Source: Streptantibioticus cattleyicolor NRRL 8057 = DSM 46488
GTDB lineage: Bacteria; Actinomycetota; Actinomycetes; Streptomycetales; Streptomycetaceae
Direction: 5' to 3'
Assembly (NCBI RefSeq): GCF_000240165.1
Contig: NC_017586.1
Coordinates: 868,001-932,000 of the forward strand
DNA length: 64,000 nucleotides
Shown: in pieces, positions 1 through 64,000 of the stretch
Layout: every line of letters begins with the position of its first letter
Numbering within the stretch: the first letter of the stretch is position 1
Made by a program: the position numbers and the translations under genes
Notes under the pieces: generated by a model
What the model saw: only the letters and a program-made list of their open reading frames with translations
The model's database searches: none
What the model was told of the DNA's origin: nothing

Positions 1-534
1 CGGGCGTGCCCCGGGACCTCGTCCCGCCGGATCCTCGCGCTCCGGGGCTGGTGGTGGCGGAGGTGGACGGCACCGGAGGTGACCGGGTTTGCCCGCGAAC
101 GGGAGATGGCGGCTGCTGGGCGGCCGGCGCTGGGGGCGCCCCGGAACGGACCCGTCGGGGGGCCGGGCGTGCCCGTGGGCGGGAAGTCCCGGCGACGGGG
201 CCAAATGGCACCGCGCATGCCCGACGTGCCCGGGCCCCCTCCCGCCGGGGCCAGTGACCGAGGCGGACGACACCACACCTGACCGGGCACGCCGCACCCG
301 AGCATGACGGGCGCCCGGGCATCGGAGGTTCCCGCACCGCACGCGGCCGGGCGTGCCCCCGAACAGACCCGCCGGGGGCCCGACGTACCCGAGGCCGGGC
401 GTCCCGGCGTCGGAAGTTCCCGTACCGGGCACGGCCGGGCGCAGCGTCCGCTCCGGCGTGCCGATCTGTACGCCTCGGGGCCGAGTGCGGGGTGGGGGCG
501 GGGCGGTGGGCGGGGGTGCGGCAGACTGCGCCGG
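1..534. repeat. Gene-poor leader with imperfect GC-rich direct repeats
   Basis: I see no convincing gene before the glycosyltransferase start; the open frames here have no clear ribosome site and an Arg/Gly/Pro-rich composition typical of chance frames at this GC content. Related segments recur: about 142-178 resembles 358-394, and about 319-353 resembles 412-446, each at roughly 80% identity by eye. The left edge of the window cuts the region, so a gene ending just outside cannot be excluded. Confidence 0.4.
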
Positions 535-1707
535 GTGACCTTGTGGACCGTGATCGCTGTTGTCTCGTTCGTCTCGCTGCTCGGCTGGGTGTGGCTGCTG
601 CTGGCGCAAGGCATGTTCTGGCGTACCGACGTACGGCTGCCGCCCCGCGCGGAACCCGCCGTGTGGCCGTCCGTGGCCGTGATCGTCCCGGCCCGGGACG
701 AGGCCGAGGTGCTGCCGGTGAGCCTGCCGTCGTTGCTGGCGCAGCGTTATCCGGGGCGGGCCGAGGTGTTCCTGGTGGACGACCACAGTTCGGACGGCAC
801 GGGCCGGCTCGCCGAGGAACTCGGCGCGAGGCGCGGCGGGCTCCCGCTGACCGTCACCGTGCCGGGGAGCGAGCCGCCGGCCGGGTGGACCGGCAAGCTG
901 TGGGCCGTCCGCCACGGGATGACCGTGGCCCGTCAGGCGTACGACGCCGAGTACCTGCTGCTGACCGACGCCGACATCGCCCACGAGCCGGACAGCCTGC
1001 GGGAGTTGGTGGCCGCCGCGGCCGGCTCGCAGCTCGACGTGGTCTCCCAGATGGCCCGGCTGCGGGTGGCCACCGGATGGGAGCGGCTGATCGTCCCGGC
1101 GTTCGTGTACTTCTTCGCGCAGTTGTACCCGTTCCGGTGGGTGAACTCCGCGCGAGGCCGGACGGCCGCCGCGGCGGGCGGCTGCGTGCTGCTGCGCCGC
1201 ACCGCCGCCGAGCGGGCCGGGCTGCCGGACTCGATCCGCCAGGCGGTGATCGACGACGTGTCGCTGGCCCGCGCGGTCAAGCGCAGCGGGGGCCGGATCT
1301 GGCTCGGCCTGGCCGACCGGGTGGACAGCGTGCGCCCCTACCCGCGGCTGGCGCAGTTGTGGCGGATGGTCTCGCGCAGCGCCTACGCCCAGTTGCGGCA
1401 CAACCCGTTGCTGCTGCTGGGGACCTTGCTGGGACTGGCGTTGATCTACCTGGTGCCCCCGGCCGCCACGATCATCGGCGCGGTGGCCGGCAGACCGCTG
1501 GTGTGCGCCGCCGGCCTCGCCGCGTGGCTGGTGATGACGGGCACGTATCTGCCGATGCTGCGCTACTACCGCCAACCCCTGTGGCTGGCGCCGACGTTGC
1601 CGTTCACCGCGGCGCTCTACGCGGCGATGACCGCGGACTCCGCGGTGCAGCACTACCGGGGACGCGGCGCGGCGTGGAAGGGGCGGACATACTCGCGTCC
1701 GTCGTGA
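535..1707 (+). CDS. HpnB-like family 2 glycosyltransferase
   Basis: A membrane-anchored GT-A glycosyltransferase of about 390 residues, the usual size of the hopene-associated HpnB family. One membrane helix lies at residues 3-23. The catalytic domain follows with a nucleotide-binding ARDE at 53-56, VDD at 81-83 and a DxD metal site (TDAD) at 144-147. Several hydrophobic helices lie in the last 90 residues, and the protein ends in a WKGRTY motif typical of the family. I chose the GTG at 535 because the protein then opens directly into the signal-anchor helix; the frame is open further upstream but Arg/Gly-rich and unlike coding sequence. HpnB is linked in the literature to hopanoid clusters, but no squalene-hopene cyclase is in this window, so the acceptor is unknown. 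Confidence 0.8.
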   Translation: MTLWTVIAVVSFVSLLGWVWLLLAQGMFWRTDVRLPPRAEPAVWPSVAVIVPARDEAEVLPVSLPSLLAQRYPGRAEVFLVDDHSSDGTGRLAEELGARRGGLPLTVTVPGSEPPAGWTGKLWAVRHGMTVARQAYDAEYLLLTDADIAHEPDSLRELVAAAAGSQLDVVSQMARLRVATGWERLIVPAFVYFFAQLYPFRWVNSARGRTAAAAGGCVLLRRTAAERAGLPDSIRQAVIDDVSLARAVKRSGGRIWLGLADRVDSVRPYPRLAQLWRMVSRSAYAQLRHNPLLLLGTLLGLALIYLVPPAATIIGAVAGRPLVCAAGLAAWLVMTGTYLPMLRYYRQPLWLAPTLPFTAALYAAMTADSAVQHYRGRGAAWKGRTYSRPS

Positions 1708-1745
1708 CCCGGTGACGGCGGGAACGGGGAAGGGCCGGGCGGCGG

Positions 1746-2999
1746 TTACTTGTGGCCCGGGGTCCAGTTCATGCCCCAGCCGTAGGCCTGGTCCACGGTG
1801 CGTTGCGGGCTGACGCCGCGGTCGGGAACGAGGTAACGCGCCTCCCGCCGTACGACGAGCCCGTCCCCGTCGTTGGTGAGCAGGGCCAGCGCGCACACCG
1901 TGGACGGCACGGTGCACTCGTCCAGGAAGAACTCGACGGGGGCACCGTGCTGCGGCAGCAACGTGGTCGTCGCGTGCAGCCCGGCGAAGCTGTCGGCTCC
2001 CTGGTAGATGGTGACGAAGACCAGGATCCGCCGGAACACCTCGGCGTGGTCGAGACTGATCGTGAGGTTCTCGCCGCTCGCCACCGCCCCGCTGCGGTCG
2101 TCGCCGTCCAGCCGGATGTACGGCGGCCGGTGCAGCGAGCCGAACGAGTTGCCCAGCGCCTGGACGACCCCCTTGGTGCCGTCGGTCAGCTCGTACAGCG
2201 CGCACAGGTCGAGATCGACGTCGAGCGCCGGCGACGCGGCCATCCCGATCCGCCGCAGCCACCCGGCCGGCGTCGCGGGGCGCCGCTCCTGCCAGTTGAG
2301 GTTGACCCTCATCAGCCCCCGGGAGCCACCCCGCTTGGTCAACGAGACGGTGGGACGATCCTTCGTGAGGGTGATTTTCGCCGGCGGCCGGGAGAACGCG
2401 GGTGCGGGCGGCGGAGCGGCGGGCGGGTACGGGGCGGACGGCGTCACGGATACCGGCGGGGCGGACGGCCGCGGAACGTCGTCCACGGTGACCCCGAAGT
2501 CGGTGGCCAGCCCGGCCAGCCCGCTGTCGTACCCCTGGCCGACCGCGCGGAACCGCCACCGCCCGTCCCGCCGGTACAACTCCCCCAGCACGAAGGCCGT
2601 TTCCACGGTGGCCCCCGGACTGTCGAAGCGGGCGATCTCCGTGCCGGAACCCGCGTCGGTCAGCCGGACGTACACCCCCGGGACCTGCCCGAACGTGCCC
2701 CCGTCCGCGGACGCCGTGAACACCACCCGGTCGACGTCGGACTCCACCCGTGCCAGGTCCACCACCAGGAGGTCGACCACGCGACCACCCTCACCCCGGC
2801 TGCCTTCGTGACGGACGGCGCCGGAGGCGTGCGACGGCTGGTTGTAGAAGACGAAGTCGGTGTCGGAACGCACCTTCCCGTCGCTGAGCAGCAACGCCGA
2901 GGCTTCCGTCTCCGGCACGCCGGGCCCCGTGCCCCGGCCGACCTCCACCCGCACCACGTCCGCCGCCACCGGTACGTTGGCGCCCTTCGCCATCGACAT
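1746..2999 (-). CDS. TerD-family protein with two TerD-like domains
   Basis: About 417 residues. The N-terminal half is a TerD fold: it opens with MAKGANVPV and contains [11 protein letters not shown] near residues 45-55, the hallmark that in TerD proteins builds calcium-binding loops. A Pro/Ala-rich linker follows at about 190-235. The second, more divergent domain starts at KITLTKDRP and carries [13 protein letters not shown] and the GDDRSG loop. TerD proteins are linked to tellurite and stress tolerance and, in Streptomyces, to development; the chemical role is unresolved. The start at 2999 was chosen because translation there gives the canonical TerD N-terminus; the frame extends to 3224 without family-like sequence. 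No other ter genes are adjacent. The gene is divergent from the DUF6643-like gene at 3323. Confidence 0.8.
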
Positions 3000-3322
3000 C
3001 GTTCGGCTCCCCCTTCCCGGCCCGGCCGCACGGCCTCGTCCACCGGACCGGCCACACCGCCCGCTCGCGCCGTCCGCCTCACCGTAGGCCGCCTGATCCC
3101 GCCCGGCCACCCGCCCCACCGAACCCCCGGCCGACCGTCGGAACCCCTCCGCATAACGCCCGAGATGCCCTCCGGCGCCGGGCTTTACACGATCAAAACG
3201 GGGTCTGGCGACCGTTTTTCTCACATTCGCTCGTATTGAGCGTCAACGAACACACACGACGCCCCGAACAACCCTCTTATCGGGCTCCCCTAACAGCACA
3301 TCGTGGGCTTAACTTATGGGCT
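3000..3322. promoter_or_regulatory. Divergent intergenic region between TerD-like and DUF6643-like genes
   Basis: No gene is apparent. The stretch 3180-3322 is unusually AT-rich for this window. It contains a hairpin-like element at about 3195-3219 (AAAAC...GACC...GTTTTT) and a possible -10 (TTATGG) just before the ATG at 3323. It probably holds the promoters of both flanking genes, but I cannot assign sigma factors. Confidence 0.4.
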
Positions 3323-3844
3323 ATGACCACCCCCCGCGGCACTTACAGCGGCGGCTACTACGCCACGTCCGCTTTCTTCCCGGACACCCCGATCTACGAC
3401 AGCCTGGTCGCAGAGCGGGGCACCCCTCAAATCGCCCCCATCCGGGTGCCGTCGCCGTACGACACCGGCAGCAACCTCCCCGCGCTGCCGGCGCTCCCGG
3501 CCCTTCCGTCGGCCCCCGCCTCGCATACCCCGGCGCAGGGTACGTACACCGGCTACCAGCAGCCGACCGGGTACCAGCCCCAGCCGGCCCCCGCCGCCTA
3601 CATTCCGCAGCAGGCGAGCGCGCCGCGCGGCTACCCCGGTGCCCAGCCGGCGCCGAGCCAGCCGCAGCAGCAGATCGCCAACCCCGCGGGGTACGACATG
3701 CGGCCGGTGCCGCCGCGCCAGATGCCGCCGCGCCAGCCCGCACCCGGCTCGTACAACACCGGTGCCACCGGCTACCCCGGCACCGTCCAGCCCGGTTACG
3801 GCGAGGAGCAGTACCGCAGGCCCTACAACGGTCCCGGTTACTGA
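3323..3844 (+). CDS. DUF6643-like proline/glutamine-rich protein
   Basis: A 173-residue protein opening MTTPRGTYSGGYY, followed by SAFFPDTPIYDSLVAERG and IAPIRVPSPYD, a conserved N-terminus I associate with the Streptomyces DUF6643 family. From about residue 65 on it is low complexity, rich in Pro, Gln, Tyr and Gly with PQQ, GYQP and PPRQ runs, so it is probably disordered. There is no signal peptide or membrane helix. The ATG at 3323 is chosen because the conserved block starts there; an in-frame GTG at 3236 would add non-conserved residues. Function is unknown. A perfect hairpin follows the stop codon. Confidence 0.7.
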   Translation: MTTPRGTYSGGYYATSAFFPDTPIYDSLVAERGTPQIAPIRVPSPYDTGSNLPALPALPALPSAPASHTPAQGTYTGYQQPTGYQPQPAPAAYIPQQASAPRGYPGAQPAPSQPQQQIANPAGYDMRPVPPRQMPPRQPAPGSYNTGATGYPGTVQPGYGEEQYRRPYNGPGY

Positions 3845-3850
3845 ACCGTC

Positions 3851-3873
3851 CCGGCCGCGGTCACCGCGGCCGG
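3851..3873 (+). terminator. Hairpin terminator after the DUF6643-like gene
   Basis: A perfect 10-bp stem (CCGGCCGCGG paired with CCGCGGCCGG) with a 3-base loop begins 7 bases after the stop codon at 3844. There is no U-tract, as is usual for GC-rich actinobacterial terminators. Confidence 0.6.
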
Positions 3874-4292
3874 AGACCGGTGCCCGGTGAGGCGGCCTCG
3901 CGCCGTGGGGGCTCGCCGGGCCCGGTGGTGGTCCGAAGTGGCCGGCGCGCGCGGTCGGAGGCGACCGCGCCCGTCCGGCCCGGTCGCGCCCGATCCCGCG
4001 GCGGCGCGGAACCCTTCGCGTCGGCGGTCCGTTCACCGTGCTGGACACTCCGAACAGCGCGAGCGGGTGGCAAGAGGGTTCGGTGGTGCGGCGCACGCCG
4101 GTGGGGGGCCTCGGTCGCCGAGGGGCCCTGGGGCCGCGAGGGGCCTCGGGGCCGCGGAGCGATGAGTCCGAGGTGTCAAGGCGTCGTCGTCCGCCCACCC
4201 TCCGGTGGGGGTTTCACCTCTTTTCCGGCCCGTCCCGCGCATGTGCTCGGCCGTGTGCGGTACTTGGGAGGGCGAAGGGGGTGTGTAGTGCG
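3874..4292. other. Gene-free interval with a second small hairpin
   Basis: About 420 bases without a convincing gene. Frames here are Arg/Gly/Pro-rich and lack ribosome sites. A short hairpin (CCCACC, 4-base loop, GGTGGG) at 4194-4209 is followed by a T-rich stretch near 4211-4224 and could be a further terminator or part of the leader of the next gene. Confidence 0.35.
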
Positions 4293-4895
4293 ATGCGGTG
4301 GATGCCGGGCATGTGGCGTTGGCGGCGCAATCCGCTGCGCAGGCGCAGCGATCTGATCGAGGCCTGGGCCGGCCTGGCCACCGCCGTCGTGGTGGTCGTC
4401 GGCGCGCCCGTCGCCGGGATCGCGGCGGGACGCTCCGTCGGCACCGAACTCGAACACGACGCGCGGGTGGAACAGGCCCAACGCCACCGGGTGACGGCGA
4501 CCGTCCTCAGGACGGCAGACCGTTCCTCCCCTGCCGTGCAGACCGAGTCCGTCCCCGGCCAGCAACCCCTGCGCCTCGCGACGATCCGCTGGACCGCGCC
4601 CGACGGCACGCCCCGCACCGGCACCGTCCGGGTCGAACGGCGCCCGGCCGCCGGCGACACCCTGCCCGTCTGGACCGACCGGCACGGCGTCCTCACCGAC
4701 CGGCCCCTGGACTCCTCCGCCGCGACCGCCAACGCCGTCGCCGCCGGACTGGGCGCTGCCACCACCACCGCAGCCCTCGCCTGCGCCGCCCGCCAGGCGC
4801 TCGGCTGGCGCCTGCTGCGCCGCCGGCTCGCCGACTGGGAACGCGACTGGCTGCGGGTGAGCCAGGACTGGGGCCGCACCGGCGCCGGCGGCTGA
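4293..4895 (+). CDS. Rv1733c-like two-helix membrane protein
   Basis: About 200 residues with the layout of the actinobacterial Rv1733c family. A basic N-terminus (RWRRNPLRRRSDLIE) leads into a first membrane helix at about residues 24-45. An extracytoplasmic domain of about 100 residues follows, containing TATVL and a WTAPDGTPRTGTV strand. The second helix lies near 150-170, and the tail is charged and cytoplasmic. The ATG at 4293 is preceded by a purine-rich GAAGGGGG; an in-frame GTG at 4281 is an alternative start. The family is common in mycobacteria and Streptomyces, and its biochemical role is unknown. It stands alone in its transcription unit. Confidence 0.7.
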   Translation: MRWMPGMWRWRRNPLRRRSDLIEAWAGLATAVVVVVGAPVAGIAAGRSVGTELEHDARVEQAQRHRVTATVLRTADRSSPAVQTESVPGQQPLRLATIRWTAPDGTPRTGTVRVERRPAAGDTLPVWTDRHGVLTDRPLDSSAATANAVAAGLGAATTTAALACAARQALGWRLLRRRLADWERDWLRVSQDWGRTGAGG

Positions 4896-5159
4896 CCGTC
4901 GTCCCGCACGCCCGAACGCCAGGCGGAGCACCGCACCGGCCAACGCACGCACCGCACCGACGAACCGTCCCGCCCCGCCGGCCCAGACCGCCCCTATCGC
5001 CCGTGCGCCATACCGGCGTCTTCCTTTTCGGCCCGAACTCCCCCACAGCGCACGCTTCCAGACGCTCGACGTGCGGTCGGAGCGGCCACGCGCGCTACCG
5101 TGGTGCCTCGGTTCCGGACACGGGTCCACAGCGGCAAGAGGTGGGGGCGCGACAGCACC

Positions 5160-7658
5160 ATGGCACAGGGCGTGGCACAGGTGACGCACACCGGGACGTC
5201 GCGGTGGCGGCGCCGCACCGGCGAGTACGAGACGCTCGCCGCGGCCCTGGAAGCCGCCACTGACGGCGACGTGGTGACCATCGCCTCCGGCACCTACCGC
5301 GAGAACCTGGTGGTGCGGCAGGCGGTGACCCTGCGCGCCACCGACGGCCCCGGCTCGGTGCGCCTCGCCCCGCCCGGCGGCGTCGCCCTCACCGTACGCG
5401 CCGACGCCACCGTCCAGGACCTGCGGATCGAGGGCCAGGACACCTCCTCCGCCGCCCTGTTGGTCGAGGACTGCGCCGCCGAACTGCTCGACCTGAGGGT
5501 CGTCACCCGCTCCGCCGTCGGCATCGAGGTACGGGACGGCGCCCGGCCCACCGTGCGCCGCTGCACCGTGGACAACCCGGCGGGCCTCGGCATCAGCGTG
5601 CTCGGCACGGCCGGCGGGCTCTTCGAGGAGTGCGAGGTGGTGGCCGCCGGCCAGTCCGCCTTCGCGGTGCGCGGCGCCTCCGCCCCCCGCCTCGAACGCT
5701 GCCGCCTCCACCACGCCTCCGGAGCCGGCCTCTCCCTCACCGGCGACGGCACCGCGGTCGAGGCGGTCGGCTGCGAGGTCTACGAGGTCAAGGGCACCGG
5801 CGTGCAACTCGCCCAGCGCGCCGCCGGCAGCCTGACCGACTGTCAGGTTCACCGGACCACCGGTGACGGAGTCACCCTCGACACCGACTCGGTGCTGACG
5901 CTCTCCGACTGCGACATCCACGACATCCCGGAGAACGGTGTCGACCTGCGGTCCCGTTCGGTCCTCACGCTCACCCGGTCCACCATCCGCCGGTTCGGCC
6001 GCAACGGCCTGTCGGTCTGGGACCCCGGCACCCGGGCGGACGCCAACCAGTGCGAGATCCACGACAGCACCGGCAGCTACCCGGCCGTCTGGGTCAGCGA
6101 CGGCGCCGCCGCCGTCCTCGACTCCTGCCGGGTGCACGACGTCCCGGACGCCCTGTTCGTCCTCGACCGCGGTTCCCGTGCCGATGTGGTGGACAGCGAC
6201 ATCGCCCAGGTGCGGTCCACCGCCGTCTCGGTCAGCGACGGCGCCACCGTCCAGCTGGACGACTGCCGGATCCGCGAGGCCGCCACCGGCGCCTGGTTCC
6301 GCGACCACGGCAGCGGGGGCACCCTGGCCGCCTGCACCATCGAGTCCACCGCCACCGGCGTCATCGTCACCAAGGGCGCCGATCCGACCGTGGAACGCAC
6401 CGTGGTGGAGAACCCCGCCGAATCCGGCTTCTACGTGTCGGCCGGCGCCCGCGGCACCTTCACCGGCTGCCGCGTCACCGGCAGCCGCGGCTACGGCTTC
6501 CACATCATCGACGGCTGCCGCTCCACCCTGACCCGGTGCCGCACCGAACGCTGCGCCCGCGGCGGTTACGAGTTCGCCGAGCCCGGCCCGGTCACCGAGG
6601 GGTGCACCAGCGACGCGAGCGCGGAGAGCCACGTCACATCGGGTACGGCCGAACCCTTCGGTCATCCCTCCACAGGCTCTCCGTCCTCGCCGGCCGCGAC
6701 GGCCTCCCTCGTCCCTCCCGCGGAGCCGCCCGCCACCGGGACCGGCCCGGCCGGCTCCGGTGCCGCCCGGGCCGCCGCCGTCCAGACCTACGGCCTGCTC
6801 GGCGGGGTGCCCGCACAGCCGGCCGCCGCGTCGCCCCCCGTGGTCTGCCGGTCCGCCGACGAAGTCCTCGGCGAACTCGACGCCCTCGTCGGCCTGGACG
6901 GGGTCAAGCGGGAGGTACGCGCGCTCATCGACCTCATCACCGTGGGCCGTCGCCGCACGGAGGCCGGGCTGAAGGCGCCCTCGCTCCGCCGCCACCTCGT
7001 CTTCACCGGCTCCCCCGGAACCGGCAAGACCACGGTGGCACGGCTGTACGGCGAGATCCTGGCGGCCCTGGGCGTACTGCGCACCGGCCACCTGGTCGAG
7101 GTCTCCCGGGTGGACCTGGTCGGCGAACACATCGGCTCCACCGCCATCCGCACCCAGGAAGCTTTCGAACACGCCCGTGGCGGAGTGCTCTTCATCGACG
7201 AGGCGTACGCCCTCTCCCCCGAGGACGCCGGCCGTGACTTCGGCCGCGAGGCCATCGACACCCTGGTGAAGCTCATGGAGGACCACCGCGACGCGGTCGT
7301 GGTGATCGTCGCCGGCTACACCGCCGAGATGGAACGCTTCCTGTCCGCCAACCCGGGCGTCGCCTCCCGCTTCTCGCGCACCATCACCTTCGGCGACTAC
7401 ACCCCGGACGAACTGCTGCGGATCGTCTGCGCCCAGGCCGAGGAGCACGAATACCGGCTCGCCGACGGCACCGACGAGGCGCTGTTGAAGTACTTCACGG
7501 CGCTGCCCAAGGGCCCCGGGTTCGGCAACGGCCGCACCGCGCGACTGACCTTCGAGGCCATGGTCGAGCGGCACGCCGGACGGGTCGCCCAGTTCACCGA
7601 GCCCACCCACGACGACCTGCAACTCCTCTACGCCGACGACCTCCCCGAACTCCCCTGA
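5160..7658 (+). CDS. Parallel beta-helix and CbxX-type AAA+ ATPase fusion
   Basis: A predicted cytoplasmic protein of 832 residues. Residues about 1-500 are a right-handed parallel beta-helix: regular turns of about 23 residues such as VEDCAAELLDLRV and VSDGAAAVLDSCRVHD, beginning with a YETLAAALEAA...GDVVTIASGTYRE block typical of pectate-lyase-like and NosD-like folds. A Ser/Pro/Ala-rich linker lies at about 510-580. The C-terminal 270 residues are an AAA+ domain of the CbxX/CfqX class, with a GLDGVKREV opening, Walker A GSPGTGKTT, Walker B VLFIDEAYAL and a VIVAGYTAEM sensor segment. The same ATPase class occurs in EccA of type VII secretion, but EccA has a TPR-like N-domain instead. There is no signal peptide. 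A likely -10 (TACCGT) lies at 5096-5101. The 3' end overlaps the convergent gene by 31 bases. Confidence 0.85.
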   Translation: MAQGVAQVTHTGTSRWRRRTGEYETLAAALEAATDGDVVTIASGTYRENLVVRQAVTLRATDGPGSVRLAPPGGVALTVRADATVQDLRIEGQDTSSAALLVEDCAAELLDLRVVTRSAVGIEVRDGARPTVRRCTVDNPAGLGISVLGTAGGLFEECEVVAAGQSAFAVRGASAPRLERCRLHHASGAGLSLTGDGTAVEAVGCEVYEVKGTGVQLAQRAAGSLTDCQVHRTTGDGVTLDTDSVLTLSDCDIHDIPENGVDLRSRSVLTLTRSTIRRFGRNGLSVWDPGTRADANQCEIHDSTGSYPAVWVSDGAAAVLDSCRVHDVPDALFVLDRGSRADVVDSDIAQVRSTAVSVSDGATVQLDDCRIREAATGAWFRDHGSGGTLAACTIESTATGVIVTKGADPTVERTVVENPAESGFYVSAGARGTFTGCRVTGSRGYGFHIIDGCRSTLTRCRTERCARGGYEFAEPGPVTEGCTSDASAESHVTSGTAEPFGHPSTGSPSSPAATASLVPPAEPPATGTGPAGSGAARAAAVQTYGLLGGVPAQPAAASPPVVCRSADEVLGELDALVGLDGVKREVRALIDLITVGRRRTEAGLKAPSLRRHLVFTGSPGTGKTTVARLYGEILAALGVLRTGHLVEVSRVDLVGEHIGSTAIRTQEAFEHARGGVLFIDEAYALSPEDAGRDFGREAIDTLVKLMEDHRDAVVVIVAGYTAEMERFLSANPGVASRFSRTITFGDYTPDELLRIVCAQAEEHEYRLADGTDEALLKYFTALPKGPGFGNGRTARLTFEAMVERHAGRVAQFTEPTHDDLQLLYADDLPELP

Positions 7659-10231
7659 GCGGTCTGCCCCGGCGGCTCCGCCGGGTCGGCGGTCTCGATG
7701 GCAGCTGTCGCCGGTATGCCTTCGGGTGAGGCCGGCGCGTCATCGTCCGCCTGCCCCGGCCTCGGCACCGGTGCCAGCTGCCCGGAGCCGGGGAGCATCG
7801 CCAGCAACGCGGCACGTTCCGCGGTGAACACCGGATCGCCCTGGTAGTCGCTGTGGGCCAGGATCGGGGTGGGCAGCGGATGTTCGGCGGAGCGCTCGTA
7901 GGCGGCCGGATCCCGCAGCGGCCCCACGTCGACCGCCTGGCCGTCCGGTTGCGGCAGCCGCATCGGCCCGCCGATGGGATCGGTGCTCCGCCACAGGTTG
8001 CGCCAGGCGTGCACTTCGCCGTGGAGCGAAGCCAGCGCCACGGGACCGAAGTACGCGGGGAACCACCGTCCGTAGAGCCGCTCCAGCGGGGAGCCGTAGG
8101 TGAGCAGCGCGACCCGGCGCCGGGCGCGTGGCGCGAGTTGCCAGATCGCCGAGGCGGCGAGCACGGTGCCCTGCGAGTGGGCGGAGAGCACCAGGCGCCC
8201 GTCCGTCCGATCCGTCCAGGTGGCCATCCGCCAGGTCAGGTCGGGCACGGCCCGCTCGGCGTAGCACGGCGGCGCGAACGGATGCGCGGCGCGGGGCCAG
8301 AAGGTACCGACGTCCCACAGGATGCCGACCGTTCGGCGGGCGGAGGGGTTGCGGTAGGCGCGGCGGCCGAGCGTGTACAGCGCGACGGCTCCGGCGCCCA
8401 GCAGCCACGATCCGGTGTCCTGGGCGATTCGGACCGCCCGGCCGATCGTCTCGCCGGTGCCGGCGACGGCTACCGCGGGGGAACGGCCGGTCGCCCAGGC
8501 GCCGACGGTACCCAGGGCGGCGAGCACGAAGGCGGTGCATCCGATGGCGACCACCACCGCGGGCGCGGTGTCGGTGAGCCTGGCCCGGGTGACGGCGCCG
8601 GCGATCTGCCGTGTGCGATGCGGCTGTTCGTGGTGGCCGGGGTAGTCGCCGCGGACCCGTGCGGCTTCCTTGCCCCGTCCGGCCGCGACCCGCGCCGCCG
8701 CCACCCCGGCCACCACGGCGACCACCGGCAGGAACACCGGGATGGTGGCCGCCTGCCAGGACAGCAGGACCGGGGGGCCGGCGAGCGGGCTGCCGCTCGC
8801 ACCCGGGGTCCGGCTGCCGTCGAGCCAGTCGGCGACCTGCTGGGCGACGCCTCCGGCGAAGATCCAGCCGACCATGCACGCGAGCACCGCCACCATGGGA
8901 CCGGCGAAACCTCGGGCGGCTGCCCTGGGCTCCGCCCCGCCGCCGCGGCGCAACCGCTGGACGACAACGGTCAGCGCGACGATCAAGACGCCCTGCACCA
9001 CCGTCAGTCCACTGAACAGGCCGGCTCCGGGCAGCCGCGAGGCGGCGGTGCCGGGGCCGCGCAACGCCGCGTGGGCGACCGCGGCGGCGAGCAGCACCAG
9101 CGAGACGGCGAGCAGCGAGCGGATGGTGCGGCGGTCGGTGGCGTGGTCGACGGCGCTCTCGCTGCGTCCGGTGCGGCAGACCACGACGGCCGCGGCCAGC
9201 GCGGTGGCGGACACGAAGGCGGTGAGGACGGCACCGTCGGTGCGGTGGTCACCGGCGCGTACCGCGGGTAGCAGCAGGGCCACCGCGATGGTGCACAGGG
9301 CGACCGCGGTGTGTGCCGCGCGCAGCCGGGCCACCGGCCGGCGTCCGTACCAGAAGCCGGGCAGCGCCAGGTCGGGCGTCTGCGGGGAGTGGCCGTCGTC
9401 GGCGGTGCCGGGCGGCAGTTGGGCCTCGTAGGCGCTCCAGGTGCGGTGCGAGAGCCACCACAACGCGGTGACCAGGGCGGTCGGCACGAGGGCGGCGACC
9501 GCGGTGCGTGGTCCGGCCGGGAGTTCGCCGAGGAAGCCGGGCCAGGGTTTGCCGCGTGCGCAGGCCGGGTTTCCGGCGCACTGCCAGGCCACCAGGTCGA
9601 CGGCGACCTCGCAGGCGGCGGCGACGAGCAGCACGGTGAGGCTCAGGGCGAGCAGTCGCACCAGGATGTCGTAGAGGCGCCGCCACCGGTCCGTGCCGGG
9701 GCCGCCGGGTGGCCGCATCCAGTGGGCCAGGTTGACGATCATGAAGGGCACGAGCAGCAGCCACAGGGCGCGGCTGCTGTTGCCGGAGGTCAGCCCTGAC
9801 CAGCAGTAGGCCTCCTGCACGGGCTGCCCGTCGGCTCCCGGGGGCCGGCCGGGGCCGTCGGCGGCCGTGCCGGGAGGTGCGGTGGGCGCCGGGATGTCGG
9901 TGCGTGAGGTGCCGCAGGTGTCGTCGAGGCCGTCCTCGGCCCGGCGGTAGATGCCGGCCACCTGGTCTCCGCAGACCTGGGCCACCTGGCCGGAGCAGAG
10001 CATGGCCTCCGGCGTGGTACCGCCGACCCCGTGCACCAGCAGTTCGAGTGCGGGTGCCGGCCGTGTCCAGGCGGCGTCCTCCCCCAACTGTTCCGCTGCC
10101 GGCGCCGGCCCGTCCGGTGACGTGGCCGGTAGGCTTCCGTCTTCCGCGGGCACCGGCTGCGCGGTCTCGCGTCGTGATGGTGTCCGTTGCTGCGTGTCTT
10201 CCGCGTGCAGCGTCCGCGCGGCTCCTTCCAC
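7628..10231 (-). CDS. Alpha/beta-hydrolase-like protein with large transmembrane insertion
   Basis: About 867 residues. An N-terminal strand-loop, LELLVHGVGGTTPEAM at about residues 62-78, looks like the oxyanion-hole start of an alpha/beta hydrolase. Ten or eleven hydrophobic segments follow between about 145 and 620. A soluble C-terminal part then carries LVLSAHSQGTVLA, a nucleophile elbow with serine in A-H-S-Q-G, and TYGSPLERLYGRW, seen in lipase-like folds. The hydrolase therefore appears split around a membrane domain; substrate unknown. I chose the GTG at 10231 because a strong GGGGGAGG lies 6 bases upstream; the frame is open to 10285. The 3' end overlaps the convergent ATPase gene by 31 bases. 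Confidence 0.7.
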   Translation of the reverse strand: MEGAARTLHAEDTQQRTPSRRETAQPVPAEDGSLPATSPDGPAPAAEQLGEDAAWTRPAPALELLVHGVGGTTPEAMLCSGQVAQVCGDQVAGIYRRAEDGLDDTCGTSRTDIPAPTAPPGTAADGPGRPPGADGQPVQEAYCWSGLTSGNSSRALWLLLVPFMIVNLAHWMRPPGGPGTDRWRRLYDILVRLLALSLTVLLVAAACEVAVDLVAWQCAGNPACARGKPWPGFLGELPAGPRTAVAALVPTALVTALWWLSHRTWSAYEAQLPPGTADDGHSPQTPDLALPGFWYGRRPVARLRAAHTAVALCTIAVALLLPAVRAGDHRTDGAVLTAFVSATALAAAVVVCRTGRSESAVDHATDRRTIRSLLAVSLVLLAAAVAHAALRGPGTAASRLPGAGLFSGLTVVQGVLIVALTVVVQRLRRGGGAEPRAAARGFAGPMVAVLACMVGWIFAGGVAQQVADWLDGSRTPGASGSPLAGPPVLLSWQAATIPVFLPVVAVVAGVAAARVAAGRGKEAARVRGDYPGHHEQPHRTRQIAGAVTRARLTDTAPAVVVAIGCTAFVLAALGTVGAWATGRSPAVAVAGTGETIGRAVRIAQDTGSWLLGAGAVALYTLGRRAYRNPSARRTVGILWDVGTFWPRAAHPFAPPCYAERAVPDLTWRMATWTDRTDGRLVLSAHSQGTVLAASAIWQLAPRARRRVALLTYGSPLERLYGRWFPAYFGPVALASLHGEVHAWRNLWRSTDPIGGPMRLPQPDGQAVDVGPLRDPAAYERSAEHPLPTPILAHSDYQGDPVFTAERAALLAMLPGSGQLAPVPRPGQADDDAPASPEGIPATAAIETADPAEPPGQTAQGSSGRSSA

Positions 10232-10445
10232 CGCTTGCCTCCCCCGTGTTCGCGTCGTGCTCGTCCAGCATCGGGCACGCACCATTGATCGCGCAGCAGA
10301 GGACGGCTTGAAACCCCCCGAAATCGTGAATTTGTGCTAGGTGAGCCCGATCACCCGGCGCGGCGGTGTCGTACCCCCGTGGGAAGATGGCTTCACCAGG
10401 ACGTCGTACCGGTGAACGGCTGGTCGAGGAAGGGACGGGGCTCGG

Positions 10446-11285
10446 GTGGGCGACAATCACAACCTGCTGGCCGAGCAGCGGCGTGCCCTGATCCTGGACG
10501 AGGTCAGGCGGCGCGGCGGGGTCCGGGTCAACGAGCTGACCCGCAAGCTCAACGTCTCCGACATGACCGTGCGCCGCGATCTCGACGCGCTGGCGCACCA
10601 GGGCGTGGTGGAGAAGGTGCACGGCGGGGCGGTGCCGGTGGCCGAGGCCAGCACCCATGAGCCGGGGTTCGAGGCCAAGTCCGGTATGGAGCAGGGCGCC
10701 AAGGAGGCCATCGCGCGGGCCGCCGCCGGCCTGGTCACCGCAGGCAGCGCCATCGCACTCACCGGCGGCACGACGACGTACGCGGTCGCCCACCAGCTGC
10801 TCGACGTCCCCGATCTGACGGTGGTCACCAATTCGGTGCGGGTCGCCGACGTCTTCCACTCCGGGCAGCGGCGCGCGGGCGGCCGGGGTCCGCGGCCCGG
10901 GGCGGCCACCGTGGTGCTCACCGGCGGCGTGCGCACCCCGTCGGACTCGCTGGTCGGCCCCGTCGCCGACCAGGCGATCCGGTCGCTCCACTTCGACCTG
11001 CTCTTCCTCGGCGTGCACGGCCTGTCCGTGGAGGCCGGTCTCACCACGCCCAACCTGGCGGAGGCGGAGACCAACCGGCAGTTCGTCCGCTCGGCCCGCC
11101 GGGTCGTCGTGGTGGCCGACCACACCAAGTGGGGCACGGTGGGCCTGAGTTCGTTCGCCTCGCTGGAGGAGGTCGCCACCTTGGTGACCGACGCGGGCAT
11201 ACCCCAGGTGCTGCGTGCGGAGATCTCCGAGCACGTGGCGGAGGTGGTGGTGGCCGGCGAGCCGGAGAGCGGCGCCGACGGCTGA
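10446..11285 (+). CDS. DeoR/GlpR-family transcriptional regulator
   Basis: A 279-residue repressor-type protein. The N-terminal winged helix-turn-helix at about residues 27-50 (VRVNELTRKLNVSDMTVRRDL) and the HGGAVP segment right after it are diagnostic of the DeoR family. The C-terminal sugar-phosphate sensor domain contains GTTTYAVA, VVTNSVRVADV, VLTGGVR and VVVADHTKWG. These regulators usually sense phosphorylated sugars or related metabolites. No transport or kinase operon is next to it, so the target is unclear. The GTG at 10446 follows a purine-rich GGAAGGGACGGGG. Confidence 0.85.
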   Translation: MGDNHNLLAEQRRALILDEVRRRGGVRVNELTRKLNVSDMTVRRDLDALAHQGVVEKVHGGAVPVAEASTHEPGFEAKSGMEQGAKEAIARAAAGLVTAGSAIALTGGTTTYAVAHQLLDVPDLTVVTNSVRVADVFHSGQRRAGGRGPRPGAATVVLTGGVRTPSDSLVGPVADQAIRSLHFDLLFLGVHGLSVEAGLTTPNLAEAETNRQFVRSARRVVVVADHTKWGTVGLSSFASLEEVATLVTDAGIPQVLRAEISEHVAEVVVAGEPESGADG

Positions 11286-11377
11286 GCGCCGACGCTCGCG
11301 CGGAGCGAGGCCTGCCGCCTGACGGCTCGTCACGGTAGCGTGGTTCGGTTGCCGTCGCCGACCTGGAGGACTTCGCC

Positions 11378-11857
11378 GTGATGCGTCAACTGCGCTCGGT
11401 CGGGCTGGACTTCGTCACCGACGCTCCGGTGCTGCTGGCCTTCGCGGCCGGGCTGCGGGCCGACGCGGACGCGGTGTACCGGGCCCTCACGGAGGACACC
11501 GAGGGCTGGTCGGCGTGGTTCCGTGCGGTGGCTTCGGCCCTGCCCACCGGGGAGGGCCGCCGGATCAGGCTCACCGGCGGGGTGCGTTTCGCGGAGACGT
11601 TCCTCGCCATGGACGAGGCGGAGCGCTTCGCGTACCGGGTGGACGCCACCAACCTCCCGGGGGTGCGCGCCCTGCTGGAGGACTGGCGGCTGGCGCCCAT
11701 GCCCACCGGCGGCACCCGCCTTCGGTGGATCTTCGCCGCCGACGCCGCACCGGCCGCCGCCGCCCTGCTGCGGGTCGCACGCCCGGCGTTCGACCGCGCC
11801 TTCGCCGACGCCGTACGCGCGCTCGACCGGCGCCTGGCCCCGGCGCCCGTCGCGTGA
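11378..11857 (+). CDS. SRPBCC-family protein
   Basis: A 159-residue protein with the pattern of START/SRPBCC lipid- or ligand-binding proteins. There is an N-terminal strand and helix (ADADAVYRALTED), a W-x-x-W-F-R segment near 42-50, central beta strands (RIRLTGGVRFAETFLAMDEAERFAYRV, quoted in part: GGVRFAETF), and a long amphipathic C-terminal helix. Such proteins bind hydrophobic ligands or act as polyketide cyclase-like proteins; the ligand here is unknown. The GTG at 11378 follows GGAGGACTTCGCC. A possible -10 (TAGCGT) lies at 11336-11341. Confidence 0.7.
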   Translation: MMRQLRSVGLDFVTDAPVLLAFAAGLRADADAVYRALTEDTEGWSAWFRAVASALPTGEGRRIRLTGGVRFAETFLAMDEAERFAYRVDATNLPGVRALLEDWRLAPMPTGGTRLRWIFAADAAPAAAALLRVARPAFDRAFADAVRALDRRLAPAPVA

Positions 11858-11867
11858 GCCGCCGCGT

Positions 11868-11897
11868 CCCCGCGGACCGGGATCACGGGCCGCGGGG
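11868..11897. terminator. Hairpin between convergent genes
   Basis: CCCCGCGG at 11868-11875 pairs perfectly with CCGCGGGG at 11890-11897 around a 14-base loop. It lies between the SRPBCC gene stop and the convergent PLP-enzyme stop, so it could end both transcripts. Confidence 0.45.
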
Positions 11898-11936
11898 CGG
11901 ACGTTCCGGGAGGCGGTGGAGCACCCTCGTACCGGG

Positions 11937-13088
11937 TCAGGAGGGCCAGCCGCCGGTCTCCAGGAAGCCGTCGATCGCCGCCGCGTAGGGGCCGATGTCC
12001 ATCCCCTGTTCGGCGAGCCAGGCGTCCGAGTAGTACTTGTCGAGGTAACGGTCGCCGGGGTCGCACAGCAAGGTGACCACGCTGCCGGTGCGCCCCTGGG
12101 CCAGCATTTCGGCGACGATCCGCAGCGACGCCCACAGCCCGGTACCGGTGGAGCCGCCCGCCTTGCGGCCGATCGCCCGCTCCAGCGCGCGCACCGCCGC
12201 CACCGAGGCGGCGTCCGGGACCTTCATCATGCGGTCGATCGCGCCGGGCACGAAGCTCGGCTCCATGCGGGGCCGGCCGATGCCCTCGATCCGCGAGCCG
12301 CTGTCGCAGCGCACCCCGGGGTCGCCGCCGACCCAGCCGTCGAAGAAGCAGGAGTTCTCCGGGTCGGCCACGCAGATGCGGGTGCCGTACTGCATGTACC
12401 GGACGTAGCGGCCGATGGTGGCCGAGGTGCCGCCGGTGCCGGCGGTCGCCACGATCCAGGCGGGCTCCGGGTAGCGCTCCATGCGCAGTTGGTGGTAGAT
12501 CGACTCGGCGATGTTGTTGTTCCCCCGCCAGTCGGTCGCCCGTTCGGCGTAGGTGAACTGGTCCATGTAGTGGCCACCGGTCTCCTCCGCCAGGCGGGCC
12601 GAGACCTCGTACACCGTCCGGGGGTCGTCCACCAGATGGCACCGGCCGCCGTGGAACTCGATGAGCCGCTGCTTCTCCCGGCTGGTCGTACGTGGCATGA
12701 CCGCGATGAAGGGCACACCGATCAGATGGGCGAAGTACGCCTCGGAGACGGCGGTGGAACCGCTGGACGCCTCGATCACCGGGCGGTCGGGGCGGATCCA
12801 GCCGTTGCAGAGGCCGTAGAGGAAGAGCGAGCGGGCCAGCCGGTGCTTGAGGCTGCCGGTCGGATGGGTCGATTCGTCCTTCAGGTACAGGTCGATGCCC
12901 CAGTGCTCGGGCAGCGGGAAGCGCAGCAGATGCGTGTCGGCGCTGCGGTTGGCGTCCGCCTGCACCTTGCGGACGGCTTCCTTCAACCAGATCCGGTACG
13001 CCTGGTCCGACCGGTCCACATCTACGGTCGGCGTAGGGGTGTCCAAATCCGATCGGTCTACGCTCGCCGCGTGATCGATGGTGCCCAC
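11937..13088 (-). CDS. PLP-dependent cysteine synthase-fold enzyme, Cds1-like
   Basis: A 383-residue fold-type II PLP enzyme. The Schiff-base lysine is K81 in PTGSLKHR. The substrate-binding loop EASSGSTA is at about 106-113, and the phosphate-binding GTGGTSA at 217-223. Length and the [13 protein letters not shown] block match actinobacterial proteins related to M. tuberculosis Cds1 (an L-cysteine desulfhydrase) better than canonical CysK, so release of sulfide, pyruvate and ammonia from cysteine is plausible but inferred. The GTG at 13088 follows GGAAGG. The first 25 residues are Asp/Thr-rich and not conserved-looking; a shorter start is possible. Confidence 0.75.
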
Positions 13089-13279
13089 GTGGGTCCGCCT
13101 TCCGTTCCTGTCGTTCTCGGCCCCGGTTGCGGGCCCGGCTCGATCATAGGCAGCCGCAGGTCAAGGCGGCGCGCGGCGTCTGGTGCGGCCCTGCCGCGCC
13201 CGGCACACTGCCCAGCAGGCGGATACCCGAGGCGGTCGGCACGGGGACGGCTGCCCGGCCCGCACGAAGGGGGTGCACC

Positions 13280-13597
13280 GTGGCGGAAACCGAGTTCAGC
13301 GTCTCGGGGGTGCAGATCAGCAGGCGGCTGCGCTCGTTGACCAGGGCAGGCACGGTCGTCGTGGGCGATGGCCGGGTCAGCTTGTTGACGAGCCGGGGGC
13401 AGGAGATCGACAGCGCTCCACTCACCGAGGCGAGGGCGGCCACGCCCCCCTGGTTCGGCCCCGGCCGCCGCGCGCGGGTGGTGCTCGAAGGGCGCGCGTA
13501 CGGGCTGCGCCCCGGCCCCGGCGACGACGAGGCGGTGCTCCGGCTGTGCGAGGCGCTCTCCTGGGCGCGCGAGCAGATGGACCCCCGCGATGGGTGA
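13280..13597 (+). CDS. Small hypothetical protein, 105 aa
   Basis: A 105-residue protein that I cannot assign to a family. It shows alternating strands (SVSGVQISRRL, GTVVVGDGRVSLLTS), then an Arg-rich turn and a C-terminal amphipathic helix (DEAVLRLCEALSWAREQM), suggesting a compact soluble alpha/beta protein. The GTG at 13280 follows GAAGGGGG. Third codon positions are strongly G/C, supporting real coding. It precedes the RsbW-like gene by 187 bases. Confidence 0.55.
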   Translation: MAETEFSVSGVQISRRLRSLTRAGTVVVGDGRVSLLTSRGQEIDSAPLTEARAATPPWFGPGRRARVVLEGRAYGLRPGPGDDEAVLRLCEALSWAREQMDPRDG

Positions 13598-13784
13598 ACG
13601 CCGCCGCCACGACCCTGTTGCCGGCGCGTCGTGAGTTGCGGAACACCGTCACCGGGGCGAACCTGGTCACACACAAGGAGTACATTTCCTGTCACTCTGA
13701 GTGTTCAGCACAGGCTTTCCCACTCGAAGCGGACGGGCCCGGGCCGGGCGACGGCGCGACGCCCCCGCGGAGGGAGTCGCAGCC

Positions 13785-14291
13785 GTGATCACCACCCAGC
13801 ACACCCGACAGTGCGTCCTGGAGCTCGAAGCCCTGCCGCACCGCATCGGGCAGGTCCGAAGAATCGTCTCTGCCCAGCTGCGGTACTGGGGCCTCGAATC
13901 ACTCCTGGACACCACCCTGCTCGGCATCACCGAGCTGCTGGCCAACGTCCACCGGCACGCCCAGCCCGACAAGCGCTGCGCCGTGGAACTCGTCCACGAG
14001 CAGGGCCGGCTCACCGTGTCGGTCGCCGACAACGATCCCCGCCCGCCCCGCGCCGGGCTGCGCACCGACGCCATGGCGACCTGCGGCCGGGGGCTGGCGA
14101 TGCTCGCCGCGCTGAGCGACGAATGGGGCACGCGGCCCAACAAAAGCGGCGAAGGCAAGATCGTGTGGTTCACGCTCAGCGAGCCCGCTTCGGGCGCCCC
14201 CGACCTGCTGGCCCCCGTGCCTCCGGCGGTCGCGCTGCCGCTGCGCACGCCGCTGGCCATCGCTCCCTGCCCGCAGCCCGTGGCGGTCTGA
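13785..14291 (+). CDS. RsbW-like ATP-binding protein (anti-sigma factor type)
   Basis: A 168-residue GHKL-type ATPase domain standing alone, as in the many Streptomyces RsbW/SpoIIAB-like serine kinases. The N-box ITELLANVHRHA is at 48-59 (E50, N54), the G1 box ADNDP at 81-85, GRGLAML at 101-107 and the G2-like GEGKIVWF at 122-129. These proteins bind partner sigma or anti-anti-sigma factors; no STAS partner is nearby. The GTG at 13785 follows GGAGGGAG. Upstream, CACTCTGAGTG at 13693-13703 is a perfect short palindrome that could be an operator. A strong hairpin follows the gene. Confidence 0.8.
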   Translation: MITTQHTRQCVLELEALPHRIGQVRRIVSAQLRYWGLESLLDTTLLGITELLANVHRHAQPDKRCAVELVHEQGRLTVSVADNDPRPPRAGLRTDAMATCGRGLAMLAALSDEWGTRPNKSGEGKIVWFTLSEPASGAPDLLAPVPPAVALPLRTPLAIAPCPQPVAV

Positions 14292-14324
14292 CGCCGCACC
14301 CGCTCCGCCGGGGCGCGGTCCACA

Positions 14325-14359
14325 CGGTGAAGTCCCCGTCATGGCCGGGGACTTCACCG
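14325..14359. terminator. Perfect 14-bp hairpin terminator
   Basis: CGGTGAAGTCCCCG at 14325-14338 pairs perfectly with CGGGGACTTCACCG at 14346-14359 around a 7-base loop. It lies between the RsbW-like gene and the convergent gene ending at 14383, so it can act in both directions. Confidence 0.75.
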
Positions 14360-14382
14360 TTGCTCATTGCGGCCGTGTCCGG

Positions 14383-14739
14383 TCATGCCTCATGGTCACG
14401 CGGACGCACCGTTCGCCCCGGGCGCGGCGCCGGCTCGCCGGATATCGCCCCGGGGAGCGTCAGCCGCGCGGTGCCCGATTCGAGGTCTATGCCGAACGGC
14501 GGGTCGGTGCCGGGACGTACGTCCTTGCGGAACGTCTCCTGCTCCAACGACCGCTTCATCGCCTGGGCGGCCGGCGAGAACTCCTGGAAGATGTCGGTGC
14601 CGATACCGGTCGCGCCCTTGGTCCTGCGGTAGTAGATCCAGCCACGGCGTTCCAGCCGCAGGAGGAACCGGTCCAGCACGAAGAGCGCCAGGGCGGCGCC
14701 GGGAACGGCCGCGGCGACGAATAATCCGGTGCTCTCCAT
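14383..14739 (-). CDS. Small membrane-anchored protein, possibly DUF6191
   Basis: A 118-residue protein with one N-terminal membrane helix (residues about 5-22) followed by a basic cytoplasmic part. That part contains FLLRLERRGWIYYRRTKG, an FQEFSPAAQAMKRSLEQE helix and a closing PPFGIDLESGTARL. The FQEFSP helix plus IDLESG ending reminds me of the DUF6191 family, but this is a weak recognition. The ATG at 14739 is taken because the membrane helix begins directly after it. Function unknown. Confidence 0.55.
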   Translation of the reverse strand: MESTGLFVAAAVPGAALALFVLDRFLLRLERRGWIYYRRTKGATGIGTDIFQEFSPAAQAMKRSLEQETFRKDVRPGTDPPFGIDLESGTARLTLPGAISGEPAPRPGRTVRPRDHEA

Positions 14740-14812
14740 GGTCCGGTAACGGGGCGGCGCCGCGCAGGGTTCCCGCCGACAACAGGGAACGGGCACTGCG
14801 CGCCGGCCGCCG

Positions 14813-16039
14813 CTAACACGCCCCCAGGACCTCCAGCGGGTCGTCCAGCACCGGCTGCCAGGCGAGTTCGGCCGCGCCCACCAGGCTGTTGTGGTCGAGC
14901 GTGCAGCTCAGGATGGGCACCGAGCCGCTGCGCCCCCACAGGCTCCGGTCGGCCACCACCGCGCGGAGCCGCTCGGGGTCGGCCTCGAAGAGGAAACGGT
15001 GCAGGCCGCCGAGGGCGATCCGGTCCGGGTTGAGTACGTTGACGAGCCCGGCCAGCCCGAGCCCGAGCCGGTCGATGAGGGCCTCGGCCGCACCGCGTAC
15101 CACGGAGTCGTGGTACTCCTCACGGAGCAACCGGGCGCAGTCGTCCAGCAGCGACACCTCCGGGCCCGGGTCGCGTCCGCACTCCTGGAGGAAGACCAGC
15201 GGGTCGACCTCCACGTCCAGGCAGCCACGGCTGCCGCAGTGGCACGGGCGTCCCGCGGGGTTGACGGTCAGGTGGCCCACCTCCAGGGCGAGCCCGGAAC
15301 TTCCGGTGTACAGCCGTCCGTTGACCACCAGAGCACCGCCGACGCCGCGGTGACCGGTGGCGACGACGAGCAGGTGCTGGGCCCCGAGCCCGGCACCGTG
15401 ACGGTGTTCGGCGAGCGCCGCCACGTTGACGTCGTTGCCGACGAACGAGGCCGCCGGGTGGCCGTCGGGGCCCACCACCCCGTATACGGCGAGCTGTTCG
15501 GCGAAGATCCGTTCGACGGGCGCGCCGGCCGGCCAGGCGAGGTGGAGGGGGTTGAGCGCGAGGCCGTCCGGCTCGGCGACCGCCGAGGGCACCGCGAGGC
15601 CGGCGCCCAGGCAGAGCCGTCCGGTGGATTTCAGCAGTTCGGCGCCGGCCTCGACGACGAGGCCGAGGATGTGGGCCGGGTCGGCGGGCACGGTCATGCA
15701 GGCGGGCGTGGTCGCCACGATGTGTCCGCCGAGACCGACCAGGGCCGCGCGGAACCCGTCGGCGTGCACCTGTGCGGCGAGCACCACGGGGCCGTCCGGG
15801 TCGATGGTGAGCCGGTGCGACGGCCTGCCCTGGGCGCCGGAGACCACGGTCGGCTTGGTGTCCACGCGGATGAGGCCGAGCGATTCGAGTTCGGCGGCGA
15901 CGGCTCCGGCGGTGGCCCGGGTGACGCCGAGTTCCGCGGTGAGGACGGCACGCGTCGGCGCCCGGCCGGTATGCACCAGCGTCAGCGCGGGACCGAGGGC
16001 CGCGCGGCCTCTCTCAAGCCTTGTCCGAGTCTGCGTCAC
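14813..16039 (-). CDS. ROK-family transcriptional repressor
   Basis: A 408-residue NagC/XylR-type ROK regulator. The N-terminal winged helix (TRAVLTAELGVTRATAGAVAAEL) is at about residues 27-50. The ROK sugar-kinase-like domain follows, with GAGLAVPSAV, FVGNDVNVAALAE, a VATGHRGVGGALVVNG phosphate loop and the zinc-binding CHCGSRGCLD motif. ROK repressors sense sugars or sugar phosphates. The GTG at 16039 lies only 17 bases from the GTG of the divergent MFS gene, so this protein probably controls that transporter. A -10-like AGAATA lies 5 bases before the start on this strand, suggesting a leaderless mRNA. Confidence 0.85.
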   Translation of the reverse strand: MTQTRTRLERGRAALGPALTLVHTGRAPTRAVLTAELGVTRATAGAVAAELESLGLIRVDTKPTVVSGAQGRPSHRLTIDPDGPVVLAAQVHADGFRAALVGLGGHIVATTPACMTVPADPAHILGLVVEAGAELLKSTGRLCLGAGLAVPSAVAEPDGLALNPLHLAWPAGAPVERIFAEQLAVYGVVGPDGHPAASFVGNDVNVAALAEHRHGAGLGAQHLLVVATGHRGVGGALVVNGRLYTGSSGLALEVGHLTVNPAGRPCHCGSRGCLDVEVDPLVFLQECGRDPGPEVSLLDDCARLLREEYHDSVVRGAAEALIDRLGLGLAGLVNVLNPDRIALGGLHRFLFEADPERLRAVVADRSLWGRSGSVPILSCTLDHNSLVGAAELAWQPVLDDPLEVLGAC

Positions 16040-16056
16040 GGTCCTATTCTCACTTT
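16021..16056. promoter_or_regulatory. Overlapping divergent promoters, ROK repressor and MFS transporter
   Basis: For the MFS gene: TTGTCC at 16021-16026, an 18-base spacer, TATTCT at 16045-16050 and the GTG 7 bases later, giving a leaderless transcript. For the ROK gene, read on the other strand: TTGTTT, a 17-base spacer, AGAATA and the GTG 5 bases later. The two promoters interleave over the first codons of both genes. No obvious inverted repeat is visible, so the ROK operator is not located. Confidence 0.45.
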
Positions 16057-17682
16057 GTGCCGACGCTAAACAAAATACGCACGGCCCGCACCGCGTTGAC
16101 CGCCCTCCGGGCCATGTCGACCGGCAGACGCCGCGGAACCGGCACGCCCACCCACCCCGGCCACGCGTCCGGCACCGCCGCGGACACGGCGAACCCGTCC
16201 GGCGTCCCCGCCACCGCCGGCCACCGGTCCTCCCGAGCGCCGGCCACGACCCTCGCCGGTCGCCGGGACACTCCGGCGACCGACACGGCCGCCCGGTCCG
16301 GCGTGCCCGCGCGCACCGCTGGCCGGCCCGGCAGGCGCCGATCCAGGCGGCCGGCGGACACGCACCCGCCATCCGGCGACGGCCGCTCGTGGAGCGCCGT
16401 CCGGACGGCCTTGACCGCCTTCTTCGCACTCGACGGCTTCACCTTCGCCGGCTGGCTGGTACGCATCCCCGCCATCAAAGCCCACGTGGGTGCCTCGCCG
16501 GGTGCGCTGGGTATGGCCCTGCTCGGCGTGTCGGCCGGGGCGGTGGCCACCATGGTGTTCACCGGCCGGTTGTGCCACCGGTACGGCAGCCACCGGGTGA
16601 CGGTGGGATGCGGAGTCCTGCTGGCGCTCAGCGTAGCGCTACCCCCGCTCACCCGTTCAGCGCTCGCTCTCGGGCTGGTCCTGCTGGTCTTCGGCGCGGC
16701 GTACGGTTCCCTGAACGTGTCGATGAACAGCCTCGCCGTGGACCTGGTCGCGGCCGTCCGGCGCCCGGTCATGCCCGGCTTCCACGCCGCGTTCAGCTTC
16801 GGCGGCCTGACCGGCTCGGCCCTCGGCGGACTGCTCGCCCCGCATCTCTCCCCCGCCCACCATCTGCTGCTGCTCACCCCGGTCGGCCTGCTGGTCTCCG
16901 CGACGGCTGGCCGCACCCTGCTGGCACACCCGGTGCCCCGGTCGGCACCGGAACCGGCTGGTGGGGGCCCGGCCCCGGAGGACGGTCCCGAGGCCCCGCC
17001 CTGCCCGCCGGGCCGAGCGTCCCGGAGCCGGCGCGGTCATCCGCCGGGCGGGAAGCCCCCGCGATCGGACGCCACCGGCGCCTCGGCCGTGGACGCCGCG
17101 ACGGCCGATGGACGTGGCCCCGCCGGCCCGCCGGTCCGGGTCCGATGGCTCGTCCTCGTCCTCGGGCTCATCGCCCTGTGCGACGCCTACGGCGAGGGGG
17201 CGCTCGCCGACTGGAGCGCGCTCCACCTCAGCCAGGACCTGCACACGGGCCCGGGGCTCGCGGCGGCGGCGTACGCCCCTTTCGCCCTGGCCATGACCGT
17301 CGGCAGGCTCAGCGGAACGACGCTGCTGGAACGTCTCGGCCGGACCCGCACCGTGGTCCTGGGCGGACTGACCGGGGCGGCCGGCATGCTGGTCGGTGCC
17401 CTCGCCCCGCAACCATGGCTGGTGCTCACCGGTTTCGCGGTGACCGGGCTGGGTCTGGCCAACATCTTCCCGGTGGCCGTGGGCGGGGCCGGAGCCCTGG
17501 CCGGCCCCGGCGGGGTGGCCGTCGCCTCGACGCTCGGGTACGGCGGGATGCTGCTCGGCCCGCCGTCCATCGGCTTCCTGGCCGAGGCAACGGGCCTGCC
17601 GTTGGCCCTGACAACGGTCGCCCTGCTCGCCGCGGTGGCTTCCGGGATCGCCCTCGCCACCCGGGACTCGGCCGGTCCCTGA
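16057..17682 (+). CDS. MFS transporter with unusual N-terminal insertion
   Basis: About 541 residues and roughly twelve membrane helices. The core, from FFALDGFTFAGWLVRIPAIKAHVG to the end, resembles the YbjJ/FucP-like MFS branch of Streptomyces, with GRLCHRYGSHRV between helices 2 and 3 and a long Pro/Gly-rich central loop at about residues 295-365. Oddly, a stretch of about 100 Thr/Ala/Pro/Arg-rich residues sits between a first IRTARTALTAL and a second VRTALTAFFAL segment, as if the N-terminus had been duplicated and separated. GTG 16057 fits a leaderless promoter; ATG 16111 is an alternative. Substrate unknown; regulated probably by the divergent ROK protein. Confidence 0.7.
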   Translation: MPTLNKIRTARTALTALRAMSTGRRRGTGTPTHPGHASGTAADTANPSGVPATAGHRSSRAPATTLAGRRDTPATDTAARSGVPARTAGRPGRRRSRRPADTHPPSGDGRSWSAVRTALTAFFALDGFTFAGWLVRIPAIKAHVGASPGALGMALLGVSAGAVATMVFTGRLCHRYGSHRVTVGCGVLLALSVALPPLTRSALALGLVLLVFGAAYGSLNVSMNSLAVDLVAAVRRPVMPGFHAAFSFGGLTGSALGGLLAPHLSPAHHLLLLTPVGLLVSATAGRTLLAHPVPRSAPEPAGGGPAPEDGPEAPPCPPGRASRSRRGHPPGGKPPRSDATGASAVDAATADGRGPAGPPVRVRWLVLVLGLIALCDAYGEGALADWSALHLSQDLHTGPGLAAAAYAPFALAMTVGRLSGTTLLERLGRTRTVVLGGLTGAAGMLVGALAPQPWLVLTGFAVTGLGLANIFPVAVGGAGALAGPGGVAVASTLGYGGMLLGPPSIGFLAEATGLPLALTTVALLAAVASGIALATRDSAGP

Positions 17683-17738
17683 CGGGGGCGTCCCCTCCCG
17701 GGGCTTCGTAGGACGGTCGACGTCTAGAGGCCGGTCCC

Positions 17739-18449
17739 ATGTCAACTGACCGGTATGCACGGATCGGTGGACACCGCACCACGGATCAGGGAATGCTCAG
17801 GTGCATGCCAGAAGCGCTCCCGACGCCCGCGCGAGCCGACGGCACGGCCTCGCGTGCTCTCAGCCCCACCGACGTGGTGCTGGGCCCCCAACCGGTCGAA
17901 CACGTTCCCGCCGAAGGACCCACCGTCATCGTCGGCGAGGTGATGCCCGGACGCCATCGCGCACCGCACCGCCGGAACGTGGCCGGGGGCGCCGTGCTCT
18001 CCGCCACCGTTCTCCTCGCCGGGCTGTCCCTCTTGCTCACCAACGCCTCGTCGAAACCGCCCGCCGACGGCCACCACTCCCCCGCGGCGGCCTTACCCGA
18101 TCAGGCCACCGGATCGGACATCGAGCAGGCCCCGGCGCGCACCTCCATGGTCACCACCGACGCACCGGCGTCCACCCCCGCCTCACCCGCGCACCCTCAC
18201 GTCACCCACGTCACGGCCGCCACCGCGCCGACTCACCGACCCGCCGCCACGTCGCCGCACCCGGCCGACCACCCAGCCTTGCCCCCTGGTCTGTCCGACC
18301 TCACCGACTGGTTCAACGCCATCCGCAAGGCCGCCGAGGACCATCACGGCCACCGGCAGACGTACCGGCCGGGCGACTCGTGGCCCGGATCCGACGGCCC
18401 CCGCTGGGGACACGGCCGCCCGTACCCCGGCGGCGCCGACCGGTGGTGA
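17739..18449 (+). CDS. Hypothetical single-helix membrane protein with a TTA codon
   Basis: Up to 236 residues. A cytoplasmic N-part (DVVLGPQPVEHVP, PTVIVGEVMPGRHR) leads to one membrane helix at about 80-102 and then an extracytoplasmic, Pro/Thr/His-rich tail with a short helix (LSDLTDWFNAIRKAAEDHH). No family recognised. The start is uncertain: ATG at 17739, 17793 or 17805 are in frame and none has a strong ribosome site. It contains an in-frame TTA leucine codon at 18093-18095, rare in Streptomyces and read by the developmentally controlled bldA tRNA, so translation may be growth-phase dependent. Confidence 0.5.
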   Translation: MSTDRYARIGGHRTTDQGMLRCMPEALPTPARADGTASRALSPTDVVLGPQPVEHVPAEGPTVIVGEVMPGRHRAPHRRNVAGGAVLSATVLLAGLSLLLTNASSKPPADGHHSPAAALPDQATGSDIEQAPARTSMVTTDAPASTPASPAHPHVTHVTAATAPTHRPAATSPHPADHPALPPGLSDLTDWFNAIRKAAEDHHGHRQTYRPGDSWPGSDGPRWGHGRPYPGGADRW

Positions 18450-18509
18450 CGAACCAGGCCACCGACCCCACCACCACCGACGACGGAACCGTACGGATCC
18501 GGCCCCTCC

Positions 18510-19148
18510 TCAGAGGGCCGCGATCGTGGACGGCGCCCGCTCCGCCCTGCTGAACGCGCGCAGCACATCGACCGCTCCATGCCGCCGCACCGCTATCCGG
18601 GACAGCACGTCCACCACCAACTGGACGGCTTGCCCGTGGAGTTCAGGGGTCGCCACCCCAACGCTGTACGCCAGGTCGTCGCAGTGCACAACCATCTCCA
18701 GCAACCGGCTGGCCACGAAGTCGTCCAGGCTTATCGACCACGGCCCCCACGTGGCCCGCCGCACCGGCCTGTCCGGCGCGGCCAGCAGAGCGGTACGCAG
18801 CTCCCGGACCGTCGCGTCGACCCGAGAGGCCAGGTCCACCGGCCCCTTGGCCGCTTCCTCCTCTCCCCCGTTACGGACCGCCACACTGGACTTGTCGTCG
18901 ACATCGGAACCGATCCAACTCGCCCGCGCGTAATACTCGTCCAACGAGATCGTCTCTTCCACCGGCACGGGCTCGGCAAGCACCTTCGGCAGGTGGAGGA
19001 CCTGCCCGGCCAAGTGACCGGCGAGCCCCCGCACACTCATCTTCGGCAAGGCGCTCGGCTCGTCCCACGCCGCCGCCACCTCCGGCGCCGCGATCAGCTC
19101 GGTGACCGATGCCGCCACCTCAAGGTAGAGCTTCCGGACAGACGTCAT
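18510..19148 (-). CDS. Maleylpyruvate isomerase-like (MDMPI/DinB-fold) protein
   Basis: A 212-residue protein resembling mycothiol-dependent maleylpyruvate isomerase N-domains (TIGR03083-like). It has a helical DinB-type fold with SVRGLAGHLAGQVLHLPKVL near 38-57 and MVVHCDDLAYSVG near 160-172; these His-containing helices usually hold the metal. In actinobacteria this fold serves mycothiol-dependent chemistry, but the substrate is not predictable. The ATG at 19148 follows GGAGGTTGGA. The gene lies downstream of the two-component system on the same strand with a 92-base gap, so it could be co-transcribed. Confidence 0.7.
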   Translation of the reverse strand: MTSVRKLYLEVAASVTELIAAPEVAAAWDEPSALPKMSVRGLAGHLAGQVLHLPKVLAEPVPVEETISLDEYYARASWIGSDVDDKSSVAVRNGGEEEAAKGPVDLASRVDATVRELRTALLAAPDRPVRRATWGPWSISLDDFVASRLLEMVVHCDDLAYSVGVATPELHGQAVQLVVDVLSRIAVRRHGAVDVLRAFSRAERAPSTIAAL

Positions 19149-19240
19149 TCCAACCTCCGCGTCGGCGTGGAGAGCCTCGTTGCAGCACGAGCCCGGTGAT
19201 CCTTTGCGGCACCCGCTGTTCCGGCTCGCCGCTCCTCCCC

Positions 19241-19906
19241 TCAGCCGAGCCACCCCGGTCGTACCAAGCCCGATTCGTACGCCATCACCACCAGTTGTGC
19301 CCGGTCGCGGGCGCCGAGCTTGACCATCGCCCGGCTGACGTGGGTCTTGGCGGTGAGCGGACTGACCACCAGGCGCCGGGCGATCTCCTCGTTGGAGAGG
19401 CCCATGCCGACCAAGGCCATGACCTCCCTTTCCCGTTCGGTGAGTTGCGCGAGACCGGCTGCTGCCATCGGCTCCTTGGACCGGGCGGCGAACTCCGCGA
19501 TCAGCCGGCGTGTCACACCGGGCGACAGCAGGGCGTCCCCGGCGACGGCGGCCCGCACCGCCCGCAGCAGTTCCTCGGGCTCGGTGTCCTTCACCAGGAA
19601 CCCCGAGGCTCCGGACCTGATGGCCTCGAAGACGTACTCATCGAGTTCGAAGGTGGTGAGGATGACGACCTTGACTCCGTCCAGGGACGGGTCGTCGGTG
19701 ATCCGCCGGGTGGCGGCGAGCCCGTCGAGCACGGGCATCCGGATGTCCATCAGCACGACATCCGGCCGCAACCGCGCGACCTGCCGCAGCGCCTCCGCCC
19801 CGTCCGCGGCCTCGCCCACCACCTCGATGTCGGACTGCGCGTCCAGCAGTGCGCGGAACCCGGCCCGGACCAGCACCTGGTCGTCGGCGAGTACGACCCG
19901 GCTCAT
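19241..19906 (-). CDS. NarL/FixJ-family response regulator
   Basis: A 221-residue two-domain regulator. The receiver domain has the acidic pair D8-D9, the phosphoacceptor D54 in VLMDIRMP and a C-terminal lysine in FLVKDT. The LuxR-type helix-turn-helix (LTEREREVMALVGMGLSNEEIA onward, quoted to LSNEEIA) spans about 155-215. It overlaps the histidine kinase gene upstream by 4 bases (stop/start ATGA), so the two are translationally coupled and form a cognate pair. The signal is unknown. Confidence 0.92.
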   Translation of the reverse strand: MSRVVLADDQVLVRAGFRALLDAQSDIEVVGEAADGAEALRQVARLRPDVVLMDIRMPVLDGLAATRRITDDPSLDGVKVVILTTFELDEYVFEAIRSGASGFLVKDTEPEELLRAVRAAVAGDALLSPGVTRRLIAEFAARSKEPMAAAGLAQLTEREREVMALVGMGLSNEEIARRLVVSPLTAKTHVSRAMVKLGARDRAQLVVMAYESGLVRPGWLG

Positions 19907-21477
19907 CCTCGCTCCTCCTCTCCGTCCTCGCCACGGTCCTCGTTGCCGTCGATGCCCTCACCGGGGACCGGGCCCGGTCCGGCGCCCGCCGGCCTCGGCC
20001 CGGTGGCTGCAGCGCTCCGGCCACCGCTCGTGGCCGGAGGTATTCGTGCGCCCTTGTCGCGGTTCGGTGGGTCGAGGTCCGGGTCCGGGCGTGTAGGCCC
20101 GTCGGGCTGCCCGGCGGGCGGGGCCGGGTCCGGGGAGACCGGCAGGGTCGCGGTCACCCGGAAGCCCCCGTCGGCCCGGGTGCCCGCCTGAACGGTGCCG
20201 CCCAGGGCCGCGGCACGCTCCCGCATCCCGACGAGTCCGTTGCCGCCGTCGCTTTCGTCTTGCGACGCGGCCGGCCCCTCGTCGTCGATCCGCAGCCGCA
20301 GGACGCCGGGTTCGTGGTGGATCCCGATCCGGGCGGTTCTTGACCGGGAGTGCCGCACGATGTTGGTCAGGGCCTCCTGCACGATCCGGAAGGCCGCGAG
20401 ATCGGTGTTGGGCGGCAGACCGGGTGCGGTGCCGGTCACCTCGACCTCGGCCCGCAGCCCGGCGGTGCGGGCCTGCTGCAGCAGTTCGGGAAGACGGTCG
20501 AGCCCTGGGGCCGGCGCCCGCGGTGCCGCGCCGGGCGCCCGTAGTGTGGCCAGCACCTGGCGGACTTCTCCCAGCGCTTCCTTGCTGGCTGCCTTGATGG
20601 TGGTCAACGCGGTGCGGGCCTGTTCGGGACGCTCGTCGATGAGCGCAAGGCCCACGCCCGCCTGGACGTTGATCACCGAAAGGCTGTGCGCGATCACGTC
20701 GTGGAGCTCGCGGGCGATCCGCAACCGTTCCTCGTCCGCCCGGCGCCGTTCGGCCTCCGCCCGTTCCCGCCGCGCTCGTTCGAACTGCTCGCGCCGGACC
20801 TTGAGCAATTCGGTGCCGGCCGCGATGACCAGCAGCCATGCGGCGACCCCGTACTCCATGCCCCATCCCGGCGCGGTGTCGCCCGGTGGCGGCAACCACG
20901 GGTAGAGCCATTGCCGAACGACGAGCGCACCGAGGTAGGCCGCCCCCGCCGCGATCCAGGCGTGGCGCCGCCTGCCGCGGAAGACGGCGGAGGCGAAGGC
21001 GACGACGAAACTGAGGACGAAGGGGCCGTACGGATAGCCGAGTGTGAAGTAGGCCAGCGAGACCGCGGCGACCGCGTGGACCACCAACGCTGGCACGCGA
21101 TGGCGCAAGACGAGGAACACAGGCCCCGCCATGAGCAGCAGCCAGCCGACGGCGTCCAACGGCGTACGGCCCGTCTGGTGCATACCGGCGAACCTGGAAC
21201 CGGTCAGCTGAACCACGGCCACGGCCAGCGACGACACCACCGGGGTACCCCTGTGAGCACCGTCGCGCCGCACCACCGACGGGCCGGCCCGGAGCCCACG
21301 CCACACCCACCCACCGCTTCCGCCGGCATCGGGCATGGCTTCCGGGACGTCGAGCCCGTACGACGTGCGGGAACCGTTCGAGGCACCGTTGTCGCGGACC
21401 ACCTTCGGCCCGGTGCCCAAGCGGCCCGGCAACCAGTCTTTCCCCCAACCCCCGTCCGCGTTCGCCGGACGCTTCAT
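19903..21477 (-). CDS. NarL-type sensor histidine kinase
   Basis: A 524-residue membrane kinase. Residues 1-75 are an unusual hydrophilic N-terminal extension. Four or five membrane helices lie between about 78 and 222. A charged coiled-coil linker (RREQFERARRERAEAERRRA) leads into the HisKA_3 dimerisation helix with the phosphoacceptor H259 in ARELHDVIAHSLSVI. The HATPase domain has the N-box IVQEALTNIVRHS and the G-box GNGLVGMRERAAALGG. A Pro/Asp-rich tail of about 75 residues follows. The ATG at 21477 has a strong GGGGGAGG upstream. Confidence 0.9.
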   Translation of the reverse strand: MKRPANADGGWGKDWLPGRLGTGPKVVRDNGASNGSRTSYGLDVPEAMPDAGGSGGWVWRGLRAGPSVVRRDGAHRGTPVVSSLAVAVVQLTGSRFAGMHQTGRTPLDAVGWLLLMAGPVFLVLRHRVPALVVHAVAAVSLAYFTLGYPYGPFVLSFVVAFASAVFRGRRRHAWIAAGAAYLGALVVRQWLYPWLPPPGDTAPGWGMEYGVAAWLLVIAAGTELLKVRREQFERARRERAEAERRRADEERLRIARELHDVIAHSLSVINVQAGVGLALIDERPEQARTALTTIKAASKEALGEVRQVLATLRAPGAAPRAPAPGLDRLPELLQQARTAGLRAEVEVTGTAPGLPPNTDLAAFRIVQEALTNIVRHSRSRTARIGIHHEPGVLRLRIDDEGPAASQDESDGGNGLVGMRERAAALGGTVQAGTRADGGFRVTATLPVSPDPAPPAGQPDGPTRPDPDLDPPNRDKGARIPPATSGGRSAAATGPRPAGAGPGPVPGEGIDGNEDRGEDGEEERG

Positions 21478-21693
21478 GACAGCACCTCCCCCGTTGGTCG
21501 TCGTGCAGGCCGACCCCTCACGGCCTGGCCTTCCGTGTTCGCGACCCGGCGTCCGCCGCGGCCCCCGGTGCGGGCTCGTCGTTCACGCGGCCACGCTAGA
21601 CCGGGCACACGCGCGACGCGTCACACCCTGGAGGTGCCCGGTGCTACTGCGGCGGAAGTAGCCGGGCCACCGGAGATCCGCAACCCACCTGCT

Positions 21694-22386
21694 TCATATG
21701 CCGACCTGATGGGCCAGGCGGACGCAGGCGTGGTCGAAGAATTCGTCCCTGGCCTCGACGAGGTGGTCGAAGTGGCCGAAGACCTCGAAGCCCACCAGGC
21801 CGAAGACTTGCGACCAGGCCGCCGTGAGCCCGGCCAGCACCGGCTCGGGAAGCTCCACCAGCATGTCGGCCGCGAGCCGTTCGACATCGGTGCGCACGGC
21901 GTCGGGCAGTGGTTCACCGGCAGGCAGGTCGAGCCGGCCCCTACGGTGGGCGTCACGCGCCACCTCGATCAGGGCACGGCCGACCCGGGAGGCCGGCACC
22001 ACCATGTCCTGCGGCGCGCTGTAGCCGGGCACGGGCGAACCGTAGAGCAGGGCGTACTCGTGCGGGTGAGCCAGGGCCCAGGCCCGTATGGCTCGGCAGA
22101 CCGCCTTCCAGCGTTCGACCGGCACCGCTCCTTCGGTGTCGGCCAAAGCCTCCTCCGCGGTGGTGCCCAACGCGTCGTACGCGTCAACGATCAAAGCGGT
22201 CAGCAGGTCGTCACGGCTGGGGAAATAGCGGTAGAGCGCCGAGGAGACCATGCCCAGTTCGCGGGCGACGGCGCGCAGCGACAAACGCGAAGCACCCTCG
22301 ACGGCGAGTTGCCGTCGGGCCTCTTGCTTGATCGCCGCCGTGACCTCCAGGCGGGCTCGCTCACGGGCTCCTCGGATGACACTCAT
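21694..22386 (-). CDS. TetR-family transcriptional regulator
   Basis: A 230-residue repressor. The N-terminal TetR helix-turn-helix (LSLRAVARELGMVSSALYRYFPSRDDLL, key part MVSSALYRYF) is at about 35-62. The helical C-domain contains WALAHPHEYALLYGSPVPGY, typical of the TetR_C_33 (WHG) subgroup. The ATG at 22386 gives the shorter, family-like N-terminus; an upstream start at 22404 is possible. The region just upstream carries two matching palindromes that are likely operators for this protein. Confidence 0.88.
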   Translation of the reverse strand: MSVIRGARERARLEVTAAIKQEARRQLAVEGASRLSLRAVARELGMVSSALYRYFPSRDDLLTALIVDAYDALGTTAEEALADTEGAVPVERWKAVCRAIRAWALAHPHEYALLYGSPVPGYSAPQDMVVPASRVGRALIEVARDAHRRGRLDLPAGEPLPDAVRTDVERLAADMLVELPEPVLAGLTAAWSQVFGLVGFEVFGHFDHLVEARDEFFDHACVRLAHQVGI

Positions 22387-22404
22387 GGAAGCACTGTCCC
22401 ACAT

Positions 22405-22530
22405 AACAGATCAGCAGTCAACGAAGAGAGCGCCGCTCTTGCAATCGTCCGAGCCGGGTGCAACACTGTTCCACGTCGAGAGCACTGCTCTCAATGAACG
22501 GGGGTTCCCATGTCCGAATGCGCCGAAGCC
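22405..22530. promoter_or_regulatory. TetR control region without an obvious divergent target
   Basis: This stretch holds the two palindromes described separately. On the plus strand, ATG codons at 22494 and 22510 follow, but the frames they open run antisense through the flavoprotein gene and are not convincing beyond about 22690. A divergent target gene may have been lost. Confidence 0.4.
22426..22492. promoter_or_regulatory. Pair of AGAGC-N3-GCTCT operators
   Basis: GAGAGCGCCGCTCTT at 22426-22440 and GAGAGCACTGCTCTC at 22478-22492 share AGAGC-N3-GCTCT and are each palindromic apart from the centre. They are 52 bases apart, about five helical turns, and lie upstream of the TetR gene start at 22386. 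They are the best candidates for its autoregulatory operator. Confidence 0.6.
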
Positions 22531-22821
22531 TCAGGTCGGTTCGCCATCACGGCCCTCAGCCGCTGCGCCGCCTGGCTTGCTCGCGTGACCCTGTGCCGAC
22601 AGGCGGCCCGGAAGCCGGCTGTGCGCGACCACCAGCGCGGCGAGCGGCGCTCCGTTCCGGCCGATCCGCCAATGGACGGGGGTGAGGTGCGGCCAGGCGG
22701 GAAGGCTGAGATCTTGCGCGCCCATGAGCTGGCCGACGAGGGCAAGCGGGACGGCGGGACTGTGCGACCAACACCTCAACGGGCCGCGCCGGCGCCGATC
22801 GAACGGCGTCGGACACGGCAC
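22531..22821 (-). CDS. Possible small CDS or gene remnant
   Basis: A 96-codon frame starting with GTG 10 bases after the flavoprotein stop codon on the same strand. From about codon 22 on it has strongly G/C third positions and a protein-like sequence (HLTPVHWRIGRNGAPLAALVVAHS), but I recognise no family and there is no clear ribosome site. It may be a co-transcribed small protein, a remnant of a larger gene, or chance. Confidence 0.25.
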   Translation of the reverse strand: MPCPTPFDRRRRGPLRCWSHSPAVPLALVGQLMGAQDLSLPAWPHLTPVHWRIGRNGAPLAALVVAHSRLPGRLSAQGHASKPGGAAAEGRDGEPT

Positions 22822-22830
22822 GACCGGTCC

Positions 22831-24072
22831 CTAGGCGCGGTCCAGACCGGAGAGCACACGACCGGCCAACGGGTGGTCGCGGACGATCTCGCCCAGCGTG
22901 GTCGCACCGCTGGTGATGCGCACGAAGGCGTTCCAGGCCGGCCGGAACGTGGTCAGCGCGACGTGGAACATCCGAGGGCGCTGCTCGAACAGGGTGAGCA
23001 TCCGCCGGCCCACCGCCATCTCCACACCGAGTCCCGCCTTGATCGCGAAGGCGTAGTTGAGAGCCTGGCGACGGGCGTCCACGGCGTCCTGTGCCTCGGC
23101 GATGCGCACCGCCCACTCCCCCGCCAGCCGACCGGAGCGCAGCGCGTAGGAGATGCCCTCCCGGGTCCACGGTTCCAGCAGCCCGGCCGCGTCGCCGCAC
23201 ACGAGCACCCTGCCACGGGACAGCGGGGAGTCGTCGGACCGGCACCGGGTCAGGTGCCCGGAGGAAACGCTCGGCTCGAAGCCGGCGAGACCGAGCCGGG
23301 CGACGAAGTCCTCCAAGTAACGCTTTGTGGCCTCGCCCTCGCCACGGGCCGAGATCACCCCCACCGTGAGGGTATCGCCCTTGGGGAACACCCAGCCGTA
23401 ACTGCCCGGAAGCGGGCCCCAGTCGATCAGTACGCGGCCGGCCCAGTCCTCGGCCACCGACGGCGGCACCGGGATCTCGGCCTCCAGGCCCAGGTCGACC
23501 TGGTCGAGCTTGACCCCGACATGGGCGCCTATCCGGCTGGCGCTGCCGTCCGCCCCGACGACGGCACGGGCCAGCACCGTCTCGCCGGTGGTCAGGACGA
23601 CTGCCACGGTCCGCCGGTCGGGGACGGCCGGACCGTGCTGTTCCACGCGGGACACGGCGGTGCCGGTGCGCAGCTCGGCGCCGGCCCGCTGGGCGGCCTC
23701 GACCAGGCCGGCGTCGAACTCCGGCCGGTTGATCAGTCCGAAGAGCATCTGGCGGGAGCGACGGGTGCGGGTGAGGCGGCCGTTCATGCTGAAGGTGACG
23801 GCTTGCACACGGTCCCGAAGCGGCAGCTCGAAGCCCGGGGGAAGGGCGTCACGGGACGGGCCGATGATGCCGCCTCCGCAGGTCTTGTAGCGTGGCAGCT
23901 CGGCCTTCTCCAACAGCAGCACCCGCCGGCCGGTGCAGGCCGCGGCGTGAGCCGCGCTGGCCCCGGCGGGACCGGCACCGACCACGACGACGTCCCAGAC
24001 CGTGGGTTCCCCGCCCGGCTCCGGACCGGTGTGCTCCGGTCGGCTGTCCCCCGTTGCGTTGTCGCTGCTCAC
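22831..24072 (-). CDS. Geranylgeranyl reductase-family FAD oxidoreductase
   Basis: A 413-residue flavoprotein. The FAD-binding VVVGAGPAGASAA is at about 29-41, E55 ends the second strand (LLLEK), and CGGGI at 65-69 is typical of the geranylgeranyl reductase branch. Residues about 300-312 carry VLVCGDAAGLLEP, the second FAD motif. These enzymes reduce isoprenoid double bonds or act as related monooxygenases; homologs in Streptomyces are often annotated only as NAD(P)/FAD oxidoreductases. The GTG at 24072 follows GGAGCGGAAG; open frame far upstream is not coding-like. It is divergent from the M20 peptidase gene. Confidence 0.82.
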   Translation of the reverse strand: MSSDNATGDSRPEHTGPEPGGEPTVWDVVVVGAGPAGASAAHAAACTGRRVLLLEKAELPRYKTCGGGIIGPSRDALPPGFELPLRDRVQAVTFSMNGRLTRTRRSRQMLFGLINRPEFDAGLVEAAQRAGAELRTGTAVSRVEQHGPAVPDRRTVAVVLTTGETVLARAVVGADGSASRIGAHVGVKLDQVDLGLEAEIPVPPSVAEDWAGRVLIDWGPLPGSYGWVFPKGDTLTVGVISARGEGEATKRYLEDFVARLGLAGFEPSVSSGHLTRCRSDDSPLSRGRVLVCGDAAGLLEPWTREGISYALRSGRLAGEWAVRIAEAQDAVDARRQALNYAFAIKAGLGVEMAVGRRMLTLFEQRPRMFHVALTTFRPAWNAFVRITSGATTLGEIVRDHPLAGRVLSGLDRA

Positions 24073-24222
24073 GTGTGCTTCCGCTCCCGCTCGTCCTGGG
24101 CCTCCCCCGCATCTTATGGCGCGCTTCGAACGGCAGCCCGGGGGTGGGGGCCGGAGGGCCTGTGGAACGATCGGCATCACGGTCACCCGTTTGTACGCAA
24201 CTGCCACTTTGTGAGGAGTCCC

Positions 24223-25602
24223 ATGGAGCAGGACCAGGCCCTTCGAGCCCCGCTCGCCCGGAGCGTCGCCGCCCTGATGCCGCGTGCCAAGGCCGAACTC
24301 GCCGAGCTCGTCTCCTACCGTTCGGTCGCGGATCCGCGCCAGTTCCCCAAGAGCGAGTGCGAGAAGGCCGCGCGCTGGATCGCCGACACGCTGACCGCCG
24401 AGGGCTTCGCGGATGTGGCCGTGCTCGACACCCCGGACGGCACGCAGTCGGTGTACGGGTATCTGCCCGGGCCCGCGGGGGCGCCGACGGTGCTGCTGTA
24501 CGCGCACTACGACGTGCAGCCTCCGTTGGACGAGGACGCGTGGCTGTCGCCGCCGTTCGAGTTGACCGAGCGTGACGGCCGCTGGTACGGGCGCGGGGCG
24601 GCGGACTGCAAGGGCGGCCTGGTGATGCATCTGACCGCGCTGCGGGCGCTGCGGGAGAACGGCGGGATGCCGGTCTCCGTGAAGGTCATCGCCGAGGGCT
24701 CGGAGGAGCAGGGCACCGGGGGCCTGGAGCGCTACGCCGAGGCCCACCCCGAGTTGCTGGCGGCCGACGCCATCGTGATCGGTGACACCGGCAACTTCCG
24801 GGTCGGACTGCCCACGGTGACGGCGACGCTGCGGGGGATGACTCTGGTCGAGGTGACCGTGGAGACGCTGGAGGGCAATCTGCACTCCGGTCAGTTCGGG
24901 GGAGCGGCACCGGACGCGCTCGCCGCGCTCATCCGCATGCTGGACTCGTTGCGCGACGAGTCGGGGGCGACGGTCGTCAAGGGCCTGGACGCCGAGGCGC
25001 GTTGGGAGGGGCTGCAGTACGACGAGGAGCAGTTCCGGCGCGACGCCAAGGTGCTGGACGGGGTCGAGCTGACCGGCACGGGCAGCGTCGCGGACCGGTT
25101 GTGGGCCCGCCCGGCGGTGACCGTGCTCGGCATCGACTGCCCGCCGGTGATCGGAGCCACCCCGTCCGTGCAGGCCGCGGCTCGTGCCCTGGTCAGCCTG
25201 CGGGTGCCGCCGGGGGTGGACGCGGCCGAGGCCCAGCGTGCCCTCGCCGCACATCTGGAGTCGGCGGCTCCGTGGGGTGCCCGGGTCACGGTCTGCTTGC
25301 GCGGACAGGGGCAGCCGTTCCGCGCGGACACGTCGAGCCCGGCCTACACGGCCATGTCCGACGCGCTGCGGGCGGCCTACGACGGCGCCGCGATGGAGAT
25401 CGCCGGCCAGGGCGGCTCCATACCCCTGTGCAACACCCTGGCCTCGCTCTACCCCGACGCCGAGATCCTGCTGATCGGTCTGAGCGAGCCGGAGGCTCAG
25501 ATCCACGCCGTCAACGAGAGCGTCTCCCCCGAGGAACTCGAACGGCTCTCTGTCGCGGAGGCGCTGTTCCTGGCCAACTACGCCTCGGTGAAGTCCGCCT
25601 GA
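24223..25602 (+). CDS. M20-family dipeptidase
   Basis: A 459-residue zinc peptidase. The metal ligands are visible: H95 in YAHYDVQP with D97, D128 in GAADCKGG, the catalytic/ligand pair E161-E162 in EGSEEQGT, an Asp in VIGDTGNF and a His near the C-terminus in AQIHAVNESV. The inserted dimerisation lid lies between. Members cleave dipeptides such as Xaa-His or Cys-Gly. The ATG at 24223 follows GTGAGGAG. A strong hairpin begins 8 bases after the stop. Confidence 0.88.
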   Translation: MEQDQALRAPLARSVAALMPRAKAELAELVSYRSVADPRQFPKSECEKAARWIADTLTAEGFADVAVLDTPDGTQSVYGYLPGPAGAPTVLLYAHYDVQPPLDEDAWLSPPFELTERDGRWYGRGAADCKGGLVMHLTALRALRENGGMPVSVKVIAEGSEEQGTGGLERYAEAHPELLAADAIVIGDTGNFRVGLPTVTATLRGMTLVEVTVETLEGNLHSGQFGGAAPDALAALIRMLDSLRDESGATVVKGLDAEARWEGLQYDEEQFRRDAKVLDGVELTGTGSVADRLWARPAVTVLGIDCPPVIGATPSVQAAARALVSLRVPPGVDAAEAQRALAAHLESAAPWGARVTVCLRGQGQPFRADTSSPAYTAMSDALRAAYDGAAMEIAGQGGSIPLCNTLASLYPDAEILLIGLSEPEAQIHAVNESVSPEELERLSVAEALFLANYASVKSA

Positions 25603-25610
25603 TCCGCACG

Positions 25611-25642
25611 GCCCGGGCGCCCCGTCGGGTCGGCGCCCGGGC
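25611..25642 (+). terminator. Perfect 11-bp hairpin terminator after the M20 gene
   Basis: GCCCGGGCGCC at 25611-25621 pairs perfectly with GGCGCCCGGGC at 25632-25642 around a 10-base loop, immediately after the dipeptidase stop codon. Confidence 0.7.
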
Positions 25643-26544
25643 GGTGGCCCGGCTCCGGAGTCCTTCCGCCACCGTCGGAACGTCGCCAGGGCCTCCGGGC
25701 CCGGCGGCTTCCCGGTCAGGTCCCGGCAGGCGGCCAGATCGAGCCTGATGGCCGAAGCGGATGGCCAAGGTGGGCGACTCGGTCCGGTGGACGGGCATGG
25801 CGGAAGGCAGGAAGGAGGCCGATGAGGGCGTCGCCGAGCGCGGTGGGGATACGTCTTCGGCGGTGGACGGGGCGCGCTCGCCCAGGCTGGTTTCGGTTGC
25901 CGGGCCCAGTCATACGAGACCGCGCTGTCGCGGGCAGGCCGGGGCTGACCGGAGTCCCCGGAATGTGACGTCTGTGCCATGCCGACGGTGGGCGCGGCCG
26001 TGGGTCCGGTAGGGCCGGCTGCGGCGGCCTTGTCGGCCCGGTGCGGCAGGGCCCTGCCCGGTGGCGCTGGAAGCGGGGCGCGTTGTGTCGGGGAAGGCGC
26101 GGTCGCGGGAGGTGCACGCGGAAGTTTCGTGTCCGTGCCGGTAGGAGGGCGCCGATGGGCAGGGCCGAGGTCCGGGCGAGGTGGCGTGGAGTGACGCCTT
26201 CCGCGATGTGGCGGAGCGGCGTAGCCACCGCCGCATACCGACACCGCCGCGCTTGCCCTCGCAACGTGGCCGGGGTAGCGGATGGCGAGCGTTGCTGAGG
26301 CTCAGGGCAACAGCCGTTTGCTGATGGCTCGTTGCAACGGGGCCGGTCGGAGGGGCGCCGCCTGTAGCCGACATCTCGCCCGCCTCAGGCGCCCGTCACC
26401 GCGACGCATGGCATGCGCGCTCGCTGCCTTGCCGGGACGACCCGCGTACGCGTATGCCAGTGGCTGCCTCCGCGCGGCTGGGGGCGAAGAGGCGGCCTCT
26501 GCGTTGAATCCGCACGGCCCCGGAGGCCATGGGCACCAGCCTCC
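25643..26544. other. Gene-poor interval of about 900 bases
   Basis: No frame here combines a ribosome site, coding-like third positions and a protein-like sequence. Translations on both strands are Arg/Pro/His-rich. Short inverted repeats around GCAAC/GTTGC occur at about 26300-26336. With the repeat and the barren stretch that follow, it looks like decayed or intergenic DNA. Confidence 0.45.
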
Positions 26545-26675
<131 letters not shown>

Positions 26676-26892
26676 GATGATCCTGCGACGTCAGGCCGTG
26701 GTGCCCACATCAGCCGAGGGCTGCCCGTCCAGAGTGGCGGCCGGCGCGGGCGGGTCGCGAGGCGCCAGGCCCGCATGGCTCCCTCGCCCCAAAAGGCCCT
26801 GCAAGGGGCCGCCTTGGCGAACCGGCAGCGCCGCGTGGGGCGTGTCAGGCGTCACCACGGGGTGGGCCTCGGGCGGCGGGCGGCGGGCGGCG
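26676..26892. other. Short gene-free interval after the hexamer repeat
   Basis: About 220 bases of plain GC-rich sequence between the repeat and the end of the kinase-NUDIX gene. I see no gene and no strong hairpin at the gene end. Confidence 0.4.
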
Positions 26893-27933
26893 CTAGCCGA
26901 TCGGGACGCCGGCTTCGAGCATGAGGGTGCCGCCGCGTCGGCGGGCTGTGAGGGCCCAGTTGAGGCGGGCGAAGCGTTCGGCGGGGAGGAGGGTGGCGGC
27001 TTCGGATTCGGTGACGAAGCGCCAGGCGCGCAGTTCGGCAGCGGGGAGGAAGAGCCGGGCGGCTTCCGGGGCGGGCAGGTGGCCGCCGTCGAACAGCAGG
27101 CGGAGGCCGCCGAAGCGGGGTGGCCGGGGTGGTTCCCAGTCCATGACGAGGAGGCGCAGGGGGTGGCCCGGGCCGAGTTCCAGGCCGAGTTCTTCGGCGA
27201 CTTCGCGGGCGGCGGCGCGGGTGGGTGGCTCGCCGCGTTCGACGACGCCGCCGGGGAACTCCCAGCCGGGCTTGTAGGTGGGGTCGACGAGCAGGACGCG
27301 GTCGTGGTCGTCGAAGAGGAGGACGCCGGCGGCGAGGGTTTCGCCGGTGGGTTCCGGGGTCTGCACGATGCCGCAGGCGCCGGCGCCTTCGCAGACGGCG
27401 GCAGCCGCGCGTTCGGCGGCCTGGCGCGGGGTGAGGTCGCCGGTGTCGATCACGTGGGCGTCGCGGGTCAGCCAGGGCAGCGCGGTCTGGTAGGCGGGCA
27501 GGCGGGCGAGGCGCCAGGCTCGTGCCTCGGCGCCGGTTTCCGGGTCGCCGGACCAGGCGTCAGGGTGCTGGATCCGGGCCCGCAGGATCGTTTCCTCGGC
27601 GTGCAGCAGCATGTGCCGTACGGGGATGCGTCGGGCCGCGAGTCCTCCGAAGATCTCGTCCCGGTATTCCTGCCGCAGCAGGGACATCGGGGCCAGTAGC
27701 GGACCACCCACTTCCATCAGCAGGGCAGCCGCGGTGTCCACGACGAGGCGCCGCCAGGAGGGCAGATCCTGGTAGTCGTCGACCTCGCCCAGACGTTTCT
27801 CCGGCAGTTGGGCCCGCAGAGCGTTGCCGATCAGTTCAGGGTCGTACAGGGTGCTGCCGGGTATCAGATCGAGCAGTTCGCGCGCCGTGCTGGTCTTACC
27901 CGCGCCGAACGCTCCGTTCAGCCAGACGATCAC
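26893..27933 (-). CDS. P-loop kinase-like domain fused to a NUDIX hydrolase
   Basis: A 346-residue two-domain protein. Residues 1-180 form a small P-loop NTPase (Walker A GAFGAGKTS at 7-15) of the shikimate-kinase/AAA_33 type. It has a lid-like region (ETILRARIQHPDAWSGDPETG) seen in nucleotide or antibiotic kinases. Residues about 198-346 are a NUDIX domain whose box fits the consensus exactly: G229, E235, R243-E244, E247-E248, G250. NUDIX enzymes hydrolyse nucleoside diphosphates linked to other moieties. The fusion suggests a kinase and a pyrophosphohydrolase acting on related nucleotides, but no substrate can be named. It is an isolated gene flanked by gene-poor DNA on both sides. Confidence 0.85.
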   Translation of the reverse strand: MIVWLNGAFGAGKTSTARELLDLIPGSTLYDPELIGNALRAQLPEKRLGEVDDYQDLPSWRRLVVDTAAALLMEVGGPLLAPMSLLRQEYRDEIFGGLAARRIPVRHMLLHAEETILRARIQHPDAWSGDPETGAEARAWRLARLPAYQTALPWLTRDAHVIDTGDLTPRQAAERAAAAVCEGAGACGIVQTPEPTGETLAAGVLLFDDHDRVLLVDPTYKPGWEFPGGVVERGEPPTRAAAREVAEELGLELGPGHPLRLLVMDWEPPRPPRFGGLRLLFDGGHLPAPEAARLFLPAAELRAWRFVTESEAATLLPAERFARLNWALTARRRGGTLMLEAGVPIG

Positions 27934-29107
27934 GGTGGCCCCCTCCTCCGTAGCCCCATAAGAAGTGCCCGGGTGGCATGGTCGGGCAAACGCTCGGCCG
28001 GTGCCCGGCTATTCGGCGCGCGTGGGATGCCCGCGCGGAAGCGGGCAATCCGGTGGGATTCGGTGGCGTTCAGGGACGCCACCGCGTCACGGGAACCGCG
28101 CTGAGGCCCGGGCCAACGGCCTCTTGTACTACGGAGATTGCCGGGCGCTTACCGCGTTGGCGAGCAGTTCACGAAGGGGGACGGGCGGCCGGTTCGGTTG
28201 CGGAAACGGCGGACGGCACTCCGGTCGGCCGGCGCACGCACGCACGCGCCGGTCACAGCACGGTGCCGTCCCTTCGGACGGCCACACCAGCACTGATGAC
28301 CTCCCTGACGAGACCGCCGTGGCTACGAGGGTGGTCGTCCGGGATCGTGTGCAGGCGGCATGGCCGGTTCGGGCCCGTCGCGGCGGGCTTCGGCACGGCC
28401 CCGCGTCGATGTGAATCGCCCGGCTGGGAGCGTTCGTAGCGGTGTGTTGGTTGGCCGGTGGCCAGGTCGCGGGCGATCGGGGCGGGCTGGTCCGATGTGG
28501 TCTTCATGGTGGGGCGCGGAGCCTGTGCGTCGTCGCCCGTGGGCGGGGGCGGTCGGGCCGGCGGTGGGGGCGGCTGGAGTTGATCGTGCTTGCCCTCGGT
28601 GTTCAGGCGGCGGTAGGGCCGAGTCGTGGCTGGGCTCGAAGCGTTCTGCGGCTCGCTCGCGGCGTTCGCGTACCCAACACGCCGACGTCCCGGGACGACG
28701 TACCTCGCGGTGCCGGACGACCGGGCGCCGTTCCGGCGTCGTGGAGCCGCCAGCGACGGCGGCGGGTGGCAGCCTCCGTGAGGTGGACCCGGGCTTCACC
28801 AGTGCACCACCCTCCGGCCAGCCGTCGCGCGACGCCGGAACGAAGCCCTCCTGGAGGCCGGCCGCAACCACCCAGGCATCCCGCACACCCCACCCGCACC
28901 ACCCCGGCCACAGCGCCCCCGCAGATGACCCGAACCAGCGCCTCCACCCGCCCGACCAGAGGCACACACGCCCCGGCACCCCGCGCCACCGCCCAGATCC
29001 CCGGAGGGCCGGACACACCGACCCAAGGGGCCGGGCCTGGGGCATCCCCCTCCGGCACGACGCCGATACGGGCGGATCGCGGGACCCGCGCCGACGCCAG
29101 CGGAACG
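27934..29107. other. Gene-poor interval of about 1.2 kb
   Basis: No intact gene. Apart from the IS481-like transposase remnant at 28253-28520, frames here are low-quality. The region between the kinase-NUDIX gene and the methyltransferase gene looks like an insertion and decay site. Confidence 0.45.
28253..28520 (-). pseudogene. Decayed IS481-like transposase fragment
   Basis: Read on the minus strand, one frame gives ATGQPTHRYERSQPGD, the conserved block just before the first catalytic Asp region of IS481-type transposases. One frame shift later comes IHID-like sequence (TTCACATCGAC). About 50 bases on, LHTIPDDHPR recalls the LHTxxDDHxR block around the second catalytic Asp. The expected spacing between the blocks is larger, so there is an internal deletion as well as a frameshift. 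No terminal inverted repeats were identified. Confidence 0.45.
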
Positions 29108-29120
29108 TATGGTCCTCCGC

Positions 29121-29852
29121 ATGGCCAACGAAGCCTTCACTCATCCGCGACTGGCCGCGATCTACGATGCGCTCGATCCGGATCGCGGTGATCTGGAGGA
29201 GTATGTCCGGATGGCGGGGTGGTTGGGGGCGCGGCGGGTGGTGGATGTGGGGTGCGGGACGGGGGTGTTCGCGTTGTTGCTCGCCGGGCGTGGGGGCGAT
29301 GTGGTGGGGGTCGATCCGGCGCGGGCCTCGATCGATGTGGCGCGGGCGAAGCCGGGCGCGGAGCGGGTCCGCTGGATCGTCGGTGACGCCACAGCGCTTC
29401 CGCCCCTCCAGGCCGATCTCGTCACCATGACGGCGAACGTGGCCCAGGAGATCACCGATCCCGAGACGTGGCGGGCGACGCTGCGAGGGGCGTACGAGGC
29501 GCTGCGGCCCGGCGGGCACCTGGTGTTCGAGACCCGGGATCCGTCCGCGCGGGCGTGGGAGGGGTGGAACCGCGAGGCGTCGCGTTCGGTCAGGGAGGTG
29601 CCCGGGGGTGGCGTGGTCGAGAGTTGGGTGGAACTGGTGGATGTCAGCGGGCAGTTGGTGACGTTCCGCCGGAATTACGTGTTCGTCGCGGACGGGCGGA
29701 AGCTGGTCTCCACGTCGACGCTGAGGTTCCGTGGGCGGGAGGAGATCGAGGGGGAGCTGGGCGCGCGGGGGTACGCGTTGCGCGAGGTGCGGGAGGCGCC
29801 CGACCGGCCGGGCCGGGAACTGGTCTTCGTCGCCCAGCGGCCATCGGCGTAA
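29121..29852 (+). CDS. Class I SAM-dependent methyltransferase
   Basis: A 243-residue soluble enzyme. Motif I is VDVGCGTGVF at 41-50, an acidic residue ending strand 2 is in VVGVDPA, motif II is VGDATALP and ALRPGGHLVFE marks motif III. The C-terminal strands (SWVELVDVSGQLVTFRRNYVF, key part VTFRRNYVF) resemble small-molecule methyltransferases of the UbiE/Mettl type. Substrate unknown. The start at 29121 fits a leaderless mRNA: TATGGT at 29108-29113 lies 7 bases upstream; the in-frame ATG at 29109 would overlap that -10. Confidence 0.82.
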   Translation: MANEAFTHPRLAAIYDALDPDRGDLEEYVRMAGWLGARRVVDVGCGTGVFALLLAGRGGDVVGVDPARASIDVARAKPGAERVRWIVGDATALPPLQADLVTMTANVAQEITDPETWRATLRGAYEALRPGGHLVFETRDPSARAWEGWNREASRSVREVPGGGVVESWVELVDVSGQLVTFRRNYVFVADGRKLVSTSTLRFRGREEIEGELGARGYALREVREAPDRPGRELVFVAQRPSA

Positions 29853-29898
29853 CCGGGCACTCCCCGCCCAGGAGAACGGGCCCGCACCCCAACCCGCC

Positions 29899-30429
29899 TC
29901 ATCCAGCCGCCCGCACCGGCCGCAGCAGCCGGTGCGGGCGGGCCAACGCCCGGGTCACCGGGTCGTCGCGCAGGGTGGGGTCGGCGCCGGGGCCGGGGCG
30001 CATCTCGACGTCCTCCGGGGGGACGGAGCAGCCGCAGTCGGGGCAGTTGCCGAGCAGGTCGAGCCGGGTGCCGCAGTCGGCGTGGTGGAAGAGGCGGCAG
30101 GGGCCGGTGGCGGAGGCGTGGCGTTCGCCCCAGCGGGCGAGTGCGTAGAGCGGGAACCACAGTTCGCGGCCGGCGTCGGTCAGGACGTAGTCGTGGCGTA
30201 CCGGCGCCTGCTGGTACGCCTCCTTGCGCAGCACCCCGGACTCGACCAGGGACGCGAGGCGCGCGGTGAGGACCGCCCGGGGTACGTCGAGGTGGGTCAG
30301 GAAGTCGCTGAACCGGCGCACCCCGTAGAACGCGTCGCGAACGATCAGCAGGCTCCAGCGTTCCCCGACGACCTCCAGCGCGCGCGCGAAGTTGCAGTCC
30401 TGCCGGGCGTAGTCGGTGCCGAGTGCCAT
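29899..30429 (-). CDS. HxlR-family transcriptional regulator
   Basis: A 176-residue winged-helix regulator. It has the HxlR signature CNFARALEVVGERWSLLIVRDAF (key part VGERWSLLI) at about 12-34, the recognition region FSDFLTHLDVPRAVLTARL and the wing with YVLTDAGREL. The C-terminal extension carries cysteines (CRLFHHADCG, NCPDCGC) that could bind zinc. HxlR proteins often sense electrophiles or redox state. It is divergent from an MFS transporter with 169 bases between, where three related 15-base motifs occur, so it probably controls that transporter. Confidence 0.85.
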   Translation of the reverse strand: MALGTDYARQDCNFARALEVVGERWSLLIVRDAFYGVRRFSDFLTHLDVPRAVLTARLASLVESGVLRKEAYQQAPVRHDYVLTDAGRELWFPLYALARWGERHASATGPCRLFHHADCGTRLDLLGNCPDCGCSVPPEDVEMRPGPGADPTLRDDPVTRALARPHRLLRPVRAAG

Positions 30430-30448
30430 ACCGGAAGTCTAACCAACG

Positions 30449-30539
30449 GTTCTGTGAACGAACCGACGCTGCTAGGGTGGGGCCTCGCCAGTTCATTCAC
30501 CAGACTGACAGCATGCCCACTCGGGTTCATTGACCAGAC
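30449..30539. promoter_or_regulatory. Three related 15-base motifs between HxlR and MFS genes
   Basis: GTTCATTCACCAGAC at 30491-30505 and GTTCATTGACCAGAC at 30525-30539 are direct repeats with one mismatch, 34 bases apart. A third, inverted copy (GTTCGTTCACAGAAC on the minus strand) lies at 30449-30463 and matches at 11 of 15 positions; it has GTTC...GAAC symmetry. They are candidate HxlR operators. Confidence 0.5.
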
Positions 30540-30598
30540 CATGAGGGACCCGCCTTCGCGGACGGCCGCTGTCGCTCCACACCACCCAGGGATGGCCC

Positions 30599-32065
30599 AT
30601 GACTGTGCCGATCAGCGGACGACGAACCGTGCCCCGAGGGCGTGCGGCGGCCGGGTGGCGACCGGGGCCGCTGTTGGCGGTCGGCGTGGGGACGCTGCTG
30701 GCGCTGACGGTCTTCACCGCGCCGCTCACGACCCTGCCCGCCGTCACGGTCACGCTGCACGCCGGGGCGGCGGCGCAGTCGTGGGTGCTCACCGGTACGC
30801 CGGTCGGGCTGTCGGCGGCGCTGCTGACCATGGGCAGCCTGGCGGACAACCACGGGCGGAAGCGGATCTTCCGGCTGGGTGGGTGGCTGCTCGCGCTGTC
30901 CTGCCTGCTGTCGGCCGCCGCGCCCGGGGCCGCGCTCTTCGTGGCGGGCCGCGTGGTGCAGGGGGTCGCCTGCGCCGCCCTGCTCGCCGCCGGGCTGGGG
31001 CTGATCGCGGACGCCCACCCGTCCGGCCCGGCGCGGGTACGGGCGACCGGGGTGTGGGGCGCGATGGTGGGCGCCGGGATCGCGGTGGGACCGCTGTACG
31101 CGGCCGTGGCGGCCGGTCTCGGCGGCGTGCGGACGGTCTACGCGGGGCTGGCCGTGCTCTCCGTCGCGGTCGTCGCGCTCACCGGATCCGGGGTCCCGGA
31201 GTCGCGGGGGCCACGGGCGCGGCGGATCGATCCGTGGGGCATGTTCGCCCTGGCGGTGGGGGTCTCGGCGCTGGTCGCCGGGGTGGGCGAGGGGCGTTCC
31301 GGCTGGGGGCGTCCGGTCGTCCTGGCCCTGCTCGTGCTGGGCGTCGTGGCACTGGCGGTGTTCGTCCGGGTGGAACGGCGGGTTCCGGAGCCCATGCTCG
31401 ACCTGGCGTTGCTGCGTTCGCCCGCGTTCCTGGCGTCGTCGGTCGGCGCGCTGGTCACCGGGCTGGCCGTCGTGGGGCTGATGAGTTACCTGCCGACGCT
31501 GCTCACGCGGCTGACCGGGCTCGCGCCCTACGCCACGGGGGCGGTGCTGGCCATCTGGTCGGGGCTGTCGGTGGTGGCCGCGCTGGCCGCCCGCCGGCTG
31601 GCGCCGCTGATGAGCGGGACGACGCAGCTCATGGCGGCGCTGTTGCTGTGCGCGGCGGGGCAGGCGGAGCTGTACGCGCTGCGGGCGGGCGGCGCCTGGT
31701 GGGAGTTGGTGCCGGGGCTGGTGGTCGCGGGCGTGGGCAGCGGTGTGCTCAACGCGGCGTTGGCGCGGCTCGCCGTGGGTTCGGTGCCGCCGGACCGCGC
31801 GGCGATGGGTTCGGGCGCCAACAACACGGCCCGGTACGTGGGTTCGGCGATCGGCACCGCGTTGACGGTCACCCTGGTCACCGGGTCGGGCGGCGCGACG
31901 AGCCGGGCGACGGCGGCGGCCATGGCGGCTGGCGGGCGCGAGGCGGTCGTGCTCAGCGCGGTGCTGTGCCTGGCGGGCGCGGTGGTGGCCGGGCTCCTCG
32001 GACGCCGGGAGGCCGCCGTCGCGCCGGCCCCGACCACGGCCCCCGCGCCCGTCCCCCGCCCCTGA
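30599..32065 (+). CDS. MFS drug exporter, DHA2/EmrB-like
   Basis: A 488-residue protein with 12 to 14 membrane helices. The motif-A-like loop LADNHGRKRIFRLGGW lies between helices 2 and 3, and GRVVQGVACAALL and GVWGAMVGAGIAVGPL (antiporter motif C type) identify the proton-driven drug exporter class. Such pumps remove hydrophobic drugs and dyes. It is divergent from the HxlR regulator. The ATG at 30599 is used; its ribosome site is weak (CAGGGATGGCCC). Confidence 0.85.
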   Translation: MTVPISGRRTVPRGRAAAGWRPGPLLAVGVGTLLALTVFTAPLTTLPAVTVTLHAGAAAQSWVLTGTPVGLSAALLTMGSLADNHGRKRIFRLGGWLLALSCLLSAAAPGAALFVAGRVVQGVACAALLAAGLGLIADAHPSGPARVRATGVWGAMVGAGIAVGPLYAAVAAGLGGVRTVYAGLAVLSVAVVALTGSGVPESRGPRARRIDPWGMFALAVGVSALVAGVGEGRSGWGRPVVLALLVLGVVALAVFVRVERRVPEPMLDLALLRSPAFLASSVGALVTGLAVVGLMSYLPTLLTRLTGLAPYATGAVLAIWSGLSVVAALAARRLAPLMSGTTQLMAALLLCAAGQAELYALRAGGAWWELVPGLVVAGVGSGVLNAALARLAVGSVPPDRAAMGSGANNTARYVGSAIGTALTVTLVTGSGGATSRATAAAMAAGGREAVVLSAVLCLAGAVVAGLLGRREAAVAPAPTTAPAPVPRP

Positions 32066-32130
32066 CGTCGGCCCCGCCGTGTTTGGGCCGCCATGACCAT
32101 GGCGATACCGCGGGCAGGGGGTGGGGACGC

Positions 32131-32895
32131 ATGCTCTCGGTGGTCGCCGGACCGTGGCGTGGCGAACCGGTCGTACGGCGCAACGCGGACGTGGTGCACG
32201 AAGCGGCCAGCACGATGAAGGTGGCCGTGCTCACCGCCCTGCACCGGAGCGGGATGGATCCGGAGCTTGCGGTTCCGGTCACCGGCGAGTTCGGCTCGGC
32301 GGCGGGTGGGACGTACCGGATCGACCGCGCCGCGGACAGCGACCCGGTGCCGTGGCGGCGGCTGGGCGGCACCGCGCCGCTCGGGTGGCTGGCCGAGCGG
32401 ATGATCGCCCACTCCTCCAACCTCGCCGCCAACCTGTGCCTCGCCCAGGTCGGTCCGGCCGCCGTGGCCGAGGTGTGGCGGGCCGCCGGGGCGACGCGCA
32501 GCGTGACGGCGCGCGGGATCGAGGACCTCCGCGGCCGTGCCGCCGGCGCGCACAACCGGGTGACCGCCGCCGATCTCGCCCGGCTGCTGTCGTCCCTGGA
32601 ACCACGGACGCTGCGGCTGCTGGAACGCAACACCTGGCGGGTCGACCTCGCGGCGGGGCTGCCACCGGGCACCCGAATCGCGTTCAAGAACGGCTGGTTC
32701 CCTGGCGTACGGCACTGTGCCGCCGTGATCCGTCCCGGGGACGCCGAGCCGTACGTACTCGTCGTCTGCTACACCGGTCCGCTCGCCTCGGGGGACGACG
32801 TGGCCGACCCCGCGGCCGGGTTGCTGGCCCGGATCTCGGCGCGGGCGTGGCGTCGTCGGCACGAGTTGGCCGCCGGGGCGCGACCGCGACCGTGA
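32131..32895 (+). CDS. Class A beta-lactamase-like serine hydrolase
   Basis: A 254-residue protein with the three serine beta-lactamase motifs: S-x-x-K in ASTMKVAVL, an SxN-type triad in HSSNLAAN and a K-x-G-like KNGW near residue 190. It has no signal peptide, so it is probably cytoplasmic. That argues against a classical secreted beta-lactamase and for a related esterase or peptidase. The ATG at 32131 follows GGGGGTGGGGACGC. It lies 65 bases after the MFS gene on the same strand. Confidence 0.75.
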   Translation: MLSVVAGPWRGEPVVRRNADVVHEAASTMKVAVLTALHRSGMDPELAVPVTGEFGSAAGGTYRIDRAADSDPVPWRRLGGTAPLGWLAERMIAHSSNLAANLCLAQVGPAAVAEVWRAAGATRSVTARGIEDLRGRAAGAHNRVTAADLARLLSSLEPRTLRLLERNTWRVDLAAGLPPGTRIAFKNGWFPGVRHCAAVIRPGDAEPYVLVVCYTGPLASGDDVADPAAGLLARISARAWRRRHELAAGARPRP

Positions 32896-32924
32896 GACCG
32901 CCCGGCCAGGAAACGGCCCCCCGC

Positions 32925-32955
32925 TTGACCATGACACCGTGTGAGGCCGTGCACT
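32925..32955 (+). promoter_or_regulatory. MerR-type promoter with 19-base spacer
   Basis: TTGACC at 32925-32930 and TGCACT at 32950-32955 are separated by 19 bases, the over-long spacing that MerR activators correct by DNA distortion. The spacer contains the imperfect palindrome TGACAC-C-GTGTGA. The MerR gene starts at 32966, so autoregulation is likely. Confidence 0.5.
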
Positions 32956-32965
32956 GGGAGGCGTC

Positions 32966-33805
32966 ATGTTCACCATCGGAGACTTCGCCCGGCACGGACG
33001 CGTGTCCGTCCGCATGCTGCGGCACTACGACGCCATCGGGTTGCTGCGCCCCGCGCGGGTGGATCCGGCGAGCGGGTACCGCTACTACGAGGCGGCTCAA
33101 CTGGCCCGGCTCAACCGGATCATCGCGCTCAAGGAGCTGGGGTTCACCCTCCAGCAGGTCGGCCTCGTCCTGGACGAACGGGTGGGACCGGCGGAGTTGC
33201 GGGGGATGCTGCGGCTGCGGCAGGCGGAGCTGGACGCGGCGGTGTCCGCGGCGGCGGCCAGGCTCGCGCAGGTCGAGGCGCGGCTCCGGATGATCGAGAG
33301 TGAGGGACGCATGGGCACCGACGACGTGGTGGTCAAGCGCATTCCACCGGTACGGGTGGCCGAACTGGCGGCCCGGGCCGCCAGTTACGCGCCGCAGGAC
33401 ATCGGCCCGGTGATCACACCGCTCTACCAGGAACTGTGCCGTCGGCTGGCGGTCGCCGGGCTCGCGCCCACCGGACCCGGCATCGCCCGTTACGAGGACA
33501 CGACGGAGACGGACGGCCCCGGACCCGTCGTGGTGCACGCCTGCTTCCCGGTCGACGCCGAGCCCGGCACCGTCGGCGGTGACGACGGCTTCACCGTGAC
33601 CGACCTGCCCGCCGTGGAGAGCGCCGCGACGGTGGTCCATCGCGGCGCCATGTCCGACGTCGTACCCACCGCCCAGGTCCTCGCCCGCTGGATCGACGAC
33701 AACGGCTACCGCTCCGAGGGTTACGCCCGCGAGCTCTACCTCGCCTGCCCCGAGGACCCCGCCGCGTGGGTCACCGAACTCCAGGAGCCGGTGACCCGGG
33801 CCTGA
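32966..33805 (+). CDS. MerR-family regulator with GyrI-like ligand domain
   Basis: A 279-residue BmrR-like regulator. The N-terminal MerR helix-turn-helix and wing are visible in MFTIGDFARHGRVSVRMLRHYD and SGYRYYEAAQLARL (key parts VRMLRHYD, GYRYYE). A coiled-coil dimerisation helix lies at about 80-118. The C-terminal half (PVRVAELAARA, VVHACFPVD, GYRSEGYARELYL) is a GyrI-like effector domain that binds hydrophobic cations in BmrR. The ligand here is unknown. The ATG at 32966 follows GGGAGG. Confidence 0.85.
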   Translation: MFTIGDFARHGRVSVRMLRHYDAIGLLRPARVDPASGYRYYEAAQLARLNRIIALKELGFTLQQVGLVLDERVGPAELRGMLRLRQAELDAAVSAAAARLAQVEARLRMIESEGRMGTDDVVVKRIPPVRVAELAARAASYAPQDIGPVITPLYQELCRRLAVAGLAPTGPGIARYEDTTETDGPGPVVVHACFPVDAEPGTVGGDDGFTVTDLPAVESAATVVHRGAMSDVVPTAQVLARWIDDNGYRSEGYARELYLACPEDPAAWVTELQEPVTRA

Positions 33806-34369
33806 GCCCGGTTCCCTCCCCCGCCGACTCCGCGACCACCGCTTCACGGAGAACGGGTGCGCCCGTCACCCCGAGGCGGGATCGGCCGTGACCGGCGCCC
33901 CGAAGGGCCCCTCCAAGGCCGCCATGGCGGCACCGGCAAGGCCGTTGTCCGACGGAGTGGGCAGCACGGTGACATCGGGTGGCCGGGCGCCCGTCATCGG
34001 GGAACGAGCCCCACCCCCCGTGGACGGGTCGGCCACCTCGACAACGCCGCTGCCCAGCCCGGCGGGCAACGCGGTTCCCGGGTGGCCAGGGCCGCCCGCC
34101 GCCCAACGGTCCGGACGGCGGCCCCGAAAAGGCCGGTACCCAACCGGACGGGCACCACGGTGTCCTCCGTCATCCGGGGACCGGGCCCACCACCCAGCGG
34201 CCGAGACCGCCCGTCACACCCCGCACCCGAAGCGAGGGCCACCCCACCGCCGCACCCGGCCGGGCCGACGGCACGGCAACCCGCGAACGGAGCGCCCCCC
34301 CGTGGGCGGGTCGGCCACGCCGACGAAGCCGCTGCCCAGCCCGGCGGGCACACGGCACCGGACGACCCC
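33806..34369. repeat. Decayed copies of the ROK kinase 3' end
   Basis: About 560 bases downstream of the ROK kinase gene. On the minus strand two further stretches imitate its last codons. One, near 34110-34180, reads DTVVPVRLGTGLFGAA. The other, ending in a stop at 33866, reads VTVLPTPSDNGLAGAAMAAL. The kinase itself ends VTVLPAHLGTDAGLVGAAAAA. A 55-60 base segment is also repeated directly at about 34016-34074 and 34299-34352. The copies are out of frame with the gene and diverged, so they look like decayed tandem duplications. Confidence 0.55.
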
Positions 34370-35347
34370 TCACCCACCTCCCCCGGCCGCCACGCCGAAC
34401 GCTGCCGCGGCGGCGCCCACCAGGCCGGCGTCGGTGCCGAGGTGGGCGGGGAGGACGGTGACGGCGGAGGCGAAGGAGAGGGTGGCGTAGCGGCGCAGGT
34501 GGGCGCGGAGGGGGTCGAAGAGGACGGGGCCGGCGCCGGCGACGCCGCCGCCGACGACGGCGACCTCGATCTCGACGAGGGTGGCCGCCGCCGCGATGCC
34601 GGCCGCGAGCGCCTGCGCCGCGCGGTCGAAGGAGGCGCGGGCCACCGGGTCGCCGGCCCGGGCGGCCTCGGCCACCGCGGCGGCGGTCGGCTCCTGGCCC
34701 TCCTTCGGCCGCCAGCCGCCCTCCAGGGCGCGGCGGGCGATGTTGGGGCCGCTGGCGATCCGTTCGACGCAGCCACGGGCACCGCACGGGCAGGGGTCGC
34801 CGTCCAGGTCGACGCTGATGTGGCCGATGTGGCCGGCGTTGCCGGTGGGGCCGGGGTGGAGCGCGCCGCCCAGGACGAATCCGCCGCCGACGCCGGTGGA
34901 GACCACCATGCACAGGGCGTTGCGGTAACCGCGGGCGGCGCCCTGCCAGTGTTCGGCGGCGGCGATGGCGACCCCGTCCCCGGTGAGGACGACGGGGAGC
35001 CCTCCGGTGGCCTTGCGGACCGCGTCCACCAGCGGGAAGCCGCGCCAGCCGGGCACGTTGACCGGGCTGACGGTGCCGGCCGAGGCGTCCACCGGGCCGG
35101 CGCTGCCGATGCCGACGGCGGTCACCAGGCCGCGTCGCGGGTCGGCGGCGAGCTCGGCGAGGACCTCCTCGACCGCGCCCATCACCGTGCCGGCGTCCTC
35201 GGTGGCCGGGGTGGGGCGCAGCGCCCGCGTCACCAGCGTGCCGTCGCTGTCGACCAGGGCGCCGGCGATCTTGGTGCCGCCGATGTCCAGAGCCATGACG
35301 AGCCCCCCGGCAGCCGACTCGCGCCCCGCCGCTCCTTCGCTGTGCAT
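34370..35347 (-). CDS. ROK-family sugar kinase (glucokinase-like)
   Basis: A 325-residue kinase without an HTH domain. The phosphate-binding DIGGTK is at 21-26, STGVGGGFVLGG at about 150-161, and the ROK zinc motif (H176, C186, C188, C193 in CPCGARGCVE) near 173-195. It phosphorylates a hexose or N-acyl-hexosamine at the expense of ATP; the sugar is not predictable. The ATG at 35347 is the likely start. The first 15 residues are extra relative to many glucokinases. It is divergent from a LacI regulator. Confidence 0.82.
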   Translation of the reverse strand: MHSEGAAGRESAAGGLVMALDIGGTKIAGALVDSDGTLVTRALRPTPATEDAGTVMGAVEEVLAELAADPRRGLVTAVGIGSAGPVDASAGTVSPVNVPGWRGFPLVDAVRKATGGLPVVLTGDGVAIAAAEHWQGAARGYRNALCMVVSTGVGGGFVLGGALHPGPTGNAGHIGHISVDLDGDPCPCGARGCVERIASGPNIARRALEGGWRPKEGQEPTAAAVAEAARAGDPVARASFDRAAQALAAGIAAAATLVEIEVAVVGGGVAGAGPVLFDPLRAHLRRYATLSFASAVTVLPAHLGTDAGLVGAAAAAFGVAAGGGG

Positions 35348-35471
35348 CGGTCCGCCTGTCTCCTCGTGTCCGCTGGTCCGTCGGCCGCCCGCCGCGTCGG
35401 TCGCCGTGGTGGAGCGGGCGGCCCCCGATCCGTTGGGCTGTGGTGGGCTGAGGGTAGTCTTTCCCTTTGTT

Positions 35472-35483
35472 GACAACGTTGTC
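35472..35483. promoter_or_regulatory. LacI-type operator palindrome
   Basis: GACAACGTTGTC is a perfect 12-base palindrome with the central CG typical of LacI-family operators. It overlaps a TTGACA-like -35 at 35470-35475 and lies between the ROK kinase and LacI genes, so the LacI protein probably represses both. Confidence 0.65.
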
Positions 35484-35603
35484 CAGTCTCTAGGCTCCCG
35501 ATGCGGTGCGCGCTCCGGCACCGCATCGCTGGCCGATTCCGCCACGCCCGCCCCGCCGACTCCGCCCCTGACCCCGACCCCGACCGAGACAGGACCCCGT
35601 CCC

Positions 35604-36692
35604 GTGCCCGATCCCGACCGTCCGTCCCCCGCCGCCGCCCGTACCGGCTCCGGGTCCGGCCGCCGACCGTCCGCCGCGGCCGGGCGCTACGGCGGCAGGC
35701 CGACCATGAAGGACGTGGCGGCGCGGGCCGGGGTGGGGCTGAAGACGGTCTCCCGGGTGGTCAACGGCGAGCCCGGGGTGACCGCGGACACCGAGTCGCG
35801 GGTGCGGGCGGCCATCGAGGCCCTGGGGTTCCGGCGCAACGACAGCGCCCGCATCCTGCGCAAGGGGCGCACCGCCAGCATCGGCCTGGTGCTGGAGGAC
35901 CTCGCCGACCCGTTCTACTCCCCGCTCAGCCGGGCCGTGGAGGAGGTCGCGCGAGCCAACGGCAGCCTGCTGTTCGCCGGTTCCAGTGCCGAAGTGCCCG
36001 CCCGCGAGCAGGAGTTGGCGCTGGCGCTGTGCGCGCGGCGGGTGGACGGCCTGGTGATCGTGCCCGCCGGGGAGGACCACCGTTACCTGGAACCGGAGAT
36101 GGCGGCCGGCGTCGCCACCGTGTTCCTGGACCGCCCCGCGCAGCGCGTCGAGGCGGACACCGTGCTGACCGACAACGCGGACGGCGCCCGGCGGGCGGTG
36201 GCCCATCTGATCGCGCACGGCCACCGCAGGATCGGCTTCGTCGGCGACCGGTCGGCCATCCACACCGCCGGTGAGCGGCTGCGTGGTTACCGGGAGGCGA
36301 TGGCGCGGGCCGGGCTGCCGGTGGACGAGGCGTGGGTGGCGATGGGGCCCACCGATCCGGACCGGGTGCGCGCGGGGCTCGACCGGATGCTCTCCGGCCC
36401 GCACCCGGTGACCGCCGTCTTCGCCGGCAACAACCGGGTGACGGTCACCGCGGTACGGGTGCTGTACGGGCGGCCGGGCCCGGTGGCGCTGGTGGGGTTC
36501 GACGACTTCGAGCTGGCCGATCTGCTGCGTCCCGGGGTCACCGTGATAGCCCAGGATCCGGCGCGGCTCGGCCGTACCGCCGCCGAGTTGCTCTTCCGCC
36601 GGCTGGACGGGGACGACTCGCCGCCGCGCCGGGTGGAGCTCGCGGCGGATCTGCTGGTCCGCGGTTCGGGCGAGATCCCCCCGGCGGGCTGA
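35604..36692 (+). CDS. LacI-family transcriptional regulator
   Basis: About 362 residues. The LacI headpiece (MKDVAARAGVGLKTVSRVVNG) starts at residue 35 and is followed by the hinge-like RKGRTASIGLVLEDL. The periplasmic-binding-protein core contains ADPFYSPLSRAVEE, IVPAGED, VFLDRP, HGHRRIGFVGD and VALVGFDDFELADLL. I use the GTG at 35604; translation could also begin at the ATG at 35706, directly at the headpiece, because the first 34 residues are Pro/Arg/Gly-rich and not conserved-looking. It sits opposite the ROK kinase with a LacI operator between, suggesting control of that sugar pathway. Confidence 0.85.
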   Translation: MPDPDRPSPAAARTGSGSGRRPSAAAGRYGGRPTMKDVAARAGVGLKTVSRVVNGEPGVTADTESRVRAAIEALGFRRNDSARILRKGRTASIGLVLEDLADPFYSPLSRAVEEVARANGSLLFAGSSAEVPAREQELALALCARRVDGLVIVPAGEDHRYLEPEMAAGVATVFLDRPAQRVEADTVLTDNADGARRAVAHLIAHGHRRIGFVGDRSAIHTAGERLRGYREAMARAGLPVDEAWVAMGPTDPDRVRAGLDRMLSGPHPVTAVFAGNNRVTVTAVRVLYGRPGPVALVGFDDFELADLLRPGVTVIAQDPARLGRTAAELLFRRLDGDDSPPRRVELAADLLVRGSGEIPPAG

Positions 36693-36729
36693 GCACGGCC
36701 GGGCCGGGCACACCCGGGCCGGCGCGGGG

Positions 36730-37998
36730 TCAGGCGGACGCCGGGCGGCCGGCCAGCCGGTCGAGGGCGGCCCGGTCCAGGCCGGCGGCCTCGGTGACCT
36801 CGGCGGCGTCGACCGCGCCGCAGTCGATGCCGCGCAGCAGGTAGCCGCTGAGCGCCTTGGCGGTGGCCGGTTCGTCCATCACCGCGCCGCCGGACCGGGA
36901 CAGGTAGGCGGCCAGCCGCGCGGTGGCCTGGGCGAGGCCCTCGCGGTAGAAGGCGTAGACGGCGGCGTAGCGGGTGGGCAGGTGGCCGGGGTGCATGTCC
37001 CAGCCCTGGTAGTAGGCGCGGGCCAGGGAGCGCCGGACGAGTCCGTAGTGCAGCCGCCAGGCGTCGTGGACCTGCTCGGTGCCGCCGACCGGCAGCACGT
37101 TGGTCGAGCCGTCGGAGAGGCGTACCCCGGTGCCGGCCGCGGCGACCTGCATGACGGCCTTGGCGTGGTCGGCCACCGGGTGGTCCATCGACTGATGGGC
37201 GGCGCTGACCCCGCAGGAGGCGCTGTAGTCGAAGGTGCCGTAGTGGAGCGCGGTGGCCCGGCCCTCGGCGGCGCCGAGGAAGCGGGCGACGGTGGCGGTG
37301 CCGTCCGGGCCGAGGATGGCCTGGGTGGTCTCGATCTGGATCTCGAAGCCGAGCCGCCCCTGCCCGAGGCCGTGCGCCTTCTCGAACTCGGCGCACAGCC
37401 GGGCCATCGCGGCGACCTGCTCGGGGTAGGTCACCTTGGGCAGGGTGAGCACCAGCCCGTCCGGCAGGCCGCCGGCCGCCAGCAGCCCGGTGAGGAAGAC
37501 GTCCAGGGTACGGATGCCCCGGTCGCGGACGGCGGCCTCCAGGCACTTCATCCGGATGCCGGCGTACGGGGCGCCGGTGCCCTCGGCGACCAGCCGGGCG
37601 ACGCGGGCCGCGGCGGCGTCCTCCTCGGCGTCCGGGCGCGGCCCGTAACCGTCCTCGAAGTCCGCCCGCAGGTCCTCGACGGGTTCGCGTTCCAGCTTGG
37701 CGCGGACCCGGCGGTGGACCTCGTCGGCGAGGTCGGCGGGGAGCGAGAGGACGCGGGCGAGGGAGGCGGCGTCGGGGGCGTGTTCGTCGAGGGCGGCGAG
37801 CGCCTGGTCGCCCCAGGAGCGTACGGTGCCGGCGGTGACGGCGTCGGCGGGTACGTAGACGGTGTGCACCGGCTGGCGGGTCCCGGGGTCGCCGGGGTAG
37901 CGGCGGGCCAGTTCCGCGTCGACCCCGGCGAGGGACGCGCCGATCTCCTCACGCACGGCGTCCGCGAAGGTCGTCGCCACCGTCTCCTGCTGCCCCAT
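36730..37998 (-). CDS. DUF6986 aldolase/citrate-lyase-like protein
   Basis: A 422-residue protein I associate with DUF6986, a TIM-barrel family near HpcH/HpaI aldolases and citrate lyase beta. It has DLRADFEDGYGPRP near 113-126 (acidic metal-site residues), LPKVTYPEQV, FEIQIETTQAI (E-x-Q-x-E) and LHYGTFDYSASCGV. The reaction is not established to my knowledge; carbon-carbon lyase chemistry on a small acid is inferred. A perfect-armed palindrome lies 21-35 bases upstream of the start. The Lrp-type gene lies upstream on the same strand, 79 bases away. Confidence 0.75.
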   Translation of the reverse strand: MGQQETVATTFADAVREEIGASLAGVDAELARRYPGDPGTRQPVHTVYVPADAVTAGTVRSWGDQALAALDEHAPDAASLARVLSLPADLADEVHRRVRAKLEREPVEDLRADFEDGYGPRPDAEEDAAAARVARLVAEGTGAPYAGIRMKCLEAAVRDRGIRTLDVFLTGLLAAGGLPDGLVLTLPKVTYPEQVAAMARLCAEFEKAHGLGQGRLGFEIQIETTQAILGPDGTATVARFLGAAEGRATALHYGTFDYSASCGVSAAHQSMDHPVADHAKAVMQVAAAGTGVRLSDGSTNVLPVGGTEQVHDAWRLHYGLVRRSLARAYYQGWDMHPGHLPTRYAAVYAFYREGLAQATARLAAYLSRSGGAVMDEPATAKALSGYLLRGIDCGAVDAAEVTEAAGLDRAALDRLAGRPASA

Positions 37999-38018
37999 CC
38001 GGCACCTCTCTCAGAGTT

Positions 38019-38033
38019 TTCCGCGAAACGGAA
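38019..38033. promoter_or_regulatory. Palindrome upstream of the DUF6986 gene
   Basis: TTCCGCGAAACGGAA has perfect 5-base arms TTCCG/CGGAA. It lies 21 bases upstream of the DUF6986 start codon at 37998 and resembles IclR-type operators. No IclR gene is in the window; the regulator would be encoded elsewhere. Confidence 0.45.
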
Positions 38034-38077
38034 TCGCAGATCCGCCTAGCGAAGTTATCCAGGGGGGCGCCGGAGCG

Positions 38078-38638
38078 TCAATGGCCGTCCGCGAAGGCCC
38101 GGGAGGCCGGTCCTCGTGCGCTCCGGGGCAGCGCTTCGGGGCCGGACCGGGCGGGCGGCAGCAGGCGGCCCCGGACATGGCCGAAGATCAGGCTGGTCTC
38201 GGTGTGGCGGACCGCGGGGTGGGTGGTGAGGTGGTCGAGGACGAAGTCGCGCAGCGCGTCGGAGTCGCGGACCGCCACCCGCAGCAGGTAGTCGTCGGCG
38301 CCGGAGACGTGGAAGAGGTCGACCACCCCGGGCAGCCGGGGGATCTCCCGTACGAAGCTGTCGACCTGGCCGCGGGAGTGCGAGTGCAGCCGCACCGAGA
38401 TCATCGCCTGGATGCCGAGACCGAGCGCCGCCGGGTCGAGTTCGGCGCGGAACCCGCGGATCACCCCGCGTTCGCGCAGCGAGCGGATGCGGGCCAGGCA
38501 GGTGGAGGGGGCCACCCCGACGGCTGCCGCGATGGCGGAGTTGGGCATCCGGGCGTCCTGGGCGAGCAGTCGCAGGATCGCCTCGTCGACCGGGCCGGGA
38601 CCGTCGTCCCGCTGATTCTTCGGCATGGCCACGACCAT
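38078..38638 (-). CDS. Lrp/AsnC-family transcriptional regulator
   Basis: About 186 residues. The AsnC helix-turn-helix (ILRLLAQDARMPNSAIAAAVGVAPSTCLARI, key part VAPSTCLARIRSL) is followed by the RAM ligand-binding domain (AMISVRLHSHSRGQV, VSGADDYLLRVAV). These octameric regulators respond to amino acids. It is divergent from the trans-sulfuration enzyme gene at 38787, which it probably controls. Starts at 38638 or 38626 are both possible; neither has a strong ribosome site. Confidence 0.87.
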   Translation of the reverse strand: MVVAMPKNQRDDGPGPVDEAILRLLAQDARMPNSAIAAAVGVAPSTCLARIRSLRERGVIRGFRAELDPAALGLGIQAMISVRLHSHSRGQVDSFVREIPRLPGVVDLFHVSGADDYLLRVAVRDSDALRDFVLDHLTTHPAVRHTETSLIFGHVRGRLLPPARSGPEALPRSARGPASRAFADGH

Positions 38639-38786
38639 GACCCCGCCGCCTGCGCGAACGCAAGGTCCGAGGGGCCCACGCCGAAGGATCGTCGGCGCCG
38701 GCCCACATCGGCACCGTGATTCCTCAGCATGGAACCGCGCCACGCGGCCGTACCCCGCCGCCCGCCGATCCCACGGAGGAACCCCC

Positions 38787-40007
38787 ATGACGTCCGCCGT
38801 ACCGCTGCGCACCACTACCGCCACCGCCGACGCCCCGCACCGGACCGACACCGCCGCCGTGCACGCCGGACGACGCGACCTGCGCCAACTCGGCGTGCAC
38901 GTACCGCCGTTGGAGATGTCGACCACCAACCCGCTGCCCTGCGTGGAGCGGGGCGGCGCCAGCTACGAGGCGCTGGCCGGCGGCGGGCTGCCGCCGGGCG
39001 ACGGCAGCCACGTCTACCAGCGGCTGTGGAACCCGACCACCGCCCGGTTCGAGGAGGCCGTGGCCGAACTGGAGGGGTGCGCGCAGGCGGTGGCGTTCTC
39101 CTCCGGCATGGCCGCGATCACCGCCTGCCTGCTGGCCGCCCGCTCCTGCGGCAAGGGCCACGTGGTGGGGGTACGCCCGCTGTACGGCGGCACGGACCAC
39201 GTGCTGGCGAGCGGACTGCTGGGCACCGAGGTGAGCTGGGCGCGGCCGGAACGGGTGGCCGAGGCGCTGCGCCCGGACACCGGTTTGGTGATCGTGGAGA
39301 CCCCGGGCAACCCGACGCTGGAGCTGGTGGACATCGCGGCGGTGGCCGACCGGTGCGGGGACGTGCCGCTGCTGGTGGACAACACCTTCGCCACCCCGGT
39401 GCTCCAGCGCCCCGCCGAACACGGCGCCACGCTCGTGGTGCACAGCGCCACCAAGTACCTCGGCGGCCACGGCGACGTCCTCGCCGGGGTGGTCGCCACC
39501 GACGAGGAGTGGGCGACGCGGCTGCGTCCGGTACGGGCGCTCACCGGCGGGGTGCTCCACCCGCTCGCCGGCTACCTGCTCCACCGCGGGGTGCAGACAC
39601 TGCCGTTGCGGGTGCGCCACCAGAGCGCCTCGGCGCGGCGCCTCGCCACCTGGCTCACCGGCCACCCCGCGGTGGAGCGGGTGTACTACCCGGGGCTGCC
39701 GCAGTGCGATCCGGCCGGTCTGGTGGGACGCCAGATGTCCGGACCGGGCGCGGTGGTGGCGTTCACGGTGCGGGGCGGAGGGGCCGCCGCCGCGGCCACG
39801 GCCGACGCCTGCGAGCTGATCACCCACGCGGTCTCACTCGGCGGCGTCGACACCCTGATCCAGCACCCGGCCTCGCTCACCCACCGCCCGGTCACCCCGG
39901 ACGCCCGGCCGGACGCCGCGGTGCTGCGGCTGTCGGTGGGCCTGGAGGACCCGGCGGACCTGTGCGAGGACCTGGACCGGGCGCTGCGCGCGGCCGGCCG
40001 GGCATGA
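38787..40007 (+). CDS. Trans-sulfuration PLP enzyme (cystathionine/methionine gamma-lyase type)
   Basis: A 406-residue fold-type I PLP enzyme of the Cys/Met metabolism family. The PLP lysine is K223 in SATKYLGGHGD; cofactor contacts include FSSGMAAI at 104-111, ETPGNPTLEL at 171-180 and LVDNTFATP at 196-204. Members do gamma- or beta-elimination on cystathionine, methionine or homocysteine; residues separating these activities cannot be judged by eye. The ATG at 38787 follows ACGGAGGA. It is divergent from an Lrp/AsnC regulator, a common arrangement for amino acid lyases. A 17-bp perfect hairpin begins at its stop codon. Confidence 0.85.
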   Translation: MTSAVPLRTTTATADAPHRTDTAAVHAGRRDLRQLGVHVPPLEMSTTNPLPCVERGGASYEALAGGGLPPGDGSHVYQRLWNPTTARFEEAVAELEGCAQAVAFSSGMAAITACLLAARSCGKGHVVGVRPLYGGTDHVLASGLLGTEVSWARPERVAEALRPDTGLVIVETPGNPTLELVDIAAVADRCGDVPLLVDNTFATPVLQRPAEHGATLVVHSATKYLGGHGDVLAGVVATDEEWATRLRPVRALTGGVLHPLAGYLLHRGVQTLPLRVRHQSASARRLATWLTGHPAVERVYYPGLPQCDPAGLVGRQMSGPGAVVAFTVRGGGAAAAATADACELITHAVSLGGVDTLIQHPASLTHRPVTPDARPDAAVLRLSVGLEDPADLCEDLDRALRAAGRA

Positions 40008-40045
40008 CGAACGGGCCGTACGGGAGCGCCCGTACGGCCCGTTCG
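40008..40045. terminator. Perfect 17-bp bidirectional hairpin
   Basis: CGAACGGGCCGTACGGG at 40008-40024 pairs perfectly with 40029-40045 around the 4-base loop AGCG. It sits between the converging lyase and etfA genes. Confidence 0.85.
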
Positions 40046-40087
40046 CGGATGGCCGCCGGCCGTGCCTGGTGGCCGGCGGTCCGGGGC

Positions 40088-41050
40088 TCAGCCCTTGCGG
40101 GCCTTGACCTCTTCGGTGAGCTGCGGCACGACCTGGAACAGGTCGCCGACGACGCCGTAGTCGACCAGGTCGAAGATCGGGGCCTCGGGGTCCTTGTTGA
40201 TGGCCACGATGGTCTTCGAGGTCTGCATGCCGGCCCGGTGCTGGATCGCGCCGGAGATGCCGGAGGCGATGTACAGCTGCGGGGAGACCGACTTGCCGGT
40301 CTGGCCGACCTGGTTGCTGTGCGGGTACCAGCCGGCGTCCACCGCGGCGCGGGAGGCGCCGACGGCCGCGCCGAGCGAGTCGGCCAGCTCCTCGATGACG
40401 TGGAAGTTCTCCGCGCCGTTGACACCACGGCCACCGGAGACCACGATCGCGGCCTCGGTCAGCTCCGGGCGGCCGGTGGACTCGCGCGGGGTGCGCGAGA
40501 CGACCTTGGTGCCCTTGGCCAGCTCGCCGAAGGAGACCGACAGCTGCTCGACGGTCCCGGCGGCCGGGGCGGCCTCGGGGGCGGCCGAGTTGGGCTTGAC
40601 GGTGATCACCGGGGTGCCCTTGGACACCCGGGACTTGGTGGTGAACGCGGCGGCGAAGACCGACTGCGTGGCCACCGGGCCCTCGGCGCCGGACTCCAGG
40701 TCCACCGCGTCGGTGATGATGCCGGAGCCCAGCCGCACCGCGAGGCGGGCGGCGATCTCCTTGCCCTCCGCGGAGGAGGGGACCAGCACGGCGGCCGGGG
40801 AGACCGCCTCGGCGGCGGCCACCAGCGCGTCCACCTTCGGCACCACCAGGTACTCGGCGAACTCCGGGGTGTCGGCGGCGAGCACCTTGACGGCACCGTG
40901 CTCGGCCAGCACCGGCGCGGCGGTGTCCACCCCGGCGCCGAGGTGCACCGCGACCGGGTCGCCGATCCGGCGGGCCAGGGTCAGCAGTTCGAGGGTGGGC
41001 TTGCGGACGGCACCGTCCACGTGGTCGACGTAGACGAGGACTTCAGCCAT
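40088..41050 (-). CDS. etfA: Electron transfer flavoprotein alpha subunit
   Basis: A 320-residue FixB/EtfA protein. The C-terminal FAD domain is highly typical: [39 protein letters not shown] (key part [13 protein letters not shown]), [16 protein letters not shown] and [21 protein letters not shown]. With EtfB it carries electrons from acyl-CoA and other dehydrogenases to the membrane quinone pool. It follows etfB by 100 bases on the same strand, forming an etfBA unit. Confidence 0.97.
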
Positions 41051-41150
41051 GGAATGCTCTCCTGCGGAAAATTTTCGGGGCGGTTCGGGCGGCGGCCGGT
41101 GCGGCGGCGTACGGTCGGGGCCGCACCGGCGCCGAGTCGGCCTTACGGGG

Positions 41151-41939
41151 TCAGATGAACTTCTGGCCCGCGAGGAACTCGGCGAGCTGCTTGCCGCCCT
41201 CGCCCTCGTCCTTGACGATGGTGCCCGCGGTACGCGGCGGACGCTGCGCGGCCTCCTCGACCTTGGTCCAGGCGCCGGCCAGGCCGACCTCCGCCTCGTC
41301 GACGCCGAGGTCGGACAGGTCCAGCGACTCCACCGGCTTCTTCTTGGCGGCCATGATGCCCTTGAACGACGGGTAACGGGCCTCGCCGGACTGGTCGGTC
41401 ACCGAGACCACGGCCGGCAGCGACGCCTCCAGCTGCTCGGAGGCGGCGTCGCCGTCCCGGCGGCCGGTGACCTTGCCGTCGGCCACCGCGACCTGGGACA
41501 GCAGCGTCACCTGCGGGACGGCCAGGCGCTCGGCCAGGATCGCCGGGAGCACGCCCATGGTGCCGTCGGTGGAGGCCATACCGCAGACCACCAGGTCGTA
41601 ACCGACGTGCTCGATCGCCTTGGCGAGGACCAGCGAGGTGCCCATCACGTCGGTGCCGTGCAGGGCGTCGTCCTCGACGTGCACGCCCTTGTCGGCGCCC
41701 ATCGAAAGCGCCTTGCGCAGCGCGTCCTTGGCGTCCTCCGGGCCGACGGTCACCACGGTGATCTCGGCGTCGTCGTCGGCGGCCTCCTTGATCTGGAGCG
41801 CCTGCTCGACGGCGTACTCGTCGAGCTCGGACAGCAGGCCGTCCACGGCGTCGCGGTCAGTGGTCAGGTCCTCGGCGAAGTGACGGTCGCCCGTGGCGTC
41901 GGGCACGTACTTCACGGCGACTACGATCCTCAAGCTCAC
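41151..41939 (-). CDS. etfB: Electron transfer flavoprotein beta subunit
   Basis: A 262-residue FixA/EtfB protein opening LRIVVAVKYVPD. It contains NEYD-region sequence DEYAVEQALQIKE, MGADKGVHVED and the AMP-binding CGMASTDGTMGVLPAILAE (key part GMASTDG). It forms the heterodimeric ETF with EtfA. The GTG at 41939 follows AGGAGAGCAGGC. A TACT/AGTA palindrome at 42079-42090 lies about 140 bases upstream. Confidence 0.96.
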   Translation of the reverse strand: MSLRIVVAVKYVPDATGDRHFAEDLTTDRDAVDGLLSELDEYAVEQALQIKEAADDDAEITVVTVGPEDAKDALRKALSMGADKGVHVEDDALHGTDVMGTSLVLAKAIEHVGYDLVVCGMASTDGTMGVLPAILAERLAVPQVTLLSQVAVADGKVTGRRDGDAASEQLEASLPAVVSVTDQSGEARYPSFKGIMAAKKKPVESLDLSDLGVDEAEVGLAGAWTKVEEAAQRPPRTAGTIVKDEGEGGKQLAEFLAGQKFI

Positions 41940-42078
41940 GCCTGCTCTCCTACTGCATCGGCTTCGGCGGTCTTTCGAGGGTGCCCCCGAAAGGCCCGGT
42001 AACTGCCCTGTGAAGGCAGCATAGGCGCCTTCCACGGCGGCTCCCGGCCGGGACGCTGCGGCGCTCCGACTGAAATAT

Positions 42079-42090
42079 TACTCGTCAGTA
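42079..42090. promoter_or_regulatory. TACTCGTCAGTA palindrome upstream of etfBA
   Basis: TACT-CGTC-AGTA has symmetric 4-base arms and lies in a short AT-rich patch upstream of etfB. The pattern recalls operators of TetR-type fatty acid regulators, which often read TACT-N4-AGTA. Inference only. Confidence 0.4.
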
Positions 42091-42149
42091 CACCTATCGT
42101 GTTCCCGCTTCGCAAGGCCGGTGAACTGTGACCTTCCCGACTGGGCCGG

Positions 42150-42680
42150 TCAGGGACGCAGCGAGGTGAAGCGGCCCTGGTGGTACAGGAGCGGGCGACC
42201 CGGTCCGGCCGGGTCGCCGGCGATCGCCTGGGCCACCACGATGCGGTGGTCGCCGGCCGGGATCCGGGCGACGACCCGGCCGATCAGCCAGGCGGAGACC
42301 CCGTCGAGCAGCGGCACGCCGTGCGGTCCGGGGCGCCAGGAGGTGGGCGGGGCGAAGCGGTCGGCGCCGCTGCGGGCGAAGGTGGCGGCCAGCTCCTCCT
42401 GGTGTTCACCGAGGATGTGGATGCCGATGTGCGGGGCGTCGGCGAGCGTGGGCCAGCTCGACGAACCGGTGGATATGCCGAAGGAGAGCAGCGGGGGTTC
42501 GGCCGCGACGGAGGTCAGCGAGGTCGCGGTGAAGCCGACCGGACGGGCGCCGGCCGCGGTGATCACGGCGACCCCGGCCGCGTGCCGGCGGAAGACCGAG
42601 CGGAAGACGGCGGGGTCGAAGGGGGCGTCGCCGGGGCCGGCGGCGAGGTCGGTGGAGCCGAGGTCGGTCGAGGCGGTCAT
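42150..42680 (-). CDS. Flavin reductase-like (FMN-binding) protein
   Basis: A 176-residue protein of the flavin reductase domain family (HpaC/ActVB type). FRSVFRRHAAGVAVITAAG is the usual opening, followed by GFTATSLTSVAAEPPLLSFGI (key part TATSLTSVA), the flavin-contact region, and GDHRIVVAQAIAG near the end. Such proteins supply reduced FMN to a partner monooxygenase or act as oxidases. No monooxygenase is adjacent. The ATG at 42680 is taken since the conserved region starts soon after; its ribosome site is weak. Confidence 0.82.
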   Translation of the reverse strand: MTASTDLGSTDLAAGPGDAPFDPAVFRSVFRRHAAGVAVITAAGARPVGFTATSLTSVAAEPPLLSFGISTGSSSWPTLADAPHIGIHILGEHQEELAATFARSGADRFAPPTSWRPGPHGVPLLDGVSAWLIGRVVARIPAGDHRIVVAQAIAGDPAGPGRPLLYHQGRFTSLRP

Positions 42681-43010
42681 CGAGGTGTCCTTCGGGCGCG
42701 GGCGGACCTGGACTGAGCGGTCGTCAGTGGCTCGAACGGCCCGGACAGCGCGCGCTCCCGTGCCGGCCGAGGTCCACATCGGCACGCCGGTACAGAAGCG
42801 GATCACGCGACATAGCGTCACAGTGACGATTCCAGGCGGTGCCCGTCAAGCGTCCCCCGTGATGTGGGACGGGGATCACCGCGTCCGCCACCGGCCCCGG
42901 CGGGCGGCGACGTACCGCGGCCGGGACCGCGCGCACGACCGTGACCGGCCGCGTCGTGGCTGGTAAGGGGGTCACCACCGGCTCACCGCCGGGCTCGCGG
43001 CGCCGGGCGG

Positions 43011-43337
43011 TCACGGGCCGACCGCCGCGCCGAGGGCGGCGATGACGTCGGCCTTCCGCGGTTGCCCGGCGGCCCGCCGGACGACCGCTCCGCCGCCGTC
43101 GAGGACGAGCACGGTCGGGGTCTTCTCCACCGCGAGGCGGCGGACGAGGTCGAGGCGGTCCTCGGCGTCGATCTCCACATGGGCCACCCCCCGCACCATG
43201 GCGGCGACTTCGCCGAGCACCCGCCGGGTGGCCCGGCAGGGGGCGCAGAAGGCCGTGGAGAACTGCACCAGGGTGGCCCGCTCCCCCAGCGGGCCGCCGA
43301 TGTCCGCGGCCGTCAGCCGCCCTGCCGTCGCCGTCAT
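43011..43337 (-). CDS. Thioredoxin-family protein with CAPC motif
   Basis: A 108-residue single thioredoxin domain with the redox motif C31-A-P-C34 (TAFCAPCRAT), a PTVLVLDGGG strand with the cis-proline (KTPTVLV) and an otherwise normal fold. The CAPC in place of CGPC suggests an altered redox potential. No signal peptide, so cytoplasmic. The ATG at 43337 follows GGGAGGAGAC. Confidence 0.87.
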   Translation of the reverse strand: MTATAGRLTAADIGGPLGERATLVQFSTAFCAPCRATRRVLGEVAAMVRGVAHVEIDAEDRLDLVRRLAVEKTPTVLVLDGGGAVVRRAAGQPRKADVIAALGAAVGP

Positions 43338-43538
43338 GTCTCCTCCCGGTGAGTGCAGCGCCGGCGGACCGCCGTTTGATTCCCGGCTCCCCCACCGCGT
43401 CCCCCTTGCGGTGCCGGAGTGACGAGGATCTCGTCGCAAAGCGGGCACGCCGGGTGACAGCGGGCGCGTTGTCGGGGCACGATCCTGCGACGGCCGGAAG
43501 CTACGGCCGCGTAACTTCCCGCTAAGAGGTGTCCCGTC

Positions 43539-44273
43539 GTGGCTGAACTCGTCTATCCGCCGGTCATCGGTTTTGCCCGGTCCATGTTCCAGGTACAGGG
43601 GCTGCGCTTCGACATGGAGGGCACCGAGCACGTGCCGCGCCGCGGCGGCGCGGTGCTGGTGAGCAACCACATCAGCTATCTCGACTTCGTCTTCTGCGGG
43701 TTGGCCGCCCGGCCGGCCAAGCGCCTGGTGCGTTTCATGGCCAAGGAGGCGGTCTTCCGGCACAAGGTGGCCGGGCCGCTGATGCGGGCGATGAAGCACA
43801 TACCGGTGGACCGCGCGCAGGGGGAGCACGCCTACGAGCGGGCGTTGGGGGCGCTGCGCTCCGGCGAGGTGGTGGGCGTCTTCCCGGAGGCCACCATCTC
43901 CCGGTCGTTCACGCTGAAGACGTTCAAGTCGGGCGCGGCCAGGCTCGCGCAGGAGGCCGGGGTGCCGCTGCTGCCGATGGCGTTGTGGGGCACCCAGCGG
44001 ATGTGGACCAAGGGCCGGCGGCGGCAGTTGGGGCGCCACCGGTTCCCGGTGACCATCCGGGTGGGGGCGCCGCTGGAGTCCGGCCCGCACGAGCACGCCG
44101 AGTCGCTGACCGAGCGACTGCGGGCCCGGGTGCAGGAGTTGCTGGAGGCGGCGCAGAGCGCCTACCCGGGGCGCCCGGCCGGCCCGCACGACCGCTGGTG
44201 GCTCCCGGCCCACCTCGGCGGCACCGCGCCGACCCCGCAGGAGGCGGCCGAACTGGACGCGGCCCGGCGCTGA
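43539..44273 (+). CDS. 1-acyl-glycerol-3-phosphate acyltransferase (PlsC-like)
   Basis: A 244-residue PlsC-family acyltransferase. The catalytic H-x4-D is NHISYLD (H44, D49); FPEATIS at 115-121 is the variant of the FPEGTRS motif, with alanine in place of glycine and isoleucine in place of arginine. VPLLPMALWG supplies the fourth motif. It transfers an acyl chain to lysophosphatidic acid or a related acceptor at the inner face of the membrane. The GTG at 43539 is the likely start (AAGAGGTGTCCC upstream). A hairpin follows the gene. Confidence 0.87.
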   Translation: MAELVYPPVIGFARSMFQVQGLRFDMEGTEHVPRRGGAVLVSNHISYLDFVFCGLAARPAKRLVRFMAKEAVFRHKVAGPLMRAMKHIPVDRAQGEHAYERALGALRSGEVVGVFPEATISRSFTLKTFKSGAARLAQEAGVPLLPMALWGTQRMWTKGRRRQLGRHRFPVTIRVGAPLESGPHEHAESLTERLRARVQELLEAAQSAYPGRPAGPHDRWWLPAHLGGTAPTPQEAAELDAARR

Positions 44274-44281
44274 ACGCGGAC

Positions 44282-44313
44282 GGGGTGTCCCGGGGCGCGG
44301 CCCGGAACACCCC
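44282..44313. terminator. Hairpin between acyltransferase and threonine aldolase genes
   Basis: GGGGTGTCCCGGG at 44282-44294 pairs with CCCGGAACACCCC at 44301-44313 with one mismatch and a 6-base loop, between two converging genes. Confidence 0.7.
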
Positions 44314-44325
44314 TGACGACACCGC

Positions 44326-45429
44326 CTAGCGGGCCATCTCCTCGGCGATCGCCGCGGCGAAGGCGTCCACGTCCTGCTCGGTGGTGTCGAACGAGCACAT
44401 CCAGCGCACCTCGCCGGTCGGCTCGTCCCAGACGTAGAAGCGGTAGCGCTTCTGCAGCCGCTCGGTGACGTCCTTGGGGAGCACCGCGAAGACCTGGTTG
44501 GCCTGGACGGGGCGGACGACGCGTACGCCGTCGATGCCGCGGACCGCCTCGGCGAGCCGGGTGGCCATCGCGTTGGCGTGCGCGGCGCTGCGCAGCCACA
44601 GGTCACCGGCGAGCAGCGCCTCGAACTGCACCGAGACGAAGCGCATCTTGGAGGCGAGCTGCATCGACAGCTTGCGCAGGTGCTTCATGGCGTGCACCCG
44701 GTCCGGGTCGAGGACGACCACGCACTCGCCGAACAGCAGGCCGTTCTTGGTGCCGCCGAAGGAGACGATGTCCACCCCGGCGTCGGTGGTGAACGCGGCG
44801 AGCGGCAGCCCCAGGGTGGCGGCGGCGTTGGCCAGCCGGGCGCCGTCGAGGTGGACCGCAAGGCCGTGCTCGTGGGCCCGGTCGCTGATCGCCCGGATCT
44901 CCTCGGGGGTGTAGCAGGTGCCCAGTTCGGTGGTCTGGGTGATGGAGACCGCCTGCGGCTGGGCGCGGTGCTCGTCGTCGAAGCCCCACGCCTCCCGGTC
45001 CAGCAGTTCGGGGGTGAGCTTGCCGTCCTCGGTGGCCACGGCGAGCAGCTTGAGGCCGGCCACCCGCTCCGGGGCGCCGCCCTCGTCCACGTTGATGTGG
45101 GCGGAGGCGGCGCAGATCACCGAGCCCCAGCGGTGGGTGACCGCCTGGAGGGAGGTGACGTTGGCGCCGGTGCCGTTGAAGACCGGGTACGCCTGGGCGC
45201 GCGGTCCGAAGTGGCGGCGGACGATCTCCTGGAGGTGCTCGGTGTAGACGTCCTCGCCGTAGGCGATCTGGTGGCCGCCGTTGGCCAGCGCCAGCGCGGC
45301 GAGCACCTCGGGGTGGGCGCCGGCGTAGTTGTCGCTGGCGAAGCTGCGGACGTCCGGGTCGTGGCGCCGTACGGCGTCGGTGGCGGACGGGGCGGACAGC
45401 GGGTCGGTCAGGGGCGGGGCGTCAGCCAC
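44326..45429 (-). CDS. Threonine aldolase-like beta-eliminating lyase
   Basis: A 367-residue fold-type I PLP enzyme. The PLP lysine is K228 in SFGGTKNG, HLDGARLANA near 193-202 contacts the cofactor, and FNGTGANV near 84-91 binds phosphate. Low-specificity L-threonine aldolases cleave threonine or allo-threonine to glycine and acetaldehyde. The GTG at 45429 lies inside the end of the SDR gene (22-base overlap), so the genes are translationally linked in a DUF6421, SDR, aldolase operon. Confidence 0.82.
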   Translation of the reverse strand: MADAPPLTDPLSAPSATDAVRRHDPDVRSFASDNYAGAHPEVLAALALANGGHQIAYGEDVYTEHLQEIVRRHFGPRAQAYPVFNGTGANVTSLQAVTHRWGSVICAASAHINVDEGGAPERVAGLKLLAVATEDGKLTPELLDREAWGFDDEHRAQPQAVSITQTTELGTCYTPEEIRAISDRAHEHGLAVHLDGARLANAAATLGLPLAAFTTDAGVDIVSFGGTKNGLLFGECVVVLDPDRVHAMKHLRKLSMQLASKMRFVSVQFEALLAGDLWLRSAAHANAMATRLAEAVRGIDGVRVVRPVQANQVFAVLPKDVTERLQKRYRFYVWDEPTGEVRWMCSFDTTEQDVDAFAAAIAEEMAR

Positions 45430-46154
45430 AGGCGGTTTCCGTTCACTTCCTCGGCAGGCCGGTCCCAGACGCCGGCGATGGTCTCGGCCAACTCGCCGAC
45501 GTCGGTGAACCCGGCGAATTTGGCGTTCGGGCGCTCCCGGCGCATCTCGTCGTGCACCAGGGCCTTCACCACGACGATCGTAGCCGCGGCGCCCGGGCCC
45601 GACTCGCCGCCCGCCTTGCGGAAGGAGTCCGCGAGCGCCAGCGTCCACGCCTCGGCGGCGGCCTTGGCGGCGGAGTAGGCGGCGTTGCCCGCGGTGGGCT
45701 TGGTGGCGCCGGCCGCGCTGACCAGGACGAAGCGGCCCCGGTCGCTGCGCAGCAGGGCGTCGTGGAAGGCGAGCGAGGTGTGCTGGACGGTCTGGATCAG
45801 CAGCTTGTGCAGGATGGTCCAGTCGGCCGCGAGGTCGGTCTCCGGGAAGGAGGGCGAGCCGCGCCAGCCGCCGACCAGGTGGACCAGTCCGTCCACCCGG
45901 CCGTGGTTCTTCTCTACGCGGTCCGCCCACGCGCGGGTGGCGGCCGGGTCGAGCAGGTCGACGATGTCGCCGGTGACGTCGGCGCCGCCGGCCGCGTAAC
46001 GGGCGGCGTCCACCGATTCGGCGAGGCGTTCGGCGCTGGAGTCGGCGCCCACCACGCGGGCCCCGGCCTCGGCGAGGGTGCGCAGCACCGCCCGGCCCGC
46101 CGGTCCGCCCGCGCCGGCCACCGCGATCACGGCACCGTCCAGCGCATCGGTCAT
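45408..46154 (-). CDS. Short-chain dehydrogenase/reductase
   Basis: A 248-residue SDR. The nucleotide-binding turn is VAGAGGPAG (residues 12-20), the NNAG-like segment is LVHLVGG, and the catalytic residues are S146 and Y160-x3-K164 (YSAAKAA). Substrate unknown. The ATG at 46154 follows AGGAGGCG. The gene starts 29 bases after the DUF6421 gene and overlaps the threonine aldolase start. Confidence 0.87.
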   Translation of the reverse strand: MTDALDGAVIAVAGAGGPAGRAVLRTLAEAGARVVGADSSAERLAESVDAARYAAGGADVTGDIVDLLDPAATRAWADRVEKNHGRVDGLVHLVGGWRGSPSFPETDLAADWTILHKLLIQTVQHTSLAFHDALLRSDRGRFVLVSAAGATKPTAGNAAYSAAKAAAEAWTLALADSFRKAGGESGPGAAATIVVVKALVHDEMRRERPNAKFAGFTDVGELAETIAGVWDRPAEEVNGNRLWLTPRP

Positions 46155-46183
46155 CGCCTTCGCCTCCTGTTGTCTCTCGTGGC

Positions 46184-47569
46184 TCACGCGGCCACCTGTG
46201 TGGTGTCGTCGGCGGTGATGCCCTTGGTCGAGGCGATCACACTGCGCAACTTCTTCGCAAGGGCCTCGTAGAACATGCTGAGCGGGAACTCGTCCGGCAG
46301 CACGTCGTCCACGAGCTTGCGCGGCGGCTGGGTCAGGTCGAGGGCGTCGGGGCCCTTGGCCCAGCGGGACCCCGGGTGCGGGGCGAGGTAGCCGGCGACG
46401 AGGTCGTAGGCGGCGAACCAGTGCACCAGCTTGGGGCGGTCGATGCCGTCGCGGTAGAGCTGCTCGATCTCGGCGCACAGCCGCTCGGTGACCTCGGTGG
46501 CCCGGGCCCAGTCGATGCGCAGGGTGTTGTCGGTCCAGCGCAGCGCGTCGTGCTTGTGCAGGTAGGCGAAGAGCAGCTGGCCGCCGAGGCCGTCGTAGTT
46601 GCGGACCCGGTCGCCGGTGACGGGGAAGCGGAAGAGCCGGTCGAAGAGGATCGCATACTGCACGTGGCGGCCCTGCTCGTACCCTTCGGCCTCCAGTTTG
46701 ACGGCCTCCTTGAAGGCGGTCAGGTCGCAGCGCAGCTCTTCGAGGCCGTACATCCAGAACGGCGCCCGCTGCTTGATCATGAAGGGGTCGAACGGCAGGT
46801 CGCCGTGGCTGTGGGTGCGGTCGTGGATCAGGTCCCACAGGACGAAGGTCTGCTGGGCGAGCTGCTGGTCGGCGACGAGGCGGGCGGCCTCCTCGGGCAG
46901 TTCGAGGCCGAGGGTGTCCACCGCGGCCTCGGTGACCTTGCGGAAGCGGGCCGCCTCCCGGTCGCAGAAGATCGCGCCCCAGGTGAAACGTTCCGGCACC
47001 TCGCGTACGGCGACGGTCTCCGGGAAGAGCACCGCGGAGTTGGTGTCGTACCCGCTGGTGAAGTCCTGGAAGGTGATCGGCACGAACATCGGGTTGTCGT
47101 ACCGCGTGCGCTCCAGCTCCGCCAGCCACTCCGGCCACACCACGCGCAGCGCGACGGCCTCGAAGTTGCGGGCCGGGTTGCCGTTCTGGGTGTACATGGG
47201 GAAGACGACCAGGTGCTCCAGGCCGTCCCGGCGGTCGGCGGCCGGCTGGAAGGCGAGCAGCGAGTCGAGGAAGTCGGGCACCCCGAAGCCCTCGGCGGCC
47301 CAGCGGCGCAGGTCGGCGACGAGCGCCTCGTGGTAGGCCGCGTCGTGCGGCAGCAGCGGGGCGATGTCCCGCACCGCCGCGATCATCCGCTCCAGCTCCA
47401 CCTCGACATCGGCGCGGCCGGGCGCGTCCTCGGCGGAGAAGTCGATGGAACCGTCCTTCGCCTGCCACGGTCGGATCACCTCGACGGCGTCCTTCAGCAC
47501 GGCCCACGACGGGTGGAGCGCGACAGCTTCGGCGCCCCCCGTCGCCACAGACAGAAGGTTTTCCCTCAT
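46184..47569 (-). CDS. DUF6421-like protein
   Basis: A 461-residue soluble protein I associate with the Streptomyces DUF6421 family; function unknown. Visible features are a HDRTHSHGDLPFDPFMIKQRAPFWMYG block (histidine-rich HDRTHSHGD could bind metal), FPMYTQNGNPARN, WDLIHDRTH and LHKHDALRW. There is no signal peptide or membrane helix. The ATG at 47569 follows GAGGAGGGGTC. It leads the operon with an SDR and a threonine aldolase, which suggests a metabolic enzyme or accessory protein. Confidence 0.75.
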   Translation of the reverse strand: MRENLLSVATGGAEAVALHPSWAVLKDAVEVIRPWQAKDGSIDFSAEDAPGRADVEVELERMIAAVRDIAPLLPHDAAYHEALVADLRRWAAEGFGVPDFLDSLLAFQPAADRRDGLEHLVVFPMYTQNGNPARNFEAVALRVVWPEWLAELERTRYDNPMFVPITFQDFTSGYDTNSAVLFPETVAVREVPERFTWGAIFCDREAARFRKVTEAAVDTLGLELPEEAARLVADQQLAQQTFVLWDLIHDRTHSHGDLPFDPFMIKQRAPFWMYGLEELRCDLTAFKEAVKLEAEGYEQGRHVQYAILFDRLFRFPVTGDRVRNYDGLGGQLLFAYLHKHDALRWTDNTLRIDWARATEVTERLCAEIEQLYRDGIDRPKLVHWFAAYDLVAGYLAPHPGSRWAKGPDALDLTQPPRKLVDDVLPDEFPLSMFYEALAKKLRSVIASTKGITADDTTQVAA

Positions 47570-47832
47570 GACCCCTCCTCGACCGGAGATCCTTGCGTTA
47601 AGGCACCGTATCCGCGAGACCTTCCACGCCACAAGGGCCGTCTCGCACATTTATCCTGCCCCATCTCGAAGCGCACCGCGATTTTTCCTGTGCCGGGTGG
47701 CCTTGACGGAGGATTCTTTCCCGCGCCCGGCGGATTACGTCCGCTCGGCCGGGCGAAGGCGGCCGTGGCGGACGGCACCGCCTACTCTGGCGGGACGGAT
47801 CCCCAGCAGGACGAGGCGAGCGAGGCGGCAGC

Positions 47833-48540
47833 GTGTCCTTCTTCACCATCGGCCACCGCGGCGTCATGGGCGTCGAGCCGGAGAACACCGTGCGGTCCTT
47901 CGTACGGGCGGCCCGCGAAGGGCTCGACGGCATCGAACTCGACCTCCACCTCAGCAAGGACGGCGAGTTGGTGGTGATGCACGACGCCACCGTGGACCGC
48001 ACCACCGACGGCGGCGGCCCGGTCGGCGACCTCACCCTGGCCGAACTGCGCACGCTGGACGCCGGACGCGGCGAACGGGTGCCGGTCTTCGAGGAGGTGC
48101 TGGACGCAGTCCCCGGCCTGCCGGTGCAGGCCGAGATCAAGGACGTCGCGGCGGCCCGGGTGCTCGCCGGGGTGCTGCGTGAGCGCGGGCTGCTGGACCG
48201 GGTGAGCGTGCTCTCCTTCCACGACGAGGCGCTGCGCGAGATCCGCCAACTGCTGCCCTCGGTACGCACCGTGCTCGTCGCCGGACGGGCCGGCGCCGAC
48301 ATCGTGCGGCGCGCCGAGGCCGTCGGCGCCCGGCTGGTCAGCCTGGAGCTGCGCAAGCTCAGCCTGGACGTGGTCGAACGCTGCGGCGCGGCCGGGATCG
48401 ACGTCATGGCGTGGACCGTCAACACCCCGCGCGACCTCGCCCTGGCCCACGCCCTCGGCCTGGTCGGCTGGGTGACGGACCTTCCGGGGACCAAGCGGGC
48501 CGCGGCGCGGCTCGGCCCGGCGCCGTCCGGTCGGCCGTAA
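47833..48540 (+). CDS. Glycerophosphodiester phosphodiesterase
   Basis: A 235-residue cytoplasmic GDPD with the full signature: GHRG at 7-10, PENT at 16-19, IELDLHLSKDG with E35 and D37, and MHD at 49-51. It hydrolyses glycerophosphodiesters to glycerol 3-phosphate and an alcohol. WTVNTPRDLALAHALGLVGWVTD is the typical C-terminal strand-helix. The GTG at 47833 follows GAGGCGGC. Confidence 0.92.
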   Translation: MSFFTIGHRGVMGVEPENTVRSFVRAAREGLDGIELDLHLSKDGELVVMHDATVDRTTDGGGPVGDLTLAELRTLDAGRGERVPVFEEVLDAVPGLPVQAEIKDVAAARVLAGVLRERGLLDRVSVLSFHDEALREIRQLLPSVRTVLVAGRAGADIVRRAEAVGARLVSLELRKLSLDVVERCGAAGIDVMAWTVNTPRDLALAHALGLVGWVTDLPGTKRAAARLGPAPSGRP

Positions 48541-48645
48541 CACCCCGGCCGGCGGCGCGAAACACCACGTCAACAAAGGTCCACCATCCGGAACACGGGG
48601 CCGGACGTCTGGACAGTGCGCGCGCCGTGCTGCCACTCTCCCGCC

Positions 48646-49536
48646 ATGCGTCCCGCCATCACCGCCCGCCGTTCCCGACTCGCCGTACTCGGCGCCGCCG
48701 CGGCGCTCGCCCTCGCCGCCGGCTGCGCCCCGCAACCGGAGGCCGACGGCGCCCAGGCCTCCGGAACGGGGACGGCGGCGGCCTCGTGCGCGCCCGGGGC
48801 GCTGCCCACCCACACCCGGGGCACCCTCACCATCGGCACCGACAAACCCGCCTACGCCCCGTGGTTCTCCGGCGACGACCCGGCCAACGGCAAGGGTTTC
48901 GAGTCCGCGGTGGCCTACGCGGTGGCCCAGCGGCTCGGCTACTCGCCGAAGCAGGTCACCTGGCGGACGGTTCCGTTCAACAACGCCATCACGCCTGGCG
49001 CCAAGTCGTTCGACTTCGATCTCAACCAGATCTCCATCAGTGACGAACGCCGTCGCGCGGTCGACTTCTCCTCGGGCTACTACGACGTGCGCCAGGCGCT
49101 CGTCGCGCTGAAGGGTTCGAAGATCGCGGGCGCCCGCTCCGTCGCCGACCTGCGCGGCGCCAAGCTCGGCGCGCAGGTCGGCACCACCAGCCTGGAGGTG
49201 CTGAAGAACGTCGTCCGGCCGGCCACGCCCCCGGCGGTCTTCCAGAAGAACGACCTGGCCAAGAGCGCGCTGCGGAACGGCCAGGTGGACGGCATCCTGG
49301 TGGACCTGCCGACCGCCTTCTACATCACCTCCGCCGAGGTCACCGACGCCAAGGTGGTCGGCCAGTTCGCCGGCGCCGGCGGCAGGCCCGAGCAGTTCGG
49401 GCTGGTGCTGGACAAGGGCAGCCCGCTGACCGGCTGCGTCACCAAGGCGGTGGACGCGCTGCGCGCCGACGGCACCCTGGCCGCGCTCGACAAGCGCTGG
49501 CTGGCCGAGGCCGCCGACGCCCCGGTGCTCAAGTGA
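48646..49536 (+). CDS. Polar amino acid ABC transporter, substrate-binding lipoprotein
   Basis: A 296-residue SBP_bac_3 lipoprotein. A signal peptide with lipobox LAAGC (C27) anchors it outside the membrane. The mature part contains GTLTIGTDKPAYAPW, GFESAVAYAVAQRLG and a hinge (GAQVGTTSLEV). The ligand is probably a polar amino acid, not further predictable. It is first in a three-gene operon; its stop overlaps the permease start by 4 bases. Confidence 0.92.
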   Translation: MRPAITARRSRLAVLGAAAALALAAGCAPQPEADGAQASGTGTAAASCAPGALPTHTRGTLTIGTDKPAYAPWFSGDDPANGKGFESAVAYAVAQRLGYSPKQVTWRTVPFNNAITPGAKSFDFDLNQISISDERRRAVDFSSGYYDVRQALVALKGSKIAGARSVADLRGAKLGAQVGTTSLEVLKNVVRPATPPAVFQKNDLAKSALRNGQVDGILVDLPTAFYITSAEVTDAKVVGQFAGAGGRPEQFGLVLDKGSPLTGCVTKAVDALRADGTLAALDKRWLAEAADAPVLK

Positions 49537-50423
49537 CCGGCACCGAGGCCGGGTCGGCCGTCACGGCGCCGGACGACGGCTACCGCCCCTCGGCCCGCCG
49601 CATCGCCCGCGAACGCCTGCGCCGCTCCCGCACCCGGCGCGCGGTGCTCATCGCCTCGGTCAGCACGGCGGTCACCCTCGCCGTGCTGTACTTCGTGATC
49701 ACCGGCTCCCCCGGCTGGCCGCGCACCCGGGCCACCTTCCTCGACCCGCACTACGCGCGGGTGGCGCTCCCGCAGGTGCTGCGCGGGCTGTGGCTCAACG
49801 TCCGGCTGCTGGTGTGCTGCGGCGCGGTGATCCTGGTGCTCGGCATGGTGCTGGCGCTCGCCCGCACCCTGCGCGGCCCGGTCTTCTTCCCGCTGCGCGC
49901 GCTGGCCACCGCGTACGTCGACTTCTTCCGCGGACTGCCGCTGATCATCTGCCTGTTGGGGGTGGTCTTCGGGGTGCCCGCGCTGCGGCTGCGGGGGGTC
50001 ACCAGCGACCCGGTGGTGCTCGGCGGCGCGGCGCTGGTGCTGACGTACTCGGCGTACGTCGCCGAGGTCTTCCGGGCCGGCATCGAGTCGGTCCACCCCT
50101 CGCAGCGCGCCGCCGCCCGCTCGCTGGGGCTCTCGGTCGCCCAGACCATGCGGTACGTGGTGCTGCCGCAGGCGGTGCGCCGGGTGGTCCCGCCGCTCCT
50201 GAACGACCTGGTCTCGTTGCAGAAGGACACCGGTCTGGTGTCGATCGCCGGCGCCGTGGACGCCGTCTACGCGGCGCAGATCATCACCGGCGAGAGCTTC
50301 AACTACACGCCGTACGTGGTCGCCGGGCTGGTCTTCGTGGCGCTGACGATCCCGATGACCCGGTTCACCGACTGGGTGACCGCCCGCACCAACCGCCGCC
50401 AGTCGCAAGGGGGAACGGTATGA
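49533..50423 (+). CDS. Amino acid ABC transporter permease
   Basis: A 296-residue HisM-like permease with about five or six helices. The cytoplasmic EAA loop that docks the ATPase is ARSLGLSVAQTMRYVVLPQA at about 193-212. The N-terminal 45 residues are hydrophilic. Start and stop codons overlap both neighbours by 4 bases (GTGA and ATGA), indicating tight translational coupling in the operon. Confidence 0.92.
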   Translation: MTGTEAGSAVTAPDDGYRPSARRIARERLRRSRTRRAVLIASVSTAVTLAVLYFVITGSPGWPRTRATFLDPHYARVALPQVLRGLWLNVRLLVCCGAVILVLGMVLALARTLRGPVFFPLRALATAYVDFFRGLPLIICLLGVVFGVPALRLRGVTSDPVVLGGAALVLTYSAYVAEVFRAGIESVHPSQRAAARSLGLSVAQTMRYVVLPQAVRRVVPPLLNDLVSLQKDTGLVSIAGAVDAVYAAQIITGESFNYTPYVVAGLVFVALTIPMTRFTDWVTARTNRRQSQGGTV

Positions 50424-51169
50424 CCGAGCCGGTGCTGCGGATGGAGGCGGTCCGCAAGACGTACGGCGGCACGGTGGTGCTGCGGGACGTGGACCTGGCG
50501 GTGGCCCCGCACTCGGTCACCGTGCTGATCGGCGCCTCCGGCTCCGGCAAGTCCACGCTGCTGCGCTGCGCCAACCTGCTGGAGGAGATCGACGACGGCG
50601 CGATCTTCCTGGACGGCGAGGAGATCACCGATCCGCGTGCCGACCCGGACGCGGTACGCCGCCGCATCGGCGTGGTCTTCCAGGCGTACAACCTCTTCCC
50701 GCACATGACCGTGGTGGAGAACATCACGCTCGCGCCGCGCCGGGTGCACGGGGTTCCCCGGGCCCGGGCCGAGGCGGAGGCCCACGAGCTGCTGGCCCGG
50801 CTCGGGCTGCGCGACAAGGCGGGCGAGTACCCGGACCGGCTCAGCGGCGGCCAGCAGCAACGGGTCGCCATCGTACGGGCGTTGGCGGGCCGGCCCCGGC
50901 TGCTGCTGCTCGACGAGATCACCGCGGCGCTCGACCCGGAGCTGGTCGGCGAGGTGCTGTCGGTCGTCCGGGACCTGAAGGGGCAGGGCATGACCATGGT
51001 CATCGCCACCCATGAGATGGGGTTCGCCCGCGAGGTCGCCGACCAGGTGTGCTTCCTGGACGGCGGCGTGGTGCTGGAACGCGGCACCCCGGACGAGGTC
51101 TTCGGGGCGCCGCGGCAGGAGCGCACCCAGCGGTTCCTGCGGCGCATCGTGGCCGCCGGCCGGCTGTGA
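50420..51169 (+). CDS. Amino acid ABC transporter ATP-binding protein
   Basis: A 249-residue GlnQ-like ATPase: Walker A GASGSGKST at 38-46, Q-loop VFQAYNLFPHMTV, signature LSGGQQQR, Walker B LLLLDEITAALDPE and switch THEMGFA. In the Walker B region I replaces P of the usual DEPTSALD (DEITAALD). It completes the transporter with the two upstream genes. Confidence 0.95.
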   Translation: MTEPVLRMEAVRKTYGGTVVLRDVDLAVAPHSVTVLIGASGSGKSTLLRCANLLEEIDDGAIFLDGEEITDPRADPDAVRRRIGVVFQAYNLFPHMTVVENITLAPRRVHGVPRARAEAEAHELLARLGLRDKAGEYPDRLSGGQQQRVAIVRALAGRPRLLLLDEITAALDPELVGEVLSVVRDLKGQGMTMVIATHEMGFAREVADQVCFLDGGVVLERGTPDEVFGAPRQERTQRFLRRIVAAGRL

Positions 51170-51178
51170 GCGCCGCGC

Positions 51179-51712
51179 TCAGCCGAGCGTCTTGACCAGC
51201 AGCTCGAACTCCAGGCCCGGGCGCTGCGGCAGCCCGAAGCGCTCGTCGCCGTAGGGGAACGGGGTGGTCCGGCCGGTGCGCCGGTAGCCGCGCCGCTCGT
51301 ACCAGGCGATCAGCTCGTCGCGGACCGAGATCACGGTCATCTGCATCTCGGTGACGCCCCACTCCTCACCCGCGACGCGCTCGGCCTCGGCGAGGACCCG
51401 CCTGCCGAGGCCGCCGCCCTGCCGGGTCGGGGCGACCGCGAACATCCCGAAGTAGGCGTGGCCGTCCCGCCGTTCGAGCTGGCAGCAGGCGACCAGCTCG
51501 CCGTCCTGCTCCACGGCGACGACGCGGCTGCCGTCCTCGCCTATCGCCGCGGCCACGCCCTCGGGGTCGGTGCGCTGCCCGTGGAGGAGGTCGGCCTCGG
51601 TGGTCCACCCGGCCCGGCTGGCGTCCCCGCGGTAGGCCGACTCGACGAGGGCGACGAGGGCCGGCACGTCGGTGGCGGTCGCGGTGCGGAAGACGAGCGT
51701 GGGGACGGACAT
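51179..51712 (-). CDS. GNAT-family N-acetyltransferase
   Basis: A 177-residue GNAT protein. The acetyl-CoA pyrophosphate-binding loop is APTRQGGGLGRRVLAEAE (Q/R-x-x-G-x-G/A type) and the C-terminal VRDELIAWYERRGYRRTG is typical of motif B. Substrate unknown. It is convergent with the ABC ATPase gene, only 9 bases apart. Confidence 0.87.
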   Translation of the reverse strand: MSVPTLVFRTATATDVPALVALVESAYRGDASRAGWTTEADLLHGQRTDPEGVAAAIGEDGSRVVAVEQDGELVACCQLERRDGHAYFGMFAVAPTRQGGGLGRRVLAEAERVAGEEWGVTEMQMTVISVRDELIAWYERRGYRRTGRTTPFPYGDERFGLPQRPGLEFELLVKTLG

Positions 51713-51783
51713 GCGGCGGGGATCCTCTCGGTGGCGCGGGTGGCGGACACCGGCAGGGTAACGCGGCGCGTATCGTCCGGCCC

Positions 51784-52170
51784 ATGGTGAACGTACTCAG
51801 CAGCCGCGTCCTGCTGCGCCCCACCGACCTGGCACGTTCCCGGGCCTTCTACCGCGACGATCTGGGCCTCGCGATCTACCGGGAGTTCGGGCCGCACGAG
51901 GAGCGCGGCACCGTCTTCTTCCTCGGCGGCGGCTTCCTGGAGGTCTCCGGCCACTCCCCCACGCCGCCCGCCCCCGGCCTCGAACTGTGGCTCCAGGTGC
52001 CGGACCTCGCCGCCGCCCACGCCCGGCTCACCGAGCGCGGGGTGCCGGTGGTGCGCGAGCCGCGCCGGGAGCCGTGGGGGCTGCTGGAGATGTGGATCAG
52101 CGACCCCGACGGCGTGCGGATCGTCCTGGTCGAGGTGCCGGACGACCATCCGATCCGTTACCGTCCGTGA
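51784..52170 (+). CDS. VOC/glyoxalase-fold protein
   Basis: A 128-residue single-chain VOC protein with the paired beta-alpha-beta modules (VLLRPTDLARSRAFYRDDLGL and LLEMWISDPDGVRIVLVEVP; key parts SRAFYRD and DPDGVRI). It may be a glyoxalase, dioxygenase or antibiotic-binding protein. The ATG at 51784 fits a leaderless mRNA, with TATCGT at 51771-51776 seven bases before it. Confidence 0.82.
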   Translation: MVNVLSSRVLLRPTDLARSRAFYRDDLGLAIYREFGPHEERGTVFFLGGGFLEVSGHSPTPPAPGLELWLQVPDLAAAHARLTERGVPVVREPRREPWGLLEMWISDPDGVRIVLVEVPDDHPIRYRP

Positions 52171-52213
52171 TCTCGGACATGCGGTGCCCTCCGCGCCGAC
52201 GTAGCCTGAAGCC

Positions 52214-52465
52214 ATGGACTTCAGCGTCACCGCCGAGGAGGAGGCGCTCGTCTTCCGGCTGGCCGAACTCCTGGACGCCGACACCCGGCCCCGGGAGGCG
52301 GAGCTCATGGACGAGCTGGGCCCCGACATCGCGGAGCAACTCGACGACCTCGACGGGAAGGGATGGGTCGTCGTCCAGCACGCGCTGACCGGCGACCGCA
52401 TGGTCGTCGACCTGACGTCACCGGCCTGGCAGGCGGTCCGGAACCGCCGCGACGCCGGCCGTTAG
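52214..52465 (+). CDS. Small acidic hypothetical protein, 83 aa
   Basis: An 83-residue, strongly acidic protein with no recognised family. Two helices (EEEALVFRLAELLDA, DELGPDIAEQLDDLD) are followed by strands GWVVVQHAL and DRMVVDLTSPAW, a pattern that could be a small winged-helix-like domain. It fits a leaderless mRNA: TAGCCT at 52202-52207 lies 6 bases before the ATG. It ends convergent to, and overlapping by 4 bases, the sigma-operon membrane protein gene. Confidence 0.6.
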   Translation: MDFSVTAEEEALVFRLAELLDADTRPREAELMDELGPDIAEQLDDLDGKGWVVVQHALTGDRMVVDLTSPAWQAVRNRRDAGR

Positions 52466-52872
52466 CGAACGCGGGGCGTCCGGTCCGCCGCCCGGGCGGG
52501 GCCGCCCGTCCCGCGCGGATCGGGCCCCGGCCGCGACGGGACCGCGTCCGCGGCGGACCGCCGGGCCTCCGGCGTCCCGGTCTCCCGCGGCGTGGACACC
52601 GTCGGGTGGGGCGTGACGCTGCCGATCGGGGCGAGGGGCTGCGGGGCACGGCGGCCATCGGGCGCGGAGAGGCCGACGGCCACGGTGACCGCGGTGGCCA
52701 CGACGGCGAGCGCGCCGGCCGCGGAGAGCGCCGCGCGGCGGCGGCGGATGCGCCGGCCGCCGACGACGGCCGCGTCGACGACTCCGGGCAGCGCGGGCTC
52801 CGGCCGCGCGCGCAGGATCTCCTCGAAGGCGGCGTGCACGGCGGCCTCGTCGGGGTCGTGGCGTTCGTCCAT
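52462..52872 (-). CDS. Small membrane protein downstream of SigE-family sigma gene
   Basis: A 136-residue protein: an acidic N-terminus (DERHDPDEAAVHAAFEEIL), one membrane helix at about 51-72 after RRIRRRR, then a Pro/Thr/Arg-rich extracytoplasmic tail. It starts 8 bases after the sigma stop codon, so it is in the same operon. The layout is common after Streptomyces SigE-family sigma genes and may modulate the sigma factor, but it lacks the zinc anti-sigma motif. In the current sequence the frameshifted sigma frame reads straight into it. Confidence 0.6.
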   Translation of the reverse strand: MDERHDPDEAAVHAAFEEILRARPEPALPGVVDAAVVGGRRIRRRRAALSAAGALAVVATAVTVAVGLSAPDGRRAPQPLAPIGSVTPHPTVSTPRETGTPEARRSAADAVPSRPGPDPRGTGGPARAADRTPRVR

Positions 52873-52880
52873 ACCCGGCC

Positions 52881-53391
52881 TCACCTCCCGGTCCGTTCGC
52901 CCGCCAGGCGTTCGACGATCTCGCGCAGCCGGGCGAGCCCGCGGGCGCTCTGGCTCTTGACCGTGCCCGGGGTCACCTGGAGCGCCTGCGCGGTCTGCTC
53001 GACCGTCCGGTTCTCCCAGAACCGCAGTACGAGCACGGCCCGGTAGCGGGGCGGCAGCTTCAGCAGGGCCTCGTGCATCATCAGTCGCAACTCCGGGGTG
53101 GCCGACACGGTAGCGGGCAGATCGGGTGGCTCGCCCACCGGCTCCTCCCGCCAGCCCCCCCTTGCGCCGCTGGTCGATGAAGGTGCGGGTGAGGATGGTG
53201 TGCGCGTAGGCGTCCACGTTGCCGTCGCGGCTGACCCGTCCCCAGGCCGCGTAGAGCTTCATCAACGCGGTCTGGGTCAGGTCCTGCGCCTGGTGCCAGT
53301 CCCCGCACAGCAGGTAGGCGCTGCGTCGGAGCTGTGCCTGCCGTGCCTCGGCGAATTCCCGGAACTGCCGCTCCCGGACCGCTTCCCTCAC
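52881..53391 (-). pseudogene. SigE-family RNA polymerase sigma factor, frameshifted at a G7 tract
   Basis: Sigma region 2 is in one frame from the GTG at 53391: REFAEARQAQLRRSAYLLCGD, AQDLTQTALMKLYAAW and AYAHTILTRTFIDQRR. Sigma region 4 is in another frame down to the stop at 52881: LKLPPRYRAVLVLRFWENRTV, then TAQALQVTPGTVKSQSARGL. The switch falls at a run of seven C on the plus strand (53155-53161). With six, the protein would read RRKGGWREEPVGEPPDLPA and be about 169 residues, the normal SigE-family length. This may be a real mutation, a phase-variable tract or a sequencing error. The gene has its own promoter inside the inverted repeat described separately. Confidence 0.8.
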
Positions 53392-53432
53392 TTCCGACCA
53401 ACCCTCCGCTCGCGCGCCTCCCCGCGCAGATA

Positions 53433-53525
53433 CATACGGAGGGCGGGCCCCGCGGGGTTGCACGGCGCGGCACGGAGATTTTTCCCGCCGCGCCGTGCAA
53501 CCCCGGCCGTGCCCGTTTCCGTACG
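53433..53525. promoter_or_regulatory. Divergent matched promoters of the sigma operon and secreted-protein gene
   Basis: Plus strand: GCAACC at 53497-53502, 17-base spacer, CGTACG at 53520-53525, upstream of the secreted-protein gene. Minus strand: GCAACC at 53461-53456, 17-base spacer, CGTATG at 53438-53433, upstream of the sigma gene. Equal -35 and near-equal -10 elements at the same spacing suggest that both are read by the same ECF-like sigma factor, most simply the SigE-family protein encoded here (autoregulation). Confidence 0.6.
53453..53505. repeat. Perfect 19-bp inverted repeat
   Basis: Positions 53453-53471 and 53487-53505 are perfect reverse complements separated by 15 bases. Each arm contains GTGCAACCCCG, the -35 region of one of the two divergent promoters. 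The repeat could also fold as a strong hairpin if transcribed. Confidence 0.9.
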
Positions 53526-53588
53526 TCTCTCACACCAGGGCAACCGCCCGTGACGCGGCGGCCCGTGATCCGAGACAGAGGAAGAGCG

Positions 53589-53918
53589 TTGTCGAAGCAC
53601 CGCAAGATCACCCAGAACCGCCGCATGATGTACAGCCTGGCCGCCGGAGCGGCGCTGGTCGCCGCGGGTACCGGCGGCGTCGCCAGCGCCGCGACCCCCA
53701 CCCCGGTGCCGGCCCACCAGGCCCACGCGGCCACCCCGGTCCCGGTCCCGGCGCACCACGCCGACGCCGCGACCCCGGTGCCGGTCCACCGTGCCGAGGC
53801 CGCGACCTCGGTGCACCACACCGAGCCGGCGGCCCACGCTCGCCACGCCCACGTGGAGAACGCCGCCCACCCCATCTCCGAACTGAGCGCCGCTGAGCGG
53901 GCGAACGCGGTGGGCTGA
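53589..53918 (+). CDS. Small secreted Pro/Ala/His-rich protein
   Basis: A 109-residue secreted protein. After a basic N-terminus (KHRKITQNRR) comes a hydrophobic segment and a likely cleavage site in GGVASAA-TP near residue 35. The mature part consists of imperfect repeats of about 14-17 residues such as HQAHAATPVPVPAHHADAAT (key unit AATPVPV-H), rich in His, which could bind metal. It ends with HPISELSAAERANAVG. Only a TTG start at 53589 fits, preceded by GAGGAAGAGCG. Its promoter matches that of the divergent sigma gene. Confidence 0.65.
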   Translation: MSKHRKITQNRRMMYSLAAGAALVAAGTGGVASAATPTPVPAHQAHAATPVPVPAHHADAATPVPVHRAEAATSVHHTEPAAHARHAHVENAAHPISELSAAERANAVG

Positions 53919-53978
53919 TCCACCGAGGCGCACACCGGGGCGTGCGCCGCCTCCGTCGCGGCGTCAGCCGTGGAACGG

Positions 53979-54013
53979 CCCTCGGGCCACGCCGCCGTGG
54001 CGTGGCCCGAGGG
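53979..54013. terminator. Perfect 15-bp hairpin
   Basis: CCCTCGGGCCACGCC at 53979-53993 pairs perfectly with GGCGTGGCCCGAGGG at 53999-54013 around a 5-base loop, between the secreted-protein gene and the converging 61-aa gene. Confidence 0.8.
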
Positions 54014-54022
54014 CGGGGCGGC

Positions 54023-54208
54023 TCACGCCTCGGTGCCGTTGAGCGCCCGCACGCACGCCTCGGCCTCCTCCTCGCTGCCGAAGAAGGCGGCGCGGGCGCG
54101 ACCGTCACCGGTGTCGATGTTGGCCAGGTGGCCGTCGGTGCCGACGACGTACCAACCGCGCTTGTCGCAGTGGCGGGCCTCGTACTCCAGGTAGCGCCGT
54201 CGGCTCAT
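54023..54208 (-). CDS. Small hypothetical protein, 61 aa, coupled to a zinc-ribbon peptide
   Basis: A 61-residue protein with no recognised family. It opens MSRRRYLEYEARHCDKRGWYVVGTDGH (key part CDKRGWYVVGTDG), then IDTGDGRARAAFFGSEEEAEACVRALN, suggesting a small beta-beta-alpha domain. The ATG at 54208 overlaps the stop codon of the 28-aa peptide gene in an ATGA, so both are probably translated from one mRNA. A terminator hairpin lies 10 bases beyond its end. Confidence 0.6.
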   Translation of the reverse strand: MSRRRYLEYEARHCDKRGWYVVGTDGHLANIDTGDGRARAAFFGSEEEAEACVRALNGTEA

Positions 54209-54291
54209 TTCGGCTCCAGTCGTCCGCAGTTGAAGCACTGCCACATGGAGCCGTTGAGCTGCATCGGCTGCCCGCAGGCGGGACAGGGCAT
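54205..54291 (-). CDS. 28-residue zinc-ribbon microprotein
   Basis: A very short gene: MPCPACGQPMQLNG followed by SMWQCFNCGRLEPK. Two CxxC knuckles (C3-P-A-C6 and C19-F-N-C22), each with a following glycine, form a complete minimal zinc ribbon. The ATG at 54291 is preceded by a strong GGGAGGAGAAGCC ribosome site, and its stop overlaps the next start in ATGA. That coupling and the motif make chance unlikely. It may fold around one zinc ion and work with the 61-aa protein; function unknown. Confidence 0.65.
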   Translation of the reverse strand: MPCPACGQPMQLNGSMWQCFNCGRLEPK

Positions 54292-54369
54292 GGCTTCTCC
54301 TCCCGGTCGTCACCAGGGTGACACGAACCGGTTACCCACGGTGGCGGAACGTTCTGTTCCGGCCGGGGG

Positions 54370-54984
54370 TCACCCGGTGGTGGAGGCGGCCGGGATGATG
54401 CGTTCGATGTGGTAGTCGAGGGTGGCCATGACGTCCTCCATCGTCCGGCGCCCCTGGACGACGTCCATGCCCAGGCCGACGACGCCGGAGACAAGGATGT
54501 CGGCCTCGCGCCCGGCGTCGAGGCGGCCGGGGGCGTCGCCGGCGCGCTGGGCGTCGCGGATCACCCCGGCGACGAACTCCTCCAGTTCGCCGGGTTCGCC
54601 GAGGAAGACCTCGGCCAGCTCCGGGTCCTCCACGGATCTGACGAAGTAGGCGAGGTGCACCAGGAGGGCGGTGCGCCGCTCCTCGTCCAGCGGGAGCATC
54701 TCCTCCAGCACCGCGCGCAGGATCTCCCGCGGCGTCGGCGTCCGCGCGTCGCCCAGCAGCCGCCTGCGGGCCCGCTCGCCGCTGACCTCGTGCAGATGGC
54801 GCAGGGCGAAGAGCAGCATCTGCTGCTTGGCCGTGAAGTAGTACTGCACCAGGCGCATCGAGAACCCGGCCTCCGCGGCGACCTGCCGCAACGTGACCGA
54901 TTCCAGTCCGCTGCGCGCCGCGATCCGCCACACCGCCTCGGCGATCTGACGTCGCCGTTCCTCATGATCGACCAGTTTGGGCAC
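54370..54984 (-). CDS. TetR-family transcriptional regulator
   Basis: A 204-residue repressor opening VPKLVDHEERRRQIAEAVW, a very common TetR start in actinobacteria. The helix-turn-helix is VTLRQVAAEAGFSMRLVQYYF (key part AGFSMRLVQYYF) at about 30-50. The ligand domain ends in GLGMDVVQGR-type helices. I chose the GTG at 54984 since GGAAGG lies upstream; an ATG at 55008 is in frame. It is divergent from a small membrane protein gene with a near-perfect 20-base palindrome between. Confidence 0.87.
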   Translation of the reverse strand: MPKLVDHEERRRQIAEAVWRIAARSGLESVTLRQVAAEAGFSMRLVQYYFTAKQQMLLFALRHLHEVSGERARRRLLGDARTPTPREILRAVLEEMLPLDEERRTALLVHLAYFVRSVEDPELAEVFLGEPGELEEFVAGVIRDAQRAGDAPGRLDAGREADILVSGVVGLGMDVVQGRRTMEDVMATLDYHIERIIPAASTTG

Positions 54985-55041
54985 CCGCCAAGCCTTCCAT
55001 GCCGCCACCAGGGGACCGTGCGGGAAGGGTCCCGTTCGGGT

Positions 55042-55061
55042 TATGGTGCGATCGCATCATA
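55042..55061. promoter_or_regulatory. 20-base TetR operator palindrome
   Basis: TATGGTGCGATCGCATCATA is a palindrome apart from one symmetric pair of mismatches around a GCGATCGC centre. It lies between the TetR gene start (54984) and the small membrane protein start (55103) and is the evident operator. Confidence 0.72.
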
Positions 55062-55102
55062 AAAACGCGGGCGAGCCGCGTCGACCTACGGGGAGGACGA
55101 CC

Positions 55103-55348
55103 ATGACGGACGACGGGACCGGGAAGAAGGGGTCGGGGACGGGGAAGAAGGCGGGCGCCGTCGAGGTCGTCGGCTGGGTGGTGACGGTCCAGGGGTTCGG
55201 CTCCGCGCTCACCGAGGCGGTCTGGCACCACAGCTTCGGCGTGACCGGCCTCATCTCCCATGTGTGGCGCACCCCTTGGTGGGCCGGGCTGCTGGTGGGA
55301 TGCGTGGGCGTGGCGCTGGTGGTGGCGGGCCGGAGGCGGACGGCCTGA
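55103..55348 (+). CDS. Small membrane protein, 81 aa, divergent from TetR gene
   Basis: An 81-residue protein: a Lys/Gly-rich N-terminus (GKKGSGTGKKAGA), a first hydrophobic stretch at about 22-35 (VVGWVVTVQGFGSALTEAVW), then a membrane helix near 58-75 (WWAGLLVGCVGVALVVAG) and a basic end. Conserved-looking W and H residues (EAVWHHSFG) stand between. The ATG at 55103 follows GGGGAGGACG. Regulation by the divergent TetR protein is likely. No family recognised. Confidence 0.65.
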   Translation: MTDDGTGKKGSGTGKKAGAVEVVGWVVTVQGFGSALTEAVWHHSFGVTGLISHVWRTPWWAGLLVGCVGVALVVAGRRRTA

Positions 55349-55546
55349 GGCGGGCGGCGGGGGGACGGTGCCGTGCGGGCGGGCGTCGGCGCGCGGAGGT
55401 GCGGGGCGCGGGGCCGGCGGGGTGCGGCGGTCGAGGGCGCGGGCGGTTCGCGCGTGCGCCGCTCGTACACCCGTGCGCCAGCGTGCGCCCCGAACGGGGC
55501 GGGAAGGTCCCTTCCGGGTGCGGCGGGTGCCGTACGGGGAGGCGAC

Positions 55547-56107
55547 ATGCACGGACCGCTGCTCGTCAGCTGGCTGGTGGTGGCGATCGGGGCGGCCACC
55601 GGCGCGTTCTGCCTGCTGCGTCCGGCGTCGCGGCCCGGGTGTGCCGTACGCGCCGAGGGGCTGATGGGTCTCGGCATGGGGGTCATGGCCGTCCCCGGCT
55701 CGGTGCTCGACCAACGCCCGTGGGGGCCGCCGGTGCTGGCGGTGGCGTTCGGGGCGGCCGGGCTCCACGCGCTCGCGGTGGCCCGGCGCGCCCCGAGCCA
55801 CCTGCACCACGTCGTCGGCGCCGGCGCCATGGTCTACATGGCCCTGGCGATGGCCGGCGCCCCGCACCCCATGACCGGCCCGATGGCGGGCATGACCCAC
55901 GGTATGGCCGGGGTGCCGTGGCTCACCGCGCTGCTCCTCGGCTACTTCGCCGGCTACGCGATATGGACCGGCCTGCGCATCCTGCCCCCCGTGGCCCCCG
56001 TCCCGGCCACCGTCACCGGCCCGCCCCTGCTGCGCACCCCCGGGCTGGCGACGGCGTGCCGGACGTCGATGGCGCTGGCGATGGTCGCGATGTTGCTGAC
56101 GATGTAG
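55547..56107 (+). CDS. DUF5134-like membrane protein
   Basis: A 186-residue protein with about five membrane helices, resembling DUF5134: HGPLLVSWLVVAIGAATGAFCLLR, then HHVVGAGAMVYMALAMAG and a Met/His-rich loop (HPMTGPMAGMTHGMAG) that could bind copper. The ATG at 55547 follows GGGGAGGCGAC. It is followed 85 bases later by an M56 peptidase gene on the same strand, a frequent pairing in Streptomyces. Confidence 0.7.
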   Translation: MHGPLLVSWLVVAIGAATGAFCLLRPASRPGCAVRAEGLMGLGMGVMAVPGSVLDQRPWGPPVLAVAFGAAGLHALAVARRAPSHLHHVVGAGAMVYMALAMAGAPHPMTGPMAGMTHGMAGVPWLTALLLGYFAGYAIWTGLRILPPVAPVPATVTGPPLLRTPGLATACRTSMALAMVAMLLTM

Positions 56108-56192
56108 GGCCGCCGGGCGGGCCCACGTGGTGTGCGTCACCTTCGCACGGGGGGCGTACCCATCGGTAGCCGGGGCGCCTAGTCTGAGCGCC

Positions 56193-57137
56193 ATGACGGT
56201 CCCGTTGGTGCTGCTCCTGATCGGCGCGCTGACCGCGGCGACGGCGCCCCGTCTGTTGTCCCGGGCGACGTGGCCGGACCGGGAGCCGGTACTGGCGTTG
56301 TGGGTGTGGCAATGCGTGGTCGCCGCCGTCCTGTTGTGCTGTGCGCTGGCGATGGCGTTGTGCGCCTCGGCGGCGTGGACCGCGGTGCGCTGGCATCTGT
56401 TCGCGCCGGCCCCGCGTGGTGTGGTGGAGGCCTACGCGCTGACCGCCTACGGTCCGTGGGCCAAGGTGGTGGCCGCGGTGCTGTTCGGCGGCGGTGCCTG
56501 GACGGTGGCGATGCTCACCCGCGAGGTGCGGGCCGCCCGGGCCGAACGCCGGCGGCGGCGTGGCGAACTGCGCGGCCGGGCGCCGCTGCTCCCCGGTGAG
56601 GGCGGGCACGCCGAGTCCGGGCACCGGCTGGTGATCCTGGAGGGCGAGCGCCCCGACGCGTGGTGGCTGCCGGGTCCGCGGCCCCGGCTGGTGGTCACCA
56701 CGGCGGCGCTGCGCCGGTTGGACGGGCGGCAGTTGGACGCCCTGCTGGCGCACGAGCAGGGGCACGCCCGGGCCCGGCACGACTGGCTGCGGCACTGCGC
56801 CCACGCGCTGGCGGCCGGCTTCCCGCAGGTGCCGGTCTTCGCCGGGTTCGCGGGCCAGGTGCACCGGCTGGTGGAGCTGGCGGCCGACGACGCCGCCTCC
56901 CGCCGCTTCGGCCGGCTGACCACCGCGCTCGCCCTCGTCGGCCTCAACGAGGACCGCGGGGTCTTCGGCCCGTGCCCGACCGCGCTGGCCCAACTGCCGG
57001 GCCGCGTCGACCGGTTGCTGGACCCTGCGCCCCGGCTGCCCCGGGCGCACCGGATCCGGGTGTCGGCGCTGGCGCTGCTGCTTCCGGCGGTGCCGCTGCT
57101 GGTGACCGTCTCGCCGGCGTTGCGCGCGTTGTCGTAG
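56193..57137 (+). CDS. M56-family (BlaR1-like) membrane metallopeptidase
   Basis: A 314-residue protein with membrane helices at the N-terminus (about 2-20, 35-60, 85-105) and C-terminus. The gluzincin motif HEQGH is in LLAHEQGHARARHDWL near 185-200, with a downstream ELAADDAA that supplies the third ligand. In BlaR1/MecR1 systems such peptidases act with a BlaI repressor; none is adjacent here. It fits a leaderless start: TAGTCT at 56180-56185 lies 7 bases before the ATG. Confidence 0.85.
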   Translation: MTVPLVLLLIGALTAATAPRLLSRATWPDREPVLALWVWQCVVAAVLLCCALAMALCASAAWTAVRWHLFAPAPRGVVEAYALTAYGPWAKVVAAVLFGGGAWTVAMLTREVRAARAERRRRRGELRGRAPLLPGEGGHAESGHRLVILEGERPDAWWLPGPRPRLVVTTAALRRLDGRQLDALLAHEQGHARARHDWLRHCAHALAAGFPQVPVFAGFAGQVHRLVELAADDAASRRFGRLTTALALVGLNEDRGVFGPCPTALAQLPGRVDRLLDPAPRLPRAHRIRVSALALLLPAVPLLVTVSPALRALS

Positions 57138-57180
57138 GTGACGGTGGTCCGGCCGGCCGCCTGCCGTAAGCTCGGCGGCC

Positions 57181-57882
57181 ATGCCGACCGACGTCCCCGT
57201 ATCCGGCCCCGGCCCGGACCGCGCCGCCCGGGCGCGTTGTCTGCGCTGGACGGCCGGGCTCGCCGCGCTCTTCGCCGTACTCCTGGTCACCGTGGTCACC
57301 GTGGGCGGGCGCACCGTCCCGTTGCCGCCCGACGCCACCGTGGATTCCGCGCTGCACACCGCCGCCCTCGGGCATCCGGGGTGGACCCGGCTCGCCCTCG
57401 TCCTCACCGACTGGGTGTGGGGGCCGACCACGATGCGGGCGCTGACCGTGGTCGCCGCCGGCGTGTGCTGGCTGACCGGGCGGCGCCGCCAGGCGTACTG
57501 GGCGGTGACCGCGGCGGTGCTCGGCTGGACGGTGGAGACCGCGGTCAAGGCGGCGGTGGACCGGGCCCGGCCGCACTGGCCGCACCCGGTCGACACGGCC
57601 ACCGGCGCCGCCTTCCCCTCCGGTCACGCGCTGGCCGCCACCACCGCGTGCCTGACGTTGTCGTGGCTGCTGCGTCTGTCGGGGCGGCGCGGGCGATGGT
57701 GGGCGCTCGCCGTGGTGGTGGGCGCCGGATCCGTGGCCGGCGTCGGCGTCACCCGGGTCTACCTGGGCGTGCACTGGCCCTCCGACGTGATCGGCGGCTG
57801 GCTGGCCGGGGCCGCCGTGGTCACCGCGACCGCGGCGTTCTGCGCACCCTGGCGGCGCGACGGCACACCGCACGGCCGCTGA
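57181..57882 (+). CDS. PAP2-family phosphatase
   Basis: A 233-residue membrane phosphatase with five to six helices and the three catalytic motifs: K-x6-RP in KAAVDRARP, PSGH in FPSGHALA and R-x5-H-x3-D in TRVYLGVHWPSDV, with Thr instead of Ser before the arginine. It probably dephosphorylates a lipid such as phosphatidate or undecaprenyl diphosphate at the outer membrane face. TAAGCT at 57167-57172, 8 bases before the ATG, suggests a leaderless mRNA. Confidence 0.88.
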   Translation: MPTDVPVSGPGPDRAARARCLRWTAGLAALFAVLLVTVVTVGGRTVPLPPDATVDSALHTAALGHPGWTRLALVLTDWVWGPTTMRALTVVAAGVCWLTGRRRQAYWAVTAAVLGWTVETAVKAAVDRARPHWPHPVDTATGAAFPSGHALAATTACLTLSWLLRLSGRRGRWWALAVVVGAGSVAGVGVTRVYLGVHWPSDVIGGWLAGAAVVTATAAFCAPWRRDGTPHGR

Positions 57883-57998
57883 CCATCCCCCGGCCGGGGA
57901 CGGGTCAGCGCACCGCCGTCCGCTCGTTCACCGTTTCCGGCGAATTCGGGAGAACGTACAGGCGCGGCCTCCACCCTGGGGCGTACCCTGCCGGTGCG

Positions 57999-58334
57999 AT
58001 GACCGACTTTGCTGACGAGGCCCGCTCACGCGCCGCCCATCTGCTGCGGATGGCCAACACCACGGACGAGCGGATCCGCACGCAGATCATCGACTACGTG
58101 GACAGCACCCCGGAGCCTCCCCCGATGGGCCCGTACGGGATCGAGACCACCGGTTGTCCGCGCTGCCGGCGCACCATGTGGCGTCAGCAGGACCCGCGTG
58201 GGCCGCTGTGGGTCTGCGCCTCCTGCGGGTGTGTCACCGCTGAGCCGCAGGCGGCGGGCGATGCGGGCTCCGACGGCACCGCGCCGCCGTCCGCGCTGCG
58301 CCACGACGTTCCGGTGGCCGGCGGCCACGGCTGA
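57999..58334 (+). CDS. Small zinc-ribbon hypothetical protein
   Basis: A 111-residue protein. The N-terminal helix (DEARSRAAHLLRMANTTDERIRTQIIDYVD) leads to a zinc ribbon with C53-PR-C56 and C73-AS-C76 (TGCPRCRRTMW, WVCASCGCVT) and a disordered tail. No family name recognised. It may bind a nucleic acid or a protein partner. It starts 117 bases after the PAP2 gene with little sign of a ribosome site (TACCCT lies about 10 bases upstream), so it may be leaderless. Confidence 0.6.
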   Translation: MTDFADEARSRAAHLLRMANTTDERIRTQIIDYVDSTPEPPPMGPYGIETTGCPRCRRTMWRQQDPRGPLWVCASCGCVTAEPQAAGDAGSDGTAPPSALRHDVPVAGGHG

Positions 58335-58382
58335 CCGCGCGGTGACCGTGGCGCACGGCCACGGCTCGTGGACCATGGAGTC

Positions 58383-58805
58383 ATGTCTGACACCTTCACC
58401 ACCCGCGTCGTAGAGATCACCACCGGTTCCGCCGAGACCGTGCACGACCTCACCGGTGCCTGCGCGGCCTTCCTGGACGAGGCGGCGGCCGGCCGGGACG
58501 GGCTGCTCAACGTCTTCGTGCCGCACGCGACCGCGGGTGTCGCGCTGATCGAGACCGGGGCGGGCAGCGATGACGATCTGCTGCGCCTGCTGCGGGAGTT
58601 GATCCCCGCCGACGACCGCTGGCGGCACCGGCACGGCAGCCGCGGCCACGGCCGGGACCACGTGCTGCCCGCCTTCGTCGCCCCGCACGCGACGTTGCCG
58701 GTGACCGGCGGCCGGCTCGCGCTGGGCACCTGGCAGTCGGTGGTGCTGGTGGACACCAACCGGGACAACCCGCGCCGCTCGGTCCGGCTGTCGTTCCTGG
58801 GGTGA
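58383..58805 (+). CDS. YjbQ-family protein (UPF0047)
   Basis: A 140-residue single-domain protein with the YjbQ signature: VFVPHATAGVALIE, the HGSRGHGRDHVLPAF region and LGTWQSVVLVDTNRDNPRRSVRLSFLG (key part GTWQSVVLVD) at the C-terminus. Conserved histidines probably hold a metal ion. YjbQ proteins have weak thiamine phosphate synthase activity in vitro, but the physiological role is not settled. The ATG at 58383 is preceded by GGAGTC. Confidence 0.87.
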   Translation: MSDTFTTRVVEITTGSAETVHDLTGACAAFLDEAAAGRDGLLNVFVPHATAGVALIETGAGSDDDLLRLLRELIPADDRWRHRHGSRGHGRDHVLPAFVAPHATLPVTGGRLALGTWQSVVLVDTNRDNPRRSVRLSFLG

Positions 58806-58817
58806 TCCGCGGGCGCT

Positions 58818-59807
58818 TCAGTGGTCGAAACCCACGTGCACGTGGTCGTGGTGGGTGTCGTCGGTGAAGAACTGGCCGGGCGTCGCCCCGCCGGACAGCG
58901 CCACCGGGCCGCCCACGTTGTAGGAGCCGGCGGCGGCAGCGTCCCGCATGAAGGCGGCGATCAGTGACCTGGGGGTGGCCGGGTCGACCACCGGGTGGCC
59001 GTCGACGCGCCAGACGTCGAAGGCCCGGCCACGGGGGTGGTCGCTGGGCCGGTCGGTGCCGAAGACGTGGAGCGGATGGCCGGAGCGCACCACGCTGACG
59101 TCGATCCGGTAGCGCCGGGCCAGGGTCAGCATGGCCGCGAGGACGCTGCCGTGCACGGTGCCGGCCCGGATGTCGTCGGCGGCGGCCGGGGGCAGCGCGA
59201 TACGGGGTTCGGCGAGCACCCGCCGGGCGGCTTCGGGCAGCGTGGCGGCCGGGGGGCCGGGCCGGGCCGGACGCAGCTCGGTGACGGTCCAGCGTGGCTG
59301 CCCGGCCCGCAGCCGGACGTCCACCGTGGTGCCGCCGGCGGTGACGGATCCGGCGCCGGAGCGGGTCCACTGGCGGCAGACGACGAGCACGCTGGCGGAG
59401 TCGGCGAGGACGCCGCCGTACTGCGCGGTGACCACCTGGAGCGCGGCGGCGTCGGCCTCGGGGGCGAGCGGTCCGGCCTGGCCGGCGAGGGCGGCGGGCA
59501 GGCCGAGCGCGGCGACCCTGGCCCGGGCGTGCGCGGCCCCGGCGCCGCCGGGCGGCCAGGCGCCGAGGGCCTCGACGACCTGCACGGCACGGAGTTTGAC
59601 GGCGGGGCGCACGTCGGAGGGGGACGGCCGCCAGGGCGTGGTGGGCGGCAGCGCGGACGGCGTCGGGGCGCCCGGGTGCCGGACCGGACCGGTGCCGCCG
59701 GAACAGCCGGTGAGCGCGGCGGCGGTGGCCCCGGCCGCGCCGAGCAGCAGGGCGCGGCGGCTCGCCGGGCCGGACCGGGCGGCGGCCGAGGGATGTTGAC
59801 GGGCCAT
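58818..59807 (-). CDS. Tat-exported lipoprotein with M15-like C-terminal domain
   Basis: A 329-residue protein. The N-terminus has a twin-arginine-like SRRALLL and lipobox LTGC (C35). Residues about 65-210 are an NTF2-like region (ALQVVTAQYGGVLADSASVLVVC). The C-terminal 120 residues resemble M15 D-Ala-D-Ala peptidases or related folds, with RGRAFDVWRVDGHPV and HHDHVHVGF, although the usual SxHxxGxAxD is changed to SDHPRGRAFD. It may act on or bind cell-wall peptides, but catalysis is uncertain. The ATG at 59807 follows GGAGACCGG. Confidence 0.68.
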   Translation of the reverse strand: MARQHPSAAARSGPASRRALLLGAAGATAAALTGCSGGTGPVRHPGAPTPSALPPTTPWRPSPSDVRPAVKLRAVQVVEALGAWPPGGAGAAHARARVAALGLPAALAGQAGPLAPEADAAALQVVTAQYGGVLADSASVLVVCRQWTRSGAGSVTAGGTTVDVRLRAGQPRWTVTELRPARPGPPAATLPEAARRVLAEPRIALPPAAADDIRAGTVHGSVLAAMLTLARRYRIDVSVVRSGHPLHVFGTDRPSDHPRGRAFDVWRVDGHPVVDPATPRSLIAAFMRDAAAAGSYNVGGPVALSGGATPGQFFTDDTHHDHVHVGFDH

Positions 59808-60348
59808 CCGGTCTCCTCGGGTTCCGCGTGGTCGGGAGGGCGGTCTGCTCCGGCCAGTGTGCCCGCGCCGGGTCGTGGCGTCCCGCCCGGCGGGCCGCGC
59901 GGGTGAGGTTGCCCGGGGTGATGCCGATCGGGCGGAGGGCGCGCGATGTCCCGGGGCGCGCGGAACCGTACCGGTCACCGGCGGCGTCCCGAGGAATACG
60001 GCCGGGTGGAAAGCGGCGGAGGAGCACCGGCCGGACCATGTCACGGCCCGGTGCTCTCGGGCATGATGGTCTCGTGCCGCGACGGTGGACGGTCTTCCCG
60101 CCGCATCACGGCGGGCCGTCGGCGAACCGGCGGCACGCGAGGCGGTTGGGGGGGACGATGGCCACACGACGGACGATGTCCTGGACGGCCGGAGGGCACG
60201 ACGGGGGGTGGCGGGGCGCGGGTCGGCGCGACCGCCCCGGTGGCGGGGCCGGTACCTGGCCGCGTTACCGGGCGATCCCCCGCGTCGCCCGGTACGCAGC
60301 CGGGCCTCGTGACCCCCGCTGCTCCGGGGCCCGAGGCACGACGCTGAG
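59808..60348. other. Gene-free interval of about 540 bases
   Basis: Between the lipoprotein gene and the TetR promoter. Frames on both strands are Arg/Gly/Pro-rich and lack ribosome sites. I see no RNA gene or strong hairpin. Confidence 0.4.
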
Positions 60349-60366
60349 TATATTGGCTCTGAGCCA
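60349..60366 (+). promoter_or_regulatory. TetR promoter -10 overlapping an operator palindrome
   Basis: TATATT at 60349-60354 is a strong -10. The perfect palindrome TGGCTC-T-GAGCCA at 60354-60366 begins within it, 21 bases before the TetR start codon. Binding there would block transcription, so this is a likely autoregulatory operator. Confidence 0.65.
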
Positions 60367-60386
60367 GTCAACGCCGGAGTTACAGC

Positions 60387-61109
60387 ATGTCCCCGCGAAG
60401 CCCAGCGGTCAATGAAGAATTGCGGCGCCGTTCCCGGGAACGGCTGCTCCAGGCGACGCTGGAACTGGTCGACGAACGCGGCTACGAGGCCACCACCTTG
60501 GCCGACATCGCCGACCGCGCCGGCACCGCCCGCGGTCTGGTCTCGTACTACTTCCCCGGCAAGCGTCCGCTGGTCCAGTCGGCGGTGCACCGGCTGATGC
60601 ATCTGACGCTGGCCGCCGCGCTGGAACGGGAGCCGCGCAGCGAGGACGCGGACGAGCGGATGGCCCGCGCGGTCGACGCGATCCTCGGGCTGACGGCCAG
60701 TCACGCCACCGTGATGCGGACCCACATGGCCTCCATCCTCCAGCACGAGGGCTTCATCCAGTGCCCCGAGCAGCAGAAGCTGGCGGCCCTGCTCCAGGAC
60801 ACGGTGGCCCGGCGCGGCCCGAGCGACCCGGCGGCCGAATACCGGCTGCTGCGCGCGCTGTTGATGGGCGCGGTGGTGGCGCTGCTGCTGCCCGGCGCCC
60901 CGATGCCGCTGGCCAGCCTGCGTGCCGAACTGTTCCAGCGGTACGGCCTCGACTGGAAGCTGGGCGTCCCCCCGGAGGGCGACCCGCCCCGGCCGTGGCG
61001 TCCGGTGCCGTACGAGGTACGGGCCCCGGACGCGGACGACTGCGGCGAGCTGGGCCCGCCCGCCCGGCGCCGGGGCGGTGGCGTACCGGGCCCGGCCGAG
61101 ACTCCGTAG
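60387..61109 (+). CDS. TetR-family transcriptional regulator
   Basis: A 240-residue repressor. The helix-turn-helix is TTLADIADRAGTARGLVSYYFPGK (key part AGTARGLVSYYF) at about 35-58. The C-domain contains TASHATVMRTHMASILQHEGF, with a disordered Pro/Arg-rich tail after about residue 200. Its promoter overlaps a palindrome. The next gene on this strand is the FprA-like reductase 169 bases on. Confidence 0.85.
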   Translation: MSPRSPAVNEELRRRSRERLLQATLELVDERGYEATTLADIADRAGTARGLVSYYFPGKRPLVQSAVHRLMHLTLAAALEREPRSEDADERMARAVDAILGLTASHATVMRTHMASILQHEGFIQCPEQQKLAALLQDTVARRGPSDPAAEYRLLRALLMGAVVALLLPGAPMPLASLRAELFQRYGLDWKLGVPPEGDPPRPWRPVPYEVRAPDADDCGELGPPARRRGGGVPGPAETP

Positions 61110-61278
61110 CCCGGGGAGCGCGCGGCTCCGCCGTGAGCGCGGGGTGCGCCGTGGTGCGCCGGGGTACGGCGGACACGCGCCGGGGACGACCCCTGCGGCT
61201 CTCCCGTCCCGGTCCTCCCGGTGCCATGCTGGGGTCACCGGCGGACTTTCCGGACCAACCGCCGGAAAGGAGCCGGCC

Positions 61279-62655
61279 GTGCTGCGAGTCGCCGTTGTCG
61301 GATCCGGGCCCAGCGGGGTCTACACCGCCGATTCCCTGCTGCGTTCCACGTCCGTGCCGGATGTCGCGGTGGACGTGCTCGACCGGCTGCCGTGCCCGTA
61401 CGGGCTGGTGCGGTACGGCGTGGCCCCCGACCACGAGAAGATCAAGTCGTTGCAGGGCGCGCTACGCCGGGTGCTGGAGGAGCCCTCGGTGCGGTTCGTC
61501 GGCAACGTGGCGGTGGGGCTGGACGCGCCGGGGCCGGCCCCGGCCGACCTGCTGCGCCTCTACCACGCGGTGGTCTACTGCGTCGGCGCCGCCACCGACC
61601 GGCAACTGGGCGTCCCCGGTGAGGAGTTGGCGGGCAGCTTCCCGGCCACCCGTTTCGTCTCCTGGTACAGCGCGCACCCCGACGCGCCGCACGAGAGGTT
61701 CCCGTTGGACACCGATGCCGCGGTGGTGGTGGGGGTGGGCAACGTGGCGGTCGACGTGACGCGGATGCTGGCGCGCGGCGCGGCCGAGCTGCGCCGTACC
61801 GACGTGCCGGAGGCGGCGCTGCGGGCGCTGGCCGGAAGCCGGATCCGGGACGTGTACATGGTGGGCCGGCGCGGTCCGTCGCAGGCCAAGTTCACCACCA
61901 AGGAACTGCGTGAGCTGGGGCTGCTGCCGGACACCGAGGTGGTGGTCGACCCCGAGGAGCTGGCGCTGGACCCGTACGTGTCGGGGCGGGCCGATCCGGC
62001 GGCGCTCTCCGCGACGGCCCGGCGCAACCTGGAGGTGCTGCGGGGGTGGGCCGACCGCGCTCCGGCCGACCACGCTGTGGCCGGTGACCGGGGCCGTCGC
62101 ATCCATCTGCGCTTCTACCTGCGCCCCGAGGAGATCACCGGGGCCGGCGGCCGGGTGACCGGGGTCCGCTTCGAGCGCACCGTGCCGGACGGGGACGGCG
62201 GCGTGCGCGGCACCGGACGCACCGAGTGGTTCGGGGCCGGGCTGGTGCTGCGTTCGGTGGGGTACCGCGGGGCTCCGCCGGCCGGGCTGCCGTTCGACGC
62301 CGAGCGGGGGGTGGTGCCCAACGAGGGCGGCCGGGTGCTGCGGGACGGCCGGCGCTCCCCGGGCGAGTACGTCGCGGGGTGGATCAAACGCGGCCCGACC
62401 GGCGTGATCGGCAGCAACCGTCCGTGCGCCAAGGAGACGGTGGCCGCGCTGCTGGCCGACGCCGACGAGCTGCGCGGACGTCCGCTGCCCGGTGATCCGC
62501 TGGCGGGGCTGCGGGCGCTGGGGGCCTCCCCGGTGGGGTGGCCGGGGTGGCAGGCGATCGAGGCCGCCGAGCGCGAACTCGGCCGGCGGCTGGAGCGCGG
62601 CCCGGTGAAGATCCCCGACTGGCCGGGGCTGCTGGCCGCGGCCAAGGTGGGGTGA
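61279..62655 (+). CDS. Ferredoxin/adrenodoxin-NADP reductase (FprA-like)
   Basis: A 458-residue flavoprotein, the length of mycobacterial FprA. The FAD motif GSGPSG is at 8-13, PYGLVRYGVAPDHEKIKSL is the typical adrenodoxin-reductase block near 40-58, the NADPH site is VVGVGNVAVDVTRML near 155-170, and YVAGWIKRGPTGVIGSNRPCA near the C-terminus is diagnostic. It transfers electrons between NADPH and ferredoxins, for example for P450s. The GTG at 61279 follows AAAGGAGCCGGCC. Confidence 0.92.
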   Translation: MLRVAVVGSGPSGVYTADSLLRSTSVPDVAVDVLDRLPCPYGLVRYGVAPDHEKIKSLQGALRRVLEEPSVRFVGNVAVGLDAPGPAPADLLRLYHAVVYCVGAATDRQLGVPGEELAGSFPATRFVSWYSAHPDAPHERFPLDTDAAVVVGVGNVAVDVTRMLARGAAELRRTDVPEAALRALAGSRIRDVYMVGRRGPSQAKFTTKELRELGLLPDTEVVVDPEELALDPYVSGRADPAALSATARRNLEVLRGWADRAPADHAVAGDRGRRIHLRFYLRPEEITGAGGRVTGVRFERTVPDGDGGVRGTGRTEWFGAGLVLRSVGYRGAPPAGLPFDAERGVVPNEGGRVLRDGRRSPGEYVAGWIKRGPTGVIGSNRPCAKETVAALLADADELRGRPLPGDPLAGLRALGASPVGWPGWQAIEAAERELGRRLERGPVKIPDWPGLLAAAKVG

Positions 62656-62665
62656 CCGGCGCCGG

Positions 62666-63028
62666 TCAGCGCGTACCGGCGGCGGCCGGCGACGCCTGCC
62701 GTTCGGCCGCGGCCAGCACCGCGTCGAGCAGCCCGGGGAAGAGCGCCTCCAGATCGTCCCGGCGCAGCCCGTTCATCTTGGCGGTGCCCCGGTAGCACTG
62801 GCAGATCACCCCGGCCTCGCGCAGCACCCGGAAGTGGTGCGTGGAGGTCGACTTGCTCACCGTCAACTCCACCTCGGAGCAGGCCATTTCGGCCTCGGCG
62901 GCGGCCAGCGCGCGCACCACGCGCAGCCGCATCGGGTCCGACAGCGCGTGCAGCACCGCCTCCAGGCGGATCTCGTCGCGGCCGGGGTGGGGCAGGGTCC
63001 GGCCGGCCGGGGGCGGGGAAGACGGCAT
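62666..63028 (-). CDS. ArsR-family transcriptional regulator
   Basis: A 120-residue winged-helix repressor: LHALSDPMRLRVVRALA opens the fold, and TVSKSTSTHHFRVLREAGVI is the recognition helix. The metal-site CxC of ArsR is absent here; C50 and C78-Q-C80 occur elsewhere, so a redox or other signal is possible. It is divergent from the Old Yellow Enzyme gene with 121 bases between and is its likely regulator. Confidence 0.87.
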   Translation of the reverse strand: MPSSPPPAGRTLPHPGRDEIRLEAVLHALSDPMRLRVVRALAAAEAEMACSEVELTVSKSTSTHHFRVLREAGVICQCYRGTAKMNGLRRDDLEALFPGLLDAVLAAAERQASPAAAGTR

Positions 63029-63066
63029 GTCCCCATGGTAGCGGCTGGTACGAGGAGCGTCGTAGT

Positions 63067-63096
63067 TTGACAGTTGCCGTAGTACGAGAGTTATCG
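63067..63096 (+). promoter_or_regulatory. Strong promoter of the Old Yellow Enzyme gene
   Basis: TTGACA at 63067-63072 and TTATCG at 63091-63096 with an 18-base spacer match a vegetative promoter. The surrounding sequence has repeated CGTAGT/GTAC elements that could bind the divergent ArsR protein. Confidence 0.5.
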
Positions 63097-63149
63097 TCGT
63101 ACGCCTCGGCGATCGTCCGCCGGCCCCGCAACGAGGAGAACGCGTCATC

Positions 63150-64000
63150 GTGAGCACCCTGTTCGAGCCGTACACCCTGCGATCCGTGACCGTGCGCAAC
63201 CGGGTCTGGATGGCACCGATGTGCCAGTACTCCGCGGCGCCGGAGGGCCCCGGCCAGGGCGTGCCCACCGACTGGCACTTCCAGCACCTGGCCTCCCGGG
63301 CGGCCGGCGGCGCGGGGCTCATCCTCACCGAGGCCACCGCGGTGAGCCCGGAAGGCCGCATCAGCCCCTACGACCTGGGCCTGTGGAACGACGCCCAGAC
63401 CGAGGCGTTCCGCCGGATCACCGGCTTCCTCAAGGCACAGGGCGCCACCCCCGGCATCCAGCTCGCCCACGCCGGGCGCAAGGCCTCGACCGAGCGCACC
63501 TGGGTCGACCGCGGCGCCCCGATCGCCCCCGGCCAGGGGTACGGCTGGACCCCGGTCGCGCCGAGCCCGCTGCCGTTCACCGAGGGCCACCCCACGCCGC
63601 GGGAGCTGACCGTGGCGGAGATCGCGCGCCTCACCGAGCAGTTCGCCGAGGCGGCCCGGCGGGCGCTGGCGGCCGGGTTCGAGGTGGTCGAGATCCACGG
63701 CGCCCACGGCTACCTGATCAACGAGTTCCTCTCCCCGTACACCAACCGCCGCACCGACGAGTACGGCGGCTCGTACGAGAACCGCACGCGCTTCCCGCTC
63801 CAGGTGGTCGACGCGGTCCGCGCGGTGTGGCCGGAGGAACTGCCGCTGTTCTTCCGCATCTCCGCCACCGACTGGCTCACCGAGAACCCCGAGGACGAGC
63901 GGGACGGCTGGACCGGCGACGACACCGTGCGCTTCGCCGGTGACCTGCGGGCCCGTGGCGTCGATCTGCTGGACGTCTCCACCGGCGGCAACGCCCCGAA
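63150..64000 (+). CDS. NADH:flavin oxidoreductase, Old Yellow Enzyme (partial)
   Basis: Cut by the window end after 283 codons. It is a YqjM-type ene-reductase: FEPYTLRSVTVRNRVWMAPMCQYSA at the start (C in the MAPMCQYS block near position 26 tunes FMN), TEATAVSPEGRIS, LAHAGRKAS with the catalytic H and G-R-K, GFEVVEIHGAHGYLINEFLSP (key part EIHGAHGYL) and NRRTDEYGGSYENR. It reduces activated double bonds with NAD(P)H. The GTG at 63150 is used; GAGGAG lies upstream. The frame has no stop in the window. Confidence 0.93.
   Translation, partial: MSTLFEPYTLRSVTVRNRVWMAPMCQYSAAPEGPGQGVPTDWHFQHLASRAAGGAGLILTEATAVSPEGRISPYDLGLWNDAQTEAFRRITGFLKAQGATPGIQLAHAGRKASTERTWVDRGAPIAPGQGYGWTPVAPSPLPFTEGHPTPRELTVAEIARLTEQFAEAARRALAAGFEVVEIHGAHGYLINEFLSPYTNRRTDEYGGSYENRTRFPLQVVDAVRAVWPEELPLFFRISATDWLTENPEDERDGWTGDDTVRFAGDLRARGVDLLDVSTGGNAP

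Follow-up and report, generated by a model that had tools for sequence, protein, structure and literature searches.

Paired outward-facing promoters probably link a SigE-family sigma operon to an exported-protein gene in Streptomyces and related genera

Streptomyces and its relatives encode very many ECF sigma factors, a large share of which have no known target. The locus described here, which lies in a window of 64,000 nucleotides of the Streptantibioticus cattleyicolor NRRL 8057 = DSM 46488 genome (contig NC_017586.1, positions 868,001 to 932,000 of the forward strand), raises the question of whether a single sigma factor serves two promoters that face away from each other, one before a SigE-family sigma operon and the other before the gene of a small exported protein. 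A first-pass annotation of this DNA had proposed that both promoters lie in mirror image in a perfect inverted repeat, that one ECF sigma factor, most simply the one encoded here, reads both, and that these genes make up a two-gene regulon.

We examined the repeat and the promoter elements in the window. The longest perfect inverted repeat between positions 53400 and 53560 is indeed 19 bp long, with its arms 15 bp apart, and a repeat search of the window placed it at the positions given in Table 1. No other perfect 19-bp pair (loop of at most 60) occurs in the window, and 20 first-order Markov randomisations of the window yielded no perfect 19-bp pair. The hexamers outward of each arm and the 17 bases between them are likewise exactly as first described, and the two divergent elements are the sole matches to GCAACC-N17-CGTAYG in the window. 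Across the whole genome, GCAACC-N16-18-CGTAYG has 10 matches, compared with 6 for the reversed pattern; a single element is not a rarity, and the mirror pair with its conservation is the notable part. Two further perfect inverted repeats were seen in the window, one of at least 16 bp just past the exported-protein gene (53978-54014), which is possibly its terminator, and another of 17-18 bp with a short loop (40008-40045).

Table 1 Features of the divergent locus (positions in the window).
Feature	Position	Strand	Remarks
SigE-family ECF sigma gene, GTG start (53391)	52881..53391	-	Frame split between regions 2 and 4
136-aa single-span membrane protein, Pro-rich outer tail	52462..52872	-	Probable regulator (anti-sigma), by position and topology
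Sigma-side promoter GCAACC-N17-CGTATG	53433..53461	-	-35 53461..53456, -10 53438..53433; motif match
Left repeat arm	53453..53471		Holds -35 of sigma-side promoter
15-bp A/T-containing centre between arms	53472..53486		
Right repeat arm	53487..53505		Holds -35 of exported-gene promoter
Exported-gene promoter GCAACC-N17-CGTACG	53497..53525	+	-35 53497-53502, -10 53520-53525; motif match
109-aa exported low-complexity His/Ala/Pro protein, TTG start, RBS GAGGAAG	53589..53918	+	C-terminal ISELSAAERANAVG

The sigma gene itself is split in the window, where its two frames part near a homopolymer of seven identical bases (53155-53161); the break may be a sequencing error, a recent loss or phase variation. 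Despite this split, the promoters, the membrane protein and the exported protein are intact. The frame is open in 39 of the 41 orthologs compared below, the exceptions being the window and L064. Sigma70_r2 and Sigma70_r4_2 were found in the two window pieces, which comprise regions 2 and 4 only, and the intact orthologs are about 170 aa long and carry no extension. Against the SigE-family model TIGR02983 of NCBIfam, whose curated cut-off is 141.55 bits, three intact orthologs scored above that value (L031, 156.8; L003, 167.6; L046, 163.4 bits), and the two window pieces taken apart scored 73.3 and 72.4 bits.

Next, the conservation of the promoter pair was examined at loci picked by similarity of the sigma protein, independently of the motif. 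After removal of identical loci, 41 orthologs including the window remained (at least 71% identity), from the genera Streptomyces, Actinacidiphila, Embleya and Streptantibioticus; they come in part from related species, so the counts are not independent. The conservation upstream of orthologs that the first-pass annotation had expected was found, with GCAAC-N17-19-CGTA present on the sigma side in 41/41 and on the exported-gene side in 39/41. An AAC/CGT-type motif thus precedes the sigma gene itself in every ortholog, a pattern suggestive of autoregulation. In the available text of one account, ECF sigma factors generally have AAC/CGT promoters, autoregulation and membrane-bound anti-sigma factors, and the AAC/CGT core of the present motif fits such promoters (PMC3426412). 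The bases of the required pattern carry 2 bits by construction; among the neighbours that it does not require, the T before the motif and the C after it are conserved as well, with 2.0 bits each on the sigma side and with 1.2 and 1.5 bits, respectively, on the target side. The spacer bases adjoining the elements mostly carry at most 1 bit, and the spacers vary widely among loci while the elements stay constant. On both strands together, the 12,300 bp of upstream DNA (300-bp regions) hold 80 copies of the motif, versus 0 in 248,141 bp elsewhere in the same loci, and shuffled upstream regions gave 0.085 matches per set. A search of 394 genomes with GGTTGC-N20-50-GCAACC-N16/17-CGTA matched 43 genomes, many of them by chance, as controls match too; when the same place had to match on both strands, 14 genomes remained: the one that contains the window, and 13 others with the sigma gene. 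Embleya-type loci escaped this pattern because their target side reads GCAACG. The whole divergon was also seen in two copies with different exported proteins in each of two genomes, G027 (C34 and C45) and G106 (C1 and C14, loci L058 and L034).

Natural separations of the two genes were also seen. The two orthologous loci without a target promoter, L131 (genome G396) and L132 (genome G261), keep the sigma promoter and have no exported-protein gene at that place. In G261, a gene for an exported-type protein lies at C1:2742343, 2.6 Mb from the sigma gene (C1:5378043), and this relocated gene (L162) stands behind GTGCAACC-N16-CGTACT. G396 has the sigma gene; motif searches of its genome did not find an exported-protein gene, and the single target-type match there appears to fall within a coding gene. 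The converse case is G114, which has the exported gene and its promoter; no sigma ortholog was found in that genome (best identity 42%, all 57 candidates scored) and no sigma remnant in the 3-kb locus. G114 either counts against strict dependence on the local sigma factor or represents a sigma gene lost recently. With a longer target pattern, G114, G396 and G261 gave no match; that pattern is too strict, as G261 and G114 do hold the gene. Sequence comparison thereby establishes the promoter pair, its conservation and its retention with each gene after separation.

Few strict sites were found at other genes. In 16 genomes, RTGCAACC-N16/17-CGTA has 44 matches, of which 32 lie at the divergon or the sigma gene, 1 at the relocated exported gene and 11 elsewhere. 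The reversed control has 7 matches in the same genomes, slightly fewer than those 11, so there is no clear excess of strict sites elsewhere. Four of the 11 (L156, L150, L171 and L159) were inspected. At L156 (G396:C1:1003268), the strict motif is followed after 46 bp by a lipoprotein gene that has a good ribosome site; in G396, for which the searches gave no exported gene, this could be an extra target or a replacement for it. L150 (G000:C1:126906-126981) precedes a transporter-like gene, with a similar case in G169 (L112); its palindrome, GGTTGCAACAT.CTACC ... GGTAGCAAGATGCAACC, looks like a different operator that matches the pattern by accident. No convincing start was found near the strict motif at L171 or L159. 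Furthermore, the target-type motif TGCAACC-N16/17-CGTACTYC has 17 matches in 15 of 394 genomes, compared with 2 for its reversed control. Thirteen of these 15 genomes have a sigma ortholog (19 such genomes were recognised from nine candidates scored per genome, besides the window's own), and the other two are G114 and G240, the G240 match appearing to lie in coding DNA. The sigma-bearing genomes that this pattern missed have other bases after CGTA. When the exported protein of G114 was used as the query against the 394 genomes, eight genomes gave a match: G114 itself, six in which the gene stands beside the sigma gene, and G006, with an unrelated protein and no motif. This search was confined to one clade because the exported protein evolves fast. 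Overall, a nearly private regulon, read presumably by the local sigma factor, is well supported by these comparisons; the small regulon proposed earlier holds for the strict motif, with 33 of 44 matches in 16 genomes at these genes, and degenerate targets may exist elsewhere.

We therefore consider it likely, with a probability of about 0.8, that one sigma factor, in the orthologs the local one, reads both promoters. This reading, which is that of the first-pass annotation, gains support from the motif counts of 41/41 and 39/41, from the absence of the exported gene at both loci that lack the target motif, and from the same promoter before the G261 gene 2.6 Mb away. Counting against it are G114, the sigma gene of G396 with no exported gene found, the split sigma frames of the window and L064, and the 11 strict sites elsewhere. 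An unlikely alternative is that the two promoters are read by some other SigE-family paralog, alone or along with the local sigma factor. It draws on G114, where the exported gene still has its promoter although no sigma ortholog was found, and on the paralogs themselves: of 57 SigE-family loci at a greater distance (not de-duplicated), 18 have NCAACC within 250 bp upstream, in some cases as ACAACC followed by CGTA or by another -10, and the closest of them combines ACAACC with a CGTA -10. In S. coelicolor, most of the tested sigma-E targets are partly active without sigma-E, which the available text attributes to other ECF sigma factors (PMC6767563). On the other hand, the exact motif was found on neither strand in any of these 57 loci, and it follows the present sigma clade: of the 15 genomes that have the target-type motif, 13 also carry the ortholog. 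CAACC thus recurs before several paralogs, and the exact pair is characteristic of the present clade. Upstream of L017 and L019, the nearest SigE-family paralogs, ACAACC with a CGTA -10 differs from the motif by one base at -35, possibly a simple specificity shift between sigma clades.

The symmetry of the repeat fared differently from the promoters that it contains. Among the 39 orthologs with both motifs, the two arms share an identical run before GCAACC of at most 3 bases in 31, and that of the window, 10, is the longest. Over 13 outer positions, past the RT and the base next to it, the arms agree in about 0.44 of cases versus about 0.38 expected from column make-up, a small excess that falls mainly at two positions (0.62 and 0.59, against expected values of 0.43 and 0.39). 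Hence the repeat beyond RTGCAACC is hardly conserved: the promoter pair of the earlier description is the conserved unit, while the perfect 19-bp repeat in which it was said to be shared is special to this genome. The two GCAAC elements lie 35-37 apart in 32 of the 39 loci, 48 apart in five, and 33 and 25 apart in one each. Helical phasing, with one-turn steps between the GCAAC elements, was considered and dropped, since the distance of 33 breaks the series and the independent classes are few. The central 13 bases have a mean A+T content of 0.54 (39 loci, a value given without a control), and in many orthologs the centre is an A/T-rich GGAAA..TTTTCC-like core, which could act as an upstream element common to both promoters.

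The perfect repeat could also be read as an operator for a dimeric regulator of both genes, with the promoter-like elements as by-products of the palindrome. The 19-bp repeat lies far beyond chance in the window and agreement between the arms is slightly above that expected from column make-up, but the symmetry outside RTGCAACC is weak across the 39 orthologs, each half persists alone where the genes are apart, the separation of the halves varies from 25 to 48, and the conserved CGTA sits outside the arms, at promoter spacing. We regard this operator reading as very improbable and set it aside. That the pair is a functionless outcome of shared ancestry or of base-composition chance carries next to no weight, because, even though many of the 41 loci come from related species and a high G+C content favours such matches, the flanking DNA of the same loci holds no match, the spacers differ widely while the elements stay, and the element is retained after the genes have separated.

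We then considered the two other products of the locus. The membrane-protein gene directly follows the sigma gene in 40 of the 41 orthologs (38 recognised by script, the window by its frame and L131 by eye; L135 was unparsed). The layout of the protein, a cytoplasmic N-terminus and one membrane span, is that of the membrane anti-sigma class; conservation covers its first ~45 residues, and a Pro-rich tail follows. A structure model of low confidence (mean pLDDT 68.6, pTM 0.25) has helices at residues 7-22 and 31-68 and a disordered tail. Searches found no anti-sigma family match in Pfam (14 members) or NCBIfam (14 and 23 members), and matches to CU044_5270 were weak, occurring in 3 or 4 members with a best value of 3.3e-5 and none above the cut-off. 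Judged by position and topology, this protein is probably a regulator (anti-sigma) of the sigma factor.

At all 39 loci with a target promoter, the promoter is followed by a small ORF with an export-type N-terminus, as judged by a simple hydrophobicity rule (36 loci together; L125, L126 and L135 separately). The body of the protein is of low complexity, rich in His/Ala/Pro in the window, in Ser/Pro/Val in others and acidic in still others. The earlier description as a His/Pro-rich secreted protein is accordingly apt for the window and fails as a general trait, the protein being His-rich only in some lineages. No credible match was found in Pfam or NCBIfam; eight members of one clade gave weak scattered matches, the best being 3.2e-4 in one member. 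In one clade the protein ends in (S)ELTAAERA(N/S)AVG, and such a clade-specific conserved tail, of the ELTAAERANAVG type, could conceivably be a released signal.

The composition of this exported body was compared with that of the outer tail of the membrane protein. Their acidic fractions correlate with a Spearman coefficient of 0.89 over 35 loci, with two loci at contig ends (L038, L041) and four unparsed or lacking the gene (L006, L131, L132, L135) left out, and the raw correlations are high for acidic residues, His, Pro, Ser and Val. In independent contrasts, from which the window and L064 were also omitted, the acidic fraction gave r 0.46 (p ~0.004, 33 loci; one of nine fractions, uncorrected) and the others Gly 0.59, Ser 0.35, Pro 0.31, Val 0.28, His 0.22, Thr 0.19, basic 0.19 and Ala -0.33. 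Control pairs gave acidic -0.31 and Ala 0.48 (exported protein versus sigma), and acidic 0.34, Ser 0.29 and Val 0.47 (exported protein versus the membrane protein's conserved core). Because the contrasts weaken the correlations and some control pairs correlate too, this covariation is a lead only. A closed surface loop, in which the disordered outer tail has the exported protein as its ligand or partner and the sigma factor sets the amount of the very molecule that its own regulator senses, is a speculative extension that we hold with little confidence.

Taken together, the locus could work as follows. The SigE-family sigma factor with RNA polymerase would recognise the two outward RTGCAACC-N16/17-CGTA promoters, one driving the sigma operon (sigma and the single-span membrane protein) and the other the exported repeat protein. 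As both promoters would be read by one sigma factor, its activation would raise the sigma factor, the membrane protein and the exported protein together. Through its short cytoplasmic part the membrane protein most likely keeps the sigma factor inactive, and with its disordered tail it most likely senses the cell surface, such that a surface signal would free the sigma factor; the exported protein would be the output of the module. Recognition by this very sigma factor, the anti-sigma role and any action of the exported protein are what we infer from the arrangement.

Comparison with known systems places the module among ECF circuits. The nearest parallel with exported targets is SigK-RskA of Mycobacterium with MPT70/MPT83 (ECF18/19), where, in the available text of PMC7509140, an ECF sigma factor is likewise co-transcribed with a membrane regulator and has a small regulon (eleven genes) that includes exported proteins. 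Unlike the present case, SigK belongs to another sigma clade, the proteins are unrelated, and RskA is a described anti-sigma factor, whereas the present membrane protein matches no anti-sigma family; mirror-image promoters receive no mention in the available part of that account (PMC7509140). ECF41 resembles the present sigma factor in having essentially one detectable adjoining target behind a conserved promoter motif (PMC3426412). According to the same partial text, however, ECF41 has a fused C-terminal regulatory domain, enzyme targets and a TGTCACA -35, and divergent order occurs in <20% of cases (PMC3426412), compared with 39/41 in the present module, whose sigma factor lacks an extension. 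Sigma-E of S. coelicolor (SCO3356) shares the ECF-type promoters with AAC at -35 and CGT at -10, so far as the accessible portions state (PMC6767563, PMC10771440); its combined regulon comprises 212 genes, mostly with a CGTC -10 (PMC10771440), versus CGTA and nearly one locus here. Weak promoters of S. albulus include that of a SigE-family sigma factor, not necessarily the present one (PMC12835213). This divergon is not known to have been described before, and no description was found among the matches listed, a scope of titles and abstract beginnings that left subscription papers mostly outside, where a description is possible.

These results indicate that the target of an ECF sigma factor may be readable from DNA, through a conserved promoter pair, a natural separation in which each gene retains its promoter, and the scarcity of strict sites elsewhere. 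The module would offer a surface-signalling circuit small enough to test, in which two protein families are undescribed, and the sigma factor and its promoter are a candidate pair for an orthogonal genetic switch.
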